DNA from: Modestobacter lapidis
GTDB lineage: Bacteria; Actinomycetota; Actinomycetes; Mycobacteriales; Geodermatophilaceae
Length of the DNA stretch: 64,000 nucleotides
Reading direction: 5' to 3'
NCBI GenBank assembly: GCA_019779905.1
Contig: JABAKE010000003.1
Location: forward strand, 124,001 to 188,000
Both the position numbers and the translations under genes were made by a program. Under the pieces are notes generated by a model. That model was not told where the DNA came from. It worked only from the letters and a program-made list of their open reading frames with translations, and did no database searches. The number at the start of each line of letters is the position of its first letter. Position 1 is the stretch's first letter. Shown here piece after piece: positions 1 through 64,000 of this stretch.

Positions 1-1
1 G

Positions 2-442
2 TCCTTCGAGGTCGACCTCATGGGCACGGTGCGGCTCGTGACCGCGGCGCTGCCGCACCTGATCGAGAGCCGCGGGTCGATCGTGGCCATCTCCAGCGTC
101 TCCGGCCGGGAGATCGACTTCACCGCCGGCCCGTACGGTGTGATGAAGGCCGCGATCGTGCACTACGTGCAGGGGCTGGCGTACCAGCTGGCCGCGACCG
201 GGGTCCGGGCGAACACCGTCTCGCCGGGCAACACGTACTTCGAGGGCGGTGTCTGGCACCAGATCCAGACCGGTCAGCCGCAGTTGTACGCCGATTCCCT
301 GGCGCTGAACCCGACCGGCCGGATGGGCACGCCGGCGGAGATGGCCCGGGCGGTGGTGTTCCTCTCCAGCCCGGTGTCCAGCTTCACCACCGGCACGAAC
401 CTGGTGGTGGACGGCGCGCTGACGAGGGGCGTGCAGCTGTGA
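2..442 (+). CDS. SDR family oxidoreductase, 5' end outside window
   Basis: C-terminal part of a short-chain dehydrogenase/reductase; the reading frame is already open at base 2, so the Rossmann N-terminus with its cofactor glycine motif lies upstream of the window. Visible are the catalytic serine region (AISSVSG), the YxxxK pair in PYGVMKAA, and the proline-glycine segment after strand 6 (NTVSPGN) followed by the mobile substrate loop. The end LVVDGALTRGVQL is the usual SDR C-terminus. SDRs act in the cytoplasm as NAD(P)H-dependent reductases or dehydrogenases; the substrate cannot be told from this fragment. About 110 bp separate it from the next gene, which has its own likely promoter. Confidence 0.9.
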   Translation, partial: SFEVDLMGTVRLVTAALPHLIESRGSIVAISSVSGREIDFTAGPYGVMKAAIVHYVQGLAYQLAATGVRANTVSPGNTYFEGGVWHQIQTGQPQLYADSLALNPTGRMGTPAEMARAVVFLSSPVSSFTTGTNLVVDGALTRGVQL

Positions 443-513
443 GCTGAGTTGCCGCGGTCCGGGGGAAGATCACTTCCGGCGCTCGACGGGGCCCATCCGG
501 GATCGCCTGTCGA

Positions 514-519
514 TAGGGT
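514..519 (+). promoter_or_regulatory. -10 box (TAGGGT) before the DUF4178 cassette
   Basis: TAGGGT fits the actinobacterial TANNNT -10 pattern and lies 34 bp before the ATG at 554, giving a short leader with GGAAG as ribosome binding site just before the start. No clear -35 box is seen. It would drive the five-gene cassette up to 4150. Confidence 0.4.
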
Positions 520-553
520 TCCTGCTTCGCGCACACCAGACCGGAAGTAGCCG

Positions 554-1150
554 ATGCCCGAACTGCTGTTCGTCCTCCTGCTGGTCGCCCTCGTCGTGGC
601 GGTGGTGGTCGCCGTTCGCGCCCGGCGGCGAGCTGCGCCGTCCCGGACGCCCCGCGTCGATCCGCTGGCCGACCAGCCCGCCGACTGGGACCCGCATGCC
701 ATCGGCGTCGGAGACGTGATCACCTACGCCGGCATCGACCACGTCGTCCGCGGGACGATCGCGCTGAGCGAGGGCGGGATGACCTGGCGCGAGCACCTGC
801 TCGACGGGTCGACCGGTCGCCGGTGGCTCAGCGTCGAGGACGACGAGGGCGACCTGGAACTGACCCTGTGGATGCGCCGGGAGGGCACCGGCCTCACCCC
901 GGACGGCGACGTCATCCTCGACGACCGGGTGCACCGCCGCATCGAACGCGGCCGCGCCACCTACACCGCCGAGGGCACCACGGGCACCCCGCCCACCGGG
1001 ACCATGGACTACGCCGACTACGCGACGGCCGACCGCACCGGCCTCCTGGCCTTCGAACGCTGGGCCGACACCCAGTCCTGGGAGGTCTCCACCGGCCGGG
1101 TGGTCACGCCGGCCGAGCTGACCGTCTACCACTCGGCGCCCGGCGCATGA
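554..1150 (+). CDS. DUF4178 domain-containing membrane-anchored protein
   Basis: A 198-residue protein with one N-terminal membrane helix (about residues 3-22, almost all Leu/Val/Ala) and a basic stop-transfer stretch (RARRR), then a cytoplasmic DUF4178 domain. The domain shows the family's pattern: an IGVGDVITYAG start, a beta-rich TWREHLLDG segment and RWLSVEDDEG. No enzyme residues are known for this family. It opens a tight cassette; its stop overlaps the ATG of the DUF2617 gene (ATGA at 1147-1150). DUF4178 genes commonly occur with DUF350 and polyamine-synthase-like genes, as here. Function is unknown; a membrane-associated role is inferred only from the helix and the neighbours. Confidence 0.8.
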   Translation: MPELLFVLLLVALVVAVVVAVRARRRAAPSRTPRVDPLADQPADWDPHAIGVGDVITYAGIDHVVRGTIALSEGGMTWREHLLDGSTGRRWLSVEDDEGDLELTLWMRREGTGLTPDGDVILDDRVHRRIERGRATYTAEGTTGTPPTGTMDYADYATADRTGLLAFERWADTQSWEVSTGRVVTPAELTVYHSAPGA

Positions 1151-1659
1151 CCGTCCATCTCCTGGACGTGACGCCGCGGGACGTCGCCGCTGACGCTCTC
1201 GGTCTGCTGCTGGATGCGCCCGCCCCCGAACCGCTGGCCGAGCTCGTGCTGCGCGACGGTCGCGGCGGGGTCCTGGTGCTCGGTGTCCTCGGTGCCTCGC
1301 ACGTCGTGACCGCCACGACACCCGGTCACCGGCTGACCGAGCAGGTCTCCTGCGATGCCGTCGCCGCGGGAGGACAGCGGCTGCCGGCCAGCGCCCGATC
1401 GGGGGGCTACGAGATGTCCGCGACGATCACCTCCCTCCCCGCGGCGGACCTGGACGCCTCCGCCGCCCGGTTGCGCGCCCGCGCCCGGAGTGGAGCCGAC
1501 TGGCTGTGCGGCACGTTCCCCGGCGCCAGCAGCGCGCTCACCGCGCTCACGGCCGGCCCGTTGCCGTCGGGCGGCTGGACCTGGTCGACCTGGCACCTCT
1601 ACCCCGGCCCGCAGACCGGTGACCTGGTCGCCACCACCAGCCGGTGGTCGCCGTCGTGA
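1147..1659 (+). CDS. DUF2617 family protein
   Basis: 170 residues, soluble, no signal peptide. I assign DUF2617 from the pattern VHLLDVTPRDVAADALGL near the start and the end segment WTWSTWHLYP, and from its place in this cassette. The start chosen is the ATG at 1147 that overlaps the upstream stop; an open frame exists further upstream but is the shadow of the DUF4178 gene. Biochemical function is unknown. The next gene begins in an overlapping GTGA, so all genes of the cassette are likely translated together. Confidence 0.75.
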   Translation: MTVHLLDVTPRDVAADALGLLLDAPAPEPLAELVLRDGRGGVLVLGVLGASHVVTATTPGHRLTEQVSCDAVAAGGQRLPASARSGGYEMSATITSLPAADLDASAARLRARARSGADWLCGTFPGASSALTALTAGPLPSGGWTWSTWHLYPGPQTGDLVATTSRWSPS

Positions 1660-2072
1660 GCCGCGCGCACCGACCGGGGGGCATCGCGGCCGCCCTGTTC
1701 ACCGCTCTGCTCCTGCTGACCGGTTGCGGCGCAGGCAACGACGTCCGCGGTTTCCTGGACGACACGTACGAGCTGACCGACAACAGCGGCGACTCCCGGA
1801 CCTACGCGTCCCCGGATCCCGTGGGCACCACGGCGACCGCGATCGTCGACGCGGCCCGGCCGGCCGAACGTCAGGCCGACGGCGGTAGCGAGTACCTCCG
1901 CTACGACGACGACATCGTCATCGTCAGCGCCGCCCCGGATGGCAGCACCGTCCGCATGGAGGACCTCGACGACCGCTACCGCAGCGGCTTCTACGCCTTC
2001 CTCGGCCCCGGCTTCCGTCCGGGCTCACCGGCCGCCGGCGGCGGCGACGGCGGCCCCGGGGACGGCAAGTGA
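1656..2072 (+). CDS. DUF4247 family lipoprotein
   Basis: About 138 residues. An N-terminal signal peptide ends in a lipobox (LLTGC), so the protein is predicted to be anchored on the outer face of the cytoplasmic membrane. The mature part carries the DUF4247 pattern: RTYASPDPVGTTA, YLRYDDDIVIV and RSGFYAFLGPGF. I place the start at the GTG at 1656 because it overlaps the stop of DUF2617 (GTGA); another GTG at 1644 is possible. The Gly/Asp-rich tail is low complexity. Role unknown; conserved in the same cassette in other actinobacteria. Confidence 0.75.
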   Translation: MSRAHRPGGIAAALFTALLLLTGCGAGNDVRGFLDDTYELTDNSGDSRTYASPDPVGTTATAIVDAARPAERQADGGSEYLRYDDDIVIVSAAPDGSTVRMEDLDDRYRSGFYAFLGPGFRPGSPAAGGGDGGPGDGK

Positions 2073-2103
2073 GCCCCCGCATCCCCACCCTCAGGAGAGT
2101 GCA

Positions 2104-2562
2104 GTGACCTCGTTCGCCCTCGAATTCGGCACCATCGACGGCGGCGACCTCGGCCAGGGAGTGGTGGCCACGCTGCTGTTCTTCCTGGTCGGCGCCGCCG
2201 TGCTCAGCCTGGGTTTCCTGGCGCTCGACCTGCTCACGCCCGGCAACCTGCGCACCCAGGTCTACACGCACCACAGGCCGAACGCGGTGATCCTGCTGGC
2301 CGCCAACCACCTGGCCCTGGCCGTCATCGTGGTCACGGCGATCATGACCAGCTCCGACTCCCTCGGTCAGGGCCTGGTCGACTCCGCCGTCTATGGGTTC
2401 GTCGGCGTGGTCCTGCAGGCCGTCGCCCTGCGGGTGCTGGACCTGGTGGTTCCCGCCCGGCTGGCCGAGCTGGTCGACGAGCCGCACCTCAGCGCCGCCG
2501 CCTGGGCGGTCGCGGCCACGCTGCTGGCCGTCGGCGCGGTCAACGCCGCGGCGCTGTCCTGA
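2104..2562 (+). CDS. DUF350 family membrane protein
   Basis: 152 residues with about four hydrophobic helices, matching DUF350 (the YjfL type). A good ribosome binding site (AGGAG) lies 6 bases before the GTG start at 2104. The protein has paired helices with a short polar loop (DLLTPGNLRTQVY) between the first two and an amphipathic region (RLAELVDEPH) before the last. Integral membrane protein of unknown activity. It sits between the DUF4247 lipoprotein and the membrane-bound polyamine-synthase-like enzyme, so a joint envelope role is plausible but unproven. Confidence 0.8.
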   Translation: MTSFALEFGTIDGGDLGQGVVATLLFFLVGAAVLSLGFLALDLLTPGNLRTQVYTHHRPNAVILLAANHLALAVIVVTAIMTSSDSLGQGLVDSAVYGFVGVVLQAVALRVLDLVVPARLAELVDEPHLSAAAWAVAATLLAVGAVNAAALS

Positions 2563-2566
2563 GCCG

Positions 2567-4150
2567 GTGGCCGCCCCCGCGCCGCCGGTGAGCGAGGCCG
2601 CCACGGTGTCCGACGGGGTCGCCATCGGGCGGCGGTCCCGGCCGCTGCTGCTCGCCGCAGTGGCCGTCTGCGCGGCGTGCGGGCTGGTCTACGAGCTGGT
2701 CCTGCTGACCTTGTCGGCCAGCCTCGTCGGGGGTGGGATCACCCAGACCTCGCTGATCGTCGCGGGGTTCGTGGCTGCGCTGGGTGCCGGCGCGCTGCTG
2801 GTCAAGCCCTTCCTGGGACATGCCGCCGTCACGTTCGTCGCGGTCGAGATCCTGCTCGGCGTCGTCGGCGGCCTCAGCGCGGTCACGCTGTACGTCACCT
2901 TCTCCTGGTACGGCACCAGCGGGTCGGTGCTCGTGCTGGCCACCTTGCTCATCGGCGTCCTCGTCGGCGCCGAGCTGCCGCTGCTCATGACCCTGCTGCA
3001 GGCCGGTCGTCGGGCCGCCGACGCCCGCGGCACCGGGCGGCTGCTGGCCGACCTCAACGCGGCCGACTACGCCGGGGCGCTGCTGGGCGGGCTCGCCTGG
3101 CCGTTCCTGCTGCTGCCCCTGGCCGGGCAGATCCGCGGCGCGGCGCTCACCGGCCTGGTCAACGTGCTCGCCGCCGCCGTGGTCTCGGCGCTGCTGCTGC
3201 GGGCGCAGCTGAGCCCCCGCGCCCGGCGGTCCGCCGGCGCCGCCCTGCTGTGTGCCGCGACCCTCCTCGGCGTGCTGCTGGTCAACGCCCGGGAGATCGA
3301 GGTCACCGCACGGCAGCGGCTCTACGCCGACCCGATCGTCTCCGCCGGCCGGTCGGACCACCAGGAGATCGTGCTCACCCGGCGCGGCCCCGACCTGCGG
3401 CTGTACCTGGACGGCGACCTGCAGTTCAGCAGTGTCGACGAGTACCGCTACACCGAGGCGCTGGTGCACCCGGCGCTGGCCCGCGACCCCCGGCGCGTGC
3501 TGATCCTGGGTGGCGGCGACGGCCTCGCCGCCCGGGAGGTGCTCCGCCATCCGTCGGTCGCCGAGGTGGTGCAGGTGGAGCTGGACCCGGAGGTGGTGCG
3601 GCTGGCCCGGACCCGGCTGGCCCAGCTCAACCGGGGTGCGCTCGTCGACCCGCGGGTCGATGTCGTCCTGCAGGACGCCTTCCGGTGGCTGCGGAACGCG
3701 CCCCGGGCCGCCTTCGACGCGGTCGTCGTGGACATGCCGGACCCGGACACCCCGGTGCTCGGCCGGTTGTACTCCACCGAGTTCTACGGCCTGGTGCGCG
3801 GGGTGCTGGCCCCCGGCGGGCTGGTCACCGTGCAGGCCGGCAGCCCGTACTCGACCCCCACCGCCTACTCGCGAACGGTCTCGACGATCGCCTCGGCCGG
3901 CCTGCAGCCGACCCCGTACCACGTGCACGTCCCCAGCTTCGGCGACTGGGGCTTCGTGCTGGCTGCGGCCGGCGCGCAGCCTCCGGAGCTCACCCTGTCC
4001 GCGCGGAGCCCGGTGCTGCGGTCGCTGGACGCGGCCACCCTGACTGCCGCCGGGGTGTTCGCCCCGGACCGGCAGCCGCAGCGGCTCGAGCCGTCCACCC
4101 TGGACCGGCCGCGGATCGTGGCGGACCTGCGACAGGGCTACCAGGGCTGA
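2567..4150 (+). CDS. Membrane-anchored polyamine aminopropyltransferase-like protein (SpeE-type)
   Basis: 527 residues. The N-terminal half holds about seven membrane helices (roughly residues 22-245); the C-terminal half (about 265-510) is a spermidine-synthase fold. It shows the substrate-side motif LYLDGDLQFSS with DEYRYTEALVHP, the SAM-binding glycine loop GGGDG near residue 315, an acidic VELD after the next strand, and VVDMPDPD at the catalytic aspartate site. Such enzymes move an aminopropyl group from decarboxylated SAM onto putrescine or spermidine; for this membrane subfamily the real acceptor is not known. The canonical YHE is YTE here. GTG at 2567 is chosen as start; GTG at 2588 is also possible. 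It closes the cassette. Confidence 0.85.
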   Translation: MAAPAPPVSEAATVSDGVAIGRRSRPLLLAAVAVCAACGLVYELVLLTLSASLVGGGITQTSLIVAGFVAALGAGALLVKPFLGHAAVTFVAVEILLGVVGGLSAVTLYVTFSWYGTSGSVLVLATLLIGVLVGAELPLLMTLLQAGRRAADARGTGRLLADLNAADYAGALLGGLAWPFLLLPLAGQIRGAALTGLVNVLAAAVVSALLLRAQLSPRARRSAGAALLCAATLLGVLLVNAREIEVTARQRLYADPIVSAGRSDHQEIVLTRRGPDLRLYLDGDLQFSSVDEYRYTEALVHPALARDPRRVLILGGGDGLAAREVLRHPSVAEVVQVELDPEVVRLARTRLAQLNRGALVDPRVDVVLQDAFRWLRNAPRAAFDAVVVDMPDPDTPVLGRLYSTEFYGLVRGVLAPGGLVTVQAGSPYSTPTAYSRTVSTIASAGLQPTPYHVHVPSFGDWGFVLAAAGAQPPELTLSARSPVLRSLDAATLTAAGVFAPDRQPQRLEPSTLDRPRIVADLRQGYQG

Positions 4151-4166
4151 GCAGCCGACGGCCCGC

Positions 4167-4835
4167 TCACCAGCCGCGCTCGCGCCACTCCGCGAGGTGC
4201 GGCCGCTCGGCGCCGATCGTCGTGTCCCTGCCGTGGCCGGGGTAGACCCACGTCTCGTCGGGCAGCGTTCCGAACAGCCGGGCCTCGACGTCGTCGACCA
4301 GGCTGGTAAACCGCTCCGGATCCTGCTGGGTGTTGCCCACCCCGCCCGGGAAGAGGCTGTCGCCGGTGAACACGTGCGTGCCCGCCCCCTCCGGCCCCCG
4401 CCACACCAGCGCGATGCTGCCGGGCGTGTGGCCGCGCAGGTGCACGACCTCGAGCGTCTGGTCCCCGACGGGGACCGTGTCGCCGTGCTCGACCGGCCGG
4501 CTCACCGGGACGGGGAGGTCGGTGGCGTCCGCCGGGTGGGCGACCGTCTCGGCGCCGGTCGCCTCGACGATCTCGGGGAGTGCCCGGTGGTGGTCCCAGT
4601 GCCCGTGCGTGGTGACGACGGTGCGCACGCCCGCGTCGCCGATCATCGCCAGCAGCGCCGGGGCGTCGGCGGCGGCGTCGACCAGCAGCGACTCCCCGGT
4701 CGCGGTGGCCGTCAGCAGGTACGCGTTGTTCGCCATCTCGCTCACCGCGAGCTTGGTGATGGTGAGCCCGGGCAGCTCCCGGGTGTCGGCAGGCCCGCCG
4801 ACCTCGACGTCACCGGTGTAGGTCTGTGCGCTCAT
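4167..4835 (-). CDS. MBL-fold metallo-hydrolase (glyoxalase II-like)
   Basis: 222 residues of the metallo-beta-lactamase fold. The dinuclear metal site is visible: THGHWDHH (HxHxDH), the histidine in RGHTPGS, the bridging aspartate in FTGDSLFPGG and the last histidine in YPGHGRDT. Spacing resembles hydroxyacylglutathione-hydrolase-like thiolesterases. The ATG at 4835 follows a GGGAG ribosome binding site; the longer open frame upstream is antisense to the amidase gene. Transcribed away from the amidase, with only 48 bp between the two starts. Substrate unknown; in an actinobacterium a mycothiol-linked thioester is more likely than a glutathione one (inference). Confidence 0.85.
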   Translation of the reverse strand: MSAQTYTGDVEVGGPADTRELPGLTITKLAVSEMANNAYLLTATATGESLLVDAAADAPALLAMIGDAGVRTVVTTHGHWDHHRALPEIVEATGAETVAHPADATDLPVPVSRPVEHGDTVPVGDQTLEVVHLRGHTPGSIALVWRGPEGAGTHVFTGDSLFPGGVGNTQQDPERFTSLVDDVEARLFGTLPDETWVYPGHGRDTTIGAERPHLAEWRERGW

Positions 4836-4870
4836 CCCGCTCCCGCCTGAGAACTGTCGGTGCTCCCGGA

Positions 4871-4876
4871 TAGGTT
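4871..4876 (+). promoter_or_regulatory. -10 box TAGGTT of a likely leaderless amidase mRNA
   Basis: TAGGTT lies 7 bases before the ATG at 4884 and no Shine-Dalgarno is present. In actinobacteria this spacing is typical of transcripts that start at the first base of the start codon. Confidence 0.5.
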
Positions 4877-4883
4877 CGACGGC

Positions 4884-6326
4884 ATGGACGCTAGTGCAGC
4901 CCCCCGGCCGCCTGCGACGGGCGGCGGGGAGGACGCTGCGCCGGGCATCGTCGGTGCGCCCGCCACCGGGATCGCGGCCCGTGTGCGGTCCGGCGAGCTG
5001 TCCGCCGTGGCGGTGGTGCAGGCGCACCTCGACCACCTGGCGGCGGTGGAGAGCCGGATCGGTGCCTTCCGGGTCGTCCGCGCCGAGGCCGCGCTCGCCG
5101 AGGCCGCCGCGGTCGACGCGTCCCCGCGGCGAGCCGACCTGCCGCTCGCGGGCGTGCCCATCGCGATCAAGGACAACGTCGCCGTCGCCGGCGAGGTGGC
5201 CACCGACGGGTCCGCGGCGCACGACCCGTCGCCGGCCACCGCCGACCACCCGGTCGTCGCCCGGCTGCGGGCCGCCGGCGCGATCGTGCTCGGCATCACC
5301 CGCGTTCCGGAGCTGTGCCTCTACTCGGCCACGGACGGCCCCGGCACGGTGACCCGCAATCCCTGGGACACCGCGCGTTCTTCGGCCGGTTCCTCCGGCG
5401 GCAGCGCCGCGGCGGTGGCCGCCGGAGTGGTTCCCCTCGCCCAGGGCAACGACGGCATGGGCTCCCTGCGGCTGCCGGCCGCCGCGTGCGGCCTGGTCAC
5501 GCTGAAGCCCGGCCGCGGCGTGGTCCCCGCCCTGATCGGTGCCGACAGCTGGTCGGGCATGGCCGAGAACGGTGCGCTGGCCACCACCGTCGCCGACCTC
5601 GCCCTGGCCACGGCGGTGCTGGCCGGCCGCCCACCGGCCGAGCCGGCCGCGCCCGGCCGGCCGCTGACCATCGCCGTCTCCACGCGGTCCCCGGTGGCCG
5701 GTGTCCGGCTCGACGCCTCGGGCCGCGCCGCGCTCGATGCCGTCGTCGCCGAACTGCGGGCGGCCGGGCACGTGGTCGTCCGGCGCGAGCCGGTGCTGCC
5801 GCCGTCCGCCGCGCTGGGCACCGTCGTGCGCTGGCTGGCCGGTGCCGACTCCGACGCCGAGGCGCTCGGCCTCGACCGGGCCGCCCTGCAGCCCCGCAGC
5901 CGGGTGCACGCCCGGCTGGGGCGGCTCGCCCGCCGGGCCGGGTTGCTACGGCCGCGCACCGCCGAGGCGTTCCGCGCCCGGATGACCGCATTCTTCACCG
6001 ACGTCGACGTGCTCCTCAGCCCGGTCGTCAGCGGCCCGCCGCTGCCCGCACGGCCCTGGCACGAGCGCGGGTTCCTGGCCAACATCTCGGCCAACGCCCG
6101 CTGGGCGCCCTGGACGTCGGCCTGGAACCTGGCCGGCCTACCGGCCCTGGTGCTGCCCACCGCACCGCGTCCCGAGGGCACCCCGACGTCGGTCCAGTTC
6201 GTCGGGCCGGCAGGGTCCGAGACGCGACTACTCTGGCTGGCCGGAGAGCTCGAGCGCCGGCTGCCCTGGCGCCGGCACGCGCCTGTCTTCGATCCACTCG
6301 TCCCCGCCGGGAACACGGCGGGCTGA
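4884..6326 (+). CDS. Amidase (amidase-signature family)
   Basis: 480 residues. The Ser-cisSer-Lys triad is visible: lysine in VPIAIKDN (about residue 95), the cis-serine in the [13 protein letters not shown] glycine/serine stretch (about 165-172), and the nucleophile serine in [10 protein letters not shown] (about 193). Amidase-signature enzymes hydrolyse carboxamides; the family includes GatA, but no gatB or gatC is next door, so a catabolic or detoxifying amidase is more likely. The ATG at 4884 is supported by the leaderless -10 box; a GTG 24 bp upstream is unlikely. Length is normal for stand-alone amidases. Substrate unknown. Confidence 0.88.
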
Positions 6327-6427
6327 CCGGGCACCGCCGCCCGGGTGCCGTCCAGCACATCGGGGAAGCGGCCCCGCGGGTACTCCGTTCCACCCAGCAA
6401 CGAACCACTGCGACCGACAGGGATCAC

Positions 6428-9319
<2,892 letters not shown>

Positions 9320-9411
9320 CCCGGCGTCCTGCTGACCTGCGTCCTCGTCACCACCGTCGGCCGTCACCGCGACGCGGGGGACGGCGTCGGCGGACCGTCG
9401 GTGCCCCGACC

Positions 9412-9417
9412 TAATCT
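9412..9417 (+). promoter_or_regulatory. -10 box TAATCT before uvrC
   Basis: TAATCT lies 6 bases before the uvrC ATG at 9424, so the mRNA is probably leaderless or nearly so. This makes uvrC the start of its own unit (uvrC-rapZ-yvcK-whiA) and not read only from uvrA. Confidence 0.5.
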
Positions 9418-9423
9418 GGAGCC

Positions 9424-11424
9424 ATGCCCGACCCGTCCACGTACCGCCCAGCGGTCGGCAGCATCCCAGAGTCGCCGGGGGTCTACAGGTTCCGCGACCC
9501 GGGCGGCCGGGTCGTCTACGTCGGCAAGGCCAAGAGCCTCCGCCAGCGGCTGAACAGCTACTTCGCCGACGTCTCCGGCCTGCACCCGCGCACCCGGCAG
9601 ATGGTCACCACGGCCGCGAGCGTGGAGTGGACGGTCGTCGGCACCGAGGTCGAGGCCCTCCAGCTCGAATACAACTGGATCAAGGAGTTCGACCCCCGGT
9701 TCAACGTCCGCTACCGCGACGACAAGAGCTACCCGTCGCTGGCGGTCACGCTGAACGAGGAGGTCCCGAGGCTGCAGGTCATGCGCGGCCCCAAGCGCAA
9801 GGGCGTGCGGTACTTCGGGCCCTACGCGCACGCCTGGGCGATCCGCGAGACCCTCGACACCCTGACCCGCGTCTTCCCGGCCCGCACCTGTTCGGCAGGG
9901 GTGTTCAAGCGGGCCGGCCAGATCGGGCGCCCCTGCCTGCTGGGATACATCGGCAAGTGCTCCGCGCCCTGCGTCGGGCGGGTCACCCCGGACGAGCACC
10001 GGCGGATCGTCGACGACTTCTGCGACTTCCTGGGCGGCCGCACCGACCAGATCATCCGCCGGCTGGAACGCCAGATGGCCGCGGCCGCGGCCGAGATGGA
10101 GTACGAGAAGGCGGCCCGGCTGCGCGACGACCTCGGGGCGCTGCGGCGGGCGCTGGAGAAGCAGGCCGTCGTCCTCGGTGACGGAACCGACGCCGACGTC
10201 GTCGCCTTCGCCCAGGACGAGCTGGAGGCCGCCGTCCAGGTCTTCCACGTCCGCGGCGGCCGGGTCCGTGGCCAGCGCGGCTGGATCATCGACAAGGTCG
10301 AGGACGTCAGCACCGGCCAGCTGGTCGAGCAGTTCCTGCTGCAGGTCTACGGCGGCGTCGACGATCAGACCGGGGTCGGGGAGGCCGGCGAGGCCGTGCC
10401 GCGCGAGGTGCTCGTCCCCGAGCTGCCCGAGGACGCCGAGGTCTACGCCGAGCTGCTCAGCGAGCTCCGCGGCTCGCGGGTGTCACTGCGCGTCCCCCAG
10501 CGCGGCGACAAGCGCAGCCTGATGGAGACCGTCGAGCGCAACGCCCAGGAGTCCTTCGCCCGGCACCGGGTCAAGCGGGCCAGCGACCTCACCGCCCGGT
10601 CCCTGGCCCTGTCCGAGATCCAGGAGGCGCTCGACCTCCCCGACGCGCCGCTGCGGATCGAGTGCATCGACATCTCGCACGTCCAGGGCACCAACGTGGT
10701 GGCCAGCATGGTGGTGTTCGAGGACGGCATGGCGAAGAAGTCCGACTACCGCCGGTTCGCGGTCGCCCAGGGCACCGACGACACTGCTGCGATGGCCGAG
10801 GTCGTCCGGCGCCGCTTCGCCCGGCACCTCAGGGACGAGGCCGACCGCCGCGACGAGCAGGGTGTGGCAGCCGAGGAGGGGCGGCCGCGCCGGTTCGCCT
10901 ACCCGCCCAACCTGCTCGTGGTCGACGGCGGGGCGCCGCAGGTCGCCGCGGCCGGTCGCTCGCTGGCCGAGCTGGGCATCGTGGACATCGCGGTCTGCGG
11001 CCTGGCCAAGCGCATGGAGGAGGTCTGGCTGCCCGACGACCCCGACCCGGTGATCCTGCCGCGCACCTCCGAGGCGCTGTACCTGCTGCAACGCATCCGG
11101 GACGAGGCGCACCGGTTCGCGATCACCTACCACCGGCAGAAGCGCTCCAGCACCATGCTGGTCTCACTCCTGGACGACGTGCCGGGGCTGGGCGGCACAC
11201 GGCGAAAGGCACTGATGAAGCAGTTCGGGTCGCTCAAGCGCTTGCGGGCCGCCACCGTCGACGAGCTCACGGCGGTGCCGGGCATCGGCCGGCGCACGGC
11301 GGAGGCCGTGCTCGCCGCGGTCGCCGAGCCGACGCCCGGGGCACCCGGTGCCGCGGCGGGGGAGATGGCGGGGGAGACGGCGGAGATCGGGCGCGTCCAG
11401 CCGGCCGCCGGGGCCGGCACGTGA
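9424..11424 (+). CDS. uvrC: UvrABC system protein C (excinuclease)
   Basis: 666 residues. UvrC makes both incisions around a lesion after UvrB loading. Domains in order: GIY-YIG nuclease (GVYRF and [14 protein letters not shown], about 19-45), UVR/UvrB-binding coiled coil ([13 protein letters not shown], about 224-257), RNase H-like 5' nuclease ([18 protein letters not shown], about 412-430), and C-terminal helix-hairpin-helix pair (VPGLGGTRR and [10 protein letters not shown], about 585-630). A loosely conserved Ala/Gly-rich tail follows. The stop overlaps a GTG (GTGA) that opens the spacer before rapZ. Cytoplasmic, DNA-associated. Confidence 0.98.
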
Positions 11425-11489
11425 GCGAGCGAGCGAATGAGCACAGCAGCGCCGCGAACGCGGCCGACGAGCTCCGGCGAGGAGAACCC
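11422..11489 (+). repeat. uvrC-rapZ spacer repeat with Shine-Dalgarno end
   Basis: The spacer starts at the uvrC TGA with TGAGCGAGCGAGCGA and ends with a block at 11463-11484 that matches the block at 37571-37592 (before sufS) at 20 of 22 positions. The 3' end GAGGAG serves as the ribosome binding site of the following GTG at 11490. Interpreted as one copy of a dispersed intra-operon spacer repeat. Confidence 0.55.
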
Positions 11490-12446
11490 GTGAGCGCCGC
11501 AGGCGAGGGCGCGGTGCCGCTGGACGACCGGGGCGCGGGCCCGCAGCGCGACGTGCCGCCGTCCGCCGACGGGGCATCCACCGAGGTCGCCCCGCTGGAT
11601 GTCGTCGTGGTGACCGGGCTGTCCGGGGCGGGGAAGAACTCCGCCGGCCGGGTGCTGGAGGACCTCGGCTTCTTCGTCGTCGACAACCTGCCGCCGGCGC
11701 TGCTGCAGCCGATGGTCGAGCTGGGCGCCCGCGGTGACGTGCGCCGGTTCGCCGCGGTCGTCGACGTCCGCAGCCGGGCGTTCTCCACCGACCTGCAGGA
11801 GTCCATCCGGCTGCTCGACCACGCCGGGCACCGGCCACGGGTGGTCTACGTGCACGCCCGCAACGAGGTGCTGATCCGCCGGTACGAGTCGGTCCGCCGG
11901 GAGCACCCGCTGCAGGGCAGCGGTCGCCTCATCGACGGCATCGACGCCGAGCGCGAGCTGCTCACCGGCATCGCCGGTGAGGCCGACCTGTGGATCGACA
12001 CCAGCGACCTCAACGTGCACCAACTGCGGGCGACACTCGAGTCAGCGTTCATCGAGCACGGTGCACCCCCGCAGGTGGTCGCCACGGTGCTCAGCTTCGG
12101 CTTCAAGTACGGCCTGCCGCTGGATGCCGATCTCGTCGTCGACGCCCGGTTCCTGCCCAACCCGCACTGGGTCCCCGAGCTGCGGCCGATGACCGGCCGC
12201 GATCCCCAGGTGCGCGACTACGTCCTCAGCCAGGACGACGCCGGCGCGTTCCTCGACCGGTACACCGAGGTGCTGCGCCTGCTGGTTCCCGGCTACCGGC
12301 GCGAGGGCAAGCGCTACCTGACCCTGGCCGTCGGCTGCACCGGCGGCAAGCACCGCAGCGTCGCCATGGCCGAGGAGTTCGCCCGGCGGCTCACCGCCGA
12401 GGGCGTCGCGGCGACCGCACAGCACCGCGACCTGGGCCGCGAGTAG
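11490..12446 (+). CDS. rapZ: RNase adapter protein RapZ (YvcJ family nucleotide-binding protein)
   Basis: 318 residues from the GTG at 11490, chosen for its GAGGAG ribosome binding site; an in-frame GTG at 11421 overlapping the uvrC stop would add a repeat-encoded tail. The family binds nucleotides and, in enterobacteria, adapts small RNAs for RNase E; in Gram-positives the same gene sits with yvcK and whiA and its role is less clear. Visible: P-loop GLSGAGKNSA (about 43-52), where Asn stands at the usual Ser/Thr after the lysine, DLGFFVVDNLPPALL, DVRSRAF, and the C-terminal signature YLTLAVGCTGGKHRSV. The first 35 or so residues are poorly conserved. Confidence 0.92.
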   Translation: MSAAGEGAVPLDDRGAGPQRDVPPSADGASTEVAPLDVVVVTGLSGAGKNSAGRVLEDLGFFVVDNLPPALLQPMVELGARGDVRRFAAVVDVRSRAFSTDLQESIRLLDHAGHRPRVVYVHARNEVLIRRYESVRREHPLQGSGRLIDGIDAERELLTGIAGEADLWIDTSDLNVHQLRATLESAFIEHGAPPQVVATVLSFGFKYGLPLDADLVVDARFLPNPHWVPELRPMTGRDPQVRDYVLSQDDAGAFLDRYTEVLRLLVPGYRREGKRYLTLAVGCTGGKHRSVAMAEEFARRLTAEGVAATAQHRDLGRE

Positions 12447-13393
12447 TGGATGACCTCCGGGTGGTCGCGCTGGGCGGAGGACACGGCCTCGCCGCGTCCC
12501 TGGCCGCCTGGCGGGAGCTCACCGGGTGCCTGACCGCCGTCGTCACCGTCGCCGACGACGGTGGGTCCTCCGGGCGCATCCGGCGGGAGATGCCGGTCCT
12601 GCCCCCCGGCGACCTCCGGATGGCGCTGGCCGCCCTGGCGGGTGACCACGCCCGCACCCAGGAGATGGCCGCGCTGTTCCAGCACCGGCTGGGCGGCACC
12701 GGTGCGCTCGCCGGCCACCCGGTGGGCAACCTGGTGCTCACCGGGCTCACCGAGATGTACGGCGGGGACACCGTGCGCGCCCTGGATGTCATCGGTCGCC
12801 TGCTGGGAGCCCGCGGCACGGTGCTGCCGATGGCCGACGTGCCGCTGGACCTGGTCGCCACGGTGGCCAGCGTCGACCCCGACGACCCGGAGCGGTTCCG
12901 CCGGATCCGCGGGCAGGTGGCGATCGCGGCCACGCCGGGCCGGGTGCAGGACATCCAGCTGTCACCTCCGGACCCGCCGGTCTCCGACGCCGTCGTGGCG
13001 GCGATCGCCGCCGCCGACGTGGTCTGCCTGGGGCCGGGGTCCTGGTACACCTCCGTGCTGCCGCACCTGCTCGTCCCGCGGCTGCGGGACGCGCTGGAGG
13101 CCACCCGGGCCAAGGTGATCGTCGTGCTCAACCTCGAACCGCAGGCCGGCGAGACGGACGGGTTCTCCCCGGAGGAGCATCTGAACGTGCTTCTGGGACA
13201 CTTGGGAGGCGTGTCGTTGCACACGGTGATCGCCGATGCGGCTGCGGTTGTTGACCGGCGTGGTCTGCTGTCTGCTGTGCAGGGATGTGGAGCGGAGCTC
13301 GTGCTGGCGCATGTGGCCGCGTCGGACGGCACGCCGCGGCACGATCCTGTGCGGCTCGCCACCGCGCTGGCCTCCGTGGTCGGCGCGCGGTGA
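12446..13393 (+). CDS. yvcK: YvcK family protein (CofD-like gluconeogenesis factor)
   Basis: 315 residues starting at a GTG that overlaps the rapZ stop (TAGTG). The CofD-like fold is shown by [11 protein letters not shown] at the start and [15 protein letters not shown] (about 30-45), then GNLVLTGL and [15 protein letters not shown]. YvcK proteins bind UDP-sugars and are needed in other Gram-positives for growth on gluconeogenic carbon sources and for cell shape; in mycobacteria the homologue CuvA is linked to peptidoglycan. Cytoplasmic. The conserved rapZ-yvcK-whiA order supports the call. Confidence 0.93.
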
Positions 13394-13511
13394 GCCGCGG
13401 AGGAGCGGCCGACCGGTCCGGGGCCGGCACTCAGGGGGAAGGAAGACCGCGCATGGGAACCACACGCAGCTCACGATCCGGTCGCACCGGGGCGACACGG
13501 AGGTGTCCGAC

Positions 13512-14492
13512 GTGGCGATGACGGCGATGGTCAAGGACGAGCTCTCCCGCGTGGAGTGCACCAAGACCTCCGAGCGCAAGGCCGAGGTGACGGCGCTGCT
13601 GCGCTTCTCCGGTGGCCTGCACATCGTCGGTGGCCGGGTGGTCATCGAGGCCGAGCTGGACACCGGCTCGGTGGCCCGGCGGCTGCGGCGCGACATCAGC
13701 GAGGTCTACGGCTACACCAGCGGCGTGAGCGTGCTCGCCGGCGGCAACATCCGCCGCGGCGTGCGGTACCTGGTGCGCATCGCCAAGCACGGGGAGGGGC
13801 TCGCCCGGCAGACCGGCCTGGTCGACCAGCGCGGCCGTCCCGTGCGCGGCCTGCCGCCGGCCGTCGTCTCCGGTGGCATCGGCGACGCGGAGGCCGCCTG
13901 GCGCGGGGCCTTCCTCGCCCACGGCTCGCTGACCGAGCCGGGGCGCTCCTCGTCGCTGGAGATCACCTGCCCGGGGCCGGAGGCGGCCATGGCGCTCGTC
14001 GGCGCCGCCCGCCGGCTGGGCATCGCGGCGAAGGCGCGCGAGGTCCGGGGCACCGACCGGGTCGTCGTCCGTGACGGCGACGCGATCGGCGCGCTGCTGA
14101 CCCGGATGGGTGCGCACGACGCGGTCATGGCCTGGGAGGAGCGGCGGATGCGCCGCGAGGTCCGGGCGACGGCGAACCGGCTGGCCAACTTCGACGACGC
14201 GAACCTGCGCCGCTCGGCCCGCGCCGCGGTGGCCGCCAGCGCCCGGGTGGAGCGCGCCCTGGAGATCCTCGCCGACGACGCCCCCGAGCACCTGCTGGTC
14301 GCCGGCCGGCTGCGCCTGGAGTTCGGGCAGGCCTCCCTGGAGGAGCTCGGTCAGCGCGCCGACCCGCCGATGACCAAGGACGCCGTCGCCGGCCGGATAC
14401 GCCGGCTGCTCGCGATGGCCGACAAGCGCGCCAAGGATCTCGGCATCCCCGACACGGAGTCCGTCGTCACCGACGACATGCTGGCCCAGTAG
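13512..14492 (+). CDS. whiA: Sporulation/cell-division regulator WhiA
   Basis: 326 residues. WhiA is a DNA-binding protein with a LAGLIDADG-type N-terminal domain and a C-terminal helix-turn-helix; in Streptomyces it acts with WhiB to switch on division genes. I place the start at the GTG at 13512, giving the conserved [14 protein letters not shown] and the usual family length, with GGAGG 8 bases upstream; GTG 13503 or ATG 13518 are alternatives. The C-terminal HTH covers [15 protein letters not shown] through [12 protein letters not shown] (about 275-315). A palindromic element begins directly at its stop. Confidence 0.95.
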
Positions 14493-15683
<1,191 letters not shown>

Positions 15684-15684
<1 letters not shown>

Positions 15685-16877
15685 TGAGGTCCGTCGACGA
15701 GCTCGTCGCTGACGGGGTGTCGGGTCGGCGCGTGCTGCTGCGCGCCGACCTGAACGTCCCCCTGGACAAGGCCACCCGCGAGATCACCGACGACGGCCGG
15801 ATCAAGGCCAGCCTGCCGACGATCTCGGCGCTGCGCGACGCCGGTGCCCGGGTCGTCGTGGCCGCCCACCTGGGCCGGCCCAAGGGCGAGCCGGACCCGC
15901 AGTTCTCGCTCGCCCCGGTGGCCGCCCGGCTCGCCGAGCTGCTCGGCACCCCGGTGCCGCTCGCGGCCGACGTCGCCGGCCCGGACGCCACGGCCCGGGC
16001 CGCGGCGCTCGCCGACGGCGAGGTGCTGATGCTGGAGAACGTCCGGTTCGAGGCGGCTGAGACCAGCAAGGACGACGCCGCCCGCGGCGAGCTCGCCGAC
16101 CGGCTGGCCGGCCTGGCCGAGCTCTACGTCGACGACGCCTTCGGGGCGGTGCACCGCAAGCACGCCTCGGTGTTCGACGTCGCCGAGCGGCTCCCGCACG
16201 CGGCCGGCCGGCTGGTCGCCCGCGAGCTCGAGGTGCTCGACCGGCTGACGGAGAACCCCGAGCGGCCCTACGTCGTCGTCCTCGGTGGCTCGAAGGTCAG
16301 CGACAAGCTCGCCGTCATCGAGGCGCTGCTGCCCAAGGTCGACACCCTGCTGGTCGGCGGTGGCATGTGCTTCACCTTCCTGGCCGCACATGGCCACGGG
16401 GTGGGCGGCTCGCTGCTGGAGGCCGACCAGGTCGACACCTGCCGCCGGCTGCTGGCCGAGGCCGGCGACCGCCTGGTCCTGCCGGTCGACGTGGTCTGCG
16501 CCCCGGAGTTCAGCGCCGACGTCGAGACGACCGTCGTCCCCGTCGCGGAGATCCCGGACGGGCAGCTGGGGCTGGATGTCGGCCCGCGGACGGTCGAGCT
16601 CTTCGCCGGGAAGCTGGCCGGGGCGCGCACGGTGTTCTGGAACGGGCCGATGGGCGTGTTCGAGCTCGCTCCGTTCACCGCCGGCACCCGCGGGGTGGCC
16701 CAGGCGGTGGCGGACGTCGACGGGCTGTCCGTCGTCGGCGGTGGCGACTCGGCGGCCGCGGTGCGGCAGCTCGGGCTGGACGAGTCCGCCTACGGCCACA
16801 TCAGCACCGGCGGCGGCGCGTCGCTGGAGCACCTCGAGGGCCGGGAACTCCCGGGCCTCGCGGTGCTGGCGAACTGA
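15684..16877 (+). CDS. pgk: Phosphoglycerate kinase
   Basis: 397 residues. Transfers phosphate from 1,3-bisphosphoglycerate to ADP. Visible signatures: RADLNVPLD near residue 20, AHLGRPKGE, the substrate arginine/histidine region [31 protein letters not shown], and the nucleotide loop GGGDSAAAV (Ser where many homologues have Thr). The ATG overlaps the gap stop, so expression is translationally coupled. tpiA follows 10 bp later. Confidence 0.98.
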
Positions 16878-16887
16878 GGAGGCGGGC

Positions 16888-17700
16888 ATGGCACGCACGA
16901 GCAAGGCCCGCGCTCCCCGGGAGGGTCGCCGTCCGCTGATCGCCGGCAACTGGAAGATGCACCTCACGCACCTGGAGGCCATCGGCCTGGTGCAGAAGCT
17001 GGCCTTCTCGCTGAAGGAACCGCAGCTGGAGGCGGCCGAGGTGGTCGTCGTCCCGCCGTTCACGGCCCTGCGCAGCGTCCAGACCCTGATCGCCGGCGAC
17101 AAGCTGGAGATCGGGTACGGCGCGCAGGACCTGTCGGCGCACGATTCCGGCGCGTACACCGGTGAGGTCAGCGGCGCGATGCTGGCCGCGCTGGCCTGCC
17201 GGTACGTGCTGGTGGGCCACTCCGAGCGGCGCGCGCTGCACGGCGAGGACGACGCGATCGTCGCCGCCAAGGTGCAGGCGGCTCTCCGGCACGGCCTCGT
17301 CCCGGTGCTGTGCGTGGGGGAGGGTCTCGACGTCCGCCGGGCCGGGGAGCACGTCGGCCACTGCACCGGGCAGCTCGACGCCGCCCTCGAGGGGCTGGCG
17401 GCCGACCGGCTGCAGGAGCTCGTGATCGCCTACGAGCCGGTGTGGGCGATCGGCACCGGTGAGGTCGCCACCCCCGATGATGCGCAAGAGGTCTGTGGGG
17501 CGCTGCGCGCGCGGCTCGCCGAGCGATACGGCCCGGAGACGGCGGCGGTGGTCCGTATCCTCTACGGCGGGTCGGTCAAGGCCGGCAACACCGCCGGGAT
17601 CCTCGCCGGGCCGGACGTCGACGGGGCCCTCGTCGGCGGGGCCAGCCTGGACGCCGACGAGTTCGCGTCCATCTGTCGGACCGCCGCCGACGGCAGCTGA
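16888..17700 (+). CDS. tpiA: Triosephosphate isomerase
   Basis: 270 residues. Interconverts dihydroxyacetone phosphate and glyceraldehyde 3-phosphate. Key residues are visible: lysine in IAGNWKMH (about 25), catalytic histidine in VLVGHSERR (about 108), catalytic glutamate in [11 protein letters not shown] (about 182) and the phosphate loop [10 protein letters not shown] basic extension of about 17 residues precedes the conserved start. GAGGAGG lies just before the ATG. Ends the glycolytic operon. Confidence 0.98.
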
Positions 17701-17738
17701 GCTGCCGCCGGCCCGAACCGGGGCGGAGCAGCACCCAG

Positions 17739-19502
17739 TTGAACAGCCGTACCGAGCACGCGCCGGCCCGCCCCCGCACCCGCCGGGGGGCGGGCCGGTG
17801 CGTTGCCGCGCTGGCCTGCCTCCTGCTCGTCGCCGGGTGTGGCGGCGGCAACAGTGGCGCGGCCGGCGTCCCGACCCAGGTGGGTGAGCCGGACGCGGGG
17901 GTGGGCGGCGTCCGCGCCCCGTCCGACGCGGCCGGCGGCACCCTGCGGCTGGTGACGGGACCACTGGACAGCCTGGACCCGCAGCGGTCCTACCTCCCGG
18001 GGGTCTGGAACCTGATGCGGCTCTACGTCCGCACGCTGGTCACCTACTCGTCCGAACCCGGCCACACCGACGAGCTGGTGCCTGACCTGGCCACCGACCT
18101 GGGCACCAGCCCGGACGGCGGCCGCACCTGGACCTTCACGTTGCGCGAGGGAGTGCGGTTCGAGACCGGGCAGCCGATCACCTCACGGGACGTCAAGTAC
18201 GGCATCGAGCGGTCGTTCGCCTCGGACGTCGTCGTGGGCGGGCCCACCTACGTCGTGGACCTGCTCGACGACCCGGCCGACCCCTACGCCGGCCCGTACC
18301 AGGACGAGTCGCCCGGCCGGCTGGGGCTGCCCTCCATCGCCACCCCCGATGACCGCACCATCGTCTTCACCCTCCGCACTCCGTCGCCGGACTTCCCGTT
18401 CGTGATGGCGCTGCCCTCCTCGAGCCCGGTACCCCTCGATGCCGACACCGCCGGTGACTACGGCCGGGACCCGGTCTCCACGGGCCCCTACGCGATCACC
18501 TCGGTCGACCCCCAGGTCGGCGTCCGGCTGGCCCGCAACCCGCAGTGGGACCCGGCCACCGACGACGTCCGCACCGCGTTGCCCGACGAGGTGCTGGTGC
18601 GCACCGGCCTCACCGCCGTCGCGCGGGACCAGGCGCTGCTGGCCGGGTCGGCCGACATCGACCTGTCCGGCACCGGGGTGCACCAGGCGACCATCAGCCG
18701 GCTCGACGACGGCGACCTGGCCGCGCGCATCGACGACGTGACCAGTGGCGCGATCCGGCTGCTCGCGCTGCCCACCACCGTCGCGCCGATGGACAACCCG
18801 CACTGCCGGGCAGCCGTGGCCGCCGTCGTCGACCGGTCGGCGGTGCAGGACGCTCTCGGCGGCGCGCAGCACGCGGTGCGGGTCTCGCAGCTGTGGCCGC
18901 GGGCACTGGCGGGGGCGCCGGAGGACCCGGACCCGGAGCCGGACCTGGCCGCCGCCCGGGAGGCGCTGGCCGCCTGTGGCAAGCCCGACGGGTTCGGCAC
19001 CGTGCTGGCGGTGGCCGACGCGACCACCAGCGTCGCTGTCGCGGAGTCCCTGGCCGCGGACCTCGCCGAGGTCGGCATCCAGGCCGAGGTCCGGCCGCTG
19101 GACCCGGCGACCTACTACGCCGCCGGCGTCGGTAAGCCGGACGCGGTCACCGCCGCCGGCTACGGCCTGGTCATGGCCACCTGGACGGCCGACTTCCCGA
19201 CCCCCCCGTCGTTCCTGGTGCCGCTCGTCGACGGGCGCTCCATCAGGGCGGTGGGCAACACCAACTACGCCCGGCTGGCCGACCCGGGGGTCAATGCGCT
19301 GGTCGACGCCGCCCGGGCGGCCCCGGATCCGGCGGCGGCCACCGACGCCTGGTGGCAGGTCGCGGCCGCGGCGGCGGCCACCGGGGCGTACGTTCCGCTG
19401 GCGGAGAACAGGGTGCAGCTGCTCGCCGGGCAGCGGCTGCGCAACGGCGTGGTCATGCGGCCGTACAGCAGCTACGACGTCGCGACCGCCGGTGTTCGCT
19501 GA
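17739..19502 (+). CDS. ABC transporter solute-binding lipoprotein, family 5 (peptide/nickel type)
   Basis: 587 residues. The signal peptide ends in a lipobox (LLLVAGC), so the mature protein is anchored outside the cell membrane. The body fits solute-binding family 5: GGTLRLVTGPLDSLDPQRSYLPG at the start of the mature domain, then LVPDLATDLGTSPDGGRTWTFTLREGVRFETGQPITSRDVKYGIERSF. Ligand unknown; peptides are typical. No permease or ATPase gene is adjacent, so it is an orphan. The start is a TTG at 17739; no better start precedes the signal peptide. It sits between tpiA and secG, a position not usually occupied by such a gene. Confidence 0.85.
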   Translation: MNSRTEHAPARPRTRRGAGRCVAALACLLLVAGCGGGNSGAAGVPTQVGEPDAGVGGVRAPSDAAGGTLRLVTGPLDSLDPQRSYLPGVWNLMRLYVRTLVTYSSEPGHTDELVPDLATDLGTSPDGGRTWTFTLREGVRFETGQPITSRDVKYGIERSFASDVVVGGPTYVVDLLDDPADPYAGPYQDESPGRLGLPSIATPDDRTIVFTLRTPSPDFPFVMALPSSSPVPLDADTAGDYGRDPVSTGPYAITSVDPQVGVRLARNPQWDPATDDVRTALPDEVLVRTGLTAVARDQALLAGSADIDLSGTGVHQATISRLDDGDLAARIDDVTSGAIRLLALPTTVAPMDNPHCRAAVAAVVDRSAVQDALGGAQHAVRVSQLWPRALAGAPEDPDPEPDLAAAREALAACGKPDGFGTVLAVADATTSVAVAESLAADLAEVGIQAEVRPLDPATYYAAGVGKPDAVTAAGYGLVMATWTADFPTPPSFLVPLVDGRSIRAVGNTNYARLADPGVNALVDAARAAPDPAAATDAWWQVAAAAAATGAYVPLAENRVQLLAGQRLRNGVVMRPYSSYDVATAGVR

Positions 19503-19539
19503 GCGGGCGTGACGCCGGTGCCGGCTGACCCCCGTCGGT

Positions 19540-19545
19540 TAGGCT
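19540..19545 (+). promoter_or_regulatory. -10 box TAGGCT before secG
   Basis: TAGGCT lies 74 bp before the secG ATG. The leader also holds a short perfect hairpin CCCGTGG/CCACGGG (19590-19604). Weak evidence, no clear -35. Confidence 0.35.
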
Positions 19546-19618
19546 GGACCGTCGAGAGCCCCCGACCGTCCGGGTGCACGCCCACACCCCCGTGGTCCAC
19601 GGGACAGGAGACACGTCC

Positions 19619-19855
19619 ATGATCGAGCTCGTCCTGAACATCATGCTGGTCCTCACCAGCGTGCTGCTGATCGTCCTGATCCTGCTGCACCGGGGCAAGG
19701 GTGGTGGCCTGTCGTCGATGTTCGGTGGCGCGGTCGCCTCACAGCTGTCCGGATCGTCGGTGGTGGAGAAGAACCTCAACCGGCTGACCGTGTTCGCCGG
19801 GATGGTATGGACGGTCTGCATCGTCGCCCTCGGCATCCTCATCAAGGCCGGCTGA
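19619..19855 (+). CDS. secG: Preprotein translocase subunit SecG
   Basis: 78 residues. SecG is the small non-essential partner of SecYE in protein export. Two membrane helices (about residues 4-22 and 54-74) flank the conserved loop HRGKGGGLSSMFGG. I choose the ATG at 19619, with GGAG upstream; an in-frame ATG at 19574 would add an unconserved tail. Placement downstream of tpiA is usual in actinobacteria. A hairpin terminator follows directly. Confidence 0.95.
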   Translation: MIELVLNIMLVLTSVLLIVLILLHRGKGGGLSSMFGGAVASQLSGSSVVEKNLNRLTVFAGMVWTVCIVALGILIKAG

Positions 19856-19857
19856 AC

Positions 19858-19875
19858 CCGGGCGACAGCGCCCGG
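19858..19875 (+). terminator. Hairpin terminator after secG
   Basis: CCGGGCG and CGCCCGG form a perfect 7-bp stem with the loop ACAG, starting 3 bases after the secG stop. No T-run. Confidence 0.5.
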
Positions 19876-19977
19876 CACCCGCCGCTGGGGCGGATTTCCG
19901 GCACCGAACCGACCGGTCCGCAGCGAGCCGGTACGCAGGGTGTCCGCATCGTGACCTGAGCAGGGCGTCGTTGGCCC

Positions 19978-19983
19978 TAGACT
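19978..19983 (+). promoter_or_regulatory. -10 box TAGACT before rbpA
   Basis: TAGACT lies 68 bp before the rbpA GTG; the -35 region is not recognisable. The ribosome binding site is GGGGAG, 7 bases before the start. Confidence 0.35.
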
Positions 19984-20051
19984 GCCCGAGCGGTGATCAA
20001 CTCCGGTGCCGCAGGACGTGGCCGCAGCACGCGGCCGTCAGGGGAGCGATC

Positions 20052-20393
20052 GTGGCTGGTGGCAACGCGATCCGGGGAAGCCGGGTCGGCGCGGGTCCGA
20101 TGGGTGAGGCCGAGCGGGGCGAGACGGCACCGCGGCGCAGGGTCGACTTCTGGTGCGCGAACGGGCACGAGTCCCGCATCGCCTTCGCCATGGAGGTCGA
20201 GGTGCCGGTGAACTGGGACTGCCCGCGGTGCGGGCTCCCCGCCGGCACCGATCAGCACAACCCGCCGCCGGCGCCGCGGACCGAGCCGTACAAGACCCAT
20301 CTGGCCTACGTCCGGGAGCGGCGCAGCGACGCCGACGGTGACGCCCTGCTCGAGGAGGCGCTGACCCGCCTGCGCGCCCGCCGCGGCGCCTGA
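20052..20393 (+). CDS. rbpA: RNA polymerase-binding protein RbpA
   Basis: 113 residues. RbpA binds the primary sigma factor and RNA polymerase and stabilises open promoter complexes in actinobacteria. The N-terminal tail (AGGNAIRGSRVGAGPMGEAERG), core domain (VDFWCANGH...WDCPRCG, about 35-70), basic linker and C-terminal sigma-interaction helix (LLEEALTRLRARRG) are all present. The GTG at 20052 gives the conserved N-terminus; the longer ORF is not used. A palindromic element starts at its stop codon and separates it from the convergent pgl gene. Confidence 0.96.
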   Translation: MAGGNAIRGSRVGAGPMGEAERGETAPRRRVDFWCANGHESRIAFAMEVEVPVNWDCPRCGLPAGTDQHNPPPAPRTEPYKTHLAYVRERRSDADGDALLEEALTRLRARRGA

Positions 20394-20451
20394 GAAAGGA
20401 CCCCCTGCCCCCCACCGCTCGCGAGCTCGCGGCGGGACCCTGCAGGGGGCC
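20391..20451 (+). repeat. Palindromic element copy 2, between rbpA and pgl
   Basis: Starts with the rbpA stop codon (TGAGAAAGGACC). Arms CCCCCTGC (20401-20408) and GCAGGGGG (20442-20449), outer GG/CC with bulged A, core palindrome CGCGAGCTCGCG. It ends 4 bp before the convergent pgl stop, so it can act as a two-way terminator. Its inner part is identical to copy 3 inside pgl. Confidence 0.85.
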
Positions 20452-20454
20452 GCG

Positions 20455-21270
20455 TCAGGTCCGGGGGAGCCGGCTGGCCGCGGCGGCATCCAGCAGCCAG
20501 CGGGTGGCCCGGGTGCCGCGGGCGCCGGCCGCGGGCACGTCCGTCGGTGCCGCCCCGGACAGCGCCCGGGCCACGGCGGGTGCCTTGGCCTCACCGGACA
20601 CGAGCAGCCAGACCTCCTCGGCCGAGCAGATGGCAGGCAGGGTCAGGCTGATCCGGGTGGGCGGCGGCTTCGGGCAGTCCCGGACCGCGACCACCGTGCG
20701 CTCCGCGGTGACCGCCGGCGACTCCGGGAAGATCGAGGCCACGTGGCCCTCGGCCCCCATGCCGAGCAGTAGCACGTCGAAGCGGGGGAGTTGAAGGATC
20801 CCCCCGCCCCCCACCGCTCGCGAGCTCGCGGCGGGACCCTGCGGGGGGGCCGTCAGCTCAGGTCGCGTGGCGGCCGCCGTGAGCTCGTCGGCGTACCAGG
20901 CGGCGGCGTCCTCGGGCTCGGCGAACCGGGTGTCCGAGGCGGGCATCGCATGCACCCGTCCGGCCGGTACGCCCACCGGGTCGAGCAGCACCCGGCGGGC
21001 GGCCCTCTCGTTGCGCTCGTCGTCGTTCCCGGGAACGAAGCGCTCGTCGCCCCACCACACGTCCACGCCCGACCAGTCGACGACGGCGTGCTCGGGCTCG
21101 GCGGCCAGGGCGGCGGCGTGCTTCATCACCGCGGTACCGATGCCGCCGCCGGTGAGCACGACCGACGCGGTGCCGTGCACGGCCTGCGCCGCGGACAGCC
21201 GGGCGACCAGGGCGGAGGCGACCGAGCGGGCGAGCTGGTCGGCGTCCGGCTCGACCACCACGTCCGGCAC
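20455..21270 (-). CDS. pgl: 6-phosphogluconolactonase with an in-frame 60-bp palindromic-element insertion
   Basis: 271 residues from the GTG at 21270; a GTGA overlap with opcA (GTG at 21372) would give 305 residues. Hydrolyses 6-phosphogluconolactone in the oxidative pentose-phosphate pathway. Visible: VVLTGGGIGTAVM, WWGDERFVPGNDDERN, and FDVLLLGMGAEGHVASIFP. The segment around residues 140-160 (TAPPQGPAASSRAVGGGGILQ) is encoded by a complete element copy (20792-20851) lying antisense to the gene. It falls just before the conserved FDVLLLGMG strand, likely in a surface loop, and keeps the frame. The 5' copy at 21273-21335 supplies AGGAGG before the GTG at 21270, so I prefer that start. Last gene of the tkt operon. 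Confidence 0.9.
   Translation of the reverse strand: MPDVVVEPDADQLARSVASALVARLSAAQAVHGTASVVLTGGGIGTAVMKHAAALAAEPEHAVVDWSGVDVWWGDERFVPGNDDERNERAARRVLLDPVGVPAGRVHAMPASDTRFAEPEDAAAWYADELTAAATRPELTAPPQGPAASSRAVGGGGILQLPRFDVLLLGMGAEGHVASIFPESPAVTAERTVVAVRDCPKPPPTRISLTLPAICSAEEVWLLVSGEAKAPAVARALSGAAPTDVPAAGARGTRATRWLLDAAAASRLPRT
20792..20851 (+). repeat. Palindromic element copy 3, in frame inside pgl
   Basis: 60 bp, begins TGAAGGATCC and ends GGCC. Arms CCCCCCGC (20800-20807) and GCGGGGGG (20841-20848), then a T-G wobble and GG/CC. The inner part is identical to copy 2, about 400 bp away. The length is divisible by three and contains no stop in the pgl frame, so it is translated as about 20 residues. 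Confidence 0.88.
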
Positions 21271-21272
21271 GT

Positions 21273-21335
21273 GGCCCTCCTGTAGGGGCCCGCCGCGAGC
21301 GTGCGAGCGGTGGGGGGCAGGAGGGTCCTTCTTCA
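21273..21335 (-). repeat. Palindromic element copy 4, between opcA and pgl
   Basis: On the minus strand it begins TGAAGAAGGACC and ends GGCC. Arms at 21318-21325 and 21275-21282 (CCCTCCTG/CAGGAGGG) pair perfectly. The second arm contains AGGAGG, placed 5 bases before the GTG of pgl, so the stem would cover the ribosome binding site. If translation starts at 21372 instead, the element is coding (KKDPPAPHRSHARGG). Confidence 0.85.
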
Positions 21336-21368
21336 GGGCCGCCGCGATCCGCTCGCCGGGGGAGTGCG

Positions 21369-22496
21369 TCACCGGGGCACCGCCTGCTCGTCGGGGGAGG
21401 CCGCCGGATCGTCGGCAGCGTCGTCGTCCTCGCCGGCCTCGGCCACCTCGTCCGTGCCCTCCGAGTCCGCGGGGACCGTGGGAGCCGGGGTGCCGGCGTC
21501 GGCCGGGCGCATCGGGTCGAACCAGACGTGCTCCCGGCCGGCCGGGTGCTCGGAGAGCCCGGCCACCCCGGTGGCCGTCTCCAGTGCCTCGCTGTACGGC
21601 TCGTCGGAGTCCAGCCGGCGTAGCTCCTCACCGATCAGCTCGCCGAGGGACTGGTCCGGCAGGGCCACGACGGCATCGGGACGGTAGGGCTGGGTGATGA
21701 CCGCGCTCCCCTTGCGGTCGTCCTGCAGCCGCAGCTCCTCGTCCTCGTCCAGCTGCAGCACCACGCCGTCGACCCCCGACGAGGCCGGCGTCCGGGTGCT
21801 CGGCACGACGGAGATCCGGCATCCGCAGCGGGCGGACAGCCAGCCGGCGATCAGCTGGGCGGTGGCGTTGGCCGGGTCGCCCTCGACCTGCCCGCCGAGC
21901 ACCCGCACGGCGCCACCGCGCCGCCCGGCCACCGAGTCGAGGGTGGAGGCGAGCGTGGCCCGCCACGGCGTGCTCCGGGTCCAGGTGAGGTCGGTGTCGC
22001 CGGGCGCGTAGTCCTCCGCCCGGACCCGCAGTGCCTCCAGCGGGTCCTCGGCCATCGAGCAGTCGGTGACCCGGCGGTTGGCGATGACGCCCAGCGCGTC
22101 GGTGGCGATCCGCGCCGGTGGCCGCTCGTGCCACCAGGTGACCACGGGGGCGTCGGCGGCCAGCAGGGGCAGCACGACGGACTCGGCGTGCAGGCCGAGC
22201 CGGCCGTACATCCGCATCACCACGGCTTCCCCCGGGCCGAGCCGGCCACCGATCAGCACCTCGGCGTCCAGCCGCGGCATGGGCGCGTCGATCTGCCGTC
22301 GGATGACGACGAGCAGCCGGCACGGGTGCACCTCCGCGGCGGCGGTGGCGGCCTCCTCGGCCTCGGCGACCCGGCCCTCGTCGGCGACGACGACCAGGGT
22401 GAGGGCCACCCCGCTCATCACCGCGCCACCGGTGCGCCGCTGGGCAGCGAGCTCCTTGACCACGGCCGAGCCGGTGGTGTCCCAGAGCGTGGTCAT
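21369..22496 (-). CDS. opcA: Glucose-6-phosphate dehydrogenase assembly protein OpcA
   Basis: 375 residues. OpcA activates glucose-6-phosphate dehydrogenase in cyanobacteria and is kept beside zwf in actinobacteria. Conserved parts: start MTTLWDTTGSAVVKEL, HPCRLLVVI, LGLHAESVVLPLLAADAPVVTWWHERPP, and TDLTWTRSTPWRATLASTLD. The C-terminal 60 residues are acidic and low complexity. The ATG at 22496 has GGAG upstream; the longer open frame upstream overlaps zwf and is not used. Lies between zwf and pgl, overlapping the possible GTG start of pgl. Confidence 0.94.
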   Translation of the reverse strand: MTTLWDTTGSAVVKELAAQRRTGGAVMSGVALTLVVVADEGRVAEAEEAATAAAEVHPCRLLVVIRRQIDAPMPRLDAEVLIGGRLGPGEAVVMRMYGRLGLHAESVVLPLLAADAPVVTWWHERPPARIATDALGVIANRRVTDCSMAEDPLEALRVRAEDYAPGDTDLTWTRSTPWRATLASTLDSVAGRRGGAVRVLGGQVEGDPANATAQLIAGWLSARCGCRISVVPSTRTPASSGVDGVVLQLDEDEELRLQDDRKGSAVITQPYRPDAVVALPDQSLGELIGEELRRLDSDEPYSEALETATGVAGLSEHPAGREHVWFDPMRPADAGTPAPTVPADSEGTDEVAEAGEDDDAADDPAASPDEQAVPR

Positions 22497-22554
22497 GGGG
22501 TTGCTCCGTTCGGGGGAGGGGCGGGAGGAGCCGGGTGCCGGGTCGCCGGCCCGA

Positions 22555-24072
22555 TCACGGCCGGCGCCACTGCCGGCCCTCGGCGGCGAGCATCTCCTCG
22601 GCCGCCCGCGGGCCCCACTCGCCGGCCCGGTACGGATGGGGCTCGGTGTCGGCCCAGAACTGCTCGAGCGGGTCGATGACGGCCCAGGACGCCTCCACCT
22701 CGGCGTTCCGCGGGAACAGCGTCGCGTCACCGAGCAGGACGTCGAGCAGCAGCCGCTCGTAGGCCTCGGGGCTGGCCTCGGTGAACTGCTCGCCGTAGAG
22801 GAAGTCCATCGCGACGTCGCGGACCTCCATCACGCTGCCGGGCACCTTCGAGCCGAACTTCAGCGTGACCCCCTCGTCGGGCTGGACCCGGATCACCAGC
22901 TGGTTGTGGCCCAGCTCCTCGGTGTCGGTCGGCGCGAAGGGCAGGTGCGGCGCGCGGCGGAACGACAGGGCGATCTCGGTGACCCGACGGGGCAGCCGCT
23001 TGCCGGTCCGCACGTAGAACGGCACGCCCGCCCAGCGGCGGGTCTCGACGCCCAGCCGGACGGCGGCGTAGGTCTCGGTCGTCGAGTCGGGGTCGACGCC
23101 GTCCTCCTGCCGGTAGCCGCGGGCGCGCTGGCCGGCGAGCCAGCCCTGCTCGTACTGCCCGCGGACGGCGAAGGTGGCCATGTCGCTGGGCGCCGACACC
23201 GCGCGCAGCACCTTGAGCTTCTCGGTGCGGATCTCCTCGGCGGAGAACTCGACAGGCTCCTCCATGGCGGTGAGCGCCAACAGCTGCAGGAGGTGGTTCT
23301 GCAGCACGTCACGGGCGGCGCCGGTCTGGTCGTAGAACCCGGCCCGGCCGCCGATCCCCACGTCCTCGGCCATGGTGATCTGCACCGAGTCGACGTGGTG
23401 GCCGTTCCAGATCGGCTCGAACAGGGTGTTGGCGAAGCGGAGGGCCAGCAGGTTCTGGACCGTCTCCTTGCCCAGGTAGTGGTCGATCCGGAAGACGTCG
23501 TCGGCGCTGAACACCGAGTCGACCAGTTCGTTGAGCTCCCGGCTGGAGGGCAGGTCGGTGCCGAACGGCTTCTCCACCACGACCCGGCGCCACCGGTCGG
23601 GGGTGCTGTCGGCCATCCCGGTGCGCTGCATCTGCTTGAGCACCACCGGGAACATGGCCGGTGGGATCGACAGGTAGAAGGCGGCGTTGCCGCCGATGCC
23701 GTGGCTGCCCTCGAGCTCGGCCAGGTTGCCTGCCAGCTCGTCGAAGGCGGTGTCGTCGTCGAAGGAGCCCTGCACGAAGCGGACGCTGTTGGCCAGCCGC
23801 TCCCAGACCTCCTCGCGCCATGGAGTGCGGGCGTGCTCACGGGCGGCCGCGCGGGCCAGCTCGGCGAACTCGACGTCGCCCCAGTCCCGGCGGGCGAAGC
23901 CCAGCAGCGCGAAGTTGGTGGGCAGCAGCCCCCGGTTGGCGAGGTCGTAGACCGCGGGCAGCAGCTTCTTGCGGGCGAGATCGCCGGTGATGCCGAAGAC
24001 CACCAGCGCACAGGGCTCGGGCACCCGGGGCAGCCGCCGGTCCCGCGGATCGCGCAGCGGGTTGGTGGTCAT
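22555..24072 (-). CDS. zwf: Glucose-6-phosphate 1-dehydrogenase
   Basis: 505 residues. Oxidises glucose 6-phosphate with NADP+ to the lactone, the first step of the oxidative pentose-phosphate pathway. Coenzyme motif VVFGITGDLARKKLLPA (about 18-34), VEKPFGTDL, active-site RIDHYLGKETVQNLL (catalytic His and the substrate lysine), and the late motif PFYVRTGKRLPRRVTEI. The ATG at 24072 follows GGACGGAG. Upstream lie about 145 bp with a degraded palindromic element after tal. Confidence 0.98.
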   Translation of the reverse strand: MTTNPLRDPRDRRLPRVPEPCALVVFGITGDLARKKLLPAVYDLANRGLLPTNFALLGFARRDWGDVEFAELARAAAREHARTPWREEVWERLANSVRFVQGSFDDDTAFDELAGNLAELEGSHGIGGNAAFYLSIPPAMFPVVLKQMQRTGMADSTPDRWRRVVVEKPFGTDLPSSRELNELVDSVFSADDVFRIDHYLGKETVQNLLALRFANTLFEPIWNGHHVDSVQITMAEDVGIGGRAGFYDQTGAARDVLQNHLLQLLALTAMEEPVEFSAEEIRTEKLKVLRAVSAPSDMATFAVRGQYEQGWLAGQRARGYRQEDGVDPDSTTETYAAVRLGVETRRWAGVPFYVRTGKRLPRRVTEIALSFRRAPHLPFAPTDTEELGHNQLVIRVQPDEGVTLKFGSKVPGSVMEVRDVAMDFLYGEQFTEASPEAYERLLLDVLLGDATLFPRNAEVEASWAVIDPLEQFWADTEPHPYRAGEWGPRAAEEMLAAEGRQWRRP

Positions 24073-24185
24073 GGTCTCCGTCCTCGGTGGTGCGGGAGGT
24101 CCTCGGTGGTGCGGGAGGTGGTGCGGATGGGAGTGCGCCCGCCGCCCGGGGCTGCGCTGCACCGGGCGGCGGGGGAGGGTCAGGG

Positions 24186-24215
24186 CTTCCTGCAGGGGGG
24201 CAGGGGGGTCCTGCC
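24186..24215 (-). repeat. Degraded palindromic element copy 5, 3' of tal
   Basis: On the minus strand, shortly after the tal stop: GGACCCCCCTGCCCCC joined directly to CTGCAGG. The inner core is missing; CCTGC/GCAGG remains as a short stem. Confidence 0.5.
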
Positions 24216-24217
24216 AC

Positions 24218-25324
24218 TCACTTCTTGTCCTCCAGTTGCTCCTTGACCGAGTCGGTCAGCTCGTCCCAGGCGTCGGCGAACTTCTGCACGCCCTCGTCCT
24301 CGAGCACGCGGAAGACGTCGTCGAGGTCGACCCCGGCCTCGGCGACGGCCTTGAGCACGCCCTCGGCGTCGGCGTAGGCCGACTGGGCCGGGATGCCGGC
24401 CTGCCCGTGGTCGGCATAGGCCTGGAGGGTCTTCTCCGGCATGGTGTTCACCGTGTCGGGCGCGATGAGCTCGCTGATGTAGAGGGTGTCGGAGTACTCG
24501 GGATTCTTGACCCCGGTCGACGCCCACAGCGGCCGCTGCGGCCGGGCCCCGTGCGACTCCAGCGCCTTCCAGCGGTCGGAGGAGAACACCTCCTCGTAGG
24601 CCTGGTAGGCCAGCTGGGCGTTGGCGACACCGGCCTTGCCCTTGAGCGAGGCGTCGGCACCGCTGGCGTCGAGCCGCTTGTCGATCTCGGTGTCCACCCG
24701 GGACACGAAGAACGACGCCACGGACTCGATGCCCTCGAAGGACACCTGCGGGTCCGCGGCCAGCCGCTGCTCGAGACCGGCGAGGTAGGCGTCCATCACG
24801 GCCCGGTACCGCTCGAGGCTGAAGATCAACGTGACGTTGACGCTGATCCCGGCGGCGATCGAGGTGGTGATCGCCGGGAGCCCCTCGACGGTGGCCGGGA
24901 TCTTGATGAACAGGTTCGGCCGGTCGACCAGCCACCACAGGTGGGCGGCCTCCGCGGCGGTGGCGTCGGTGTCCCGGGCCAGCCCGGGCGCCACCTCCAG
25001 CGACACCCGGCCGTCCCGGCCGGTGCGGGCGGCGACCGGCGCGAGCAGGTCGCAGGCGTCCCGGACGTCGGCCGCGGTGATGGTGCGCAGCGCCTCGTCG
25101 ACGCTCACCTTGCGGACGGCCATCGCGTGCAGCTGGTCGTCGTAGGAGTCCGAGCCGCTGATCGCCGCGGCGAAGATCGACGGGTTCGTGGTGACCCCGA
25201 CGACGCTGCGCTCGTCGACCAGCGACTGCAGGTTCCCGCTGCGGATCCGGTCCCGGGAGAGGTCGTCGAGCCAGACGGCGACCCCTGCCTTCGACAGCTC
25301 TGCGAGGTTCTCGTTCTGGGTCAT
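24218..25324 (-). CDS. tal: Transaldolase
   Basis: 368 residues. Moves dihydroxyacetone units between sugar phosphates in the non-oxidative pentose-phosphate branch. Conserved [24 protein letters not shown], the Schiff-base lysine in [15 protein letters not shown], and [11 protein letters not shown]. The length fits the actinobacterial type. Its ribosome binding site (AGGAAGGACC before the ATG at 25324) resembles the start of the palindromic element. Second gene of tkt-tal-zwf-opcA-pgl. Confidence 0.97.
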
Positions 25325-25354
25325 CAGTCAGGTCCTTCCTAGGGGGATCTTCAT

Positions 25355-25412
25355 GGCCCTGTCCCGGGTCCCACCCTGAGCTTGCGAAGGGTGGGGAGGA
25401 CGGGGTCCTTCA
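25355..25412 (-). repeat. Palindromic element copy 6, between tkt and tal
   Basis: On the minus strand it begins with the tkt stop (TGAAGGACC) and ends GGCC. The inner stem CCCACCCT/AGGGTGGG around TTCGCAAGCTC is perfect (8 bp); the outer stem GTCC/GGAC with CCC/GGG has one unpaired base. It lies inside an operon, so it may cause partial termination or mRNA processing. Confidence 0.75.
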
Positions 25413-27635
25413 ACGGTCGCCGGTGGGGTTGTCCAGGCCGCCGCGCGAGGCGCCCGGGCCGGCCGGGACCGCGACGTCGGCGGACGCGGCCTGCAGGCTC
25501 TCGCGGGCGGCGGACACCACTGCGTCGGCGGTCAGGCCGAACTCCTCGTAGAGCACGGTGTAGGCCGCACTCGCGCCGTAGTGGTTGAGCCCGACGATCC
25601 GGCCGGCGTCGCCGACGAACTCCCGCCACCCCATCGGGACGGCGGCCTCGACGCTCACCCGGGCGCGCACCGTGGGCGGGAGCACCTCGTTGCGGTAGGC
25701 GTCGTCCTGGTCGGAGAACCACTCGACGCACGGCAGGGAGACGACCCGGGTCGGAACGCCGTCGGCCTCCAGCGTCTCGCGGGCGGCCACGGCGATCTGC
25801 ACCTCCGAGCCGGTGCCCATGAGGATCACCTCGGGGGTGTCACCCGACGCCTCGGCGAGCACGTACCCGCCGCGGGCGACGCCCTCGGCGGAGCTGACCT
25901 GCTCGCGGTCGAAGACGGGCAGGTTCTGCCGGGACAGGACGATCCCGGCCGGCCGGTCGTTGTGCTCGAGGATCGTGCGCCAGGCCACCGCGACCTCGTT
26001 GGCGTCCGCGGGACGGACGACGTCCAGCCCGGGGATCGCGCGCAGCGCGGCCAGGTGCTCGATCGGCTGGTGGGTGGGGCCGTCCTCGCCCAGACCGATG
26101 GAGTCGTGGGTCCACACGTAGGTGACCGGCAGCTGCATGAGTGCGGCCAGCCGCACCGCGCCGCGCATGTAGTCGGAGAAGGTGAGGAACGTGCCGCCGT
26201 AGACGCGGGTGCCGCCGTGCAGCGCGATGCCGTTCATGATCGCGCCCATCGCGTGCTCGCGGACGCCGAAGTGCAGGGTGCGGCCGTAGGGCCCGCCGGA
26301 CCACATCTTGGTCTGCCGGTCGGCCGGCAGGAACGACGGTTCGCCCTTGACCGCGGTGTTGTTGCTCTCCGCCAGGTCGGCCGACCCGCCCCACAGCTCG
26401 GGCACCTTCGGGTAGAGGGCGGCCAGCACTTCGCCCGAGGCCTTCCGGGTGGCCACGCCCTTGGCGTCGGCGGGCCAGCTCGGCAGCTCGTCGGACCAGC
26501 CCTCGGGCAGCGTGCGGGTGGACATCCGGGACAGCAGCGCGGCGGCGTCGGGGTTGGCCCGCTCCCAGGCGGCGAACCGCTCCTGCCAGGCCGTGTGGGC
26601 CTGCTGGCCGCGGTCCACCACCTTGCGGGCGTGCTCGATGACCTCCGGCGCGACGTCGAAGGACTTCTCCGGGTCCATGCCGAGGATCCGCTTGGTCGCC
26701 GCGACCTCGTCGTCGCCGAGGGCCGAGCCGTGCGCGGCGCCGGTGTTCTGCTTGTTGGGTGCCGGCCAGCCGATGATGGTGCGCAGCACGATGATCGACG
26801 GACGGGTGGTCTCGGCCTTGGCGGCGGCGAACGCGGCGTCGACGGCGGCGAGGTCCTCGCCGTCGTCCACGTGCTGCACGTGCCAGCCATAGGCCTCGTA
26901 GCGCTGGCCGACGTCCTCGGTGAACGCCACGTTCGTGTCGTCCTCGATGGAGATCTCGTTGTCGTCGTACACCAGGACGAGGTTGCCCAGTCGCTGGGTG
27001 CCGGCGATCGAGGAGGCCTCGCCGCTGACGCCCTCCTCCAGGTCGCCGTCGGAGGCGAAGGCCCAGATGGTGTGGTCGAACAGGCTCTCGCCCTCCGCGG
27101 CCTCCGGGTCGAGCAGCCCGCGCTCGCGGCGGGCGGCCATCGCCATCCCGACCGCGTTGCCCACGCCCTGGCCCAGCGGGCCGGTGGTGGTCTCCACACC
27201 GGGGGTGTGGTTGACCTCGGGGTGGCCGGGGGTCAGCGAGCCCCAGGTGCGCAGCGCCTGGAGATCGTCGAGCTCCAGGCCGTAGCCGGAGAGGTACAGC
27301 TGCACGTACAGGGTCAGGCTGGAGTGCCCCATGGACAGGACGAAGCGGTCGCGGGCCACCCAGTTCGGGTCGCTGGGGTCGTGCCGCAGCCATTTCTGGA
27401 ACAGCAGGTACGCGACCGGTGCCATGCTCATCGCGGTGCCGGGATGGCCGTTGCCGACCTTCTGGACCGCGTCCATGGCCAGCACCCGGGCGGTGTCGAT
27501 CGCCCTGCGGTCGAGGTCGCCGAAGCTGTCGGGCAGGGTCGGGGTCGGCTGCCGGGGCGAACCGGTGGGGGCGTCGCTCGCGGCCTCGGCCGGGGCCTCG
27601 GCCCGGGTGCTCTTGGTCCCACTGTCAGCGGTCAT
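25410..27635 (-). CDS. tkt: Transketolase
   Basis: 741 residues. A thiamine-diphosphate enzyme that transfers two-carbon units between sugar phosphates. N-terminal domain: DAVQKVGNGHPGTAMSMAP, GPLGQGVGNAVGMA, and the ThDP/metal motif ASDGDLEEGVSGEASS. Middle domain: LHFGVREHAMGAIMNGIALHGG, YGGTFLTFSDYMRGAVRLAALM and THDSIGLGEDGPTHQP. A poorly conserved N-terminal tail of about 40 residues precedes LDRRAIDTARVL. First gene of the minus-strand pentose-phosphate operon, divergent from ctaB. The stop codon is shared with palindromic element 6. Confidence 0.98.
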   Translation of the reverse strand: MTADSGTKSTRAEAPAEAASDAPTGSPRQPTPTLPDSFGDLDRRAIDTARVLAMDAVQKVGNGHPGTAMSMAPVAYLLFQKWLRHDPSDPNWVARDRFVLSMGHSSLTLYVQLYLSGYGLELDDLQALRTWGSLTPGHPEVNHTPGVETTTGPLGQGVGNAVGMAMAARRERGLLDPEAAEGESLFDHTIWAFASDGDLEEGVSGEASSIAGTQRLGNLVLVYDDNEISIEDDTNVAFTEDVGQRYEAYGWHVQHVDDGEDLAAVDAAFAAAKAETTRPSIIVLRTIIGWPAPNKQNTGAAHGSALGDDEVAATKRILGMDPEKSFDVAPEVIEHARKVVDRGQQAHTAWQERFAAWERANPDAAALLSRMSTRTLPEGWSDELPSWPADAKGVATRKASGEVLAALYPKVPELWGGSADLAESNNTAVKGEPSFLPADRQTKMWSGGPYGRTLHFGVREHAMGAIMNGIALHGGTRVYGGTFLTFSDYMRGAVRLAALMQLPVTYVWTHDSIGLGEDGPTHQPIEHLAALRAIPGLDVVRPADANEVAVAWRTILEHNDRPAGIVLSRQNLPVFDREQVSSAEGVARGGYVLAEASGDTPEVILMGTGSEVQIAVAARETLEADGVPTRVVSLPCVEWFSDQDDAYRNEVLPPTVRARVSVEAAVPMGWREFVGDAGRIVGLNHYGASAAYTVLYEEFGLTADAVVSAARESLQAASADVAVPAGPGASRGGLDNPTGDR

Positions 27636-27952
27636 CTGGCGCTCGGTGCTCCCTCGGGGATCGGTCGGGTGGCGGACCGCCCGGGGGCGCGGAGTTCACC
27701 CGCCCCGGGCGGACGACGGCGCGCGCCACGGTCGCCCGGTCGGGTCCGTTCCCGTCCTGGGGTGGCAGGTGCGTCGTCGTCATCGTCGACTGCCCTACCC
27801 GCTGCGCGCGCAGCATCAACGTGATCAAGCCTAGTGGTGCCCGGCCGTTCCCCGCCGGGGGCGGGGCTACAGTGGAGGGGCAACCCATCCCCGGCTGAGA
27901 AGGACCTCGTGGTGCCCTGCTGCCCGCGCGATGCCGGCCTCCCGGGGATCCG
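27636..27952. promoter_or_regulatory. Divergent tkt/ctaB promoter region (317 bp)
   Basis: Gene-free stretch between the two divergent starts. A possible -10 for ctaB is TACAGT at about 27870-27875 inside a GC-rich run; for tkt, TAGGCT-like bases on the minus strand near 27830. No operator palindrome or RNA gene is evident. Confidence 0.4.
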
Positions 27953-28876
27953 GTGACGGCGATCGCCGACCGCCCCGTCGACCGCGCCCGGGCACTCCGT
28001 TCGGCCCGCACGACGGTGGGCGCGTACGTGTCGCTGACCAAGCCCAAGCTCGTCGAGCTGCTGCTGGTCACCACCCTGCCGGCGATGATGCTCGCGGCCG
28101 GGGGCTGGCCGGGCACGGGCCTGGTCGTGGCCACCCTGGTCGGTGGGATGCTCGCCGCCGGGGCCGCCAACACGATCAACTGCTGGTACGACCGGGACAT
28201 CGACCGGCTGATGTCCCGCACCCGGGACCGGCCGATCCCCAGCGGGGTGATCGAGCCCCGTGCCGCGCTGTACTTCGGCGTCCTGCTGGCGTGGGTCTCG
28301 CTGGTTCTGCTCGGCTTGTTCACCACGCCGCTGGCCACCGCCCTCGCGGCCGGCGCGGTGCTGGCCTACTCCGTGGTCTACACGATGGTGCTCAAGCGCC
28401 GGACCCGGCACAACACCGTCTTCGGTGGGCTGCCGGGCGCCGCTCCGGTGCTGATCGGCTGGGCCGCGGTCACCGGTTCGCTGGACTGGCCGGCCCTCGT
28501 CTTCTTCGGCATCGTCTTCTGCTGGCAGATGCCGCACTTCTGGGCGCTGGCCAGCCGCTTCCGCTACGACTACTTCCGGGCCGGGGTGCCCATGCTCTCG
28601 GTCGTCGCCGGACCGGTCAGCGTCGGGCGCCAGTCCGTCGGCTGGGCCTGGGGCACCCTGGGCACCTCGCTCCTGATGGTGCCGGTGACGCCGCTGCTGG
28701 GCTGGACCACCGGCATCGCCACGCTGGGTCTGGGTGCCTGGTACGTCGGGGAGTCGCACGCCTGGCTGAGCCGGATCAAGGCGGGCGTGCCCGACCGCCC
28801 GATGCGGCTGTTCTCGGTGTCGATCACCTACATGACGTTGCTGTCGATCGCCCTGGTCGTCGACGTCCTGGTCTGA
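27953..28876 (+). CDS. ctaB: Protohaem IX farnesyltransferase (haem O synthase)
   Basis: 307 residues, UbiA-type prenyltransferase with about eight to nine membrane helices. Adds a farnesyl group to protohaem to give haem O for cytochrome oxidase. The aspartate-rich motif NCWYDRDIDRLMSRTRDRP (about 63-85) and the second motif MVLKRRTRHNTVFGGLPGA are clear. GTG start at 27953. It pairs with the convergent ctaA, which makes haem A. The stop codon opens a degraded palindromic element. Confidence 0.96.
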   Translation: MTAIADRPVDRARALRSARTTVGAYVSLTKPKLVELLLVTTLPAMMLAAGGWPGTGLVVATLVGGMLAAGAANTINCWYDRDIDRLMSRTRDRPIPSGVIEPRAALYFGVLLAWVSLVLLGLFTTPLATALAAGAVLAYSVVYTMVLKRRTRHNTVFGGLPGAAPVLIGWAAVTGSLDWPALVFFGIVFCWQMPHFWALASRFRYDYFRAGVPMLSVVAGPVSVGRQSVGWAWGTLGTSLLMVPVTPLLGWTTGIATLGLGAWYVGESHAWLSRIKAGVPDRPMRLFSVSITYMTLLSIALVVDVLV

Positions 28877-28912
28877 AGAAGGACCCCGCCGCCCCCGCCG
28901 CGGCGCAGTCCG
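28874..28912 (+). repeat. Degraded palindromic element copy 7, 3' of ctaB
   Basis: Begins with the ctaB stop (TGAAGAAGGACCCC), followed by GCCGCCCCCGCCGCGGCG. The right arm is not recognisable, so only the left half is preserved. Confidence 0.5.
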
Positions 28913-28938
28913 TTCGACGACTGAGGGACCTCAGCGGC

Positions 28939-29892
28939 TCATGACGGCCGGGGAACGGCTCCTGGCCGCGGTGCCGTCCGGAGGACGGCGGTGTCATCGT
29001 CGACGGGCAGCTCGGACGCCGGGCCGCGCACCGACCACAGCAGCCGGGCCGCGTAGACGGTGATCAGCACCGCCCCGGCCATGTGCACCAGCACCAGCAC
29101 GATCGGCAGGTCGGTGAAGTACTGCACGTAGCCGACGACGCCCTGGGCCAGTTCCACGACGAGCAGGTCGCGGGCGGCCCGGCGGACCCGGCCGGGGGAG
29201 TCGGTGGCGTGCAGGGCCACCAGCAGGGCGACGGTCAGACCGACGAGCAGGAACACGACGTCGGCGTGCAGCTGGCTGACCAGCGCCGGGTCCCAGCCGG
29301 TGCGGCCGGCGTCCGGGTCGCCGCTGTGCGGGCCGCTGCCGGTGACCAGGGTGCCGATGATCAGGACCAGCGCGGTGGCGGCGGCGATGCCGCGGGCCAG
29401 CAGCGCGAACGGCCGCCGGACGAGCAGCTGCCCGACACCCGGCTCCCGGGAGCGCAGCCACATCGTCGTGGTGATGGCCACCAGGCCGATCGACACCAGG
29501 AAGTGCGCGGCCACCGTGTACGGGTTCAACCCGGTGAGCACCGTGATGCCGCCCACCACGCCCTGGGCCGGGATGCCGAGGAAGGCGAGCACCGCCCAGC
29601 GCCGCAGGTCACGGCGGGCCGAGCGGAACACCGCGATCAGGGTGGCCGCGGCGACGGCGACGAGCACGAAGGTGAGCAGCCGGTTGCCGAACTCGATCAC
29701 CCCGTGGACGGCGAGCTCGGGGGTGCTCACGAAGCTCTCCTCGGTGCAGCGCGGCCAGGTGGGGCAGCCCAGCCCGGAGCCGGTCAGGCGGACGACGCCG
29801 CCGGTCAGCACGATCAGGCCGTTGGCCACCACGCTCGCCAGTGCGAGCCGGGACACCGTGGAGTTGCGCACCGTCGCGGGAAGAACTGACAC
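28939..29892 (-). CDS. ctaA: Haem A synthase (COX15/CtaA family)
   Basis: 317 residues with about eight membrane helices. Oxidises the methyl group of haem O to the formyl of haem A. Conserved: LTGGVVRLTGSGLGCPTWPRC (with the cysteine pair of the first external loop), HGVIEFGNRLLTF with the haem histidine, GIPAQGVVGGITVLTGLNPY, QLHADVVFLLVGL and HMAGAVLITVYAARLLW. GTG start at 29892; the very long upstream frame is antisense to other genes. Convergent with ctaB, together supplying haem A to the aa3 oxidase. Confidence 0.95.
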   Translation of the reverse strand: MSVLPATVRNSTVSRLALASVVANGLIVLTGGVVRLTGSGLGCPTWPRCTEESFVSTPELAVHGVIEFGNRLLTFVLVAVAAATLIAVFRSARRDLRRWAVLAFLGIPAQGVVGGITVLTGLNPYTVAAHFLVSIGLVAITTTMWLRSREPGVGQLLVRRPFALLARGIAAATALVLIIGTLVTGSGPHSGDPDAGRTGWDPALVSQLHADVVFLLVGLTVALLVALHATDSPGRVRRAARDLLVVELAQGVVGYVQYFTDLPIVLVLVHMAGAVLITVYAARLLWSVRGPASELPVDDDTAVLRTAPRPGAVPRPS

Positions 29893-30069
29893 CCCGTCGA
29901 TGCTACTGACCGCAGGTGCCCCCGCCCCCGGCGGAATCAGTCGGACGGCGGCCCACCCGGACGAGCGCAGACCCGGCGGACCACATCCACTTCCGCTGAC
30001 TGCGGTGCGCGGCGTCCCGGTGGGTAGGCGAGCACCGGTACGGACGACGCGAGAGAGAGCAGCGATCCC

Positions 30070-32607
30070 ATGACCAGCGGTTTCTTCGGCTCCCCTTTCG
30101 GGGGCGGCCCCTTCGACGACTTCTTCCAGGCTTTCACGGGCCCCGGTGCCCGCCGGGGCATGCAACGGGTGGACATCACCCAGCTGCTCAGCGACCAGGC
30201 CCGTGAGGTGGTGTCCAGCGCCGCCCGGCAGGCCGCCGAGTGGGGCAGCCCCGACCTGGACTGCGAGCACCTGCTGTGGGCGCTCGCCGGCCACGAGCCG
30301 ACCGCCACCCTGCTGGCCCGGGCCGGCGCGGACGGCGGTGCGCTGCGCAGCCAGCTGGAGGCCCAGCTGCGGCGCGGGCAGCCCACCGGGCAGCCGCCGG
30401 CGCTGACGCCGGCGGCCAAGCGGGCCCTGCTGGACGCGCACCAGGTGTCCCGGGCCAGCGGTTCCACCTACATCGGGCCCGAGCACCTGCTGTTCGCCCT
30501 GGCCCTCAACCCCGAGTCCGGTGCCGGCCGGGTGCTGCACGGTGCCCGGGTCACGCCGGAGGCGCTGCAGCGGGGGGCGGCGGGTGCGGGCGCGCCGCGC
30601 GGCAGCGGCCAGGGCGGCGAGCAGCCGCCGTCGAAGACCCCGACGCTCGACGAGTTCGGCCGGGACCTCACCGACCTGGCCCGCAGCGGCCGGATCGACC
30701 CGGTCATCGGCCGGGCCGCCGAGATCGAGCAGACGATCGAGGTCCTGTCCCGGCGGAACAAGAACAACCCGGTGCTGATCGGTGAGGCCGGTGTCGGCAA
30801 GACCGCCATCGTGGAGGGCATCGCGGCGCAGATCGCGGTCGGGGACGTCCCCGACCAGCTGCGCGGGCGGCGCCTGGTGGAACTCGACCTCACCGGCCTG
30901 GTGGCCGGCACCCGCTACCGCGGCGACTTCGAGGAGCGGCTGAAGAAGGTCATCGACGAGATCCGCGACAACAGCGACTCGCTGCTGGTCTTCATCGACG
31001 AGCTGCACACGGTGGTCAACGCCGGTGGCTCGGAGGGCTCGGCCGGCGCGGGCAACATGCTCAAGCCGGCGCTGGCCCGCGGCGAGCTGCACGTCATCGG
31101 TGCCACCACCCTGGACGAGTACCGCACGAGCATCGAGCGGGACCCGGCCCTGGAGCGGCGCTTCCAGCCCATCCTCGTGCCCGAGCCCAGCACGCTGGAC
31201 ACCATCGAGATCCTGCGCGGCCTGCGCGACCGGTACGAGGCCCACCACCAGGTGCGGTTCACCGACGAGGCGCTGGTCGCGGCCGCCGAGCTGTCCGACC
31301 GGTACGTCGCCGACCGGCACCTGCCGGACAAGGCGATCGACCTGATCGACCAGGCCGGCGCCCGGGTGCGACTGCGGGTAAAGACGCCGACCACCGACCT
31401 GCGCTCCCTGGAGCAGGAGGTCGACCGGCTGCAGCGCGAGAAGGACCAGGCGGTGGCGGCCGAGCACTACGAGCGCGCCTCGACGCTGCGCGACGAGATC
31501 GCGGCCGCCACGGCGGAGCTCGAGCGGGCCCGGACCGGCGGCGACGCGGGCATCCCCGAGGTGGGGACGGCGGAGATCGCCGAGGTGGTCTCCCGGGCCA
31601 CCGGCATCCCGGTCACCCAGCTCACCGAGGAGGAGCGCGACCGGCTGCTGCGGCTGGAGGACGTGCTGCACGAGCGGGTGATCGGCCAGGACGAGGCGGT
31701 CGAGGTCGTCTCCGAGGCGATCCGCCGCTCGCGGGCCGGCCTGGGGGATCCCGACCGGCCGATCGGCAGCTTCCTGTTCCTCGGCCCGACCGGCGTCGGC
31801 AAGACGGAGCTGGCCCGGGCGCTGGCCGAGGCGCTGTTCGGCGACTCCGACCGGATGGTGCGGCTGGACATGAGCGAGTTCCAGGAGCGGCACACGATCA
31901 GCCGGCTGGTCGGCTCGCCCCCTGGGTACGTCGGCTACGAGGACGCCGGGCAGCTGACCGAGGCCGTGCGGCGCAACCCGTACTCGGTGGTGCTGCTCGA
32001 CGAGGTGGAGAAGGCGCACCCCGACGTCTTCAACACCCTGCTGCAGGTGCTCGACGACGGCCGGCTCACCGACTCCCAGGGCCGCACGGTCTCCTTCGCC
32101 AACACCGTGGTGGTCATGACCAGCAACCTCGGCTCGGAGGCGATCGTCAACGCCGGCCGCGGACCGCTGGGCTTCACCGCCGGCGGCAACGCGGGCAACG
32201 ACCTGCGCGACCAGGTGATGCGGCGGCTGCGGGAGGCGTTCCGGCCCGAGTTCCTCAACCGGATCGACGAGATCGTCGTCTTCCGCCAGCTGGAGACCGA
32301 GCAGCTGACCCGGATCACCGACCTGCTGCTGGACGAGACCCGGCGGCGCCTGGCGGCGCAGGACATCACGCTGGAGGTCGCCCCGGAGGCGGTGACCTGG
32401 CTGGCCGAGCGCGGCCACGAGCCGACCTTCGGCGCCCGGCCGCTGCGCCGGGCCATCCAGCGGGAGGTCGACAACCCGGTGTCCCGGCTGGTGCTCGGCG
32501 GCGGGCTCCGGGCCGGGCAGCAGGTGGTGGCCGCGGTGGGGGACGGCGGACTGGAGTTCGCCGTCTCCGACGGAGACGTCGACGACACGGTCGCCGCCTC
32601 GGTGTGA
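30070..32607 (+). CDS. ClpC-like ATP-dependent Clp protease ATP-binding subunit
   Basis: 845 residues, AAA+ unfoldase. After a Gly/Phe-rich N-terminal tail (residues 4-25) come a double Clp-N domain (about 32-170), AAA1 with Walker A GEAGVGKT (about 238) and Walker B LLVFIDE, a short middle part with a UVR-like helix ([15 protein letters not shown]), AAA2 with GPTGVGKT (about 578) and [13 protein letters not shown], and a C-terminal D2-small domain. A GPLGF loop after AAA2 resembles the ClpP-docking loop, and the long ClpB coiled coil is absent. It should therefore feed substrates to ClpP, unlike ClpB. It is probably a paralogue of the main clpC. It lies between ctaA and sufR. Confidence 0.9.
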
Positions 32608-32615
32608 CGGCCGTC

Positions 32616-32659
32616 CCGGGAGCCCGCAGGTAAGGGCCGCCTTGCTTGCGGGCTCCCGG
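32616..32659 (+). terminator. 13-bp perfect inverted repeat between clp and sufR
   Basis: CCGGGAGCCCGCA (32616-32628) and TGCGGGCTCCCGG (32647-32659) are perfect complements with an 18-base loop. The loop carries GGTAAGGGCCGCCTTG, itself a small dyad. It can terminate the Clp gene; because it lies 20 bp before sufR it may also act as a regulatory site. Confidence 0.6.
32629..32646 (+). promoter_or_regulatory. GGTAAGGGCCGCCTTG dyad upstream of sufR
   Basis: The AAGG/CCTT dyad loosely resembles DtxR/IdeR iron boxes (AGGTTAG/CTAACCT). A near-identical dyad lies upstream of aconitase (55034-55049). The shared motif at two Fe-S-related loci suggests a common regulator. Weak as a stand-alone call. 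Confidence 0.35.
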
Positions 32660-32668
32660 AAATAGCAC

Positions 32669-32683
32669 ACACTCGTGTTGTGG
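32669..32683 (+). promoter_or_regulatory. SufR-type operator overlapping the sufR start
   Basis: ACACT-N5-TGTGG. The mycobacterial SufR operator is reported as ACACT-N5-TGTGA, so 9 of 10 defined bases agree. It overlaps the GTG start at 32680; there is no Shine-Dalgarno, which suggests a leaderless message and autorepression by blocking the transcription start. Confidence 0.55.
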
Positions 32684-33519
32684 AAACCGCTGCAGCGACC
32701 GTCCGGAGCCCCGCTCCGGCAGACGACGGGCGCACCCGCGACCGGGTCAGCGCGCTGCTCCTCGACCACGGCCCGCAGACCGCGGCCGAGCTCGCCGCCC
32801 GGCTGGGCGTGTCCCCGGCAGCGGTCCGCCGCCACCTGGACGCCCTGGTCGCCGCCGGCCGGGTGGCCGAGGGCGCGGGGCCGGGCTCCTTCGGTGCCGG
32901 GCGCCGCGGCCGGGGGCGTCCGGCCCGCCGGTTCACGCTGACCGACACCGGCCGCTCGGCCTTTCCGCACGCCTACGACGACCTGGCGCTCACCGCGCTG
33001 CGCTTCGTGGCCGCCTCCGGTGGCCCCGACGCCGTCCGCGAGGTGGCCGAGCAGCAGCTGGCCGGCCTCGAGCAGCGCTGCTCGACGGCGGTCGCCGGCG
33101 CCCAGGCCGGTGCGGTCGACGGCGAGGTCGTCGACCGGGCCCAGGTGCTGGCGGTGGCGCTGAGCGCGGAGGGCTACGCGGCCAGCGCGTCGGCGATCTC
33201 CGGCGGCGGCCAGCTCTGCCAGCTGCACTGCCCGGTCGCCCACGTCGCGGCCGAGTTCCCGCAGCTGTGCGAGGCTGAGACCGCGGTCATCGGCCGCCTG
33301 GTCGGTACGCACGTCCAGCGGCTGGCCACCATCGCCCACGGCGATGGCATCTGCACCACCCACATACCGGGGCAGTTCACCCTCCGCGGAGGGAACAAAG
33401 CCGCCCCCGCACGCCCTGTACCTGCTGGTCGCGCCGCGCACTCCACGCCCTCGCGGGAACACGCCGGCGCCAGCACTGCAGCGACCCCCTCGATCGACCG
33501 GGAGAGGACCCCCGCATGA
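32680..33519 (+). CDS. sufR: Iron-sulfur sensing SUF operon repressor SufR
   Basis: 279 residues. The N-terminal winged helix ([36 protein letters not shown], about 22-60) binds DNA. The Fe-S ligand cysteines lie in CQLHCP (about 180 and 184), FPQLC (about 197) and GICTTH (about 225); the C-x3-C-x12-C spacing matches characterised SufR proteins. With a [4Fe-4S] cluster, SufR represses the suf operon. After CTTHIPGQF there is an extra Ala/Pro/Arg-rich tail of about 50 residues running to an ATGA overlap with sufB; homologues usually end near CTTH. Start GTG at 32680, probably leaderless. Confidence 0.93.
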
Positions 33520-34973
33520 CCAGCACCCAGCAGCCCGTGGCGACCACGCCCGAGGCCAGTGCCCCCATGACGCAGGACGAGCAGATCGACTCGCTCGGTC
33601 GTTACAAGTACGGCTGGGCGGACGCCGACGTCGCCGGCGCCTCGGCCCGCCGAGGGATCAACGAGGACGTCGTCCGCGACATCTCCACGCGCAAGGGCGA
33701 GCCGGAGTGGATGCTCGAGCGCCGGCTCAAGGCCCTCAAGCTCTTCGGCAAGAAGCCCATGCCCGACTGGGGCTCGGACCTGTCCGGCATCGACTTCCAG
33801 AACATCAAGTACTTCGTGAAGTCGACCGAGGCGCAGGCAGCCACCTGGGACGACCTCCCGGCGGACATCAAGAACACCTACGACAAGCTCGGCATCCCCG
33901 AGGCGGAGAAGCAGCGCCTGGTCTCCGGTGTCGCCGCCCAGTACGAGTCCGAGGTCGTCTACCACAAGATCCGTGAGGACCTCGAGGAGCAGGGCGTCCT
34001 GTTCCTGGACACCGACACGGCGCTCCGCGAGCACGAGGACCTGTTCCGTGAGTACTTCGGCTCGGTGATCCCCTCCGGGGACAACAAGTTCGCCGCGCTG
34101 AACACCGCGGTGTGGTCCGGTGGCTCGTTCATCTACGTGCCGAAGGGCGTGCACGTGGAGATCCCGCTGCAGGCCTACTTCCGGATCAACACCGAGAACA
34201 TGGGCCAGTTCGAGCGCACCCTGATGATCATCGACGAGGGCGCGTACGTGCACTACGTCGAGGGCTGCACCGCACCGATCTACAAGAGCGACTCGCTGCA
34301 CTCCGCCGTCGTCGAGATCATCGTCAAGAAGAACGCGCGCTGCCGGTACACGACCATCCAGAACTGGTCGAACAACGTCTACAACCTGGTCACCAAGCGG
34401 GCCGTGGCCCACGAGGGCGCGACCATGGAGTGGGTCGACGGCAACATCGGCTCCAAGGTGACGATGAAGTACCCGGCCGTGTGGATGACCGGTGAGCACG
34501 CCAAGGGCGAGGTGCTCTCCATCGCCTTCGCCGGTGAGGGCCAGCACCAGGACGCCGGCGCGAAGATGGTGCACGCCGCACCGCACACCTCGTCGAACAT
34601 CATCAGCAAGTCGGTGGCGCGCGGCGGTGGCCGCACGTCCTACCGCGGCCTGGTGCAGATCGACGAGGGCGCCTACGGCTCCCGGTCCACGGTGAAGTGC
34701 GATGCGCTGCTCGTCGACACGATCAGCCGCTCGGACACCTACCCCTACGTCGACGTCCGCGAGGACGACGTGTCCATGGGCCACGAGGCGACCGTGTCCC
34801 GCGTGAGCGAGGACCAGCTCTTCTACCTGATGAGCCGCGGCATGTCCGAGGACGAGGCGATGGCGATGGTCGTGCGCGGCTTCGTCGAGCCCATCGCCCG
34901 GGAGCTGCCGATGGAGTACGCCCTCGAGCTCAACCGCCTCATCGAGCTCCAGATGGAAGGTGCCGTCGGCTGA
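33516..34973 (+). CDS. sufB: Fe-S cluster assembly scaffold SufB
   Basis: 485 residues. SufB, with SufC and SufD, is the scaffold on which clusters form. Conserved [13 protein letters not shown] and [12 protein letters not shown] at the start, [45 protein letters not shown], the core helix strand [17 protein letters not shown] and the [15 protein letters not shown] end. No intein interrupts it, unlike many mycobacterial SufB proteins. The ATG overlaps the sufR stop (ATGA) and GAGAGG lies upstream. Confidence 0.97.
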
Positions 34974-36322
34974 TGTCGGCAAGTTCGCAGAACACCCACA
35001 CCGAGACCGCCGCGGACGGGTCCGCCGCCCTCGCCTCGGAGCTGTTCGCTCCCGGCGTCGGCGCGCAGGCCGGCCCGCCGACCACCCCGGCCGCCGGCAC
35101 CGGCGCTGCCGGCGAGGCGGGCCCCGGCTCGCACTCGCACGGCGGCCCGACCCCGACCGGCTCGCCGGCCGAGCGTCTCACCTCCACCGACCCGGACGCC
35201 TTCGGTGTCCCCACCGGCCGCGAGGAGGAGTGGCGGTTCACCCCGATGCGCCGCATCCGCCCGCTGCTGGACGGCGCTGCGCCCGCTCCCGGGTCCTCTG
35301 CCTCCCTCCGGTGGGAGACCGACCTGCCCGAGGGCGTCGAGCTCACCTCCGTGGAGGCGGGCGACCCACTGCTCAAGAGCCTGCCCGAGCCGGTCGACCG
35401 GCTCGCCGCGCTCACCCGGCAGCGCAGCGGTGGCGCGGCCGTCGTCCGGATCGCCAAGGAAGCCGTGCTCGACCGCCCGGTCACCCTGGGGCTGTCCGGC
35501 ACCGGTCCGGACGCCGCCGCCGACGACGCGGTCGTCTGGGGTCAGCTCGTCGTCGAGGTCGGGCAGTTCGCCCAGGCCACCGTCGTGCTCGATCACAGCG
35601 GCCTGGCCCGCTACTCCGGTGGCGTGGCCTTCCTGCTGGGCGACGGTGCGCAGCTGACCGTCGTCTCGGTGCAGGACTGGGCGCCCGGCACCGTGCACGG
35701 CGGTCAGTACGACGCCGTCATCGGCCGGGATGCCAGCCTCAAGCAGGTCGTCGTCACCCTCGGCGGTGACCTCGTCCGGCTGGTCAGCAACGTCCAGTAC
35801 GCCGGCCCCGGCGGCTCCGCGGACCTCTACGGCGTCTACTTCGCCGACGGGACGCAGCACCAGGAGCACCGGCTGTGGGTCGACCACGGCACGCCGAACT
35901 GCCGCAGCAACGTCGTCTACAAGGGCGCGCTGCAGGGGGAGGAGGCGCACACGGTCTGGGTCGGTGACGTCCGGATCCGCCCCGCGGCCACCGGCACCGA
36001 CACCTACGAGCTCAACCGCAACCTGGTGCTCACCGACGGGGCCCGCGCCGACTCGGTGCCCAACCTGGAGATCGAGACCGGCGAGATCGTCGGCGCCGGC
36101 CACGCCAGCGCCACCGGCCGGTTCGACGACGAGCAGCTGTTCTACCTCTGCTCCCGCGGCATCGACGCCGAGACCGCGCGGCGCCTGGTCGTGCGCGGCT
36201 TCTTCGCCGACGTCGTCCAGCACATCGGGCTCCCCGACCTGCAGGACCGGCTGATGCGCACCATCGAGGCCCGCCTCGGTGCCCTGCCGGAGCTGGACGA
36301 GCAGCCCGTCGAGGTGGTCTGA
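34973..36322 (+). CDS. sufD: Fe-S cluster assembly protein SufD
   Basis: 449 residues. SufD pairs with SufB in the SufBC2D complex and is linked to iron entry. The first 60 or so residues are a variable Ala/Gly/Pro linker (including a HSHGG stretch), then REEEWRFTPMRRI, the right-handed beta-helix region (SGGVAFLLGDGAQLTVVSVQDW) and the conserved end IVGAGHASATGRFDDEQLFYLCSRGI with VVRGFF. The ATG overlaps the sufB stop (TGATG). Three bases separate it from the Rieske gene. Confidence 0.96.
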   Translation: MSASSQNTHTETAADGSAALASELFAPGVGAQAGPPTTPAAGTGAAGEAGPGSHSHGGPTPTGSPAERLTSTDPDAFGVPTGREEEWRFTPMRRIRPLLDGAAPAPGSSASLRWETDLPEGVELTSVEAGDPLLKSLPEPVDRLAALTRQRSGGAAVVRIAKEAVLDRPVTLGLSGTGPDAAADDAVVWGQLVVEVGQFAQATVVLDHSGLARYSGGVAFLLGDGAQLTVVSVQDWAPGTVHGGQYDAVIGRDASLKQVVVTLGGDLVRLVSNVQYAGPGGSADLYGVYFADGTQHQEHRLWVDHGTPNCRSNVVYKGALQGEEAHTVWVGDVRIRPAATGTDTYELNRNLVLTDGARADSVPNLEIETGEIVGAGHASATGRFDDEQLFYLCSRGIDAETARRLVVRGFFADVVQHIGLPDLQDRLMRTIEARLGALPELDEQPVEVV

Positions 36323-36325
36323 CCC

Positions 36326-36670
36326 ATGACGTACGAGCGGGTCTGCGCGCTGTCCGAGGTGCCCGAGGAGGGGTCCCTGCGGATGGAGCTCGCCCGCGTG
36401 GACGTCGCCGTCGTCCAGCTCGACGGCGAGATCTACGCGATCCAGGACGTCTGCTCGCACGCCGACGTCCCGCTGAGCGACGGCGACGTCGACGAGGTCG
36501 ACGGCGCGCCCACCATCGAGTGCGCCATGCACGGGTCCTGCTTCGACCTGCGCACCGGCCAGCCCACGAACCTCCCGGCCACCGAGCCGGTGCCCGTCTA
36601 CCCGGTCCGGGTGGAGGGTGACGACGTGCTCGTGGACGTCGACGCCCCCATCGCCGTGGCCAGCAACTGA
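36326..36670 (+). CDS. Rieske-type [2Fe-2S] ferredoxin of the suf operon
   Basis: 114 residues, all one Rieske domain. The cluster ligands are C-x-H in VCSHADVPLSDG (about 46-48) and C-x2-H in IECAMHGSCFDL (about 68-71). It resembles the non-haem ferredoxin component of dioxygenases, but no oxygenase is near. Its fixed place between sufD and sufC in actinobacterial suf operons suggests electron delivery or a client role during cluster assembly (inference). Soluble, cytoplasmic. Confidence 0.92.
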   Translation: MTYERVCALSEVPEEGSLRMELARVDVAVVQLDGEIYAIQDVCSHADVPLSDGDVDEVDGAPTIECAMHGSCFDLRTGQPTNLPATEPVPVYPVRVEGDDVLVDVDAPIAVASN

Positions 36671-36684
36671 GGAGCGAGAACCCC

Positions 36685-37524
36685 GTGACCAGCCCCACCG
36701 CCACCGCCGCCGGCACCGCGACCGGCAGCGTGCTCGAGATCCGCAACCTGCACGTCACCGTCGGGGAGGGCGACCCTGCCACCGGCGAAGGCCCCAAGGA
36801 GATCCTCCGCGGCGTCGACCTGACCGTCCGCGGTGGCGAGACCCACGCGATCATGGGCCCGAACGGGTCGGGCAAGTCGACCCTGGCCTACTCGATCGCC
36901 GGGCACCCGAAGTACACCATCACCGGTGGCACGGTGACCCTCGACGGCGAGGACGTCCTCGCGATGAGCGTCGACGAGCGAGCCCGTGCCGGCCTGTTCC
37001 TGGCCATGCAGTACCCGGTCGAGGTCCCCGGGGTCTCGGTGTCGAACTTCCTGCGCACCGCGGCCACCGCGGTGACCGGCCAGGCGCCGAAGCTGCGCAC
37101 CTGGGTCAAGGACGTCAAGACCGAGATGACCGCGCTGGAGATGGACCCGGCGTTCGCCGAGCGCAACGTCAACGAGGGCTTCTCCGGCGGTGAGAAGAAG
37201 CGCCACGAGATCCTGCAGATGCGGCTCCTCAAGCCCCGGGTCGCCGTTCTCGACGAGACCGACTCCGGCCTGGACGTCGACGCGCTGCGGATCGTCTCCG
37301 AGGGCGTCAACCGGGCGAAGGCCGAGAGCCCGGTCGGGGTGCTGCTGATCACCCACTACACGCGGATCCTGCGCTACATCAAGCCCGACTTCGTGCACGT
37401 GTTCGTGGCCGGCCGGATCGTCGAGGAGGGCGGCCCGGAGCTGGCCGAGAAGCTGGAGAACGAGGGCTACGCCGCCTACGTCAAGGACTCCGCCGAGCAG
37501 GCCGCCGTGGAGGCAACCGCATGA
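36685..37524 (+). CDS. sufC: SUF system ATPase SufC
   Basis: 279 residues. ABC-type ATPase that drives SufBCD. Walker A GPNGSGKSTLAYSIAGHP (about 59-76), Q-loop LAMQYPVEVPG, signature FSGGEKKRHEILQM, Walker B VAVLDETDSGLDVD and H-loop LLITHYTRILRY. GTG start 14 bases after the Rieske stop, with GAGGAG upstream. The stop (ATGA) is the head of the sufC-sufS spacer repeat. Confidence 0.97.
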   Translation: MTSPTATAAGTATGSVLEIRNLHVTVGEGDPATGEGPKEILRGVDLTVRGGETHAIMGPNGSGKSTLAYSIAGHPKYTITGGTVTLDGEDVLAMSVDERARAGLFLAMQYPVEVPGVSVSNFLRTAATAVTGQAPKLRTWVKDVKTEMTALEMDPAFAERNVNEGFSGGEKKRHEILQMRLLKPRVAVLDETDSGLDVDALRIVSEGVNRAKAESPVGVLLITHYTRILRYIKPDFVHVFVAGRIVEEGGPELAEKLENEGYAAYVKDSAEQAAVEATA

Positions 37525-37597
37525 CCGAGCTTGCGAGGTCTGCCATGGGCAGGGCGACCCGGGGCACTGTGCCGACGAGCGCCAGCGAGGAGGATCA
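37522..37597 (+). repeat. sufC-sufS spacer repeat with Shine-Dalgarno end
   Basis: Begins at the sufC TGA with TGACCGAGCTTGCGAGG and ends at 37571-37592 with a block matching the uvrC-rapZ spacer at 20 of 22 bases. GAGGAG at its end is the sufS ribosome binding site. CGAGCTTGCGAGG is also the reverse complement of the core of palindromic element 8. Confidence 0.55.
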
Positions 37598-38923
37598 GTG
37601 ACCCAGACCGTCTCGCGTCCCGCCGGGGCGCCGCAGGCGCCGCTGCCGCTGGACGTCGAGGCGATCCGGGCGGACTTCCCGATCCTGGGCCGCACGGTCC
37701 GGAACGGGCGCCGTCTCGTCTACCTCGATTCCGGGGCCACGTCGCAGAAGCCGCGCAGCGTCCTGGATGCCGAGCGCGACTTCTACGAGAACCACAACGC
37801 CGCCCCCCACCGGGGCGCGCACCAGCTCGCCGAGGAGGCCACCGGCCTCTACGAGGCGGCCCGGGCCACCATCGGTGCGTTCATCGGTGCACCCGAGAAC
37901 GAGATCGTCTTCACCCGGAACACGACGGACGCGATCAACACCGTCGCCTACGCGCTGTCCAACGCCGCCACGGCGAAGGAACCGGCGTTCCGCCGGTACG
38001 CCGTCGGTCAGGGTGACGAGATCGTCGTCACCGAGATGGAGCACCACGCCAACCTGGTGCCGTGGCAGCAGCTGTGCGAGCGCACCGGCGCCACGCTGCG
38101 CTGGCTGGGGCTCACCGACGACGGCCGGCTGGACCTCGCGAACCTGGCCACGGTGGTCAACGACCGGACGAAGCTGGTCGCGGTCACCCAGCAGTCGAAC
38201 ATCCTGGGCACGATCAACCCGCTCGGCGACATCGTCGCCCGGGCGCGCGAGGTCGGGGCCCTGGTGCTGGTCGACGGCGCGCAGTCGGTGCCGCACCAGC
38301 CGGTCGACGTCACGGCGCTCGGCGCGGACTTCCTGGTGTTCTCCGGGCACAAGATGCTCGGGCCCACCGGGGTGGGGGTGCTCTGGGGCCGGTACGACGT
38401 GCTCGACGCGCTCCCGCCGTTCCTCACCGGTGGCTCGATGATCGAGGTCGTGCGGATGGAGGGCAGCACGTTCATGCCCCCGCCGCAGCGCTTCGAGGCC
38501 GGCGTGCCGATGACCGCACAGGTCATCGGGCTCGGCGCCGCGGTCGAGTACCTGCAGCGGCTGGGCATGGACAAGGTCGAGGCGCACGAGCAGGCACTCA
38601 CCGGGTACGCACTGGCCCGGCTCGCCGAGATCCCCGGCGTCACGGTGATCGGCCCGCCGGACACGGTCGCCCGCGGCGGAGCGGTCAGCTTCACCGTCGA
38701 GGGGATCCACCCGCACGACGTCGGCCAGGTCCTCGACGACCTGGGCATCGCCGTCCGGGTCGGGCACCACTGCGCCTGGCCGGTCGTCCGCCGCTACGGC
38801 GTGCCGGCCACCACCCGGGCCACGTTCTACGTGCACACCGGGTACGACGACATCGATGCGCTCGCCGACGGCATCCGCTCCGCGCAGCAGTTCTTCGGCG
38901 TCGCGGCCGGAGGGGTGAGCTGA
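37598..38923 (+). CDS. sufS: Cysteine desulfurase SufS
   Basis: 441 residues, class V aminotransferase fold with PLP. Releases sulfur from cysteine as a persulfide on its own cysteine. Start region IRADFPILGRTV, YLDSGATSQKP, VFTRNTTDAIN, the PLP lysine in FSGHKMLGPTGVGVLWG (about 251), and the persulfide cysteine in RVGHHCAWPVVRRYG (about 390). GTG start at 37598. Works with SufU, whose GTG follows directly after its stop. Confidence 0.96.
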   Translation: MTQTVSRPAGAPQAPLPLDVEAIRADFPILGRTVRNGRRLVYLDSGATSQKPRSVLDAERDFYENHNAAPHRGAHQLAEEATGLYEAARATIGAFIGAPENEIVFTRNTTDAINTVAYALSNAATAKEPAFRRYAVGQGDEIVVTEMEHHANLVPWQQLCERTGATLRWLGLTDDGRLDLANLATVVNDRTKLVAVTQQSNILGTINPLGDIVARAREVGALVLVDGAQSVPHQPVDVTALGADFLVFSGHKMLGPTGVGVLWGRYDVLDALPPFLTGGSMIEVVRMEGSTFMPPPQRFEAGVPMTAQVIGLGAAVEYLQRLGMDKVEAHEQALTGYALARLAEIPGVTVIGPPDTVARGGAVSFTVEGIHPHDVGQVLDDLGIAVRVGHHCAWPVVRRYGVPATTRATFYVHTGYDDIDALADGIRSAQQFFGVAAGGVS

Positions 38924-39400
38924 GTGCAGCTGCAGTCGATGTACCAGGACATCATCCTGGACCACTACCGGAACCCGCACGGCCGCGGACTGCGGGAGCC
39001 GTTCGAGGCCGAGGTGCACCACGTCAACCCGACCTGCGGAGACGAGGTCACCCTGCGGGTGCACCTGGACGGCGACACGATCGCCGACGTCTCCTACGAG
39101 GGGATGGGCTGCTCGATCAGCCAGGCGTCGGTCTCGGCCATGTACGACCTGGTGATCGGGAAGACCGTGCCCGACGCGCTGGCCACGGGCGAGCACTTCA
39201 GAACCTTGATGCAGAGCAAGGGCGACCCGGCGGTGGCCGAGAAGCTCGAGGACGAGCTGGAGGACGCCGTCGCCTTCGCCGGCGTCTCGAAGTACCCGGC
39301 GCGCATCAAGTGCGCGCTGATGAGCTGGATGGCCCTCAAGGACGCCAGCGCCCGAGCGTGGTCGTCAGCCCCCGCCCCGACGGAAGGAGCACAGTCATGA
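38924..39400 (+). CDS. sufU: SufU, zinc-dependent sulfurtransferase
   Basis: 158 residues. In Gram-positives SufU takes the persulfide from SufS by a zinc-ligand swap and passes it to SufB. Zinc ligands: the Cys and Asp of NPTCGDEV (about 37-40), the cysteine in YEGMGCSISQAS (about 62) and the cysteine in RIKCALMSW (about 126). Start sequence MYQDIILDHYRNPHGRG is typical. The GTG at 38924 abuts the sufS stop. About 20 C-terminal residues are variable. Confidence 0.96.
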   Translation: MQLQSMYQDIILDHYRNPHGRGLREPFEAEVHHVNPTCGDEVTLRVHLDGDTIADVSYEGMGCSISQASVSAMYDLVIGKTVPDALATGEHFRTLMQSKGDPAVAEKLEDELEDAVAFAGVSKYPARIKCALMSWMALKDASARAWSSAPAPTEGAQS

Positions 39401-39786
39401 GCGAGACCACCGGGTCGAGCGTCGAGCCGACCACCGAGCCGGCCCTCGTCGGCGGCAAGTCGGCCCTGATCGAGGACCTCGAGGAGGCCATGCGCGACGT
39501 GGTCGACCCCGAGCTCGGCGTCAACGTCGTCGACCTCGGCCTGGTCTACGGCATGGATGTGGACGCCGACGCCAACGTCGCCATCATCGACATGACGCTG
39601 ACCTCCGCGGCCTGCCCGCTGACCGACGTCATCGAGGACCAGGCCCGCCAGGCACTGACCGGTGGCCCCGGCCCCGGGCTGGTCGACGACATCCGGATCA
39701 ACTGGGTCTGGATGCCGCCGTGGGGCCCGGACAAGATCACCGACGACGGCCGCGAGCAGCTGCGCGCCCTCGGATTCCGGGTCTGA
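39397..39786 (+). CDS. sufT: SufT/MIP18-family iron-sulfur assembly factor
   Basis: 129 residues of the MIP18 (DUF59) family: MRDVVDPELGVNVVDLGLVYG, DMTLTSAACPLTDVIEDQ with the conserved cysteine, and INWVWMPPWGPDKITDDGREQLRALGF. These proteins help mature Fe-S clients. The ATG overlaps the sufU stop (ATGA), with GAAGGAGC upstream. Last gene of the suf operon; its stop opens palindromic element 8. Confidence 0.94.
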   Translation: MSETTGSSVEPTTEPALVGGKSALIEDLEEAMRDVVDPELGVNVVDLGLVYGMDVDADANVAIIDMTLTSAACPLTDVIEDQARQALTGGPGPGLVDDIRINWVWMPPWGPDKITDDGREQLRALGFRV

Positions 39787-39845
39787 GGAAGGACCCCGCT
39801 GCCCCCACGCCTCGCAAGCTCGGCGCGGGGCCCTGCAGCGGGGCC
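39784..39845 (+). repeat. Palindromic element copy 8, 3' of the suf operon
   Basis: Starts with the sufT stop (TGAGGAAGGACC). Arms CCCCGCTGC (39794-39802) and GCAGCGGGG (39835-39843) plus GG/CC with bulged A; core CCTCGCAAGCTCGG. Lies between convergent genes and likely terminates the suf operon. Confidence 0.85.
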
Positions 39846-39896
39846 GGCTCCCCTCGGCGAGAGCCTGTGAGAGTGCAGTAGCTGTAACGGTTGGCG

Positions 39897-41723
39897 TCAC
39901 CACATGTCCCCGACCCGGGCGAGGGCGCCGCGGGCCTGCTGACGGCGGTGCTCGTAGCCGGCTCCGACGGCCAGCAGGCAGGCGCCGGCCGCGGCGACGG
40001 CGGCTAGACCGGGCCACGGCAGGGCATCGACCAGCCGGCCCACCGACACCACTACCAGCGAGCCGGCGCCCACCAGGAATGGCGCCTGTACCCCCCAGCG
40101 GGTGGCCAGGACCGTGGTCAGCGTCGCCGCGGCGACCACCAGCAGCACCCGGACCACCCCCGGATGGACCAGCGTGAGGGCCACCGACGGGCCGAACCCG
40201 GCGATCAGGCCCGGCCCCCAGCTCGAGCGGGACGGCGCGTCGGCCAACCGCGGCCCGGCGTAGAGCAGCAGGGCCGCGGCGACGGGCAGCGTCCAGGCCT
40301 CCGCCACGCCCGCATCGGCGCCGCGCGCGGTCAGCCACGCGGCCCCGACGAGGGCTGCGCAGCCGGCGGCCCGGGCGCCGTTGCGCTCGGCGATGGTCCC
40401 GTAGCCGGTCAGCGCCACCCCCAGCACGGCCAGCTGCGGTGCCGCGGACTCCCAGTGCCCGGAGACCACCAGGCCCACCACCCCCACGACGGCGCCGGTG
40501 ACCGCGAGCGGCGGTTCCGGGCGCTCCCATCGGAGCAGGGTCGCGACGCCCAGCGACGCCACGGCCAGGCCGAGCAGCAGGGTGCCGGCCAGCGCCGGGC
40601 CGAGCACATCGCCGGTGTCGCCCAGCAGCACCGCGCCGGCCAGGCAGCCCACCGCGACGGGGAGCGCGACCGGGCGGTCCACCGGTTGCCGCGCAGCGAC
40701 GAGCAGGGCCGGCAGTGCCGCGGCGACCAGGAGCAGCGCGAGCGCCGGCCACCGGCCGGCGGCCAGCAGCTGCCCGACCGCGAGCGCGGTCAGCGTGCTC
40801 GCCGCGATGAGCCCGGCCGGGCGCAGCACCGACTCCGGCCGGGGGGAGGCGACGGCGGCCACCACGACGGCCAGGGCGAGCCCCAGGTACCCGGTCAGCG
40901 GCACGCCGACCGGGCCGGCTGCCGACAGCGCCCCGGCCGCGGCCGCGCCGGCGACCAGTCCGGTGAGCACGGGGACCGTTCGGTGCGGGCCCAGGAACGG
41001 CCGCAGCTCCCGGCGGGACCGGACGGTCAGCAGGCCGGCGGCGACCGCCATGACCAGCGCCGCAGCCCCCGTGCGCGTCGCGGCGTCGGTGTTCCCGGCC
41101 CAGGCCACGCCCAGGCCCTCCAGCACGCCGCCCAGCCACCACGGCGCGGTGCTGAGCAGGGCCACCACCGCCACCGATCGGCGACCCCGCCAGGCCACCA
41201 GCAGGCCGAACAGCGCGGTGCCCAGGACGGCTGCTGCATGCGGCCCCGATCCGCCGGAGAGGTCGCCGAGGGCGGTGAGCACGGCGACCTGCGCCGTCGC
41301 CCAGGAGCTGACGGGCCAGGTGGCCGCCGCGCGGCCCAGCAGGCCCAGGACGAGGAGCGCGGCGGCCAGCGCGGCGAGCACCAGCGGGGACCAGCCCCCG
41401 TCGGACGAGTGCGCGGCGATGACCGCCAGCACCGCCGTGCAGCCGGCCAGCACCTCCTCGGTGGTGCGCAGACCGCGCCGGCCGGCGGTCAGCGAGAGAG
41501 CAGCCGCGACGCAGGCGAGCACGGCCACCAACCCGCGGCCGACCGGGCCGCCGACGGGCAGGGACGCGGCGCCGGCGGCCACCACGGCCACCGCGCCCGC
41601 CCCCAGCAGCACGCTCTGCGGGCTGACCCGACCGGGCCCGGTCTCCGACTCCGGCGGGGCGGCCCCGGCCGGCCGCGGCTGGTCCGGGGCCGGGGGATAC
41701 GGGGCCGTCGGTTCCTGGACCAC
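39897..41723 (-). CDS. Polytopic membrane protein (SCO7613 C-terminal domain type), without zinc ribbon
   Basis: 608 residues, nearly all hydrophobic helices rich in Ala, Leu and Val, with a Pro-rich cytoplasmic N-terminus (about 40 residues). The style and the end segment YEHRRQQARGALARVGDM match the long actinobacterial membrane proteins annotated after SCO7613. It is a tandem paralogue of the next gene upstream in the operon (compare GLRTTEEVLAG with GLRATEEALAA). It lacks the N-terminal CPVCG pair of its partner. The GTG at 41723 follows GGAGGAGG. Function unknown; no transport motif was recognised. Confidence 0.75.
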   Translation of the reverse strand: MVQEPTAPYPPAPDQPRPAGAAPPESETGPGRVSPQSVLLGAGAVAVVAAGAASLPVGGPVGRGLVAVLACVAAALSLTAGRRGLRTTEEVLAGCTAVLAVIAAHSSDGGWSPLVLAALAAALLVLGLLGRAAATWPVSSWATAQVAVLTALGDLSGGSGPHAAAVLGTALFGLLVAWRGRRSVAVVALLSTAPWWLGGVLEGLGVAWAGNTDAATRTGAAALVMAVAAGLLTVRSRRELRPFLGPHRTVPVLTGLVAGAAAAGALSAAGPVGVPLTGYLGLALAVVVAAVASPRPESVLRPAGLIAASTLTALAVGQLLAAGRWPALALLLVAAALPALLVAARQPVDRPVALPVAVGCLAGAVLLGDTGDVLGPALAGTLLLGLAVASLGVATLLRWERPEPPLAVTGAVVGVVGLVVSGHWESAAPQLAVLGVALTGYGTIAERNGARAAGCAALVGAAWLTARGADAGVAEAWTLPVAAALLLYAGPRLADAPSRSSWGPGLIAGFGPSVALTLVHPGVVRVLLVVAAATLTTVLATRWGVQAPFLVGAGSLVVVSVGRLVDALPWPGLAAVAAAGACLLAVGAGYEHRRQQARGALARVGDMW

Positions 41724-41792
41724 CCCCACACCTCCTCCGCCGAGCGCCGGACCTCCCACGCTACGGCCGCACCGCCGTCCGGGCGCCCGGAC

Positions 41793-43940
41793 TCAGCCCA
41801 TCTGCGCGACCCAGGCGACCGCCTCCCGCGCCTGCTGGCGGCGGCGTTCGTAGGTGGCGCCGACGACGAGCAGCAGGAGCCCGGCCGCGGCCAGGCTCAC
41901 CCAGCGCGGGAGCAGCGGGGCATAGGGCCCCAGCCGCCCCAGGACCACGAAGGCCAGGGCGGCGGCCCCCAGCACGAACGGTGCCTGCCGGTGCTGCAGC
42001 GCGCCACCGGCGGTCAGGACGGCGGCACCGGCGACGACCAGCACCAGCCGCAGGGCGGAGGGCTCGGCGACCACCACGAACGCCGAGGGCAGCAGCGCCA
42101 CGCCGGCGGCGGCACCCTCCGCGGACCACGACCGGGCGCCGGCCCGCAGCCGGGGCACCGCGACGACCAGCAGGCCGGCCGCCGCCGGCAGCGTGTAGGC
42201 CTCCGGGGTCTGCACGCCTGCGCCGCCGATCGCCACCCAACTGGCGACGACCAGGTCCGCGACGGCGACCGCCCCGACCCAGCGGCGGCCACTGACCAGC
42301 GCGTAGCAACCCGCGGCGACGCCGACCACGGCGAGCTGGAGGCCCACCTGCCCCCAGGCGTCCACGTCGCTGCTCGTCGCCGCGGCGGCGATCCCGGCGA
42401 ACGACCCGGCTGCCGGCCCGCTCCACTCCTCGGGGCGTCCCGAGCGCAACGCGCCGACCGCGAAGCCGACGGCCCCGACCAGCGCGAGCAGCAGGCCGGC
42501 GGTGGCGGCCGGCAGCCACCGGTCCTCCCGCGCGAGCAGGACCGCGACCGCCGGTGCCAGCAGCGCGGCCCCGGTCGCCCACTCCCGCACCGCCGGCAGC
42601 CGCAGTGCGGCTCCTGCGGCGGGAACCGTCGCGGCCAGGGCCAGCAGCGACAGCGGCCGCAACCGCCCGGCGTCGGCGAGCAGCACCGACCCGGCCAGGG
42701 TCAGCGCCGTGCCGGCCGCCAGCAGGCCGGCACCCGTCGTGCGTGCGCTCAGCAGCGTGCCCGCGGCGCCGGTCAGCGCGGCCAGGCCCAGCGCGGCGGC
42801 CAGCACCGGCCCGGAACCGCCCAGGGTCTGCAGCGACCCGGCCAGGGCCAGCCCGGCGATACCGGCCGCGGTCGCGACCACGACCGGTAGGCCGGGCAGC
42901 CGCGCCGCCAGCCGGGCGACCCGGCCCAGCGCGACGGCGGAGACGCCGGCGACGACCAGGACCGCGGTCGCCGTCCATGACTCGACCGCATCGTCGCCGG
43001 CGGCCAGCAGGAGGCCGCCGAGCACGCCGGCCGCCGCCCACAGCCCGGCGAGCACCTCGGCGACCCGGCCGAGCTCCGGACGCAGCAGCAGCGGGGCCGC
43101 CAGATCGGCCGCCGCGATGCCCAGGACGACGGCGACCCCCACCGGGCCACCCAGGACGTCGGGCGGCAGGAGGAGAACCGCCACCGGCTGGGCGGCCACC
43201 AGCCCCACCAGCGGCCAGGTGGTGGTCGAGCGGGTGAGCCTGCCCAGCCCGACGGCCGCGCCGGCGACGACGGCACAGGAGATCGCCGTCCACCACCGCA
43301 GCGGCACCCGGTCGGCGTCGAGCAGGCCGAGGGCGTGCGCCGCACCCAGGTCGACCGCGAGCAGGGCGGCGCCCGCGGCGGCCAGGGCCTCCTCGGTGGC
43401 GCGCAGACCCCGGCGGGCCGCCCAGGCCGATGCCGCGCACGCGGCGGCGGTGACCACGAGCATCACCAGTGCCTGGAAGGCGACGCCCAGCCGGGTCCAG
43501 GCGACCGCGACGAACGCCAGCGCACCGGCGACCACCAGGAGGGCGCCCAGGCCCAGCAGGACCTGCTGCGGGCTGAGCCGCGGCCGGCGAGGCTGCGGCG
43601 CGGGACCGGCCGGCCGGGGTGCCGTCGGCTGCGGTGCCCGGGGCGCGGCTGCCGCGGGGGGCGCCCAGGCAGGCGGGACGGAAGGCGCGGGCGGTGCCCA
43701 GCCGGTCGGCGCGGCCGGGGGAGCCGGCGCGGCGCCGGGCGCGGCGGCCCGGAGGGTGGCGAGCAGGGCGTCCCGGTCGCGGGCCAGGTCGTGCAGGGTG
43801 GCGCCGATCCGGGCGACCACCGACGCGGCCTGACCGGCGGCGGGCAGGCCACAGACCGGGCATGCGGCGTCGGCGACAGCGGTCACCGGGGTGCCGCAGA
43901 CCGGGCAGGGAGGGCCGGGCGGCCCCGAGCGCGGGAACAT
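41793..43940 (-). CDS. Zinc-ribbon polytopic membrane protein (SCO7613 C-terminal domain type)
   Basis: 715 residues. A short N-terminal zinc ribbon (PPCPVCGTPV...ACPVCGLPAAG, residues 9-35) is followed by a linker of about 80 residues rich in Ala and Pro, then some twenty or more hydrophobic segments and the closing motif YERRRQQAREAVAWVAQMG. The ATG at 43940 is chosen because it gives the zinc ribbon; the longer upstream frame is antisense to the ABC-F start. It is followed after about 70 bp by a paralogue without ribbon. Function unknown; the ribbon suggests a cytosolic partner or metal sensing (inference). Confidence 0.78.
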   Translation of the reverse strand: MFPRSGPPGPPCPVCGTPVTAVADAACPVCGLPAAGQAASVVARIGATLHDLARDRDALLATLRAAAPGAAPAPPAAPTGWAPPAPSVPPAWAPPAAAAPRAPQPTAPRPAGPAPQPRRPRLSPQQVLLGLGALLVVAGALAFVAVAWTRLGVAFQALVMLVVTAAACAASAWAARRGLRATEEALAAAGAALLAVDLGAAHALGLLDADRVPLRWWTAISCAVVAGAAVGLGRLTRSTTTWPLVGLVAAQPVAVLLLPPDVLGGPVGVAVVLGIAAADLAAPLLLRPELGRVAEVLAGLWAAAGVLGGLLLAAGDDAVESWTATAVLVVAGVSAVALGRVARLAARLPGLPVVVATAAGIAGLALAGSLQTLGGSGPVLAAALGLAALTGAAGTLLSARTTGAGLLAAGTALTLAGSVLLADAGRLRPLSLLALAATVPAAGAALRLPAVREWATGAALLAPAVAVLLAREDRWLPAATAGLLLALVGAVGFAVGALRSGRPEEWSGPAAGSFAGIAAAATSSDVDAWGQVGLQLAVVGVAAGCYALVSGRRWVGAVAVADLVVASWVAIGGAGVQTPEAYTLPAAAGLLVVAVPRLRAGARSWSAEGAAAGVALLPSAFVVVAEPSALRLVLVVAGAAVLTAGGALQHRQAPFVLGAAALAFVVLGRLGPYAPLLPRWVSLAAAGLLLLVVGATYERRRQQAREAVAWVAQMG

Positions 43941-44057
43941 GGACGCATCCTGGCGCGCCGCGGGCACCGGGAGACCGGTTTTCCACAGCACCTGCCCCGC
44001 GCGGGGAATGCCGCCCACATCACCGGCGACCAGGTCGGAACATCGGCCCGGAGCGCC

Positions 44058-44063
44058 TACCCT
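44058..44063 (+). promoter_or_regulatory. -10 box TACCCT of a likely leaderless ABC-F mRNA
   Basis: TACCCT lies 7 bases before the GTG at 44071 and there is no Shine-Dalgarno, the same arrangement as at the amidase gene. Confidence 0.5.
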
Positions 44064-44070
44064 GGGATCA

Positions 44071-45672
<1,602 letters not shown>

Positions 45673-45681
45673 CGGACCCCT

Positions 45682-45738
45682 GGCCCCCTCCGGTCGTGGC
45701 CTGAGCCTGCGAAGGGCTCGTGGGAGGGGGTCCTGCTG
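45682..45738 (-). repeat. Palindromic element copy 9, reverse orientation, 3' of the ABC-F gene
   Basis: Read on the minus strand: GGACCCCCTCC, core CTTCGCAGGCTCAGG, then GGAGGGGGCC. Arms 45684-45691 and 45723-45730 pair over 8 bp plus GG/CC. It is the only good copy placed antisense to the gene whose stop it follows (10 bp away). Confidence 0.7.
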
Positions 45739-45914
45739 CGCGCCTGGCGGCGGGGTCGGCCGGTAGGCCGACCGTGTCATCGCTTGCGGTGGCCGAGCCC
45801 GCAGCGGCGGGTGATCATGGCGTCGGGACGCCGACGTCACCCGGACAGCGGCGCGAAGCGACCAGCGGACTGCCCTGGCGGAAGCCGGTGCCTCCGCTGG
45901 CACGGAGGGGAGTC

Positions 45915-46145
45915 ATGGCCGACTCGAGCACTGCGGACCTGGGCAAGGGCAAGCGCATCACCGGCGGGGACCGGACCACGCTGGCCGACGAGCTCCGCCA
46001 GCGGTACGACGGCGGGGAGAGCATCCGCTCCCTCGCCACCTCCACCAACCGTTCCTACGGCTTCGTGCACCGGCTGCTGTCGGAGTCCGGCGCCACGCTG
46101 CGGGGTCGCGGCGGGGCGAACCGGAACGCCAAGAAGGCCGGGTGA
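45915..46145 (+). CDS. Small helix-turn-helix protein (Rv1473A type)
   Basis: 76 residues, basic. The conserved part GKRITGGDRTTLADELRQRYDGGESIRSLA, then the recognition-helix region NRSYGFVHRLLSESG and a basic LRGRGGANRN tail, match the small HTH proteins found beside ABC-F genes in actinobacteria. Predicted DNA binder of unknown target. The ATG at 45915 has GGAGGGG upstream; the longer ORF is not conserved. The stop overlaps the next GTG (GTGA), so it is coupled to the enoyl-CoA hydratase gene. Confidence 0.85.
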   Translation: MADSSTADLGKGKRITGGDRTTLADELRQRYDGGESIRSLATSTNRSYGFVHRLLSESGATLRGRGGANRNAKKAG

Positions 46146-46924
46146 GCCCCTCCTCCGGGGCAGCGCCGCACGGGTGGGTGCGGACGACGCAGGACGGCGC
46201 CGTCCTGACCGTGACCCTCGACCGGGCCGACCAGCTCAACGCCCAGACGCCGGGCACCTGGGCAGCGCTCCGCGCGGTCGGGGACAGCCTGGACGACGAG
46301 GTGCGGGTGGTCGTCGTCCAGGGCGCCGGACGCTCGTTCTCCGCGGGCCTGGACCGCAGCCTGTTCACCGCCGGTCCGGACGTGGCCGGGGGGCTCAGCG
46401 AGCTGGCCACGCTGCCGCCCGGGCTCGCCGCCGAGCGGATCCGCGGCTACCAGGCGGCCTTCCGCTGGCTGCGCTCGCCGGGGATCGTCTCGGTCGCCGC
46501 CGTGCAGGGCCACGCCGTCGGGGCCGGCGCGCAGCTGGCCCTGGCCTGTGACCTGCGGGTGCTCGCCGAGGACGCCCAGCTGCGGCTGCCCGAGGCGGTG
46601 CTCGGCCTGGTGCCCGACCTCACCGGCACGAGCAGCCTGGTGGACCTGGTCGGCTACAGCCGGGCCGTGGAGATCTGCCTGACCGGCCGGCCGGTCGACG
46701 CCGCCGAGGCGGTGGCCATCGGCCTGGCGAACGTCGCCGTTCCGGCCGGTCAGCTGGCCGGCGCCGTGCGCGACCTCGTGGCGGCGCTGGTGGCCGTCGA
46801 CGTCGACGCCGGCCGGGAGACCCTCGCGCTGCTGCGCAGCGCCGTCCGCAGTGACCCCGCGACCCAGGACGCGGCCGAGCGCGCCGCCCAGGTGCGCCGG
46901 CTGCACGCCCTCGCCGCGCGCTGA
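46142..46924 (+). CDS. Enoyl-CoA hydratase/isomerase family protein
   Basis: 260 residues, crotonase fold. Oxyanion-hole segments are AGRSFSAGLDRSLF (about 55-68) and QGHAVGAGAQLALACDLRVL (about 121-140). The region LRLPEAVLGLVPDLTGTSSLVDLVG carries the usual position of an active-site acid. Likely acts in fatty-acid or related CoA-ester breakdown; substrate unknown. GTG start overlapping the HTH gene stop. It is the counterpart of echA12 near the ABC-F gene in mycobacteria (synteny inference). Confidence 0.88.
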   Translation: MSPSSGAAPHGWVRTTQDGAVLTVTLDRADQLNAQTPGTWAALRAVGDSLDDEVRVVVVQGAGRSFSAGLDRSLFTAGPDVAGGLSELATLPPGLAAERIRGYQAAFRWLRSPGIVSVAAVQGHAVGAGAQLALACDLRVLAEDAQLRLPEAVLGLVPDLTGTSSLVDLVGYSRAVEICLTGRPVDAAEAVAIGLANVAVPAGQLAGAVRDLVAALVAVDVDAGRETLALLRSAVRSDPATQDAAERAAQVRRLHALAAR

Positions 46925-46997
46925 ACCGGAACAAGCCGTCCCCCCGGTGGGGTTGACCGCGAGCACGTGCGGTGACCCGAGCTGACAGGAGACGGTC

Positions 46998-48911
46998 ATG
47001 GACAGTGGCATGACCTCGATGGCGGCGATGCGATCGTTCCGCCGGGACCCCTCCGTGACCGCCCGGGAGATCCCCGAGGGCACGGTCCGGCGGATCCTCG
47101 GCGTCGCCGGGCCCTACCGGCGCGAGCTGATCGCCTTCCTGTCGCTGGTTGTCCTGTCCGCCCTCATCGGGGTGCTCACCCCACTGCTGGCCGGCGAGAT
47201 CATCGACCGGATCGCCCGGCTGTCCGGCACGGCCGGCGACATCGTGCAGATCGCCCTGGTCATCGCCGGGCTCGCCGTGGTGGACGCGGGCAGCTCGCTG
47301 GCCCAGCGCTGGTACTCCTCGCGGATCGGCGAGGGCGTCATCTACGACCTGCGCAGCCGGGTCTTCGAGCACGTGCAGCAGATGCCGGTGGCCTTCTTCA
47401 CCCGCACCCAGACCGGTGCGCTGGTCAGCCGGCTGAACAACGACGTCATCGGCGCCCAGCAGGCCTTCACCTCGACGCTGTCCGGCGTCGTCTCCAACGC
47501 CATCGGCCTCGTGCTCACCGCCACGGTGATGCTCACCCTGTCCTGGCAGATCACCCTGCTGTCCATGGTGCTGGTGCCGCTGTTCGTGCTGCCGGCCCGG
47601 CGGATCGGCAAGCGGCTGCAGGAGATCACCCGGGAGTCCTACGGTCTCAACGCCTCGATGAACGCCTCGATGACCGAGCGGTTCAACGTCTCCGGTGCGC
47701 TGCTGGTCAAGCTGTTCGGCCGGCCCTCGGTCGAGGCGGAGGTGTTCCGGGACCGCGCCGCCCGGGTCCGCGACATCGGTGTGCTGTCGGCGATGTACGG
47801 GCGGACCTTCTTCACCGCGCTGACCCTGGTCGCGGCGCTGGCCACCGCGCTGGTCTACGGCCTCGGCGGGTCGCTGGCCTTCGCCGGGGAGCTGAGCCCC
47901 GGCGACGTCGTCGCCCTGGCCCTGCTGCTGTCCCGGCTCTACGGGCCGCTCACCGCGCTCGCGAACGTGCGGGTGGACGTGATGAGCGCGATGGTCAGCT
48001 TCGACCGGGTCTTCGAGGTGCTCGACCTGGCCCCGATGATCGCCGAGGCCCCCGACGCGGTCGACGTCCCGGCCGGCAACCGGTCGGTCGAGTTCGACTC
48101 CGTCTCGTTCAGCTATCCGGCCGCGAAGGACGTCTCGCTGGCCTCCCTGGAGGACGTGTCCCTGCCCGAGCACGGCGGCCCCCCGGCGATGGTGCTGCAG
48201 GACGTGAGCTTCCGGGCCGAGCCCGGACAGCTGGTGGCGCTGGTCGGGCACTCGGGAGCCGGGAAGTCGACGATCGCCAACCTGGTGCCCCGGCTCTACG
48301 ACGTCACCGGCGGTGCCGTCCGGGTCGGCGGCGTCGACGTCCGGCAGGCCACCGGCGACTCGCTGCGCGCGGCGATCGGCGTGGTCAGCCAGGACGCCCA
48401 CCTGTTCCACGACTCCATCCGGGCGAACCTGCGGTACGCCCGGCCCGACGCCACCGACGACGCGCTCTGGGCGGCGCTGACCGGGGCGCGGATCGCGGCG
48501 CTGGTGGCCTCGCTGCCCGACGGCCTGGACACCGTGGTGGGCGACCGGGGGTACCGGATGTCGGGTGGGGAGAAGCAGCGGCTGGCCATCGCGCGGGTGT
48601 TGCTCAAGGGCCCGGGCGTGGTCATCCTCGACGAGGCGACCGCGCACCTGGACAGCGAGTCCGAGGTCGCCGTCCAGCACGCGCTGGACACCGCGCTGGC
48701 CGGCCGCACCTCGCTGGTCATCGCGCACCGGTTGTCGACGATCCGCAACGCCGACCAGATCCTGGTCGTCGAGGGCGGCCGGATCGTCGAGCGCGGCACC
48801 CACCCGGAGCTGCTCGCCGCCGGCGGGCAGTACGCCGACCTGTACCGCACCCAGTTCACCGACGGCGAGCACACCGTCGACGACACCGGACGGGCCGTCG
48901 AGGTCGGCTGA
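46998..48911 (+). CDS. ABC exporter, fused permease and ATPase
   Basis: 637 residues. Six membrane helices (about residues 40-330) form an ABC transporter type 1 domain with the coupling segment NRLNND-like SRLNNDVIGAQQAFT. The ATPase domain has Walker A GHSGAGKST (about 417), signature MSGGEKQRLAIARVLL, Walker B VVILDEATAHLD and the H-loop VIAHRLSTIRNAD. Works as a homodimer or with a partner not seen here. Substrate unknown; lipids or drugs are typical. The ATG follows ACAGGAG. Confidence 0.92.
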   Translation: MDSGMTSMAAMRSFRRDPSVTAREIPEGTVRRILGVAGPYRRELIAFLSLVVLSALIGVLTPLLAGEIIDRIARLSGTAGDIVQIALVIAGLAVVDAGSSLAQRWYSSRIGEGVIYDLRSRVFEHVQQMPVAFFTRTQTGALVSRLNNDVIGAQQAFTSTLSGVVSNAIGLVLTATVMLTLSWQITLLSMVLVPLFVLPARRIGKRLQEITRESYGLNASMNASMTERFNVSGALLVKLFGRPSVEAEVFRDRAARVRDIGVLSAMYGRTFFTALTLVAALATALVYGLGGSLAFAGELSPGDVVALALLLSRLYGPLTALANVRVDVMSAMVSFDRVFEVLDLAPMIAEAPDAVDVPAGNRSVEFDSVSFSYPAAKDVSLASLEDVSLPEHGGPPAMVLQDVSFRAEPGQLVALVGHSGAGKSTIANLVPRLYDVTGGAVRVGGVDVRQATGDSLRAAIGVVSQDAHLFHDSIRANLRYARPDATDDALWAALTGARIAALVASLPDGLDTVVGDRGYRMSGGEKQRLAIARVLLKGPGVVILDEATAHLDSESEVAVQHALDTALAGRTSLVIAHRLSTIRNADQILVVEGGRIVERGTHPELLAAGGQYADLYRTQFTDGEHTVDDTGRAVEVG

Positions 48912-48949
48912 ACCCGGCGAGGGGTGGACCGTCTCCCGGGGCCGCGCAC

Positions 48950-48955
48950 TACGGT
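48950..48955 (+). promoter_or_regulatory. -10 box TACGGT before the SnoaL-like gene
   Basis: TACGGT, with TGGACC about 19 bp upstream as a weak -35. The start codon follows 36 bp later, after AGGAG. Confidence 0.35.
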
Positions 48956-48990
48956 CACTCCTGACCCACCCGCACCACCCAGGAGCAGCG

Positions 48991-49443
48991 TTGAGCGCAG
49001 GCCATCCGCAGGACACCCAGATCCGCGCGCTGTACGCGCGGTACCTGGCGGGCTGGAACCAGCGCAGTGGCGTGACGGTGTCCTCCGTCTTCGCCGACGA
49101 CGGCGAGATCATCGACCTCGACGGGACGCTGCGCAGCGGCCGGCTGAGCATCGCCGCCGACATGCGCCGGCTGTTCGCCGACCACGCGACGCCGGCGTTC
49201 GTCGGCATCGTGCGCTCGGTGCGCCGGCTGACCGAGGGCGTCGCCGTCCTGCACGCGGTGGCCGGGATGGTGCCGCCGGGTGCCGAGTCGGTGGACCCGG
49301 CGCTGCACACGGTCCACTCGCTCGTGGCGGTCGAGGACGACGGACGGTGGAAGATCGCCGTCCTGCAGAGCACGCCGGCCCGCTACGGCGGCCGCGCGGA
49401 CACGATCGCCGCGCTCACCGCGGAGCTGGAGGCGGCACGTTGA
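48991..49443 (+). CDS. SnoaL-like/DUF4440 nuclear transport factor 2-fold protein (SgcJ/EcaC type)
   Basis: 150 residues. The pattern IRALYARYLAGWNQRSGVTVSSVFADDGEIIDLDG, then VLHAVAGMV and HSLVAVEDDGRWKIAVLQSTPARY, is the small cone-shaped NTF2-like fold. Such proteins are often enzymes or binding proteins without a common reaction; function unknown. TTG start at 48991 with AGGAGCAG just upstream. Its stop overlaps the TTG of the rhodanese gene. Confidence 0.8.
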   Translation: MSAGHPQDTQIRALYARYLAGWNQRSGVTVSSVFADDGEIIDLDGTLRSGRLSIAADMRRLFADHATPAFVGIVRSVRRLTEGVAVLHAVAGMVPPGAESVDPALHTVHSLVAVEDDGRWKIAVLQSTPARYGGRADTIAALTAELEAAR

Positions 49444-50261
49444 CCGTGCTGACCTCGGCGGGGGAGCTGCTGGCCCGGCCGGCCGACGTGCTGCTCGACG
49501 TCCGGTGGCGGCTCGGCGCCGACACCGGCCGGGCCGAGTACCTGGCGGGTCACCTTCCGGGCGCCGTGTACGTCGACCTGCCCACCGAGCTGTCCGCGCC
49601 GCCCTCGCCGGGCGGGGGGCGGCACCCGCTGCCCTCTGTACAGCGACTGCAATCAGCCGCACGGCGGTGGGGCGTCTCGGCCGGCAGCCGGGTCGTCGCC
49701 TACGACGACGCCGGCGGGTCGGCCGCGGCGCGCGCCTGGTGGCTGCTGCGCTGGGGCGGCTTTCCCGGGGTCGCGCTGCTCGACGGCGGATTGGCCGCCT
49801 GGACCGCCGCGGGCGGCGAGCTCGAGACCGGGGACGTCGCGCCCGCAGCCGGGACCGTGGTGCTGAGCGCTGGCGGGATGCCGGTGCTGGACGCCGACGA
49901 CGCCGCGGCGCTGCCCACCGCCGGCGGGGTGCTGCTCGACGCCCGCGCCGCCGAGCGCTTCCGCGGCGAGGTCGAGCCGGTCGACCCGCGCGCCGGCCAC
50001 GTGCCCGGTGCGGTCAGCGCACCGACCACCGCCCTCCTGGGCGACGACGGACGGCTGCTTCCAGCCGCTGTACTGAGGGAGCGCTTCGCCGCGCTGGGCG
50101 TCCGGCCGGGAACGCCGGTCGGCGTGTACTGCGGGTCGGGCGTCACGGCCGCGCACGAGGTGGCCGCCCTGGCGGTCGCCGGCGTCGATGCGGCGCTGTG
50201 GCCGGGCTCCTGGTCGCAGTGGTCGGCCGACCCCACCCGTCCGGTGGCCACCGGCGGGTGA
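49440..50261 (+). CDS. Sulfurtransferase (two-domain rhodanese)
   Basis: 273 residues. The inactive N-terminal rhodanese domain has LLDVRWRLG and HLPGAVYVDLPTEL; the active C-terminal domain has LLDARAAERFRGEVEPVDPRAGHVPGAVSAP and the catalytic cysteine in VYCGSGVTAAHEV (about residue 228). Transfers sulfane sulfur, from thiosulfate or 3-mercaptopyruvate, to a thiol or cyanide. TTG start at 49440 overlapping the upstream stop, with GGAGG 7 bases before; GTG at 49446 is an alternative. Confidence 0.88.
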   Translation: MTVLTSAGELLARPADVLLDVRWRLGADTGRAEYLAGHLPGAVYVDLPTELSAPPSPGGGRHPLPSVQRLQSAARRWGVSAGSRVVAYDDAGGSAAARAWWLLRWGGFPGVALLDGGLAAWTAAGGELETGDVAPAAGTVVLSAGGMPVLDADDAAALPTAGGVLLDARAAERFRGEVEPVDPRAGHVPGAVSAPTTALLGDDGRLLPAAVLRERFAALGVRPGTPVGVYCGSGVTAAHEVAALAVAGVDAALWPGSWSQWSADPTRPVATGG

Positions 50262-50303
50262 CGGGACCGCCCGGACCGGCGTCGGCGCCGCCATACTCGG
50301 CCG

Positions 50304-50582
50304 GTGCCGACCGACACCGCGCGGGCCGCCGGGACCCTGCTGTTCGCCGTCGCGGCGGGTGCCGCCCACCTGGTCGTGGGGTACTTCTACCTGACCAGTG
50401 GCCTGGTGGTCCCGGTCCACGCGCTGCTCCCGCTGTGGCTGGTCTGGCTGGTGCTCGCCGCGTGGCTGATCCGGCTGGCGGTGCGTCGGTCCTGGTGGAC
50501 GCCGCTGGTGCCGGTGGCGGCGGCCGCGCTCCTCGTGCTCGTCCTGGTGGTCGGGGATCAGGTGCTGGGCTGGCAGGCCTGA
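50304..50582 (+). CDS. Small membrane protein, function unknown
   Basis: 92 residues with three hydrophobic segments (about 9-30, 38-58 and 67-87), separated by a Tyr-rich turn (GYFYLTSG) and a basic turn (RLAVRRSWW). No family recognised. GTG start at 50304, no clear ribosome binding site. It ends 1 bp before the convergent chelatase gene. Base composition and codon use match the neighbours, so it is likely real. Confidence 0.65.
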   Translation: MPTDTARAAGTLLFAVAAGAAHLVVGYFYLTSGLVVPVHALLPLWLVWLVLAAWLIRLAVRRSWWTPLVPVAAAALLVLVLVVGDQVLGWQA

Positions 50583-50583
50583 G

Positions 50584-51285
50584 TCAGGGCGCAGCCACCG
50601 CGTCGTAGCGGTCGAGCAGGACGGCGGCGATCCGCTCGTCGGGCAGCAATGGCGCCGTGACGCTATCGGCGCCGGCCTCCTGGAGCTTGTCGGAGAAGTG
50701 CCCCGGCGCCAGCAGGTAGGACGCGACGACCACCCGCTCTGCGCCGGCCCGGCGGGCGGCGAGGACGGCGTCGGGAACGGTCGGCTGCGCGGCCGAGCCG
50801 TAGCCGGTGGTCACCGGGCCGGCCCAGCTCCGCTGCAGCAGGTCGGCGGTGTCCTCGACGTCGGCCACCGATCGCGGATCGCTGGAGCCGGCGGCAGCCA
50901 GCACGACGGCGGTGTTCGGGTCACGCGGGTCTGCGCCGGCCTCGACCAGCCGGGTGTGCAGCACCTCGGCCAGCCGCAGGTCCGGCCCCAGCGGCCGGGC
51001 GGCCTGTGCCCCGGCGTGCGCCGCGACGGCACCGGCGATGTCGACGTGCACGTGGTACCCGCCGGACAGCAGCAGCGGGACGACGACGACCGGCGTACCG
51101 GCCTCGGCCAGGCCCCCAACGACGTCGACCACGGTGGGTGGCTGGACGTCGACGAAGGCGGCGGTGGTCTGCAACCCGGGGCGCAGTGCACGGGCCGCCA
51201 GGGCGAGCTCGGCGATCAGCCGCCGGCCGGTGGCGTTGCGGGTGCCGTGCGCGCAGGCGACCAGTACGGGGGGAGGCGTTCCCAT
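50584..51285 (-). CDS. CbiX/sirohydrochlorin ferrochelatase-like protein
   Basis: 233 residues, two CbiX-type domains. The N-terminal metal-binding histidine is in LVACAHGTRN; the second is in LLLSGGYHVHVDI (about 83-95). The C-terminal half repeats the fold (AAAGSSDPRS, SYLLAPGHFSDKL). Such proteins insert cobalt or iron into sirohydrochlorin; here no cobalamin or sirohaem genes are adjacent, so substrate and metal are open. The ATG at 51285 overlaps the SDR stop (TGATG). Cytoplasmic. Confidence 0.85.
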   Translation of the reverse strand: MGTPPPVLVACAHGTRNATGRRLIAELALAARALRPGLQTTAAFVDVQPPTVVDVVGGLAEAGTPVVVVPLLLSGGYHVHVDIAGAVAAHAGAQAARPLGPDLRLAEVLHTRLVEAGADPRDPNTAVVLAAAGSSDPRSVADVEDTADLLQRSWAGPVTTGYGSAAQPTVPDAVLAARRAGAERVVVASYLLAPGHFSDKLQEAGADSVTAPLLPDERIAAVLLDRYDAVAAP

Positions 51286-52046
51286 CAGAGCGACCGGATC
51301 ATCCCGCCGTCGACCGGCAGCATCATGCCGGTCAGGTAGGAGGCGGCGGGGGAGAGCGCGAAGGCGGCCACCCGGCCGAACTCCTCCGGCCGCCCGTACC
51401 GCCGCAGCGGGATCGACGCCTCCGTGGCCCGCCGTGCCGCCTCCGGGTCGGGGTGCCGGCTGTCGGTCTGCACCAGGCGTTCGGTGGCGATCCGGCCGGG
51501 CAGCAGCCCGAAGACCCGGATGCCGCGCGGGCCGAGCTCGTCGGCCAGCGCTTTCGCCGTCATGGCCAGACCCGGGCGCACCGCGTTGGAGGTGGCCAGG
51601 TGGCCGATCGGCTCGCGGACCGACGAGGAGAGCACCAGCCCGATCGCGGCGCCGTCGCCGAGCACCGGGACCAGTGCCTTGACCAGCCGGACGGTGCCGA
51701 GCAGCACCGTGTCGAACGCCGCCCGCCACTCGTCCTCGCCCACTTCGAGCACGCTGCCCGGCGCCGGCCCACCGACCGAGACCAGCGCACCGTCGACCCG
51801 GTCGAGCCGGGCGGTGGCCGCCTCGACCAGCGCCGGCCCGGCCGCGGCGTCGGCGAGGTCGGCCGCCAGCCCGTGGGCCGCCGGCGCCCCGCCCAGCGAG
51901 GCGACGGCGGCGTCCACGGAGCCGGCGGAGCGCGAGCTGACCAGTACCCGAGCCCCGTCGTCGACGAGGGCCCGGGCGGTTGCGAACCCCAGCCCCCGGC
52001 TGGCGCCGGTGAGCAGGTAGCCGCGGCCGGCCAGCCCGAGGTCCAT
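51285..52046 (-). CDS. SDR family protein lacking the canonical Tyr-Lys pair
   Basis: 253 residues. Rossmann start GYLLTGASRGLGFATARALVDDGARVLVSSR is normal and the serine strand is present (VLSSSVREPIG), but where YxxxK should follow, the sequence reads HLATSNAVRPGLAMTAK. Tyr is replaced and Arg stands near the Lys position. The same SN-x2-R pattern occurs in a known branch of FabG-like SDRs, so it is not a sequencing error. It may bind NAD(P) with changed or lost chemistry. It ends in the usual YLTGMMLPVDGGMIRSL. Overlaps the chelatase start and lies 25 bp after aconitase. Confidence 0.88.
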   Translation of the reverse strand: MDLGLAGRGYLLTGASRGLGFATARALVDDGARVLVSSRSAGSVDAAVASLGGAPAAHGLAADLADAAAGPALVEAATARLDRVDGALVSVGGPAPGSVLEVGEDEWRAAFDTVLLGTVRLVKALVPVLGDGAAIGLVLSSSVREPIGHLATSNAVRPGLAMTAKALADELGPRGIRVFGLLPGRIATERLVQTDSRHPDPEAARRATEASIPLRRYGRPEEFGRVAAFALSPAASYLTGMMLPVDGGMIRSL

Positions 52047-52071
52047 CAGTCCAGGTCCACCGATCGGCCGA

Positions 52072-54939
<2,868 letters not shown>

Positions 54940-55033
54940 TGCTGCGCCTCACCCTCACTGGTCCTGACGCGCGCTGTCAGCGCGCCCGTTGCCACCCCCG
55001 ATCATCCCAGCTCACCGCGCGGGGTGCGGACCA

Positions 55034-55049
55034 AGGCTGCCCTTACCGC
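55034..55049 (-). promoter_or_regulatory. GGTAAGGGCAGCCTTG dyad upstream of acnA
   Basis: On the minus strand, about 95 bp before the acnA GTG. It differs from the dyad before sufR (32629-32644) at one central base. It may be an operator for an iron- or Fe-S-responsive regulator (DtxR/IdeR-like). Weak without wider sampling. Confidence 0.35.
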
Positions 55050-55144
55050 GCTCGGGTGCCCGACGTCGGGCACCGTGACCGTCCCGGCCCGCTGCGCTGC
55101 CGGACCGGACCGGACCGGCCGGACCGACCTGATCGGGCTCGCAG

Positions 55145-56026
55145 TCAGAGCAGGTCCGGCTGCACCGTCCGGCGCACCGAGCGGGGGCCGACGGTGCTGG
55201 CCGAGGGCGCGCCCAGGGCGCGGGAGATGCCCCGCGCCGTGGCGGCCAGCACCGGGATCAGCGAGTGGCTCTTGGCGCTGCCCCGCTGGATGGTGACGCC
55301 GAGTGCGGCGACCACCTCGTCGTGCGCGCCGCGCACCGGGACCGCCAGGGCCAGGGCGCCCACCGGCGGCAGGTGGTTCGCCGCGATCGCCACGCCGGTG
55401 CGACGCACCTCCGCCAGCGTCCTCCGCAGGGTGTCCACGTCGGTGATGGTGTTCGCGGTGAACCGCCGCAGCGGTGCGGCGGCGACCTCCTGCTGGACCT
55501 CCGGTGCGGCGAAGGCCAGCAGAACCTGACCGGTGCCCGTGGCGTGCAGCGGCCAGCGGCCACCCAGCCGGGAGAGCACCTGGACGGCGCCGCGGGCCCG
55601 CAGCGCCTCGACGTAGACGGTGTCGTGGCCGTCCCGGACGGCCAGGTGCACGTTCGCCCGGGTGGCGTGGTGCAGGTCGTCGAGGAAGGGCAGCGCCAGC
55701 TCGCGCAGCTGCAGGCCGTGCGGGGCCAGGGCGCCGAGCTCGAGGATGCGCAGACCGATGCCGTAGCGGCCGTCGGCCGACCGCTCGAGAGCGCCCCACT
55801 CGCGCAGCTCGCCGACCAGGCGGTGCGTGGTGGTCAGGGACAGCCCGGTGCGGCGGCTGATCTCGGAGAGGGTCAGCGAGGTGTGCTGCGGTCCGAAGGC
55901 GGCCAGCACGGCGAGGACGCGGCCGGCGGCGGTGGACGGGCCGGTGGAGGGCGTGCCCCCGATGCCCGGGCCACCGGACCGGCCGGTGGAGGCAGGGGTC
56001 GGTGGCAGCGGCAGCCTTGCCGGCAC
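55145..56026 (-). CDS. IclR family transcriptional regulator
   Basis: 293 residues. A Pro/Gly-rich start is followed by a winged helix (LTLSEISRRTGLSLTTTHRLVGELREWGALER, about 52-84) and the IclR effector domain (RANVHLAVRDGHDTVYVEAL, LHATGTGQVLLAFA, AVPVRGAHDEVVAALGVTIQ). GTG start at 56026. It lies 91 bp downstream of the CoA-transferase pair on the same strand, so it probably regulates that pair and perhaps the divergent acyl-CoA synthetase. Effector unknown; IclR proteins often sense aromatic or organic acids. Confidence 0.88.
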   Translation of the reverse strand: MPARLPLPPTPASTGRSGGPGIGGTPSTGPSTAAGRVLAVLAAFGPQHTSLTLSEISRRTGLSLTTTHRLVGELREWGALERSADGRYGIGLRILELGALAPHGLQLRELALPFLDDLHHATRANVHLAVRDGHDTVYVEALRARGAVQVLSRLGGRWPLHATGTGQVLLAFAAPEVQQEVAAAPLRRFTANTITDVDTLRRTLAEVRRTGVAIAANHLPPVGALALAVPVRGAHDEVVAALGVTIQRGSAKSHSLIPVLAATARGISRALGAPSASTVGPRSVRRTVQPDLL

Positions 56027-56117
56027 GTCGTCCTCCTGGCGTCGGGGCCCCCGGCGGCGGGCGGGCGCCGGGGCGCCGTACGGCGCAGGTCACTCTGTGG
56101 CGCTCCCCGCGGCGCTG

Positions 56118-56840
56118 TCAAGGACGGCCGACGCCCACCTGCTCTGCCGCCGGTGGTCCGTCGGCGGCGAGGTCCTCGACGTAGGTGGCCGCGGTGCGTT
56201 CGCGCACGGCCCCGGGAGGAACCCCCGGCGCGCACTCCTTCAGGAACAGCTGACCGTCGACGACGTGGAAGACGGCGAGGTCGGTGTAGATGCGCGTGAC
56301 GCACGCCCGGCCGGTCAGCGGGAAGGTGCACTCCGGCACGATCTTGGGCCGCCCCGTCCGGTCGACGTGCTCCATGGTCACCCACACCTGCGGGGTTCCC
56401 GCCACGAGGTCCATGGCCCCGCCCACGGCGGGGTTCCTGCCGGGCACGTACCAGTTCGCGAGGTCGCCCCGGGCCGAGACCTGCAGCGCCCCCAGCACGG
56501 TGACGTCCAGGTGCCCGCCGCGGATGATGGCGAAGGACATCGCCGAGTCGGTGATCGCGGCGCCGCTGGTCAGCGTGATCGGCTGCTTGCCGGCGTCGGT
56601 GAGGTCGGGATCGCCCTCGCCCGCGGCTGGTGCCGGACCCAGGCCCAGGACGCCGTTCTCCGCGTGCAGCACGATCTCCTTGTCCGCCGGGAGGAACTGC
56701 GGGACGGCCAGCGGGATGCCGACGCCGAGGTTGACGACGTAGCCGTCCTGCAGGTCCTGGGCGAGCCGCTGCGCGATGCCCGCGCGGTTGCGGCCGGTGA
56801 CCGGGGCGGGGCCCCCGGCGGTCGAACGACGGTCGGTCAT
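56118..56840 (-). CDS. 3-oxoacid CoA-transferase subunit B
   Basis: 240 residues. Conserved DGYVVNLGVGIPLAVPQFLP, then the catalytic glutamate in LHAENGVLGLGP (about residue 53), AAITDSAMSFAIIRGGHLDVTVLGALQVSARGDLANW and CVTRIYTDLAVF. Forms a heterodimer with subunit A and moves CoA from succinyl-CoA to a 3-oxo acid (3-oxoadipate or acetoacetate; not resolved here). Its ATG overlaps the subunit A stop (ATGA). Confidence 0.93.
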   Translation of the reverse strand: MTDRRSTAGGPAPVTGRNRAGIAQRLAQDLQDGYVVNLGVGIPLAVPQFLPADKEIVLHAENGVLGLGPAPAAGEGDPDLTDAGKQPITLTSGAAITDSAMSFAIIRGGHLDVTVLGALQVSARGDLANWYVPGRNPAVGGAMDLVAGTPQVWVTMEHVDRTGRPKIVPECTFPLTGRACVTRIYTDLAVFHVVDGQLFLKECAPGVPPGAVRERTAATYVEDLAADGPPAAEQVGVGRP

Positions 56841-57586
56841 GACGGGGACCTCTCCATCAGCGGTCGCTGGGCACCTGCCCCGGCGGCGGGCACCACGTCG
56901 TCGACGAACACCCCGGGCAGGTGGACGTCGTCGGGATGCAGCTCGTCGACCTCGACGAGGTGCTCGATCTCGGCGATCGTGTGCCGGCCGGCCATCCCGG
57001 CCATCGGGTTGAAGTTGCGGGCGGACAGGCGGAACCGCAGGTTGCCCTTGCGGTCGCCCTGGTGCGCCTTGACGAAGCCGAAGTCGGCGACGATGCCCTC
57101 CTCGAGGACGTACTCGCGGCCGCCGATGATCCGGTGTTCCTTGGCGGGTACGTGCTCGGCGACGCCGCCCTCGGGGGAGTAGCGGAGGGTGAAGGTGCCG
57201 TCGGAGAGCATCGTGCCGGCGCCCGAGGGGGTGAAGAAGGCCGGGATGCCCGCCCCGCCAGCGCGCAGCCGCTCGGCCAGCGTGCCCTGCGGGATCAGCT
57301 CGAGCTCGACCTTGCCGGCGAAGTAGGAGTCGTAGAACTCCTGCAGGATCGGGAACGACGCGGTGAGCCGGCGCAGCCGCCCCTCGACGGCCAGCCGACC
57401 GACGCCGCTGGCGTCGTCCCCGACGTTGTTCACGATCAGGTGCAGGTCGCGGCGGTCGAGGTCGCACAGGGCGTCCAGCAGGGCGTCGGGCCGTCCGGAA
57501 CTGCCGAAGCCGCCGACGGCGATCGAGGACCCCGAGGGCACCCGGTCGACCACGGACAGCACCTCCGTGCGGAACTTGTCGATCAC
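56837..57586 (-). CDS. 3-oxoacid CoA-transferase subunit A
   Basis: 249 residues. Start VIDKFRTEVLSVVDRVPSGSSIAVGGFGSSGRPDALLDAL, the glycine-rich VNNVGDDASGVGRL, and FFTPSGAGTMLSDG followed by ADFGFVKAHQGDRKGNLRFR. GTG at 57586 with AAAGGA upstream; the longer upstream frame is unconserved. First gene of the minus-strand unit that may also include the IclR gene. The divergent acyl-CoA synthetase suggests shared use in acid or ketone-body breakdown (inference). Confidence 0.92.
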   Translation of the reverse strand: MIDKFRTEVLSVVDRVPSGSSIAVGGFGSSGRPDALLDALCDLDRRDLHLIVNNVGDDASGVGRLAVEGRLRRLTASFPILQEFYDSYFAGKVELELIPQGTLAERLRAGGAGIPAFFTPSGAGTMLSDGTFTLRYSPEGGVAEHVPAKEHRIIGGREYVLEEGIVADFGFVKAHQGDRKGNLRFRLSARNFNPMAGMAGRHTIAEIEHLVEVDELHPDDVHLPGVFVDDVVPAAGAGAQRPLMERSPS

Positions 57587-57802
57587 ACCAGGTCCTTTCG
57601 CAGGGGAATGGGTGCGGTGCGCACCGGCCGAGCCCGCCGCGCCGGCCGGCGCCGGAACCCGGCGCTGGCCCGTCCGCGGATCGCGCCCGGACGCAGCCAT
57701 GGTCGATTCCGGCGGCGGCTGGGCGGAAGGCCCCTTCCGGGGCCCGGAAGCGATCCGGTGGGTGCCGGATCATGCCCCCTCGTGGTCCGCGGGCTCGCCG
57801 GT

Positions 57803-57808
57803 TAGCGT
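57803..57808 (+). promoter_or_regulatory. -10 box TAGCGT before the acyl-CoA synthetase
   Basis: TAGCGT lies 74 bp before the ATG at 57883, in the 296-bp divergent region shared with CoA-transferase subunit A. No IclR-type palindrome was recognised there. Confidence 0.35.
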
Positions 57809-57882
57809 GACCGGGACCACGTCGAGCGGTCCCGTCCCCGGTGTCCTGCGGGCCGGCGGGGCCACTGAGCCCGGGAGCCGGC

Positions 57883-59421
57883 ATGCGCGTCCCCCTGACC
57901 ACCCGCGATTTCCTCGATCGCGCCGAGCTCGTGTACGGCGACCGGGTCGGCATCGTCGACGAACCCGATCAGCCGGCCGCCCCGCTGGGCGGGCTGACCT
58001 ACCGTGAGGTGGCCCGGCGGGCGCGGGCGGTGGCCGCCGGCCTCGACGCGCTCGGCGTGGGGGAGGGCGAGCGGGTCGCCGTCGTCAGCCACAACTCCGC
58101 CCGGCTGCTGGAACTGCTGTACGGCGTGCCGGCGTCGGGCCGGGTGCTGGTACCGGTCAACTTCCGGCTGTCGGCCGACGAGGTCTCCTACATCGTCGAG
58201 CACAGCGGGGCCGGCGTGCTCCTCGTCGACCCCGAGCTCGAGGGGCAGCTGGGCGGGGTCACCGCCAAGCACCGGATGCTGACCGGTGAGGAGTACGAGA
58301 CCGGCCTGCTGCGGTACGACGCGGAGCCCCGGCCGTGGGCCGAGCCCGACGAGGACGCCACCGCCACGATCAACTACACCTCCGGCACGACCGCCCGGCC
58401 CAAGGGGGTGCAGATGACCCACCGCAACCTCTGGGTCAATGCCGTCACCTTCGGGATGCACATGCAGGTCAGCGACCGGGACGTCTACCTGCACACCCTG
58501 CCGATGTTCCACTGCAACGGCTGGGGGCTGCCCTACACCGCCGCCGGCCTCGGCGTCCGACAGGTCTGCCTGCGCAAGGTCGACGGCGCGGAGATCCTGC
58601 GCCGCGTCGAGCAGCACGGCGTGACGCTGATGGCCGGCGCGCCGGCGGTGTGGAACGCCGTCCTCGAGGCCGCCGCCGACTGGGACGGCGAGGTCCCCGG
58701 GCGCGACCGGGTACGGATCATCGTCGCCGGCGCGCCGCCGCCGTCCCGGACCATCGCCCGGGTCGAGGAGGAACTGGGCTGGGAGTTCAACCAGATCTAC
58801 GGCCTCACCGAGACCGCGCCGCTGCTCACCGTGAACCGCTCGCGGGCCGAGTACGACGGTCTCGCACCGCTGGACCGGGCCAAGGCGCTGTCCCGCGCCG
58901 GCGTTCCGGCGCTGGGCACCCGGATCACCACCGACGAGTCCGGTGAGGTCCTCGCCCAGGGCAACACCGTGCTGGCCGGCTACTGGGAGAACCCGCAGGC
59001 CTCGGCGGACGCCCTGGAGGGCGGGTGGTTCCACACCGGCGACGGTGGCGGCGTCGACGACGAGGGCTACCTGTCGATCTCCGACCGCAAGAAGGACGTG
59101 ATCATCTCGGGCGGGGAGAACGTCTCCTCGATCGAGGTGGAGGACGTCGTGTTCAGCCACCCCGCGGTCGCGGAGGTCGCCGTCATCGGCATCCCCGACG
59201 AGAAGTGGGGCGAGATGGTCACCGCGCTGGTCGTGCTGGCCGAGGGCGCCAGCGCCTCCGAGGCCGACATCATCGCGCACTGCCGGGCGAAGATCGCCGG
59301 CTACAAGGCGCCCAAGCGGGTGGAGTTCCGGGACGCGATCCCGCGCACCGCCACCGGCAAGATCCAGAAGTTCAAGCTCCGCGAGTCCTTCTGGGCGGGT
59401 GCGGAGCGCCAGGTGAACTGA
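57883..59421 (+). CDS. Acyl-CoA synthetase (AMP-binding, FadD-like)
   Basis: 512 residues, ANL superfamily. Activates a carboxylic acid with ATP and CoA. P-loop-like motif NYTSGTTARPKGV (about 164-176; Ala replaces the common Gly), LPMFHCNGWG, GLTETAPLL, WFHTGDGG, the hinge KKDVIISGGENVSSIEVED and the adenylation lysine in PRTATGKIQKFKLRE (about 493). These motifs and the length fit medium/long-chain or fatty acid-type ligases. The ATG at 57883 has GGGAG upstream. The stop opens palindromic element 10. Confidence 0.92.
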   Translation: MRVPLTTRDFLDRAELVYGDRVGIVDEPDQPAAPLGGLTYREVARRARAVAAGLDALGVGEGERVAVVSHNSARLLELLYGVPASGRVLVPVNFRLSADEVSYIVEHSGAGVLLVDPELEGQLGGVTAKHRMLTGEEYETGLLRYDAEPRPWAEPDEDATATINYTSGTTARPKGVQMTHRNLWVNAVTFGMHMQVSDRDVYLHTLPMFHCNGWGLPYTAAGLGVRQVCLRKVDGAEILRRVEQHGVTLMAGAPAVWNAVLEAAADWDGEVPGRDRVRIIVAGAPPPSRTIARVEEELGWEFNQIYGLTETAPLLTVNRSRAEYDGLAPLDRAKALSRAGVPALGTRITTDESGEVLAQGNTVLAGYWENPQASADALEGGWFHTGDGGGVDDEGYLSISDRKKDVIISGGENVSSIEVEDVVFSHPAVAEVAVIGIPDEKWGEMVTALVVLAEGASASEADIIAHCRAKIAGYKAPKRVEFRDAIPRTATGKIQKFKLRESFWAGAERQVN

Positions 59422-59467
59422 GGAAGGACCCCGCTGCCCCCGCCACTCGCCGGCTCGCAGCGGGGCC
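59419..59467 (+). repeat. Palindromic element copy 10 (short form), 3' of the acyl-CoA synthetase
   Basis: Starts with the gene's stop (TGAGGAAGGACC). Arms CCCCGCTG (59429-59436) and CAGCGGGG (59458-59465), GG/CC with bulged A, core CTCGCCGGCTCG. About 12 bp shorter than the full-length copies. Confidence 0.8.
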
Positions 59468-59500
59468 TGATTGCCGTCGCACCCCTCGTCCTCCGCGTCC

Positions 59501-59532
59501 GGGTCGCCTCCCCCTACCGGGGGAGGCGACCC
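59501..59532 (+). terminator. 14-bp perfect inverted repeat with TACC loop
   Basis: GGGTCGCCTCCCCC (59501-59514) and GGGGGAGGCGACCC (59519-59532) pair without mismatch around TACC. Very stable hairpin; a terminator for the upstream gene or part of a structured leader for the NlpC/P60 gene. A second hairpin follows at 59578-59605 (GGTGCC/GGCACC with inner CCCCCC/GGGGGG). Confidence 0.65.
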
Positions 59533-59662
59533 GCGCACCCCCTCCGCCGCGTCCCCGATCCGGTCGATCTGGACCCCGGTGCCCCCCAACGGGGGGTTCG
59601 GCACCAGGTGGACACCGCACCGCCCCGCCAGGGTCGGTCCGGGCAACGGAGGAGTCGGGTTC

Positions 59663-61009
59663 GTGGGCGAGCGGTGCGGGACACAGGTCAGGACACAGCG
59701 GGCGGGTGCCCGCTGGGTGCGCCGGGTAATCGGGGTCGGCGCGGCCACCGTCGTCTGCCTCGCCGCGGCTCCCGCAGCGGCCACCGCCGCACCGGCGGCC
59801 CCGAGCGACTCCCAGATCAGCGCGGCGCAGCAGGCCAGGGAGGACGCCGCCGCCCGGGTGGGGGCGATCACCGCACAGCTGGCCCAGGCCGAGGCCGGTG
59901 CGGCCGCCGCCCACCAGGCGGCGCAGATCGCACTGCAGGACTACGAGCAGACCCAGGCCGCCTACGAGGCCGCCAGGAGCACCGCCGACGCAGCGGCCGC
60001 CGCGGCCGCGCAGGCCGCCGCCGAGCTGCAACGGGGTCGGGACGACGTCGCGAGCTTCGCCCGGGCGAGCTACAAGCAGGGCAGCACCTCGCCCGGCGTG
60101 AACGCCCTGCTGAGCTCCGGTGGCCCCGCCGAGCTGATCGAGCGTGCCGCGCTGCTGGACGCCGCCGGCGTGCACCACACCGACGTCGTCGCCGAGCTCA
60201 CCGTCCTGGAGGACCACGCCGAGGCCGCCGACCAGGTCGCCCAGCAGGCCGTCGGTGAGGCGGAGGTCCTGCAGACGCAGGCCGCCGACCAACTCGCCAG
60301 CGCCCAGGTGCAGGAGGTGGCCGCGCGCAGCCAGGCCGACACGCTCAGCGCTCAGCAGGAGAGCATCGAGGCCGAGCTCCAGAAGGCCCAGGAGACGCTC
60401 TACGGCCTGGAGGGGGCCCGCGAGGCCGCCCGGGCCGCCGCGGCTGCCCAGGCCTCCGCCGCAGCCGCCGTCCCGGCCCGCACCCCGGTGCGCGTCGACC
60501 CGCCGGCCGCGACGCCGGGCAGGTCGCCGTCCCCGTCGTCGAGCCGGCCCGTCGCGGCACCCCCGGTCGGTGCTCCCGCGGGCGCACCGTCGGCCTCGGC
60601 CGCGCAGACCGCCATCGACGCGGCGAGGAGCCAGATCGGCGCCCTGTACTCGTGGGGCGGCGGCGGCAGCAACGGGCCCAGCTACGGCATCCCGCCCGAC
60701 ACCGCGGTCTTCGGCTTCGACTGCTCGGGCCTCGTGCAGTACGCCTACGCGAAGGCCGGCATCGCGGTCGGTGGCACCAGCCGCGACCAGTGGTGGCTCA
60801 ACCGCAACAAGCAGGTGTCCGCGGACGACCTGCAGCCCGGTGACCTGATGTTCTGGGGGTCGGGCAGCGCCTACACGACGATCTACCACGTCTCGATCTA
60901 CATCGGGAACAACCAGATGATCGAGGCGCCGAAGCCGGGGTCGCGGGTCACGACGGCGCGGGTGCGTTTCGGGAACGAGTACTACGGGGCCGTGCGGCCC
61001 AGCGCCTGA
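59663..61009 (+). CDS. NlpC/P60 family peptidoglycan hydrolase (RipA-like)
   Basis: 448 residues. A basic N-terminus and hydrophobic stretch (VIGVGAATVVCLAAAPAAATAAPAAP, about 20-47) form a signal peptide; a long Ala/Gln-rich coiled coil follows (about 55-270), then a Pro/Ser linker and the C-terminal NlpC/P60 domain. Catalytic cysteine in FGFDCSGLVQYAYAKAGI (about 354) and histidine in YHVSIYIGNNQMIEAP (about 410). Such secreted D,L-endopeptidases cut stem peptides at septation; the coiled coil may hold the enzyme inactive. GTG at 59663 with GGAGGAG upstream. Next to moxR, as ripA/ripB are in mycobacteria. Confidence 0.92.
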   Translation: MGERCGTQVRTQRAGARWVRRVIGVGAATVVCLAAAPAAATAAPAAPSDSQISAAQQAREDAAARVGAITAQLAQAEAGAAAAHQAAQIALQDYEQTQAAYEAARSTADAAAAAAAQAAAELQRGRDDVASFARASYKQGSTSPGVNALLSSGGPAELIERAALLDAAGVHHTDVVAELTVLEDHAEAADQVAQQAVGEAEVLQTQAADQLASAQVQEVAARSQADTLSAQQESIEAELQKAQETLYGLEGAREAARAAAAAQASAAAAVPARTPVRVDPPAATPGRSPSPSSSRPVAAPPVGAPAGAPSASAAQTAIDAARSQIGALYSWGGGGSNGPSYGIPPDTAVFGFDCSGLVQYAYAKAGIAVGGTSRDQWWLNRNKQVSADDLQPGDLMFWGSGSAYTTIYHVSIYIGNNQMIEAPKPGSRVTTARVRFGNEYYGAVRPSA

Positions 61010-61067
61010 AGAAGGACCCCGCCCTCCCCACCCTTCGCACGCTCAGGGCGGGGCCCGGGAGGGGGCC
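61007..61067 (+). repeat. Palindromic element copy 11, 3' of the NlpC/P60 gene
   Basis: Starts with the gene's stop (TGAAGAAGGACC) and ends GGCC. CCCCGCCC (61017-61024) pairs perfectly with GGGCGGGG (61046-61053); CCTCCC can alternatively pair with GGGAGG near the end, so two folds compete. Core TTCGCACGCTCAGG. Confidence 0.75.
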
Positions 61068-61108
61068 GAAGGGCTGTGCGGAAGGACAGCGAGCTCGTGG
61101 GGTCAGGG

Positions 61109-61140
61109 CGTCGGGCAGCCACGGGGGGAGCTGCCCGACG
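61109..61140 (+). terminator. 11-bp inverted repeat upstream of moxR
   Basis: CGTCGGGCAGC and GCTGCCCGACG form a perfect stem with a 10-base loop. Together with element 11 it makes a double barrier between the NlpC/P60 gene and moxR. No T-run. Confidence 0.5.
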
Positions 61141-61255
61141 CGGCAATCAGGCTAGCAGTCGACGGGTGCGACGGGCAGGTCCCGGAACCTGTCCGTCGCC
61201 TGCCGGAACGTGCGTTGCGCTGGTCGGTCGGTGCGGGTGTAGGACACTGGTGGGT

Positions 61256-62458
61256 GTGACCGCCGCCAGCGCCTCGTCCGCCGCAGAGCCCGCCCCGGAC
61301 CAGCCCGTTCCGCCCTCGGTGGACGCCGCCCGGCTGGAACGGGCCATGTTCGAGATCAAGCGGGTGATCGTCGGCCAGGACCGCCTGGTCGAGCGGATGC
61401 TGGTCGGTCTGCTGGCCCGCGGGCACGTGCTCCTCGAGGGCGTGCCGGGCGTGGCGAAGACCCTCGCGGTGGAGACCCTGGCCCGCGTCGTCGGCGGCAG
61501 CTTCGCCCGGCTGCAGTTCACCCCCGATCTGGTCCCGGCCGACATCATCGGCACCCGCATCTACAAGGCCGGCCAGGACGCGTTCGACACCGAGCTCGGC
61601 CCGGTCTTCGCCAACTTCGTGCTCACCGACGAGATCAACCGCGCGCCGGCCAAGGTGCAGTCGGCGCTGCTGGAGGTCATGGCCGAGCGCCAGGTGTCCA
61701 TCGGCGGGGTCACCCACAAGCTCCCTGACCCCTTCCTGGTGCTGGCCACCCAGAACCCGATCGAGAGCGAGGGCGTCTACCCGCTCCCCGAGGCCCAGCG
61801 CGACCGTTTCCTGCTCAAGGTGCTCGTCGACTACCCGAGCCCCGAGGAGGAGCGGGAGATCATCTACCGGATGGGCGCCACCCCGCCCACCGCGCAGCCG
61901 GTGCTCGGGCCCGACGACGTGCGCCGGCTGCAGCGCACCGCGCAGGAGGTGTTCGTCCACCACGCGCTGGTCGACTACGTGGTGCGCCTCGTCGTCGCCA
62001 CCCGGGCGCCACGCGAGCACGGCATGCCCGACGTCGCCGGCTGGGTCACCTACGGCGCCAGCCCCCGCGCCTCCCTCGGCCTGATCGCGGCGAGCCGGGC
62101 GCTCGCGCTGGTCCGGGGACGCGACTACGTCCTGCCGCAGGACGTCCTCGACGTCACCGCCGACGTGCTCCGGCACCGGCTGGTGCTCTCCTACGACGCG
62201 CTGGCCGACGGCGTGCCCGCCGACCACGTGGTGAAGCGGATCGTGGAGAGCGTGCCGTTGCCGCAGGTCACCCCGCGGCAGCGCGCCGGCGGCTACGGGC
62301 CGGGCAGCCCCGGCGGACCCGTCGTCCCGGGCTTCGGCGGCACCGGTGCGCCCGGCCCGCTCCCGGGTGGCCCGAACTCCGGTGGATCGACGGCCTACGG
62401 GCCCCCGTCCGGTTCCGGCCGTCCGGACGGCGGGTACCCGGGCCCGCAGTCGGCGTGA
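61256..62458 (+). CDS. moxR: MoxR family AAA+ ATPase
   Basis: 400 residues. Chaperone-like ATPase usually paired with DUF58 and VWA proteins, thought to help assemble or activate partner proteins. Walker A LEGVPGVAKTLAVE (about 59-72; the common form is GVPGLAKT), Walker B FANFVLTDEINRAPAKVQSALLEVM, sensor 1 LATQNPIESEGVYPLPEAQRDRF, sensor 2 PRASLGLIAASRALAL. The C-terminal 55 residues are Gly/Pro-rich and likely disordered. GTG at 61256; an upstream frame to 61076 is unconserved. It overlaps DUF58 (GTGA). Confidence 0.95.
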   Translation: MTAASASSAAEPAPDQPVPPSVDAARLERAMFEIKRVIVGQDRLVERMLVGLLARGHVLLEGVPGVAKTLAVETLARVVGGSFARLQFTPDLVPADIIGTRIYKAGQDAFDTELGPVFANFVLTDEINRAPAKVQSALLEVMAERQVSIGGVTHKLPDPFLVLATQNPIESEGVYPLPEAQRDRFLLKVLVDYPSPEEEREIIYRMGATPPTAQPVLGPDDVRRLQRTAQEVFVHHALVDYVVRLVVATRAPREHGMPDVAGWVTYGASPRASLGLIAASRALALVRGRDYVLPQDVLDVTADVLRHRLVLSYDALADGVPADHVVKRIVESVPLPQVTPRQRAGGYGPGSPGGPVVPGFGGTGAPGPLPGGPNSGGSTAYGPPSGSGRPDGGYPGPQSA

Positions 62459-63435
62459 CCTCGCCAGCGGTCCCGGCGCGGCCCGACGCCGCACCACCCC
62501 GCTTCGGCGGTGCCCCCGACGCGGCGTCCTCGGCGCTGCTGCTCCGCCGGCTGGAGCTGACCATCCGCCGGCGGCTCGACGGCCTGCTGCAGGGCGACCA
62601 CCTGGGCCTGGTGCCGGGATCGGGCAGCGAGGCCGGTGATGCCCGCACCTACCACCCCGGCGACGACGTCCGGCGGATGGACTGGCCGGTGACCGCGCGC
62701 ACCCAGGTGCCGCACGTCCGCGAGACCATCGCCGACCGCGAGCTGGAGACCTGGGTGGTGCTCGACCTGTCGGCCAGCCTGGACTTCGGCACCGCGGAGT
62801 GCGAGAAGCGCGACCTGGCGATCGCCGGGCTGGCCGCGGTCAGCCACCTGACGGTGCGCGGCGGCAACCGGCTGGGCGCCGTCGTCACCACCGGTGAGCG
62901 GGTGGACCGGTACCCGGCGGCTCCCGGCCGGCTCGCCGCCGACCGGCTGCTGCGCGCCGTCGTCGCGACGCCCCGCGCCGCCGGTGGGCGGCGGGGCGAC
63001 CTGGCCGCCGCGCTGGAGACGCTGCGCCGGCCGCCGCGCCGCCGCGGCCTGGTCGTGGTGGTGTCGGACTTCCTGGGATCGGACGTGCACGGCGGCCCGG
63101 CCGACTGGGAGCGGCCGCTGCGCGGGCTCGGCGCCCGGCACGAGCTGCTCGCCGTCGAGGTCGTCGACCCGCGGGAGCTCGAGCTGACCGACGTCGGGCT
63201 GCTCACCGTGGTCGATCCGGAGAGCGGCCAGACCCTCGAGGTGCCCACCGGCAACGCGGACTTCCGCCGGCGCTTCGCCGAGGGGGCGGCCGCGCAGCGC
63301 CGGGAGATCGCCGCCGGCCTGCGCCGGGCGGGGGCCGGGCACCTGCAGCTGCGCACCGACCGCGACTGGGTGGCCGACGTCGTCCGCTACGTCGCCGACC
63401 GGCGTCGGGCCGGCAGCGGTGGGGCGGCCCGATGA
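62455..63435 (+). CDS. DUF58 domain-containing protein
   Basis: 326 residues. DUF58 core: GSGSEAGDARTYHPGDDVRRMDWPVTARTQVPHVRETIADRELETWVVLDLSASLDFG (about 58-115), a VWA-like fold with DLSAS at the metal site. LVVVVSDFLGSD follows in the second half. Works with MoxR; often linked to cell-envelope assembly, but mechanism unknown. No signal peptide or clear membrane helix. GTG start overlapping the moxR stop; its own stop overlaps the next ATG (ATGA). Confidence 0.93.
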   Translation: MTSPAVPARPDAAPPRFGGAPDAASSALLLRRLELTIRRRLDGLLQGDHLGLVPGSGSEAGDARTYHPGDDVRRMDWPVTARTQVPHVRETIADRELETWVVLDLSASLDFGTAECEKRDLAIAGLAAVSHLTVRGGNRLGAVVTTGERVDRYPAAPGRLAADRLLRAVVATPRAAGGRRGDLAAALETLRRPPRRRGLVVVVSDFLGSDVHGGPADWERPLRGLGARHELLAVEVVDPRELELTDVGLLTVVDPESGQTLEVPTGNADFRRRFAEGAAAQRREIAAGLRRAGAGHLQLRTDRDWVADVVRYVADRRRAGSGGAAR

Positions 63436-64000
63436 CCTTCCAGGCGCCGTGGTGGCTGCTCGCGTTGCTCGCGGTGGTCGCCGTCGTCGCGCTGTACGTC
63501 GTCCTGCACCGGCGGCGCGCGCGCTACGCCGCCCGGTTCACCAACGTGGCGCTGCTCGGCTCGGTGGTGCCCAGGCGACCGGGCTGGCGACGGCACGCGG
63601 CATTCGCCGCGCTGGCCCTCGGCCTGGCCGCGCTGGTCACCTCGCTGGCGGTGCCGAGCACCGAGGTGCGGGTGCCGCGGGAGCGGGCCACGGTGATCAT
63701 GGCCGTCGACGTGTCGCTGTCGATGCGGGCCGGCGACATCGAACCCGACCGGTTCACGGCCATGCAGACCGCCGCCAAGGAGTTCGTCGAGGTGCTGCCG
63801 GGCCGGATCAACCTGGGCCTGGTCTCCTTCGCGGGCACGGCGACCACCGTGGTCACACCCACCACCGACCGGGGGCAGGTGGCGACCGCGATCGACAACC
63901 TGCAGCTGGCCGAGTCCACCGCGATCGGTGACGCGATCTTTACCTCGCTGACCGCCATCCAGAACTACCAGTCGTCGCTGGACGAAGGTGGCGTGGAACT
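63432..64000 (+). CDS. VWA domain-containing membrane protein, 3' end outside window
   Basis: At least 189 residues, open to the window end. Helix 1 (about residues 6-25, WWLLALLAVVAVVALYVVL) and helix 2 (about 54-74, HAAFAALALGLAALVTSLAV) flank a basic stretch; a von Willebrand A domain starts with IMAVDVSLSM, giving the DxSxS metal-site motif (about 92-96). The sequence continues through LPGRINLGLVSFAGTATTVVTPTTDR. This is the BatA-like partner of MoxR and DUF58, as in mycobacterial moxR1 loci. The ATG overlaps the DUF58 stop. Confidence 0.92.
   Translation, partial: MTFQAPWWLLALLAVVAVVALYVVLHRRRARYAARFTNVALLGSVVPRRPGWRRHAAFAALALGLAALVTSLAVPSTEVRVPRERATVIMAVDVSLSMRAGDIEPDRFTAMQTAAKEFVEVLPGRINLGLVSFAGTATTVVTPTTDRGQVATAIDNLQLAESTAIGDAIFTSLTAIQNYQSSLDEGGVE

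Follow-up and report, generated by a model that had tools for sequence, protein, structure and literature searches.

How a gene for 6-phosphogluconolactonase came to hold, within its reading frame, copies of a palindrome otherwise met behind genes is the question raised by a stretch of 64,000 nucleotides from Modestobacter lapidis (G000:C275:124001-188000, hereafter the window). The palindrome is probably a dispersed 3'-end hairpin of the Geodermatophilaceae, mobile and tolerated in loops of Pgl that are disordered in the predicted structure. The features concerned are as follows:

20100..20393, + strand: rbpA, convergent with pgl (PF13397, 120.2 bits; no NCBIfam match)
20394..20452, + strand: element copy 1, lying where rbpA and pgl converge, between their stop codons
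20455..21372, - strand: pgl, 6-phosphogluconolactonase, 305 aa, GTG start overlapping the opcA stop; alternative start GTG 21270
20791..20868, - strand: whole lineage-specific pgl segment, residues 169-194, including the flank TRPEL, which is not element consensus
20792..20851, + strand: element copy 2, antisense to pgl, frame kept (frame APPQGPAASSRAVGGGG)
21369..22496, - strand: opcA, upstream of pgl (PF10128 and PF20171; TIGR00534 below cut-off)

The palindrome lies where the preliminary description of this locus had placed it, at 20792-20851, and is a direct repeat of 20394-20449 with 91% identity over 56 nt. Its inner half, claimed to be identical to that of the rbpA-side copy, does hold an exact run of 37 nt, the longest common to copies 1 and 2 (from 20407 and 20806, respectively). 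The frame stays open through copy 2, the 305-aa ORF at 20455-21372 on the - strand being free of stops, and at the level of sequence the in-frame insertion in pgl is real. While the in-frame addition thus stood as described, its size of about 60 bp and 20 residues did not, since the lineage-specific segment amounts to 78 nt, i.e. 26 codons or residues 169-194 (TRPELTAPPQGPAASSRAVGGGGILQ), at a site where congeners have about 4-6 residues in a DNA-level alignment; a second in-frame copy in the same gene, at 21271-21333, had also been missed.

Among pgl orthologues aligned from 47 of 59 genomes, the 12 left out belonging to other families of the order, the insert residues are found in three, the window's own counted, and within the genus in 3 of 23 genomes, own counted again, 20 of the 23 being without. 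The carriers, namely G000 (the window genome), G017 and G022, read TRPE..APPQGP..SRAVGG.., and the linker of the other aligned orthologues is shorter or unrelated. Orthologues free of the element, where the same residues would have spoken against an insertion, carry them in 0 of 44 cases. In public databases, 19 of the 120 Pgl proteins listed out of 5838 matches (own P0001 included) have the insert or a shortened form of it, a listing that leans towards carriers because the query itself has the insert; the weak case P0061 is included in this count and P0067 is excluded, its long linker not being clearly element-derived. Three pairs of proteins, each made up of one with the insert and one without it, are 96.8% (P0002/P0029), 95.1% (P0004 from M. 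roseus and P0018) and 95.1% (P0009/P0020) identical elsewhere. The insert is also present in P0006 from M. marinus. In addition, P0028 and P0030, 98-99% identical to P0013, exhibit shortened in-frame forms.

Regarding the protein, the possibility that pgl is a pseudogene finds nothing in its favour, the gene looking intact by NCBIfam (TIGR01198, 205.4 bits for a cut-off of 124.45), by Pfam (PF01182, 230.2 bits), by its predicted fold, which matches 3ico with a TM of 0.93-0.96 by target, and by its codon pattern outside the insert. In G022, intactness is only partly visible because a contig end breaks pgl. Modelling, proposed earlier as a means to place the insert, gives a structure with 224 of 305 residues at pLDDT 90 or more, residues 174-190 and 15-31 falling below 50; the first of these two segments sits after helix 153-168 and before strand 200-205. 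The insert appears to be tolerated because its stop-free frame yields an Ala/Pro/Gly/Ser-rich chain, disordered outside the fold in the model. The pN/pS ratio in the three carriers compared is 0.31-0.36 outside the insert and about 0.34, 1.9 and 0.54 within it, the latter values resting on 26 codons only and not lying below the rest of pgl, so that no sign of clear constraint or selection on the insert peptide emerges. The occurrence of the insert at one site and in one frame in several lineages might indicate that the peptide has been domesticated as a surface loop of Pgl and is not merely tolerated, a reading made very unlikely by the predicted disorder, the shortened in-frame forms, the pN/pS of the insert and its absence from 44 of the 47 aligned orthologues.

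The palindrome itself consists of 5'-AAGGACC, a variable outer stem, CCCC, a variable inner stem, a TCGCNNGCTC loop, GGG, the returning stems and GGCC. Six matches (E up to 1e-4) without clear start or end being dropped, 47 copies were left, from which seven with odd loops or lengths were further excluded; the consensus of the remaining 40 starts with TGANGAAGGACC, ends with GGGGCCG and is about 60 nt long. In the 24 gap-free copies of these 40, used for the model and for covariation, 92.3% of the cells are paired and both partners have changed in 11 of 19 pairs, one inner pair being non-standard in 18 of 24 copies. Cells changed on both sides number 55 against 15.5 after shuffling and 2-5 with slid partners, the latter control favouring the structure because it was drawn from the same copies. 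Base pairing has been kept by compensatory changes, as this covariation shows at the sequence level. Besides the copies at pgl, the window holds the following:

14488..14557, + strand: element copy at a gene 3' end
25352..25417, - strand: element copy at a gene 3' end, the gene being that for transketolase (called at 25410-27635, - strand)
39780..39849, + strand: element copy, its AAGGACC 2 nt behind a stop codon
59414..59467, + strand: element copy in shortened form, its AAGGACC 2 nt behind a stop codon
61004..61076, + strand: element copy, its AAGGACC 2 nt behind a stop codon

The usual place of the element is immediately behind stop codons. A profile search (E < 1e-3) of five blocks of four genomes, 1.97 Mb altogether, retrieved 77 copies. 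By gene calls from a home-made gene caller, 55 of them fall in the interval of -8 to +12 nt around a stop codon of the same strand, in 37 cases at exactly +2; for random positions (n=20,000), 0.6% fall behind a stop and 85.3% within genes. The stops beside the 55 copies are 42 TGA, 10 TAA and 3 TAG, and with such mixed codons TGA cannot simply be counted as element sequence. Nine other copies are without such a gene end within 200 nt, three are farther from one, five lack a clear start and five lie inside called genes, three of the latter being the pgl copies of G000 and G017. Two further candidates for internal insertion were discarded, namely 307615-308223 of G000, probably a mis-called start, and G000:C275:82281-83111 (element at 83046-83115), which is instead a C-terminal extension read through the element, its protein ending with GPRPPHPSQARGEPLDGA and the G017 and G020 orthologues ending differently.

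Placement and covariation together speak for a hairpin that is transcribed and acts at the ends of genes, where it could serve as a terminator, a transcript stabiliser or a ribosome-release signal. Like intrinsic terminators, the copies provide a stable hairpin at the gene 3' end; the T-run that would mark a classical intrinsic terminator does not follow GGCC in any of those in the window. On the + strand, both copies 1 and 2 fold strongly (-43.8 and -40.6 kcal/mol, z-scores of -3.4 and -3.1). Read on the pgl strand, the internal copy has a fold that is just moderately better than those of shuffled sequences (z -1.6, 17 of 200 as good). Since copy 2 is oriented as copy 1 and rbpA, and both fold strongly on the + strand, the internal copy could be a second terminator, kept for its role against read-through from rbpA; its position 340 nt beyond the rbpA-proximal copy and its absence from 20 of 23 congeners make this unlikely. 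The preferred reading remains that the pgl copies would be by-products of the 3'-end hairpin, surviving because their frames happen to be free of stops and the encoded chain falls in loops.

The element is widespread within the family. The window's own genome holds at least 153 matches to a 64-nt model, far more than chance would give, and the 47 copies found in 770 kb of it extrapolate to about 290 in the whole of it. By BLAST, the element occurs in 101 of 112 Geodermatophilaceae genomes and in 10 of 12 genera, outside the family in 1 of 16 genomes, with a marginal match (E 9.6e-4). With a covariance model at E up to 1e-5, it was found in all six family genomes drawn and in 1 of 55 others in the order, namely G164 from another family, whose two strong matches were possibly acquired by transfer. 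Sites also turn over: when six blocks were compared in a directed manner, a counterpart was present for 57 sites and absent at E < 1e-3 for 107, a degenerate hairpin being seen in at least one of the 107; another 113 sites were without flanks and 8 too far apart.

Where did the internal pgl copy come from? The preliminary description took the near-identity of copies 1 and 2 as pointing to recent local copying from the rbpA side. This origin was rejected because the core common to both copies differs little from the family consensus and the insert is found in other species, including G017, G022 and further public Pgl proteins; besides, the outer stems of the two copies differ. The left flank of the insert, ACGCGACCTGAGCTGACGGCC, is present at pgl in the three carriers with 0, 1 and 2 mismatches. 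Elsewhere in 112 family genomes it has 53 matches, all with 2-3 mismatches, for 42 with a reversed-pattern control, and a scan of 12 of these 53 other loci revealed no element at E up to 0.01. The TRPEL-type insert thus looks like one event, in which an antisense copy would have entered the helix-to-strand linker of Pgl; a second type of insert with a QVTDGTA flank (P0016, P0038) is perhaps a separate event. Since then, the resulting pgl allele may have been inherited, lost or exchanged among members of the family.

Judging from the protein tree, carriers are more clustered than expected by chance, yet do not form a single clade. In this tree, into which 70 of the 120 listed proteins were taken, the carrier and non-carrier labels change 10 times, for a mean of 16.9 after shuffling and 0 of 500 shuffles as low, and 9 of these changes are forced by well-supported branches. 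Trees from pgl alone are poorly resolved, and an rpoB tree was set aside for one absurd branch, probably due to wrong frames. In the opcA+zwf tree, G000 is sister to G022 (100/100) and G017 groups with G016 (79/87). Since the three DNA carriers fall in more than one clade, either recombination between lineages or repeated loss is required. It is conceivable, if somewhat less probable than the reverse, that insert and flank arose once in an ancestor and were repeatedly lost with no exchange by recombination: the TRPEL flank common to the three DNA carriers agrees with this, as do P0028 and P0030, whose shortened forms show decay in place, whereas the label changes on the 70-row tree, nearly all of them forced, and the ordinary short linkers in the compared close relatives of carriers weigh against it.

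The second in-frame copy of the window lies at the junction of opcA and pgl:

21271..21333, - strand: element copy 3, 63 nt, sense to pgl and in frame, within the N-terminal linker at residues 14-34 (KKDPPAPHRSHARGGPLQEGH)

Its 3' arm includes AGGAGG just upstream of GTG 21270. The sister G022 is without this copy and reads ...RVAAAL-GELRDGP-VPDIV, the 63 nt of G000 replacing 21; likewise, an N-terminal copy in G012 has 63 nt in place of 33 relative to G009. With empty sites in G022 for G000 and in G009 and G020 for G012, the junction copies of G000 and G012 look independent from their sequences. A copy is present at the opcA-pgl junction in 5 of 80 named loci, namely L144 (in reverse orientation), L147, L163, L174 and L180, and a motif search of the proteins only points to 21 among the 120 public ones listed, the window's own counted, whose N terminus coincides with such a copy or falls inside it. 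In L163 and L174, a second element is nested within the loop of the first (L163:3888-3980, L174:3913-4003), apparently in place of some 10-12 nt of the copy that received it, as judged against the consensus, and an element within an element is good evidence of mobility.

In several genera, the outer stem of the junction copies is CCTCCTG/CAGGAGG or close to it, which gives most of these copies a 3' arm similar to a Shine-Dalgarno sequence for pgl. A junction copy might accordingly be read in frame at the N terminus of Pgl, or constitute a leader with a ribosome-binding site. In the latter case, copy 3 would be untranslated and pgl would start at GTG 21270, the element supplying AGGAGG as Shine-Dalgarno, an option that comes close to an even chance. 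It is favoured by the arrangement AGGAGG-GCCNN-GTG in G000, L147, L163, L174 and L180 and by the upstream frame through the element being closed in L174, where a start after, or late in, the element is needed. Against it, G012 has ACC in place of GTG, so that an upstream start with translation through the element seems needed there, and the G000 codons before the element still match the N terminus of relatives. A like caution is expressed about N-terminal REPs in part of PMC3733652.

Taken further, pgl may be a recurring landing site at which a 3'-end hairpin of conserved structure and with no known transposase is turned into coding sequence, as internal loop or N terminus, and into a ribosome-binding site, the in-frame alleles then travelling between genera by recombination. 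The same frames are used in several genera, and this broader reading of the sequences is put forward tentatively, as a rather unlikely one; if true, the recurring landings would offer a series in nature along which the change of non-coding RNA into protein could be followed.

As to the nature of the element, the preliminary description drew a parallel with the palindromic insertions of Rickettsia, which is sound for in-frame insertion with empty orthologues and fails for size (about 60 bp) and preference for ORFs. According to sections of Di Nocera et al. (2013; PMC3733652), REPs are likewise palindromic, of many copies, mostly downstream of genes or between convergent ones, with termini that may give stop codons and some copies inside proteins, but they are 20-40 nt long and bear a GTAG/CGTC tag, whereas the element is about 60 nt long and without such a tag, with a covarying double stem and a conserved 10-nt loop. 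Rickettsial RPEs, as partly presented in PMC10969869, are similarly palindromic in-frame insertions adding residues to proteins, but are about 150 bp long and reside in ORFs, for 5 of 77 copies of the element in called genes. The Y1/RAYT transposase (Y1_Tnp, PF01797) was found in 0 of 112 family genomes by a search that was positive in 5 of 14 control genomes. That the element would be of the REP/RAYT or Rickettsia RPE type is thus highly improbable, despite its palindromy, high copy number, 3' location (55 of 77 copies downstream of genes) and some intragenic copies: the consensus ends carry no tag, the length does not agree, the Y1 transposase is missing and copies rarely lie within ORFs. 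Having neither REP tag and transposase nor RPE size and ORF preference, the element is placed with neither, by their descriptions.

Pneumococcal SPRITEs, in the portion of PMC10969869 dealing with them, are also dispersed hairpins resembling rho-independent terminators and nested in one another, but from an unrelated host, and the element is without a T-run, the comparison being by description. As for MITEs, the ends of the element are palindromic and no target-site duplication was seen at the two sites compared, G000/G022 and G012/G009, at which 63 nt take the place of 21 and 33 nt, nor was any evident in the G013 and G004 blocks, with two copies each. Closer to the present hosts, TRIT resembles the element, by description, as a hairpin of conserved structure that recurs at the ends of genes of an actinobacterium, and is not known to be mobile or to insert in coding sequence; it is reportedly, from work by Gardner in 2011, the mycobacterial terminator motif of RNIE. 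TRIT is also mentioned in a part of PMC3526491. An Rfam search of 14000-22000 of the window at E up to 1 gave no match at the element copies, the sole match being sR32 at 19952-20014 (16.2 bits vs. 40), away from them. Spread may proceed by copying without a RAYT transposase and by insertion with small deletions of the target.

In-frame palindromes are already known outside Rickettsia, intragenic REPs being reported from several non-rickettsial bacteria in sections of PMC3733652, the main text of which has no occurrence of "actinobacteria", "Geodermatophilus" or "Modestobacter". PMC9686282, going by parts of that paper, has a subject other than the Geodermatophilaceae element, and no description of the element came up in searches of open-licence PMC papers for palindromes or repeats of these genera. 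While a translated palindrome as such is not new, the actinobacterial hairpin family would appear to be a fresh variant, undescribed in the open PMC literature searched. The locus provides a clean actinobacterial case of a dispersed hairpin read as protein, with near-identical proteins with and without the insert, and points to a large family of gene-end hairpins across the Geodermatophilaceae, with no Y1 transposase and no Rfam match in the interval searched. The spread of such repeats, and the role of a hairpin 2 nt after the stop, become directly testable.

Two further observations concern copies elsewhere. Orthologous 3'-end copies at G000:C275:60703, in the G017 block at 270238 and in the G020 block at 313547 display compensatory stem changes, ACCCAG/CTGGGT vs. 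ATCCAG/CTGGAT. Of note, head-to-tail tandem arrays of near-identical units, spaced by 52-54 nt, are found in the same genome as the window at G000:C90:391865-392093, C118:18901-19121, C25:65630-65895 and C184:298698-298918, part of the outer stem being missing from the inner units of the C90 array.
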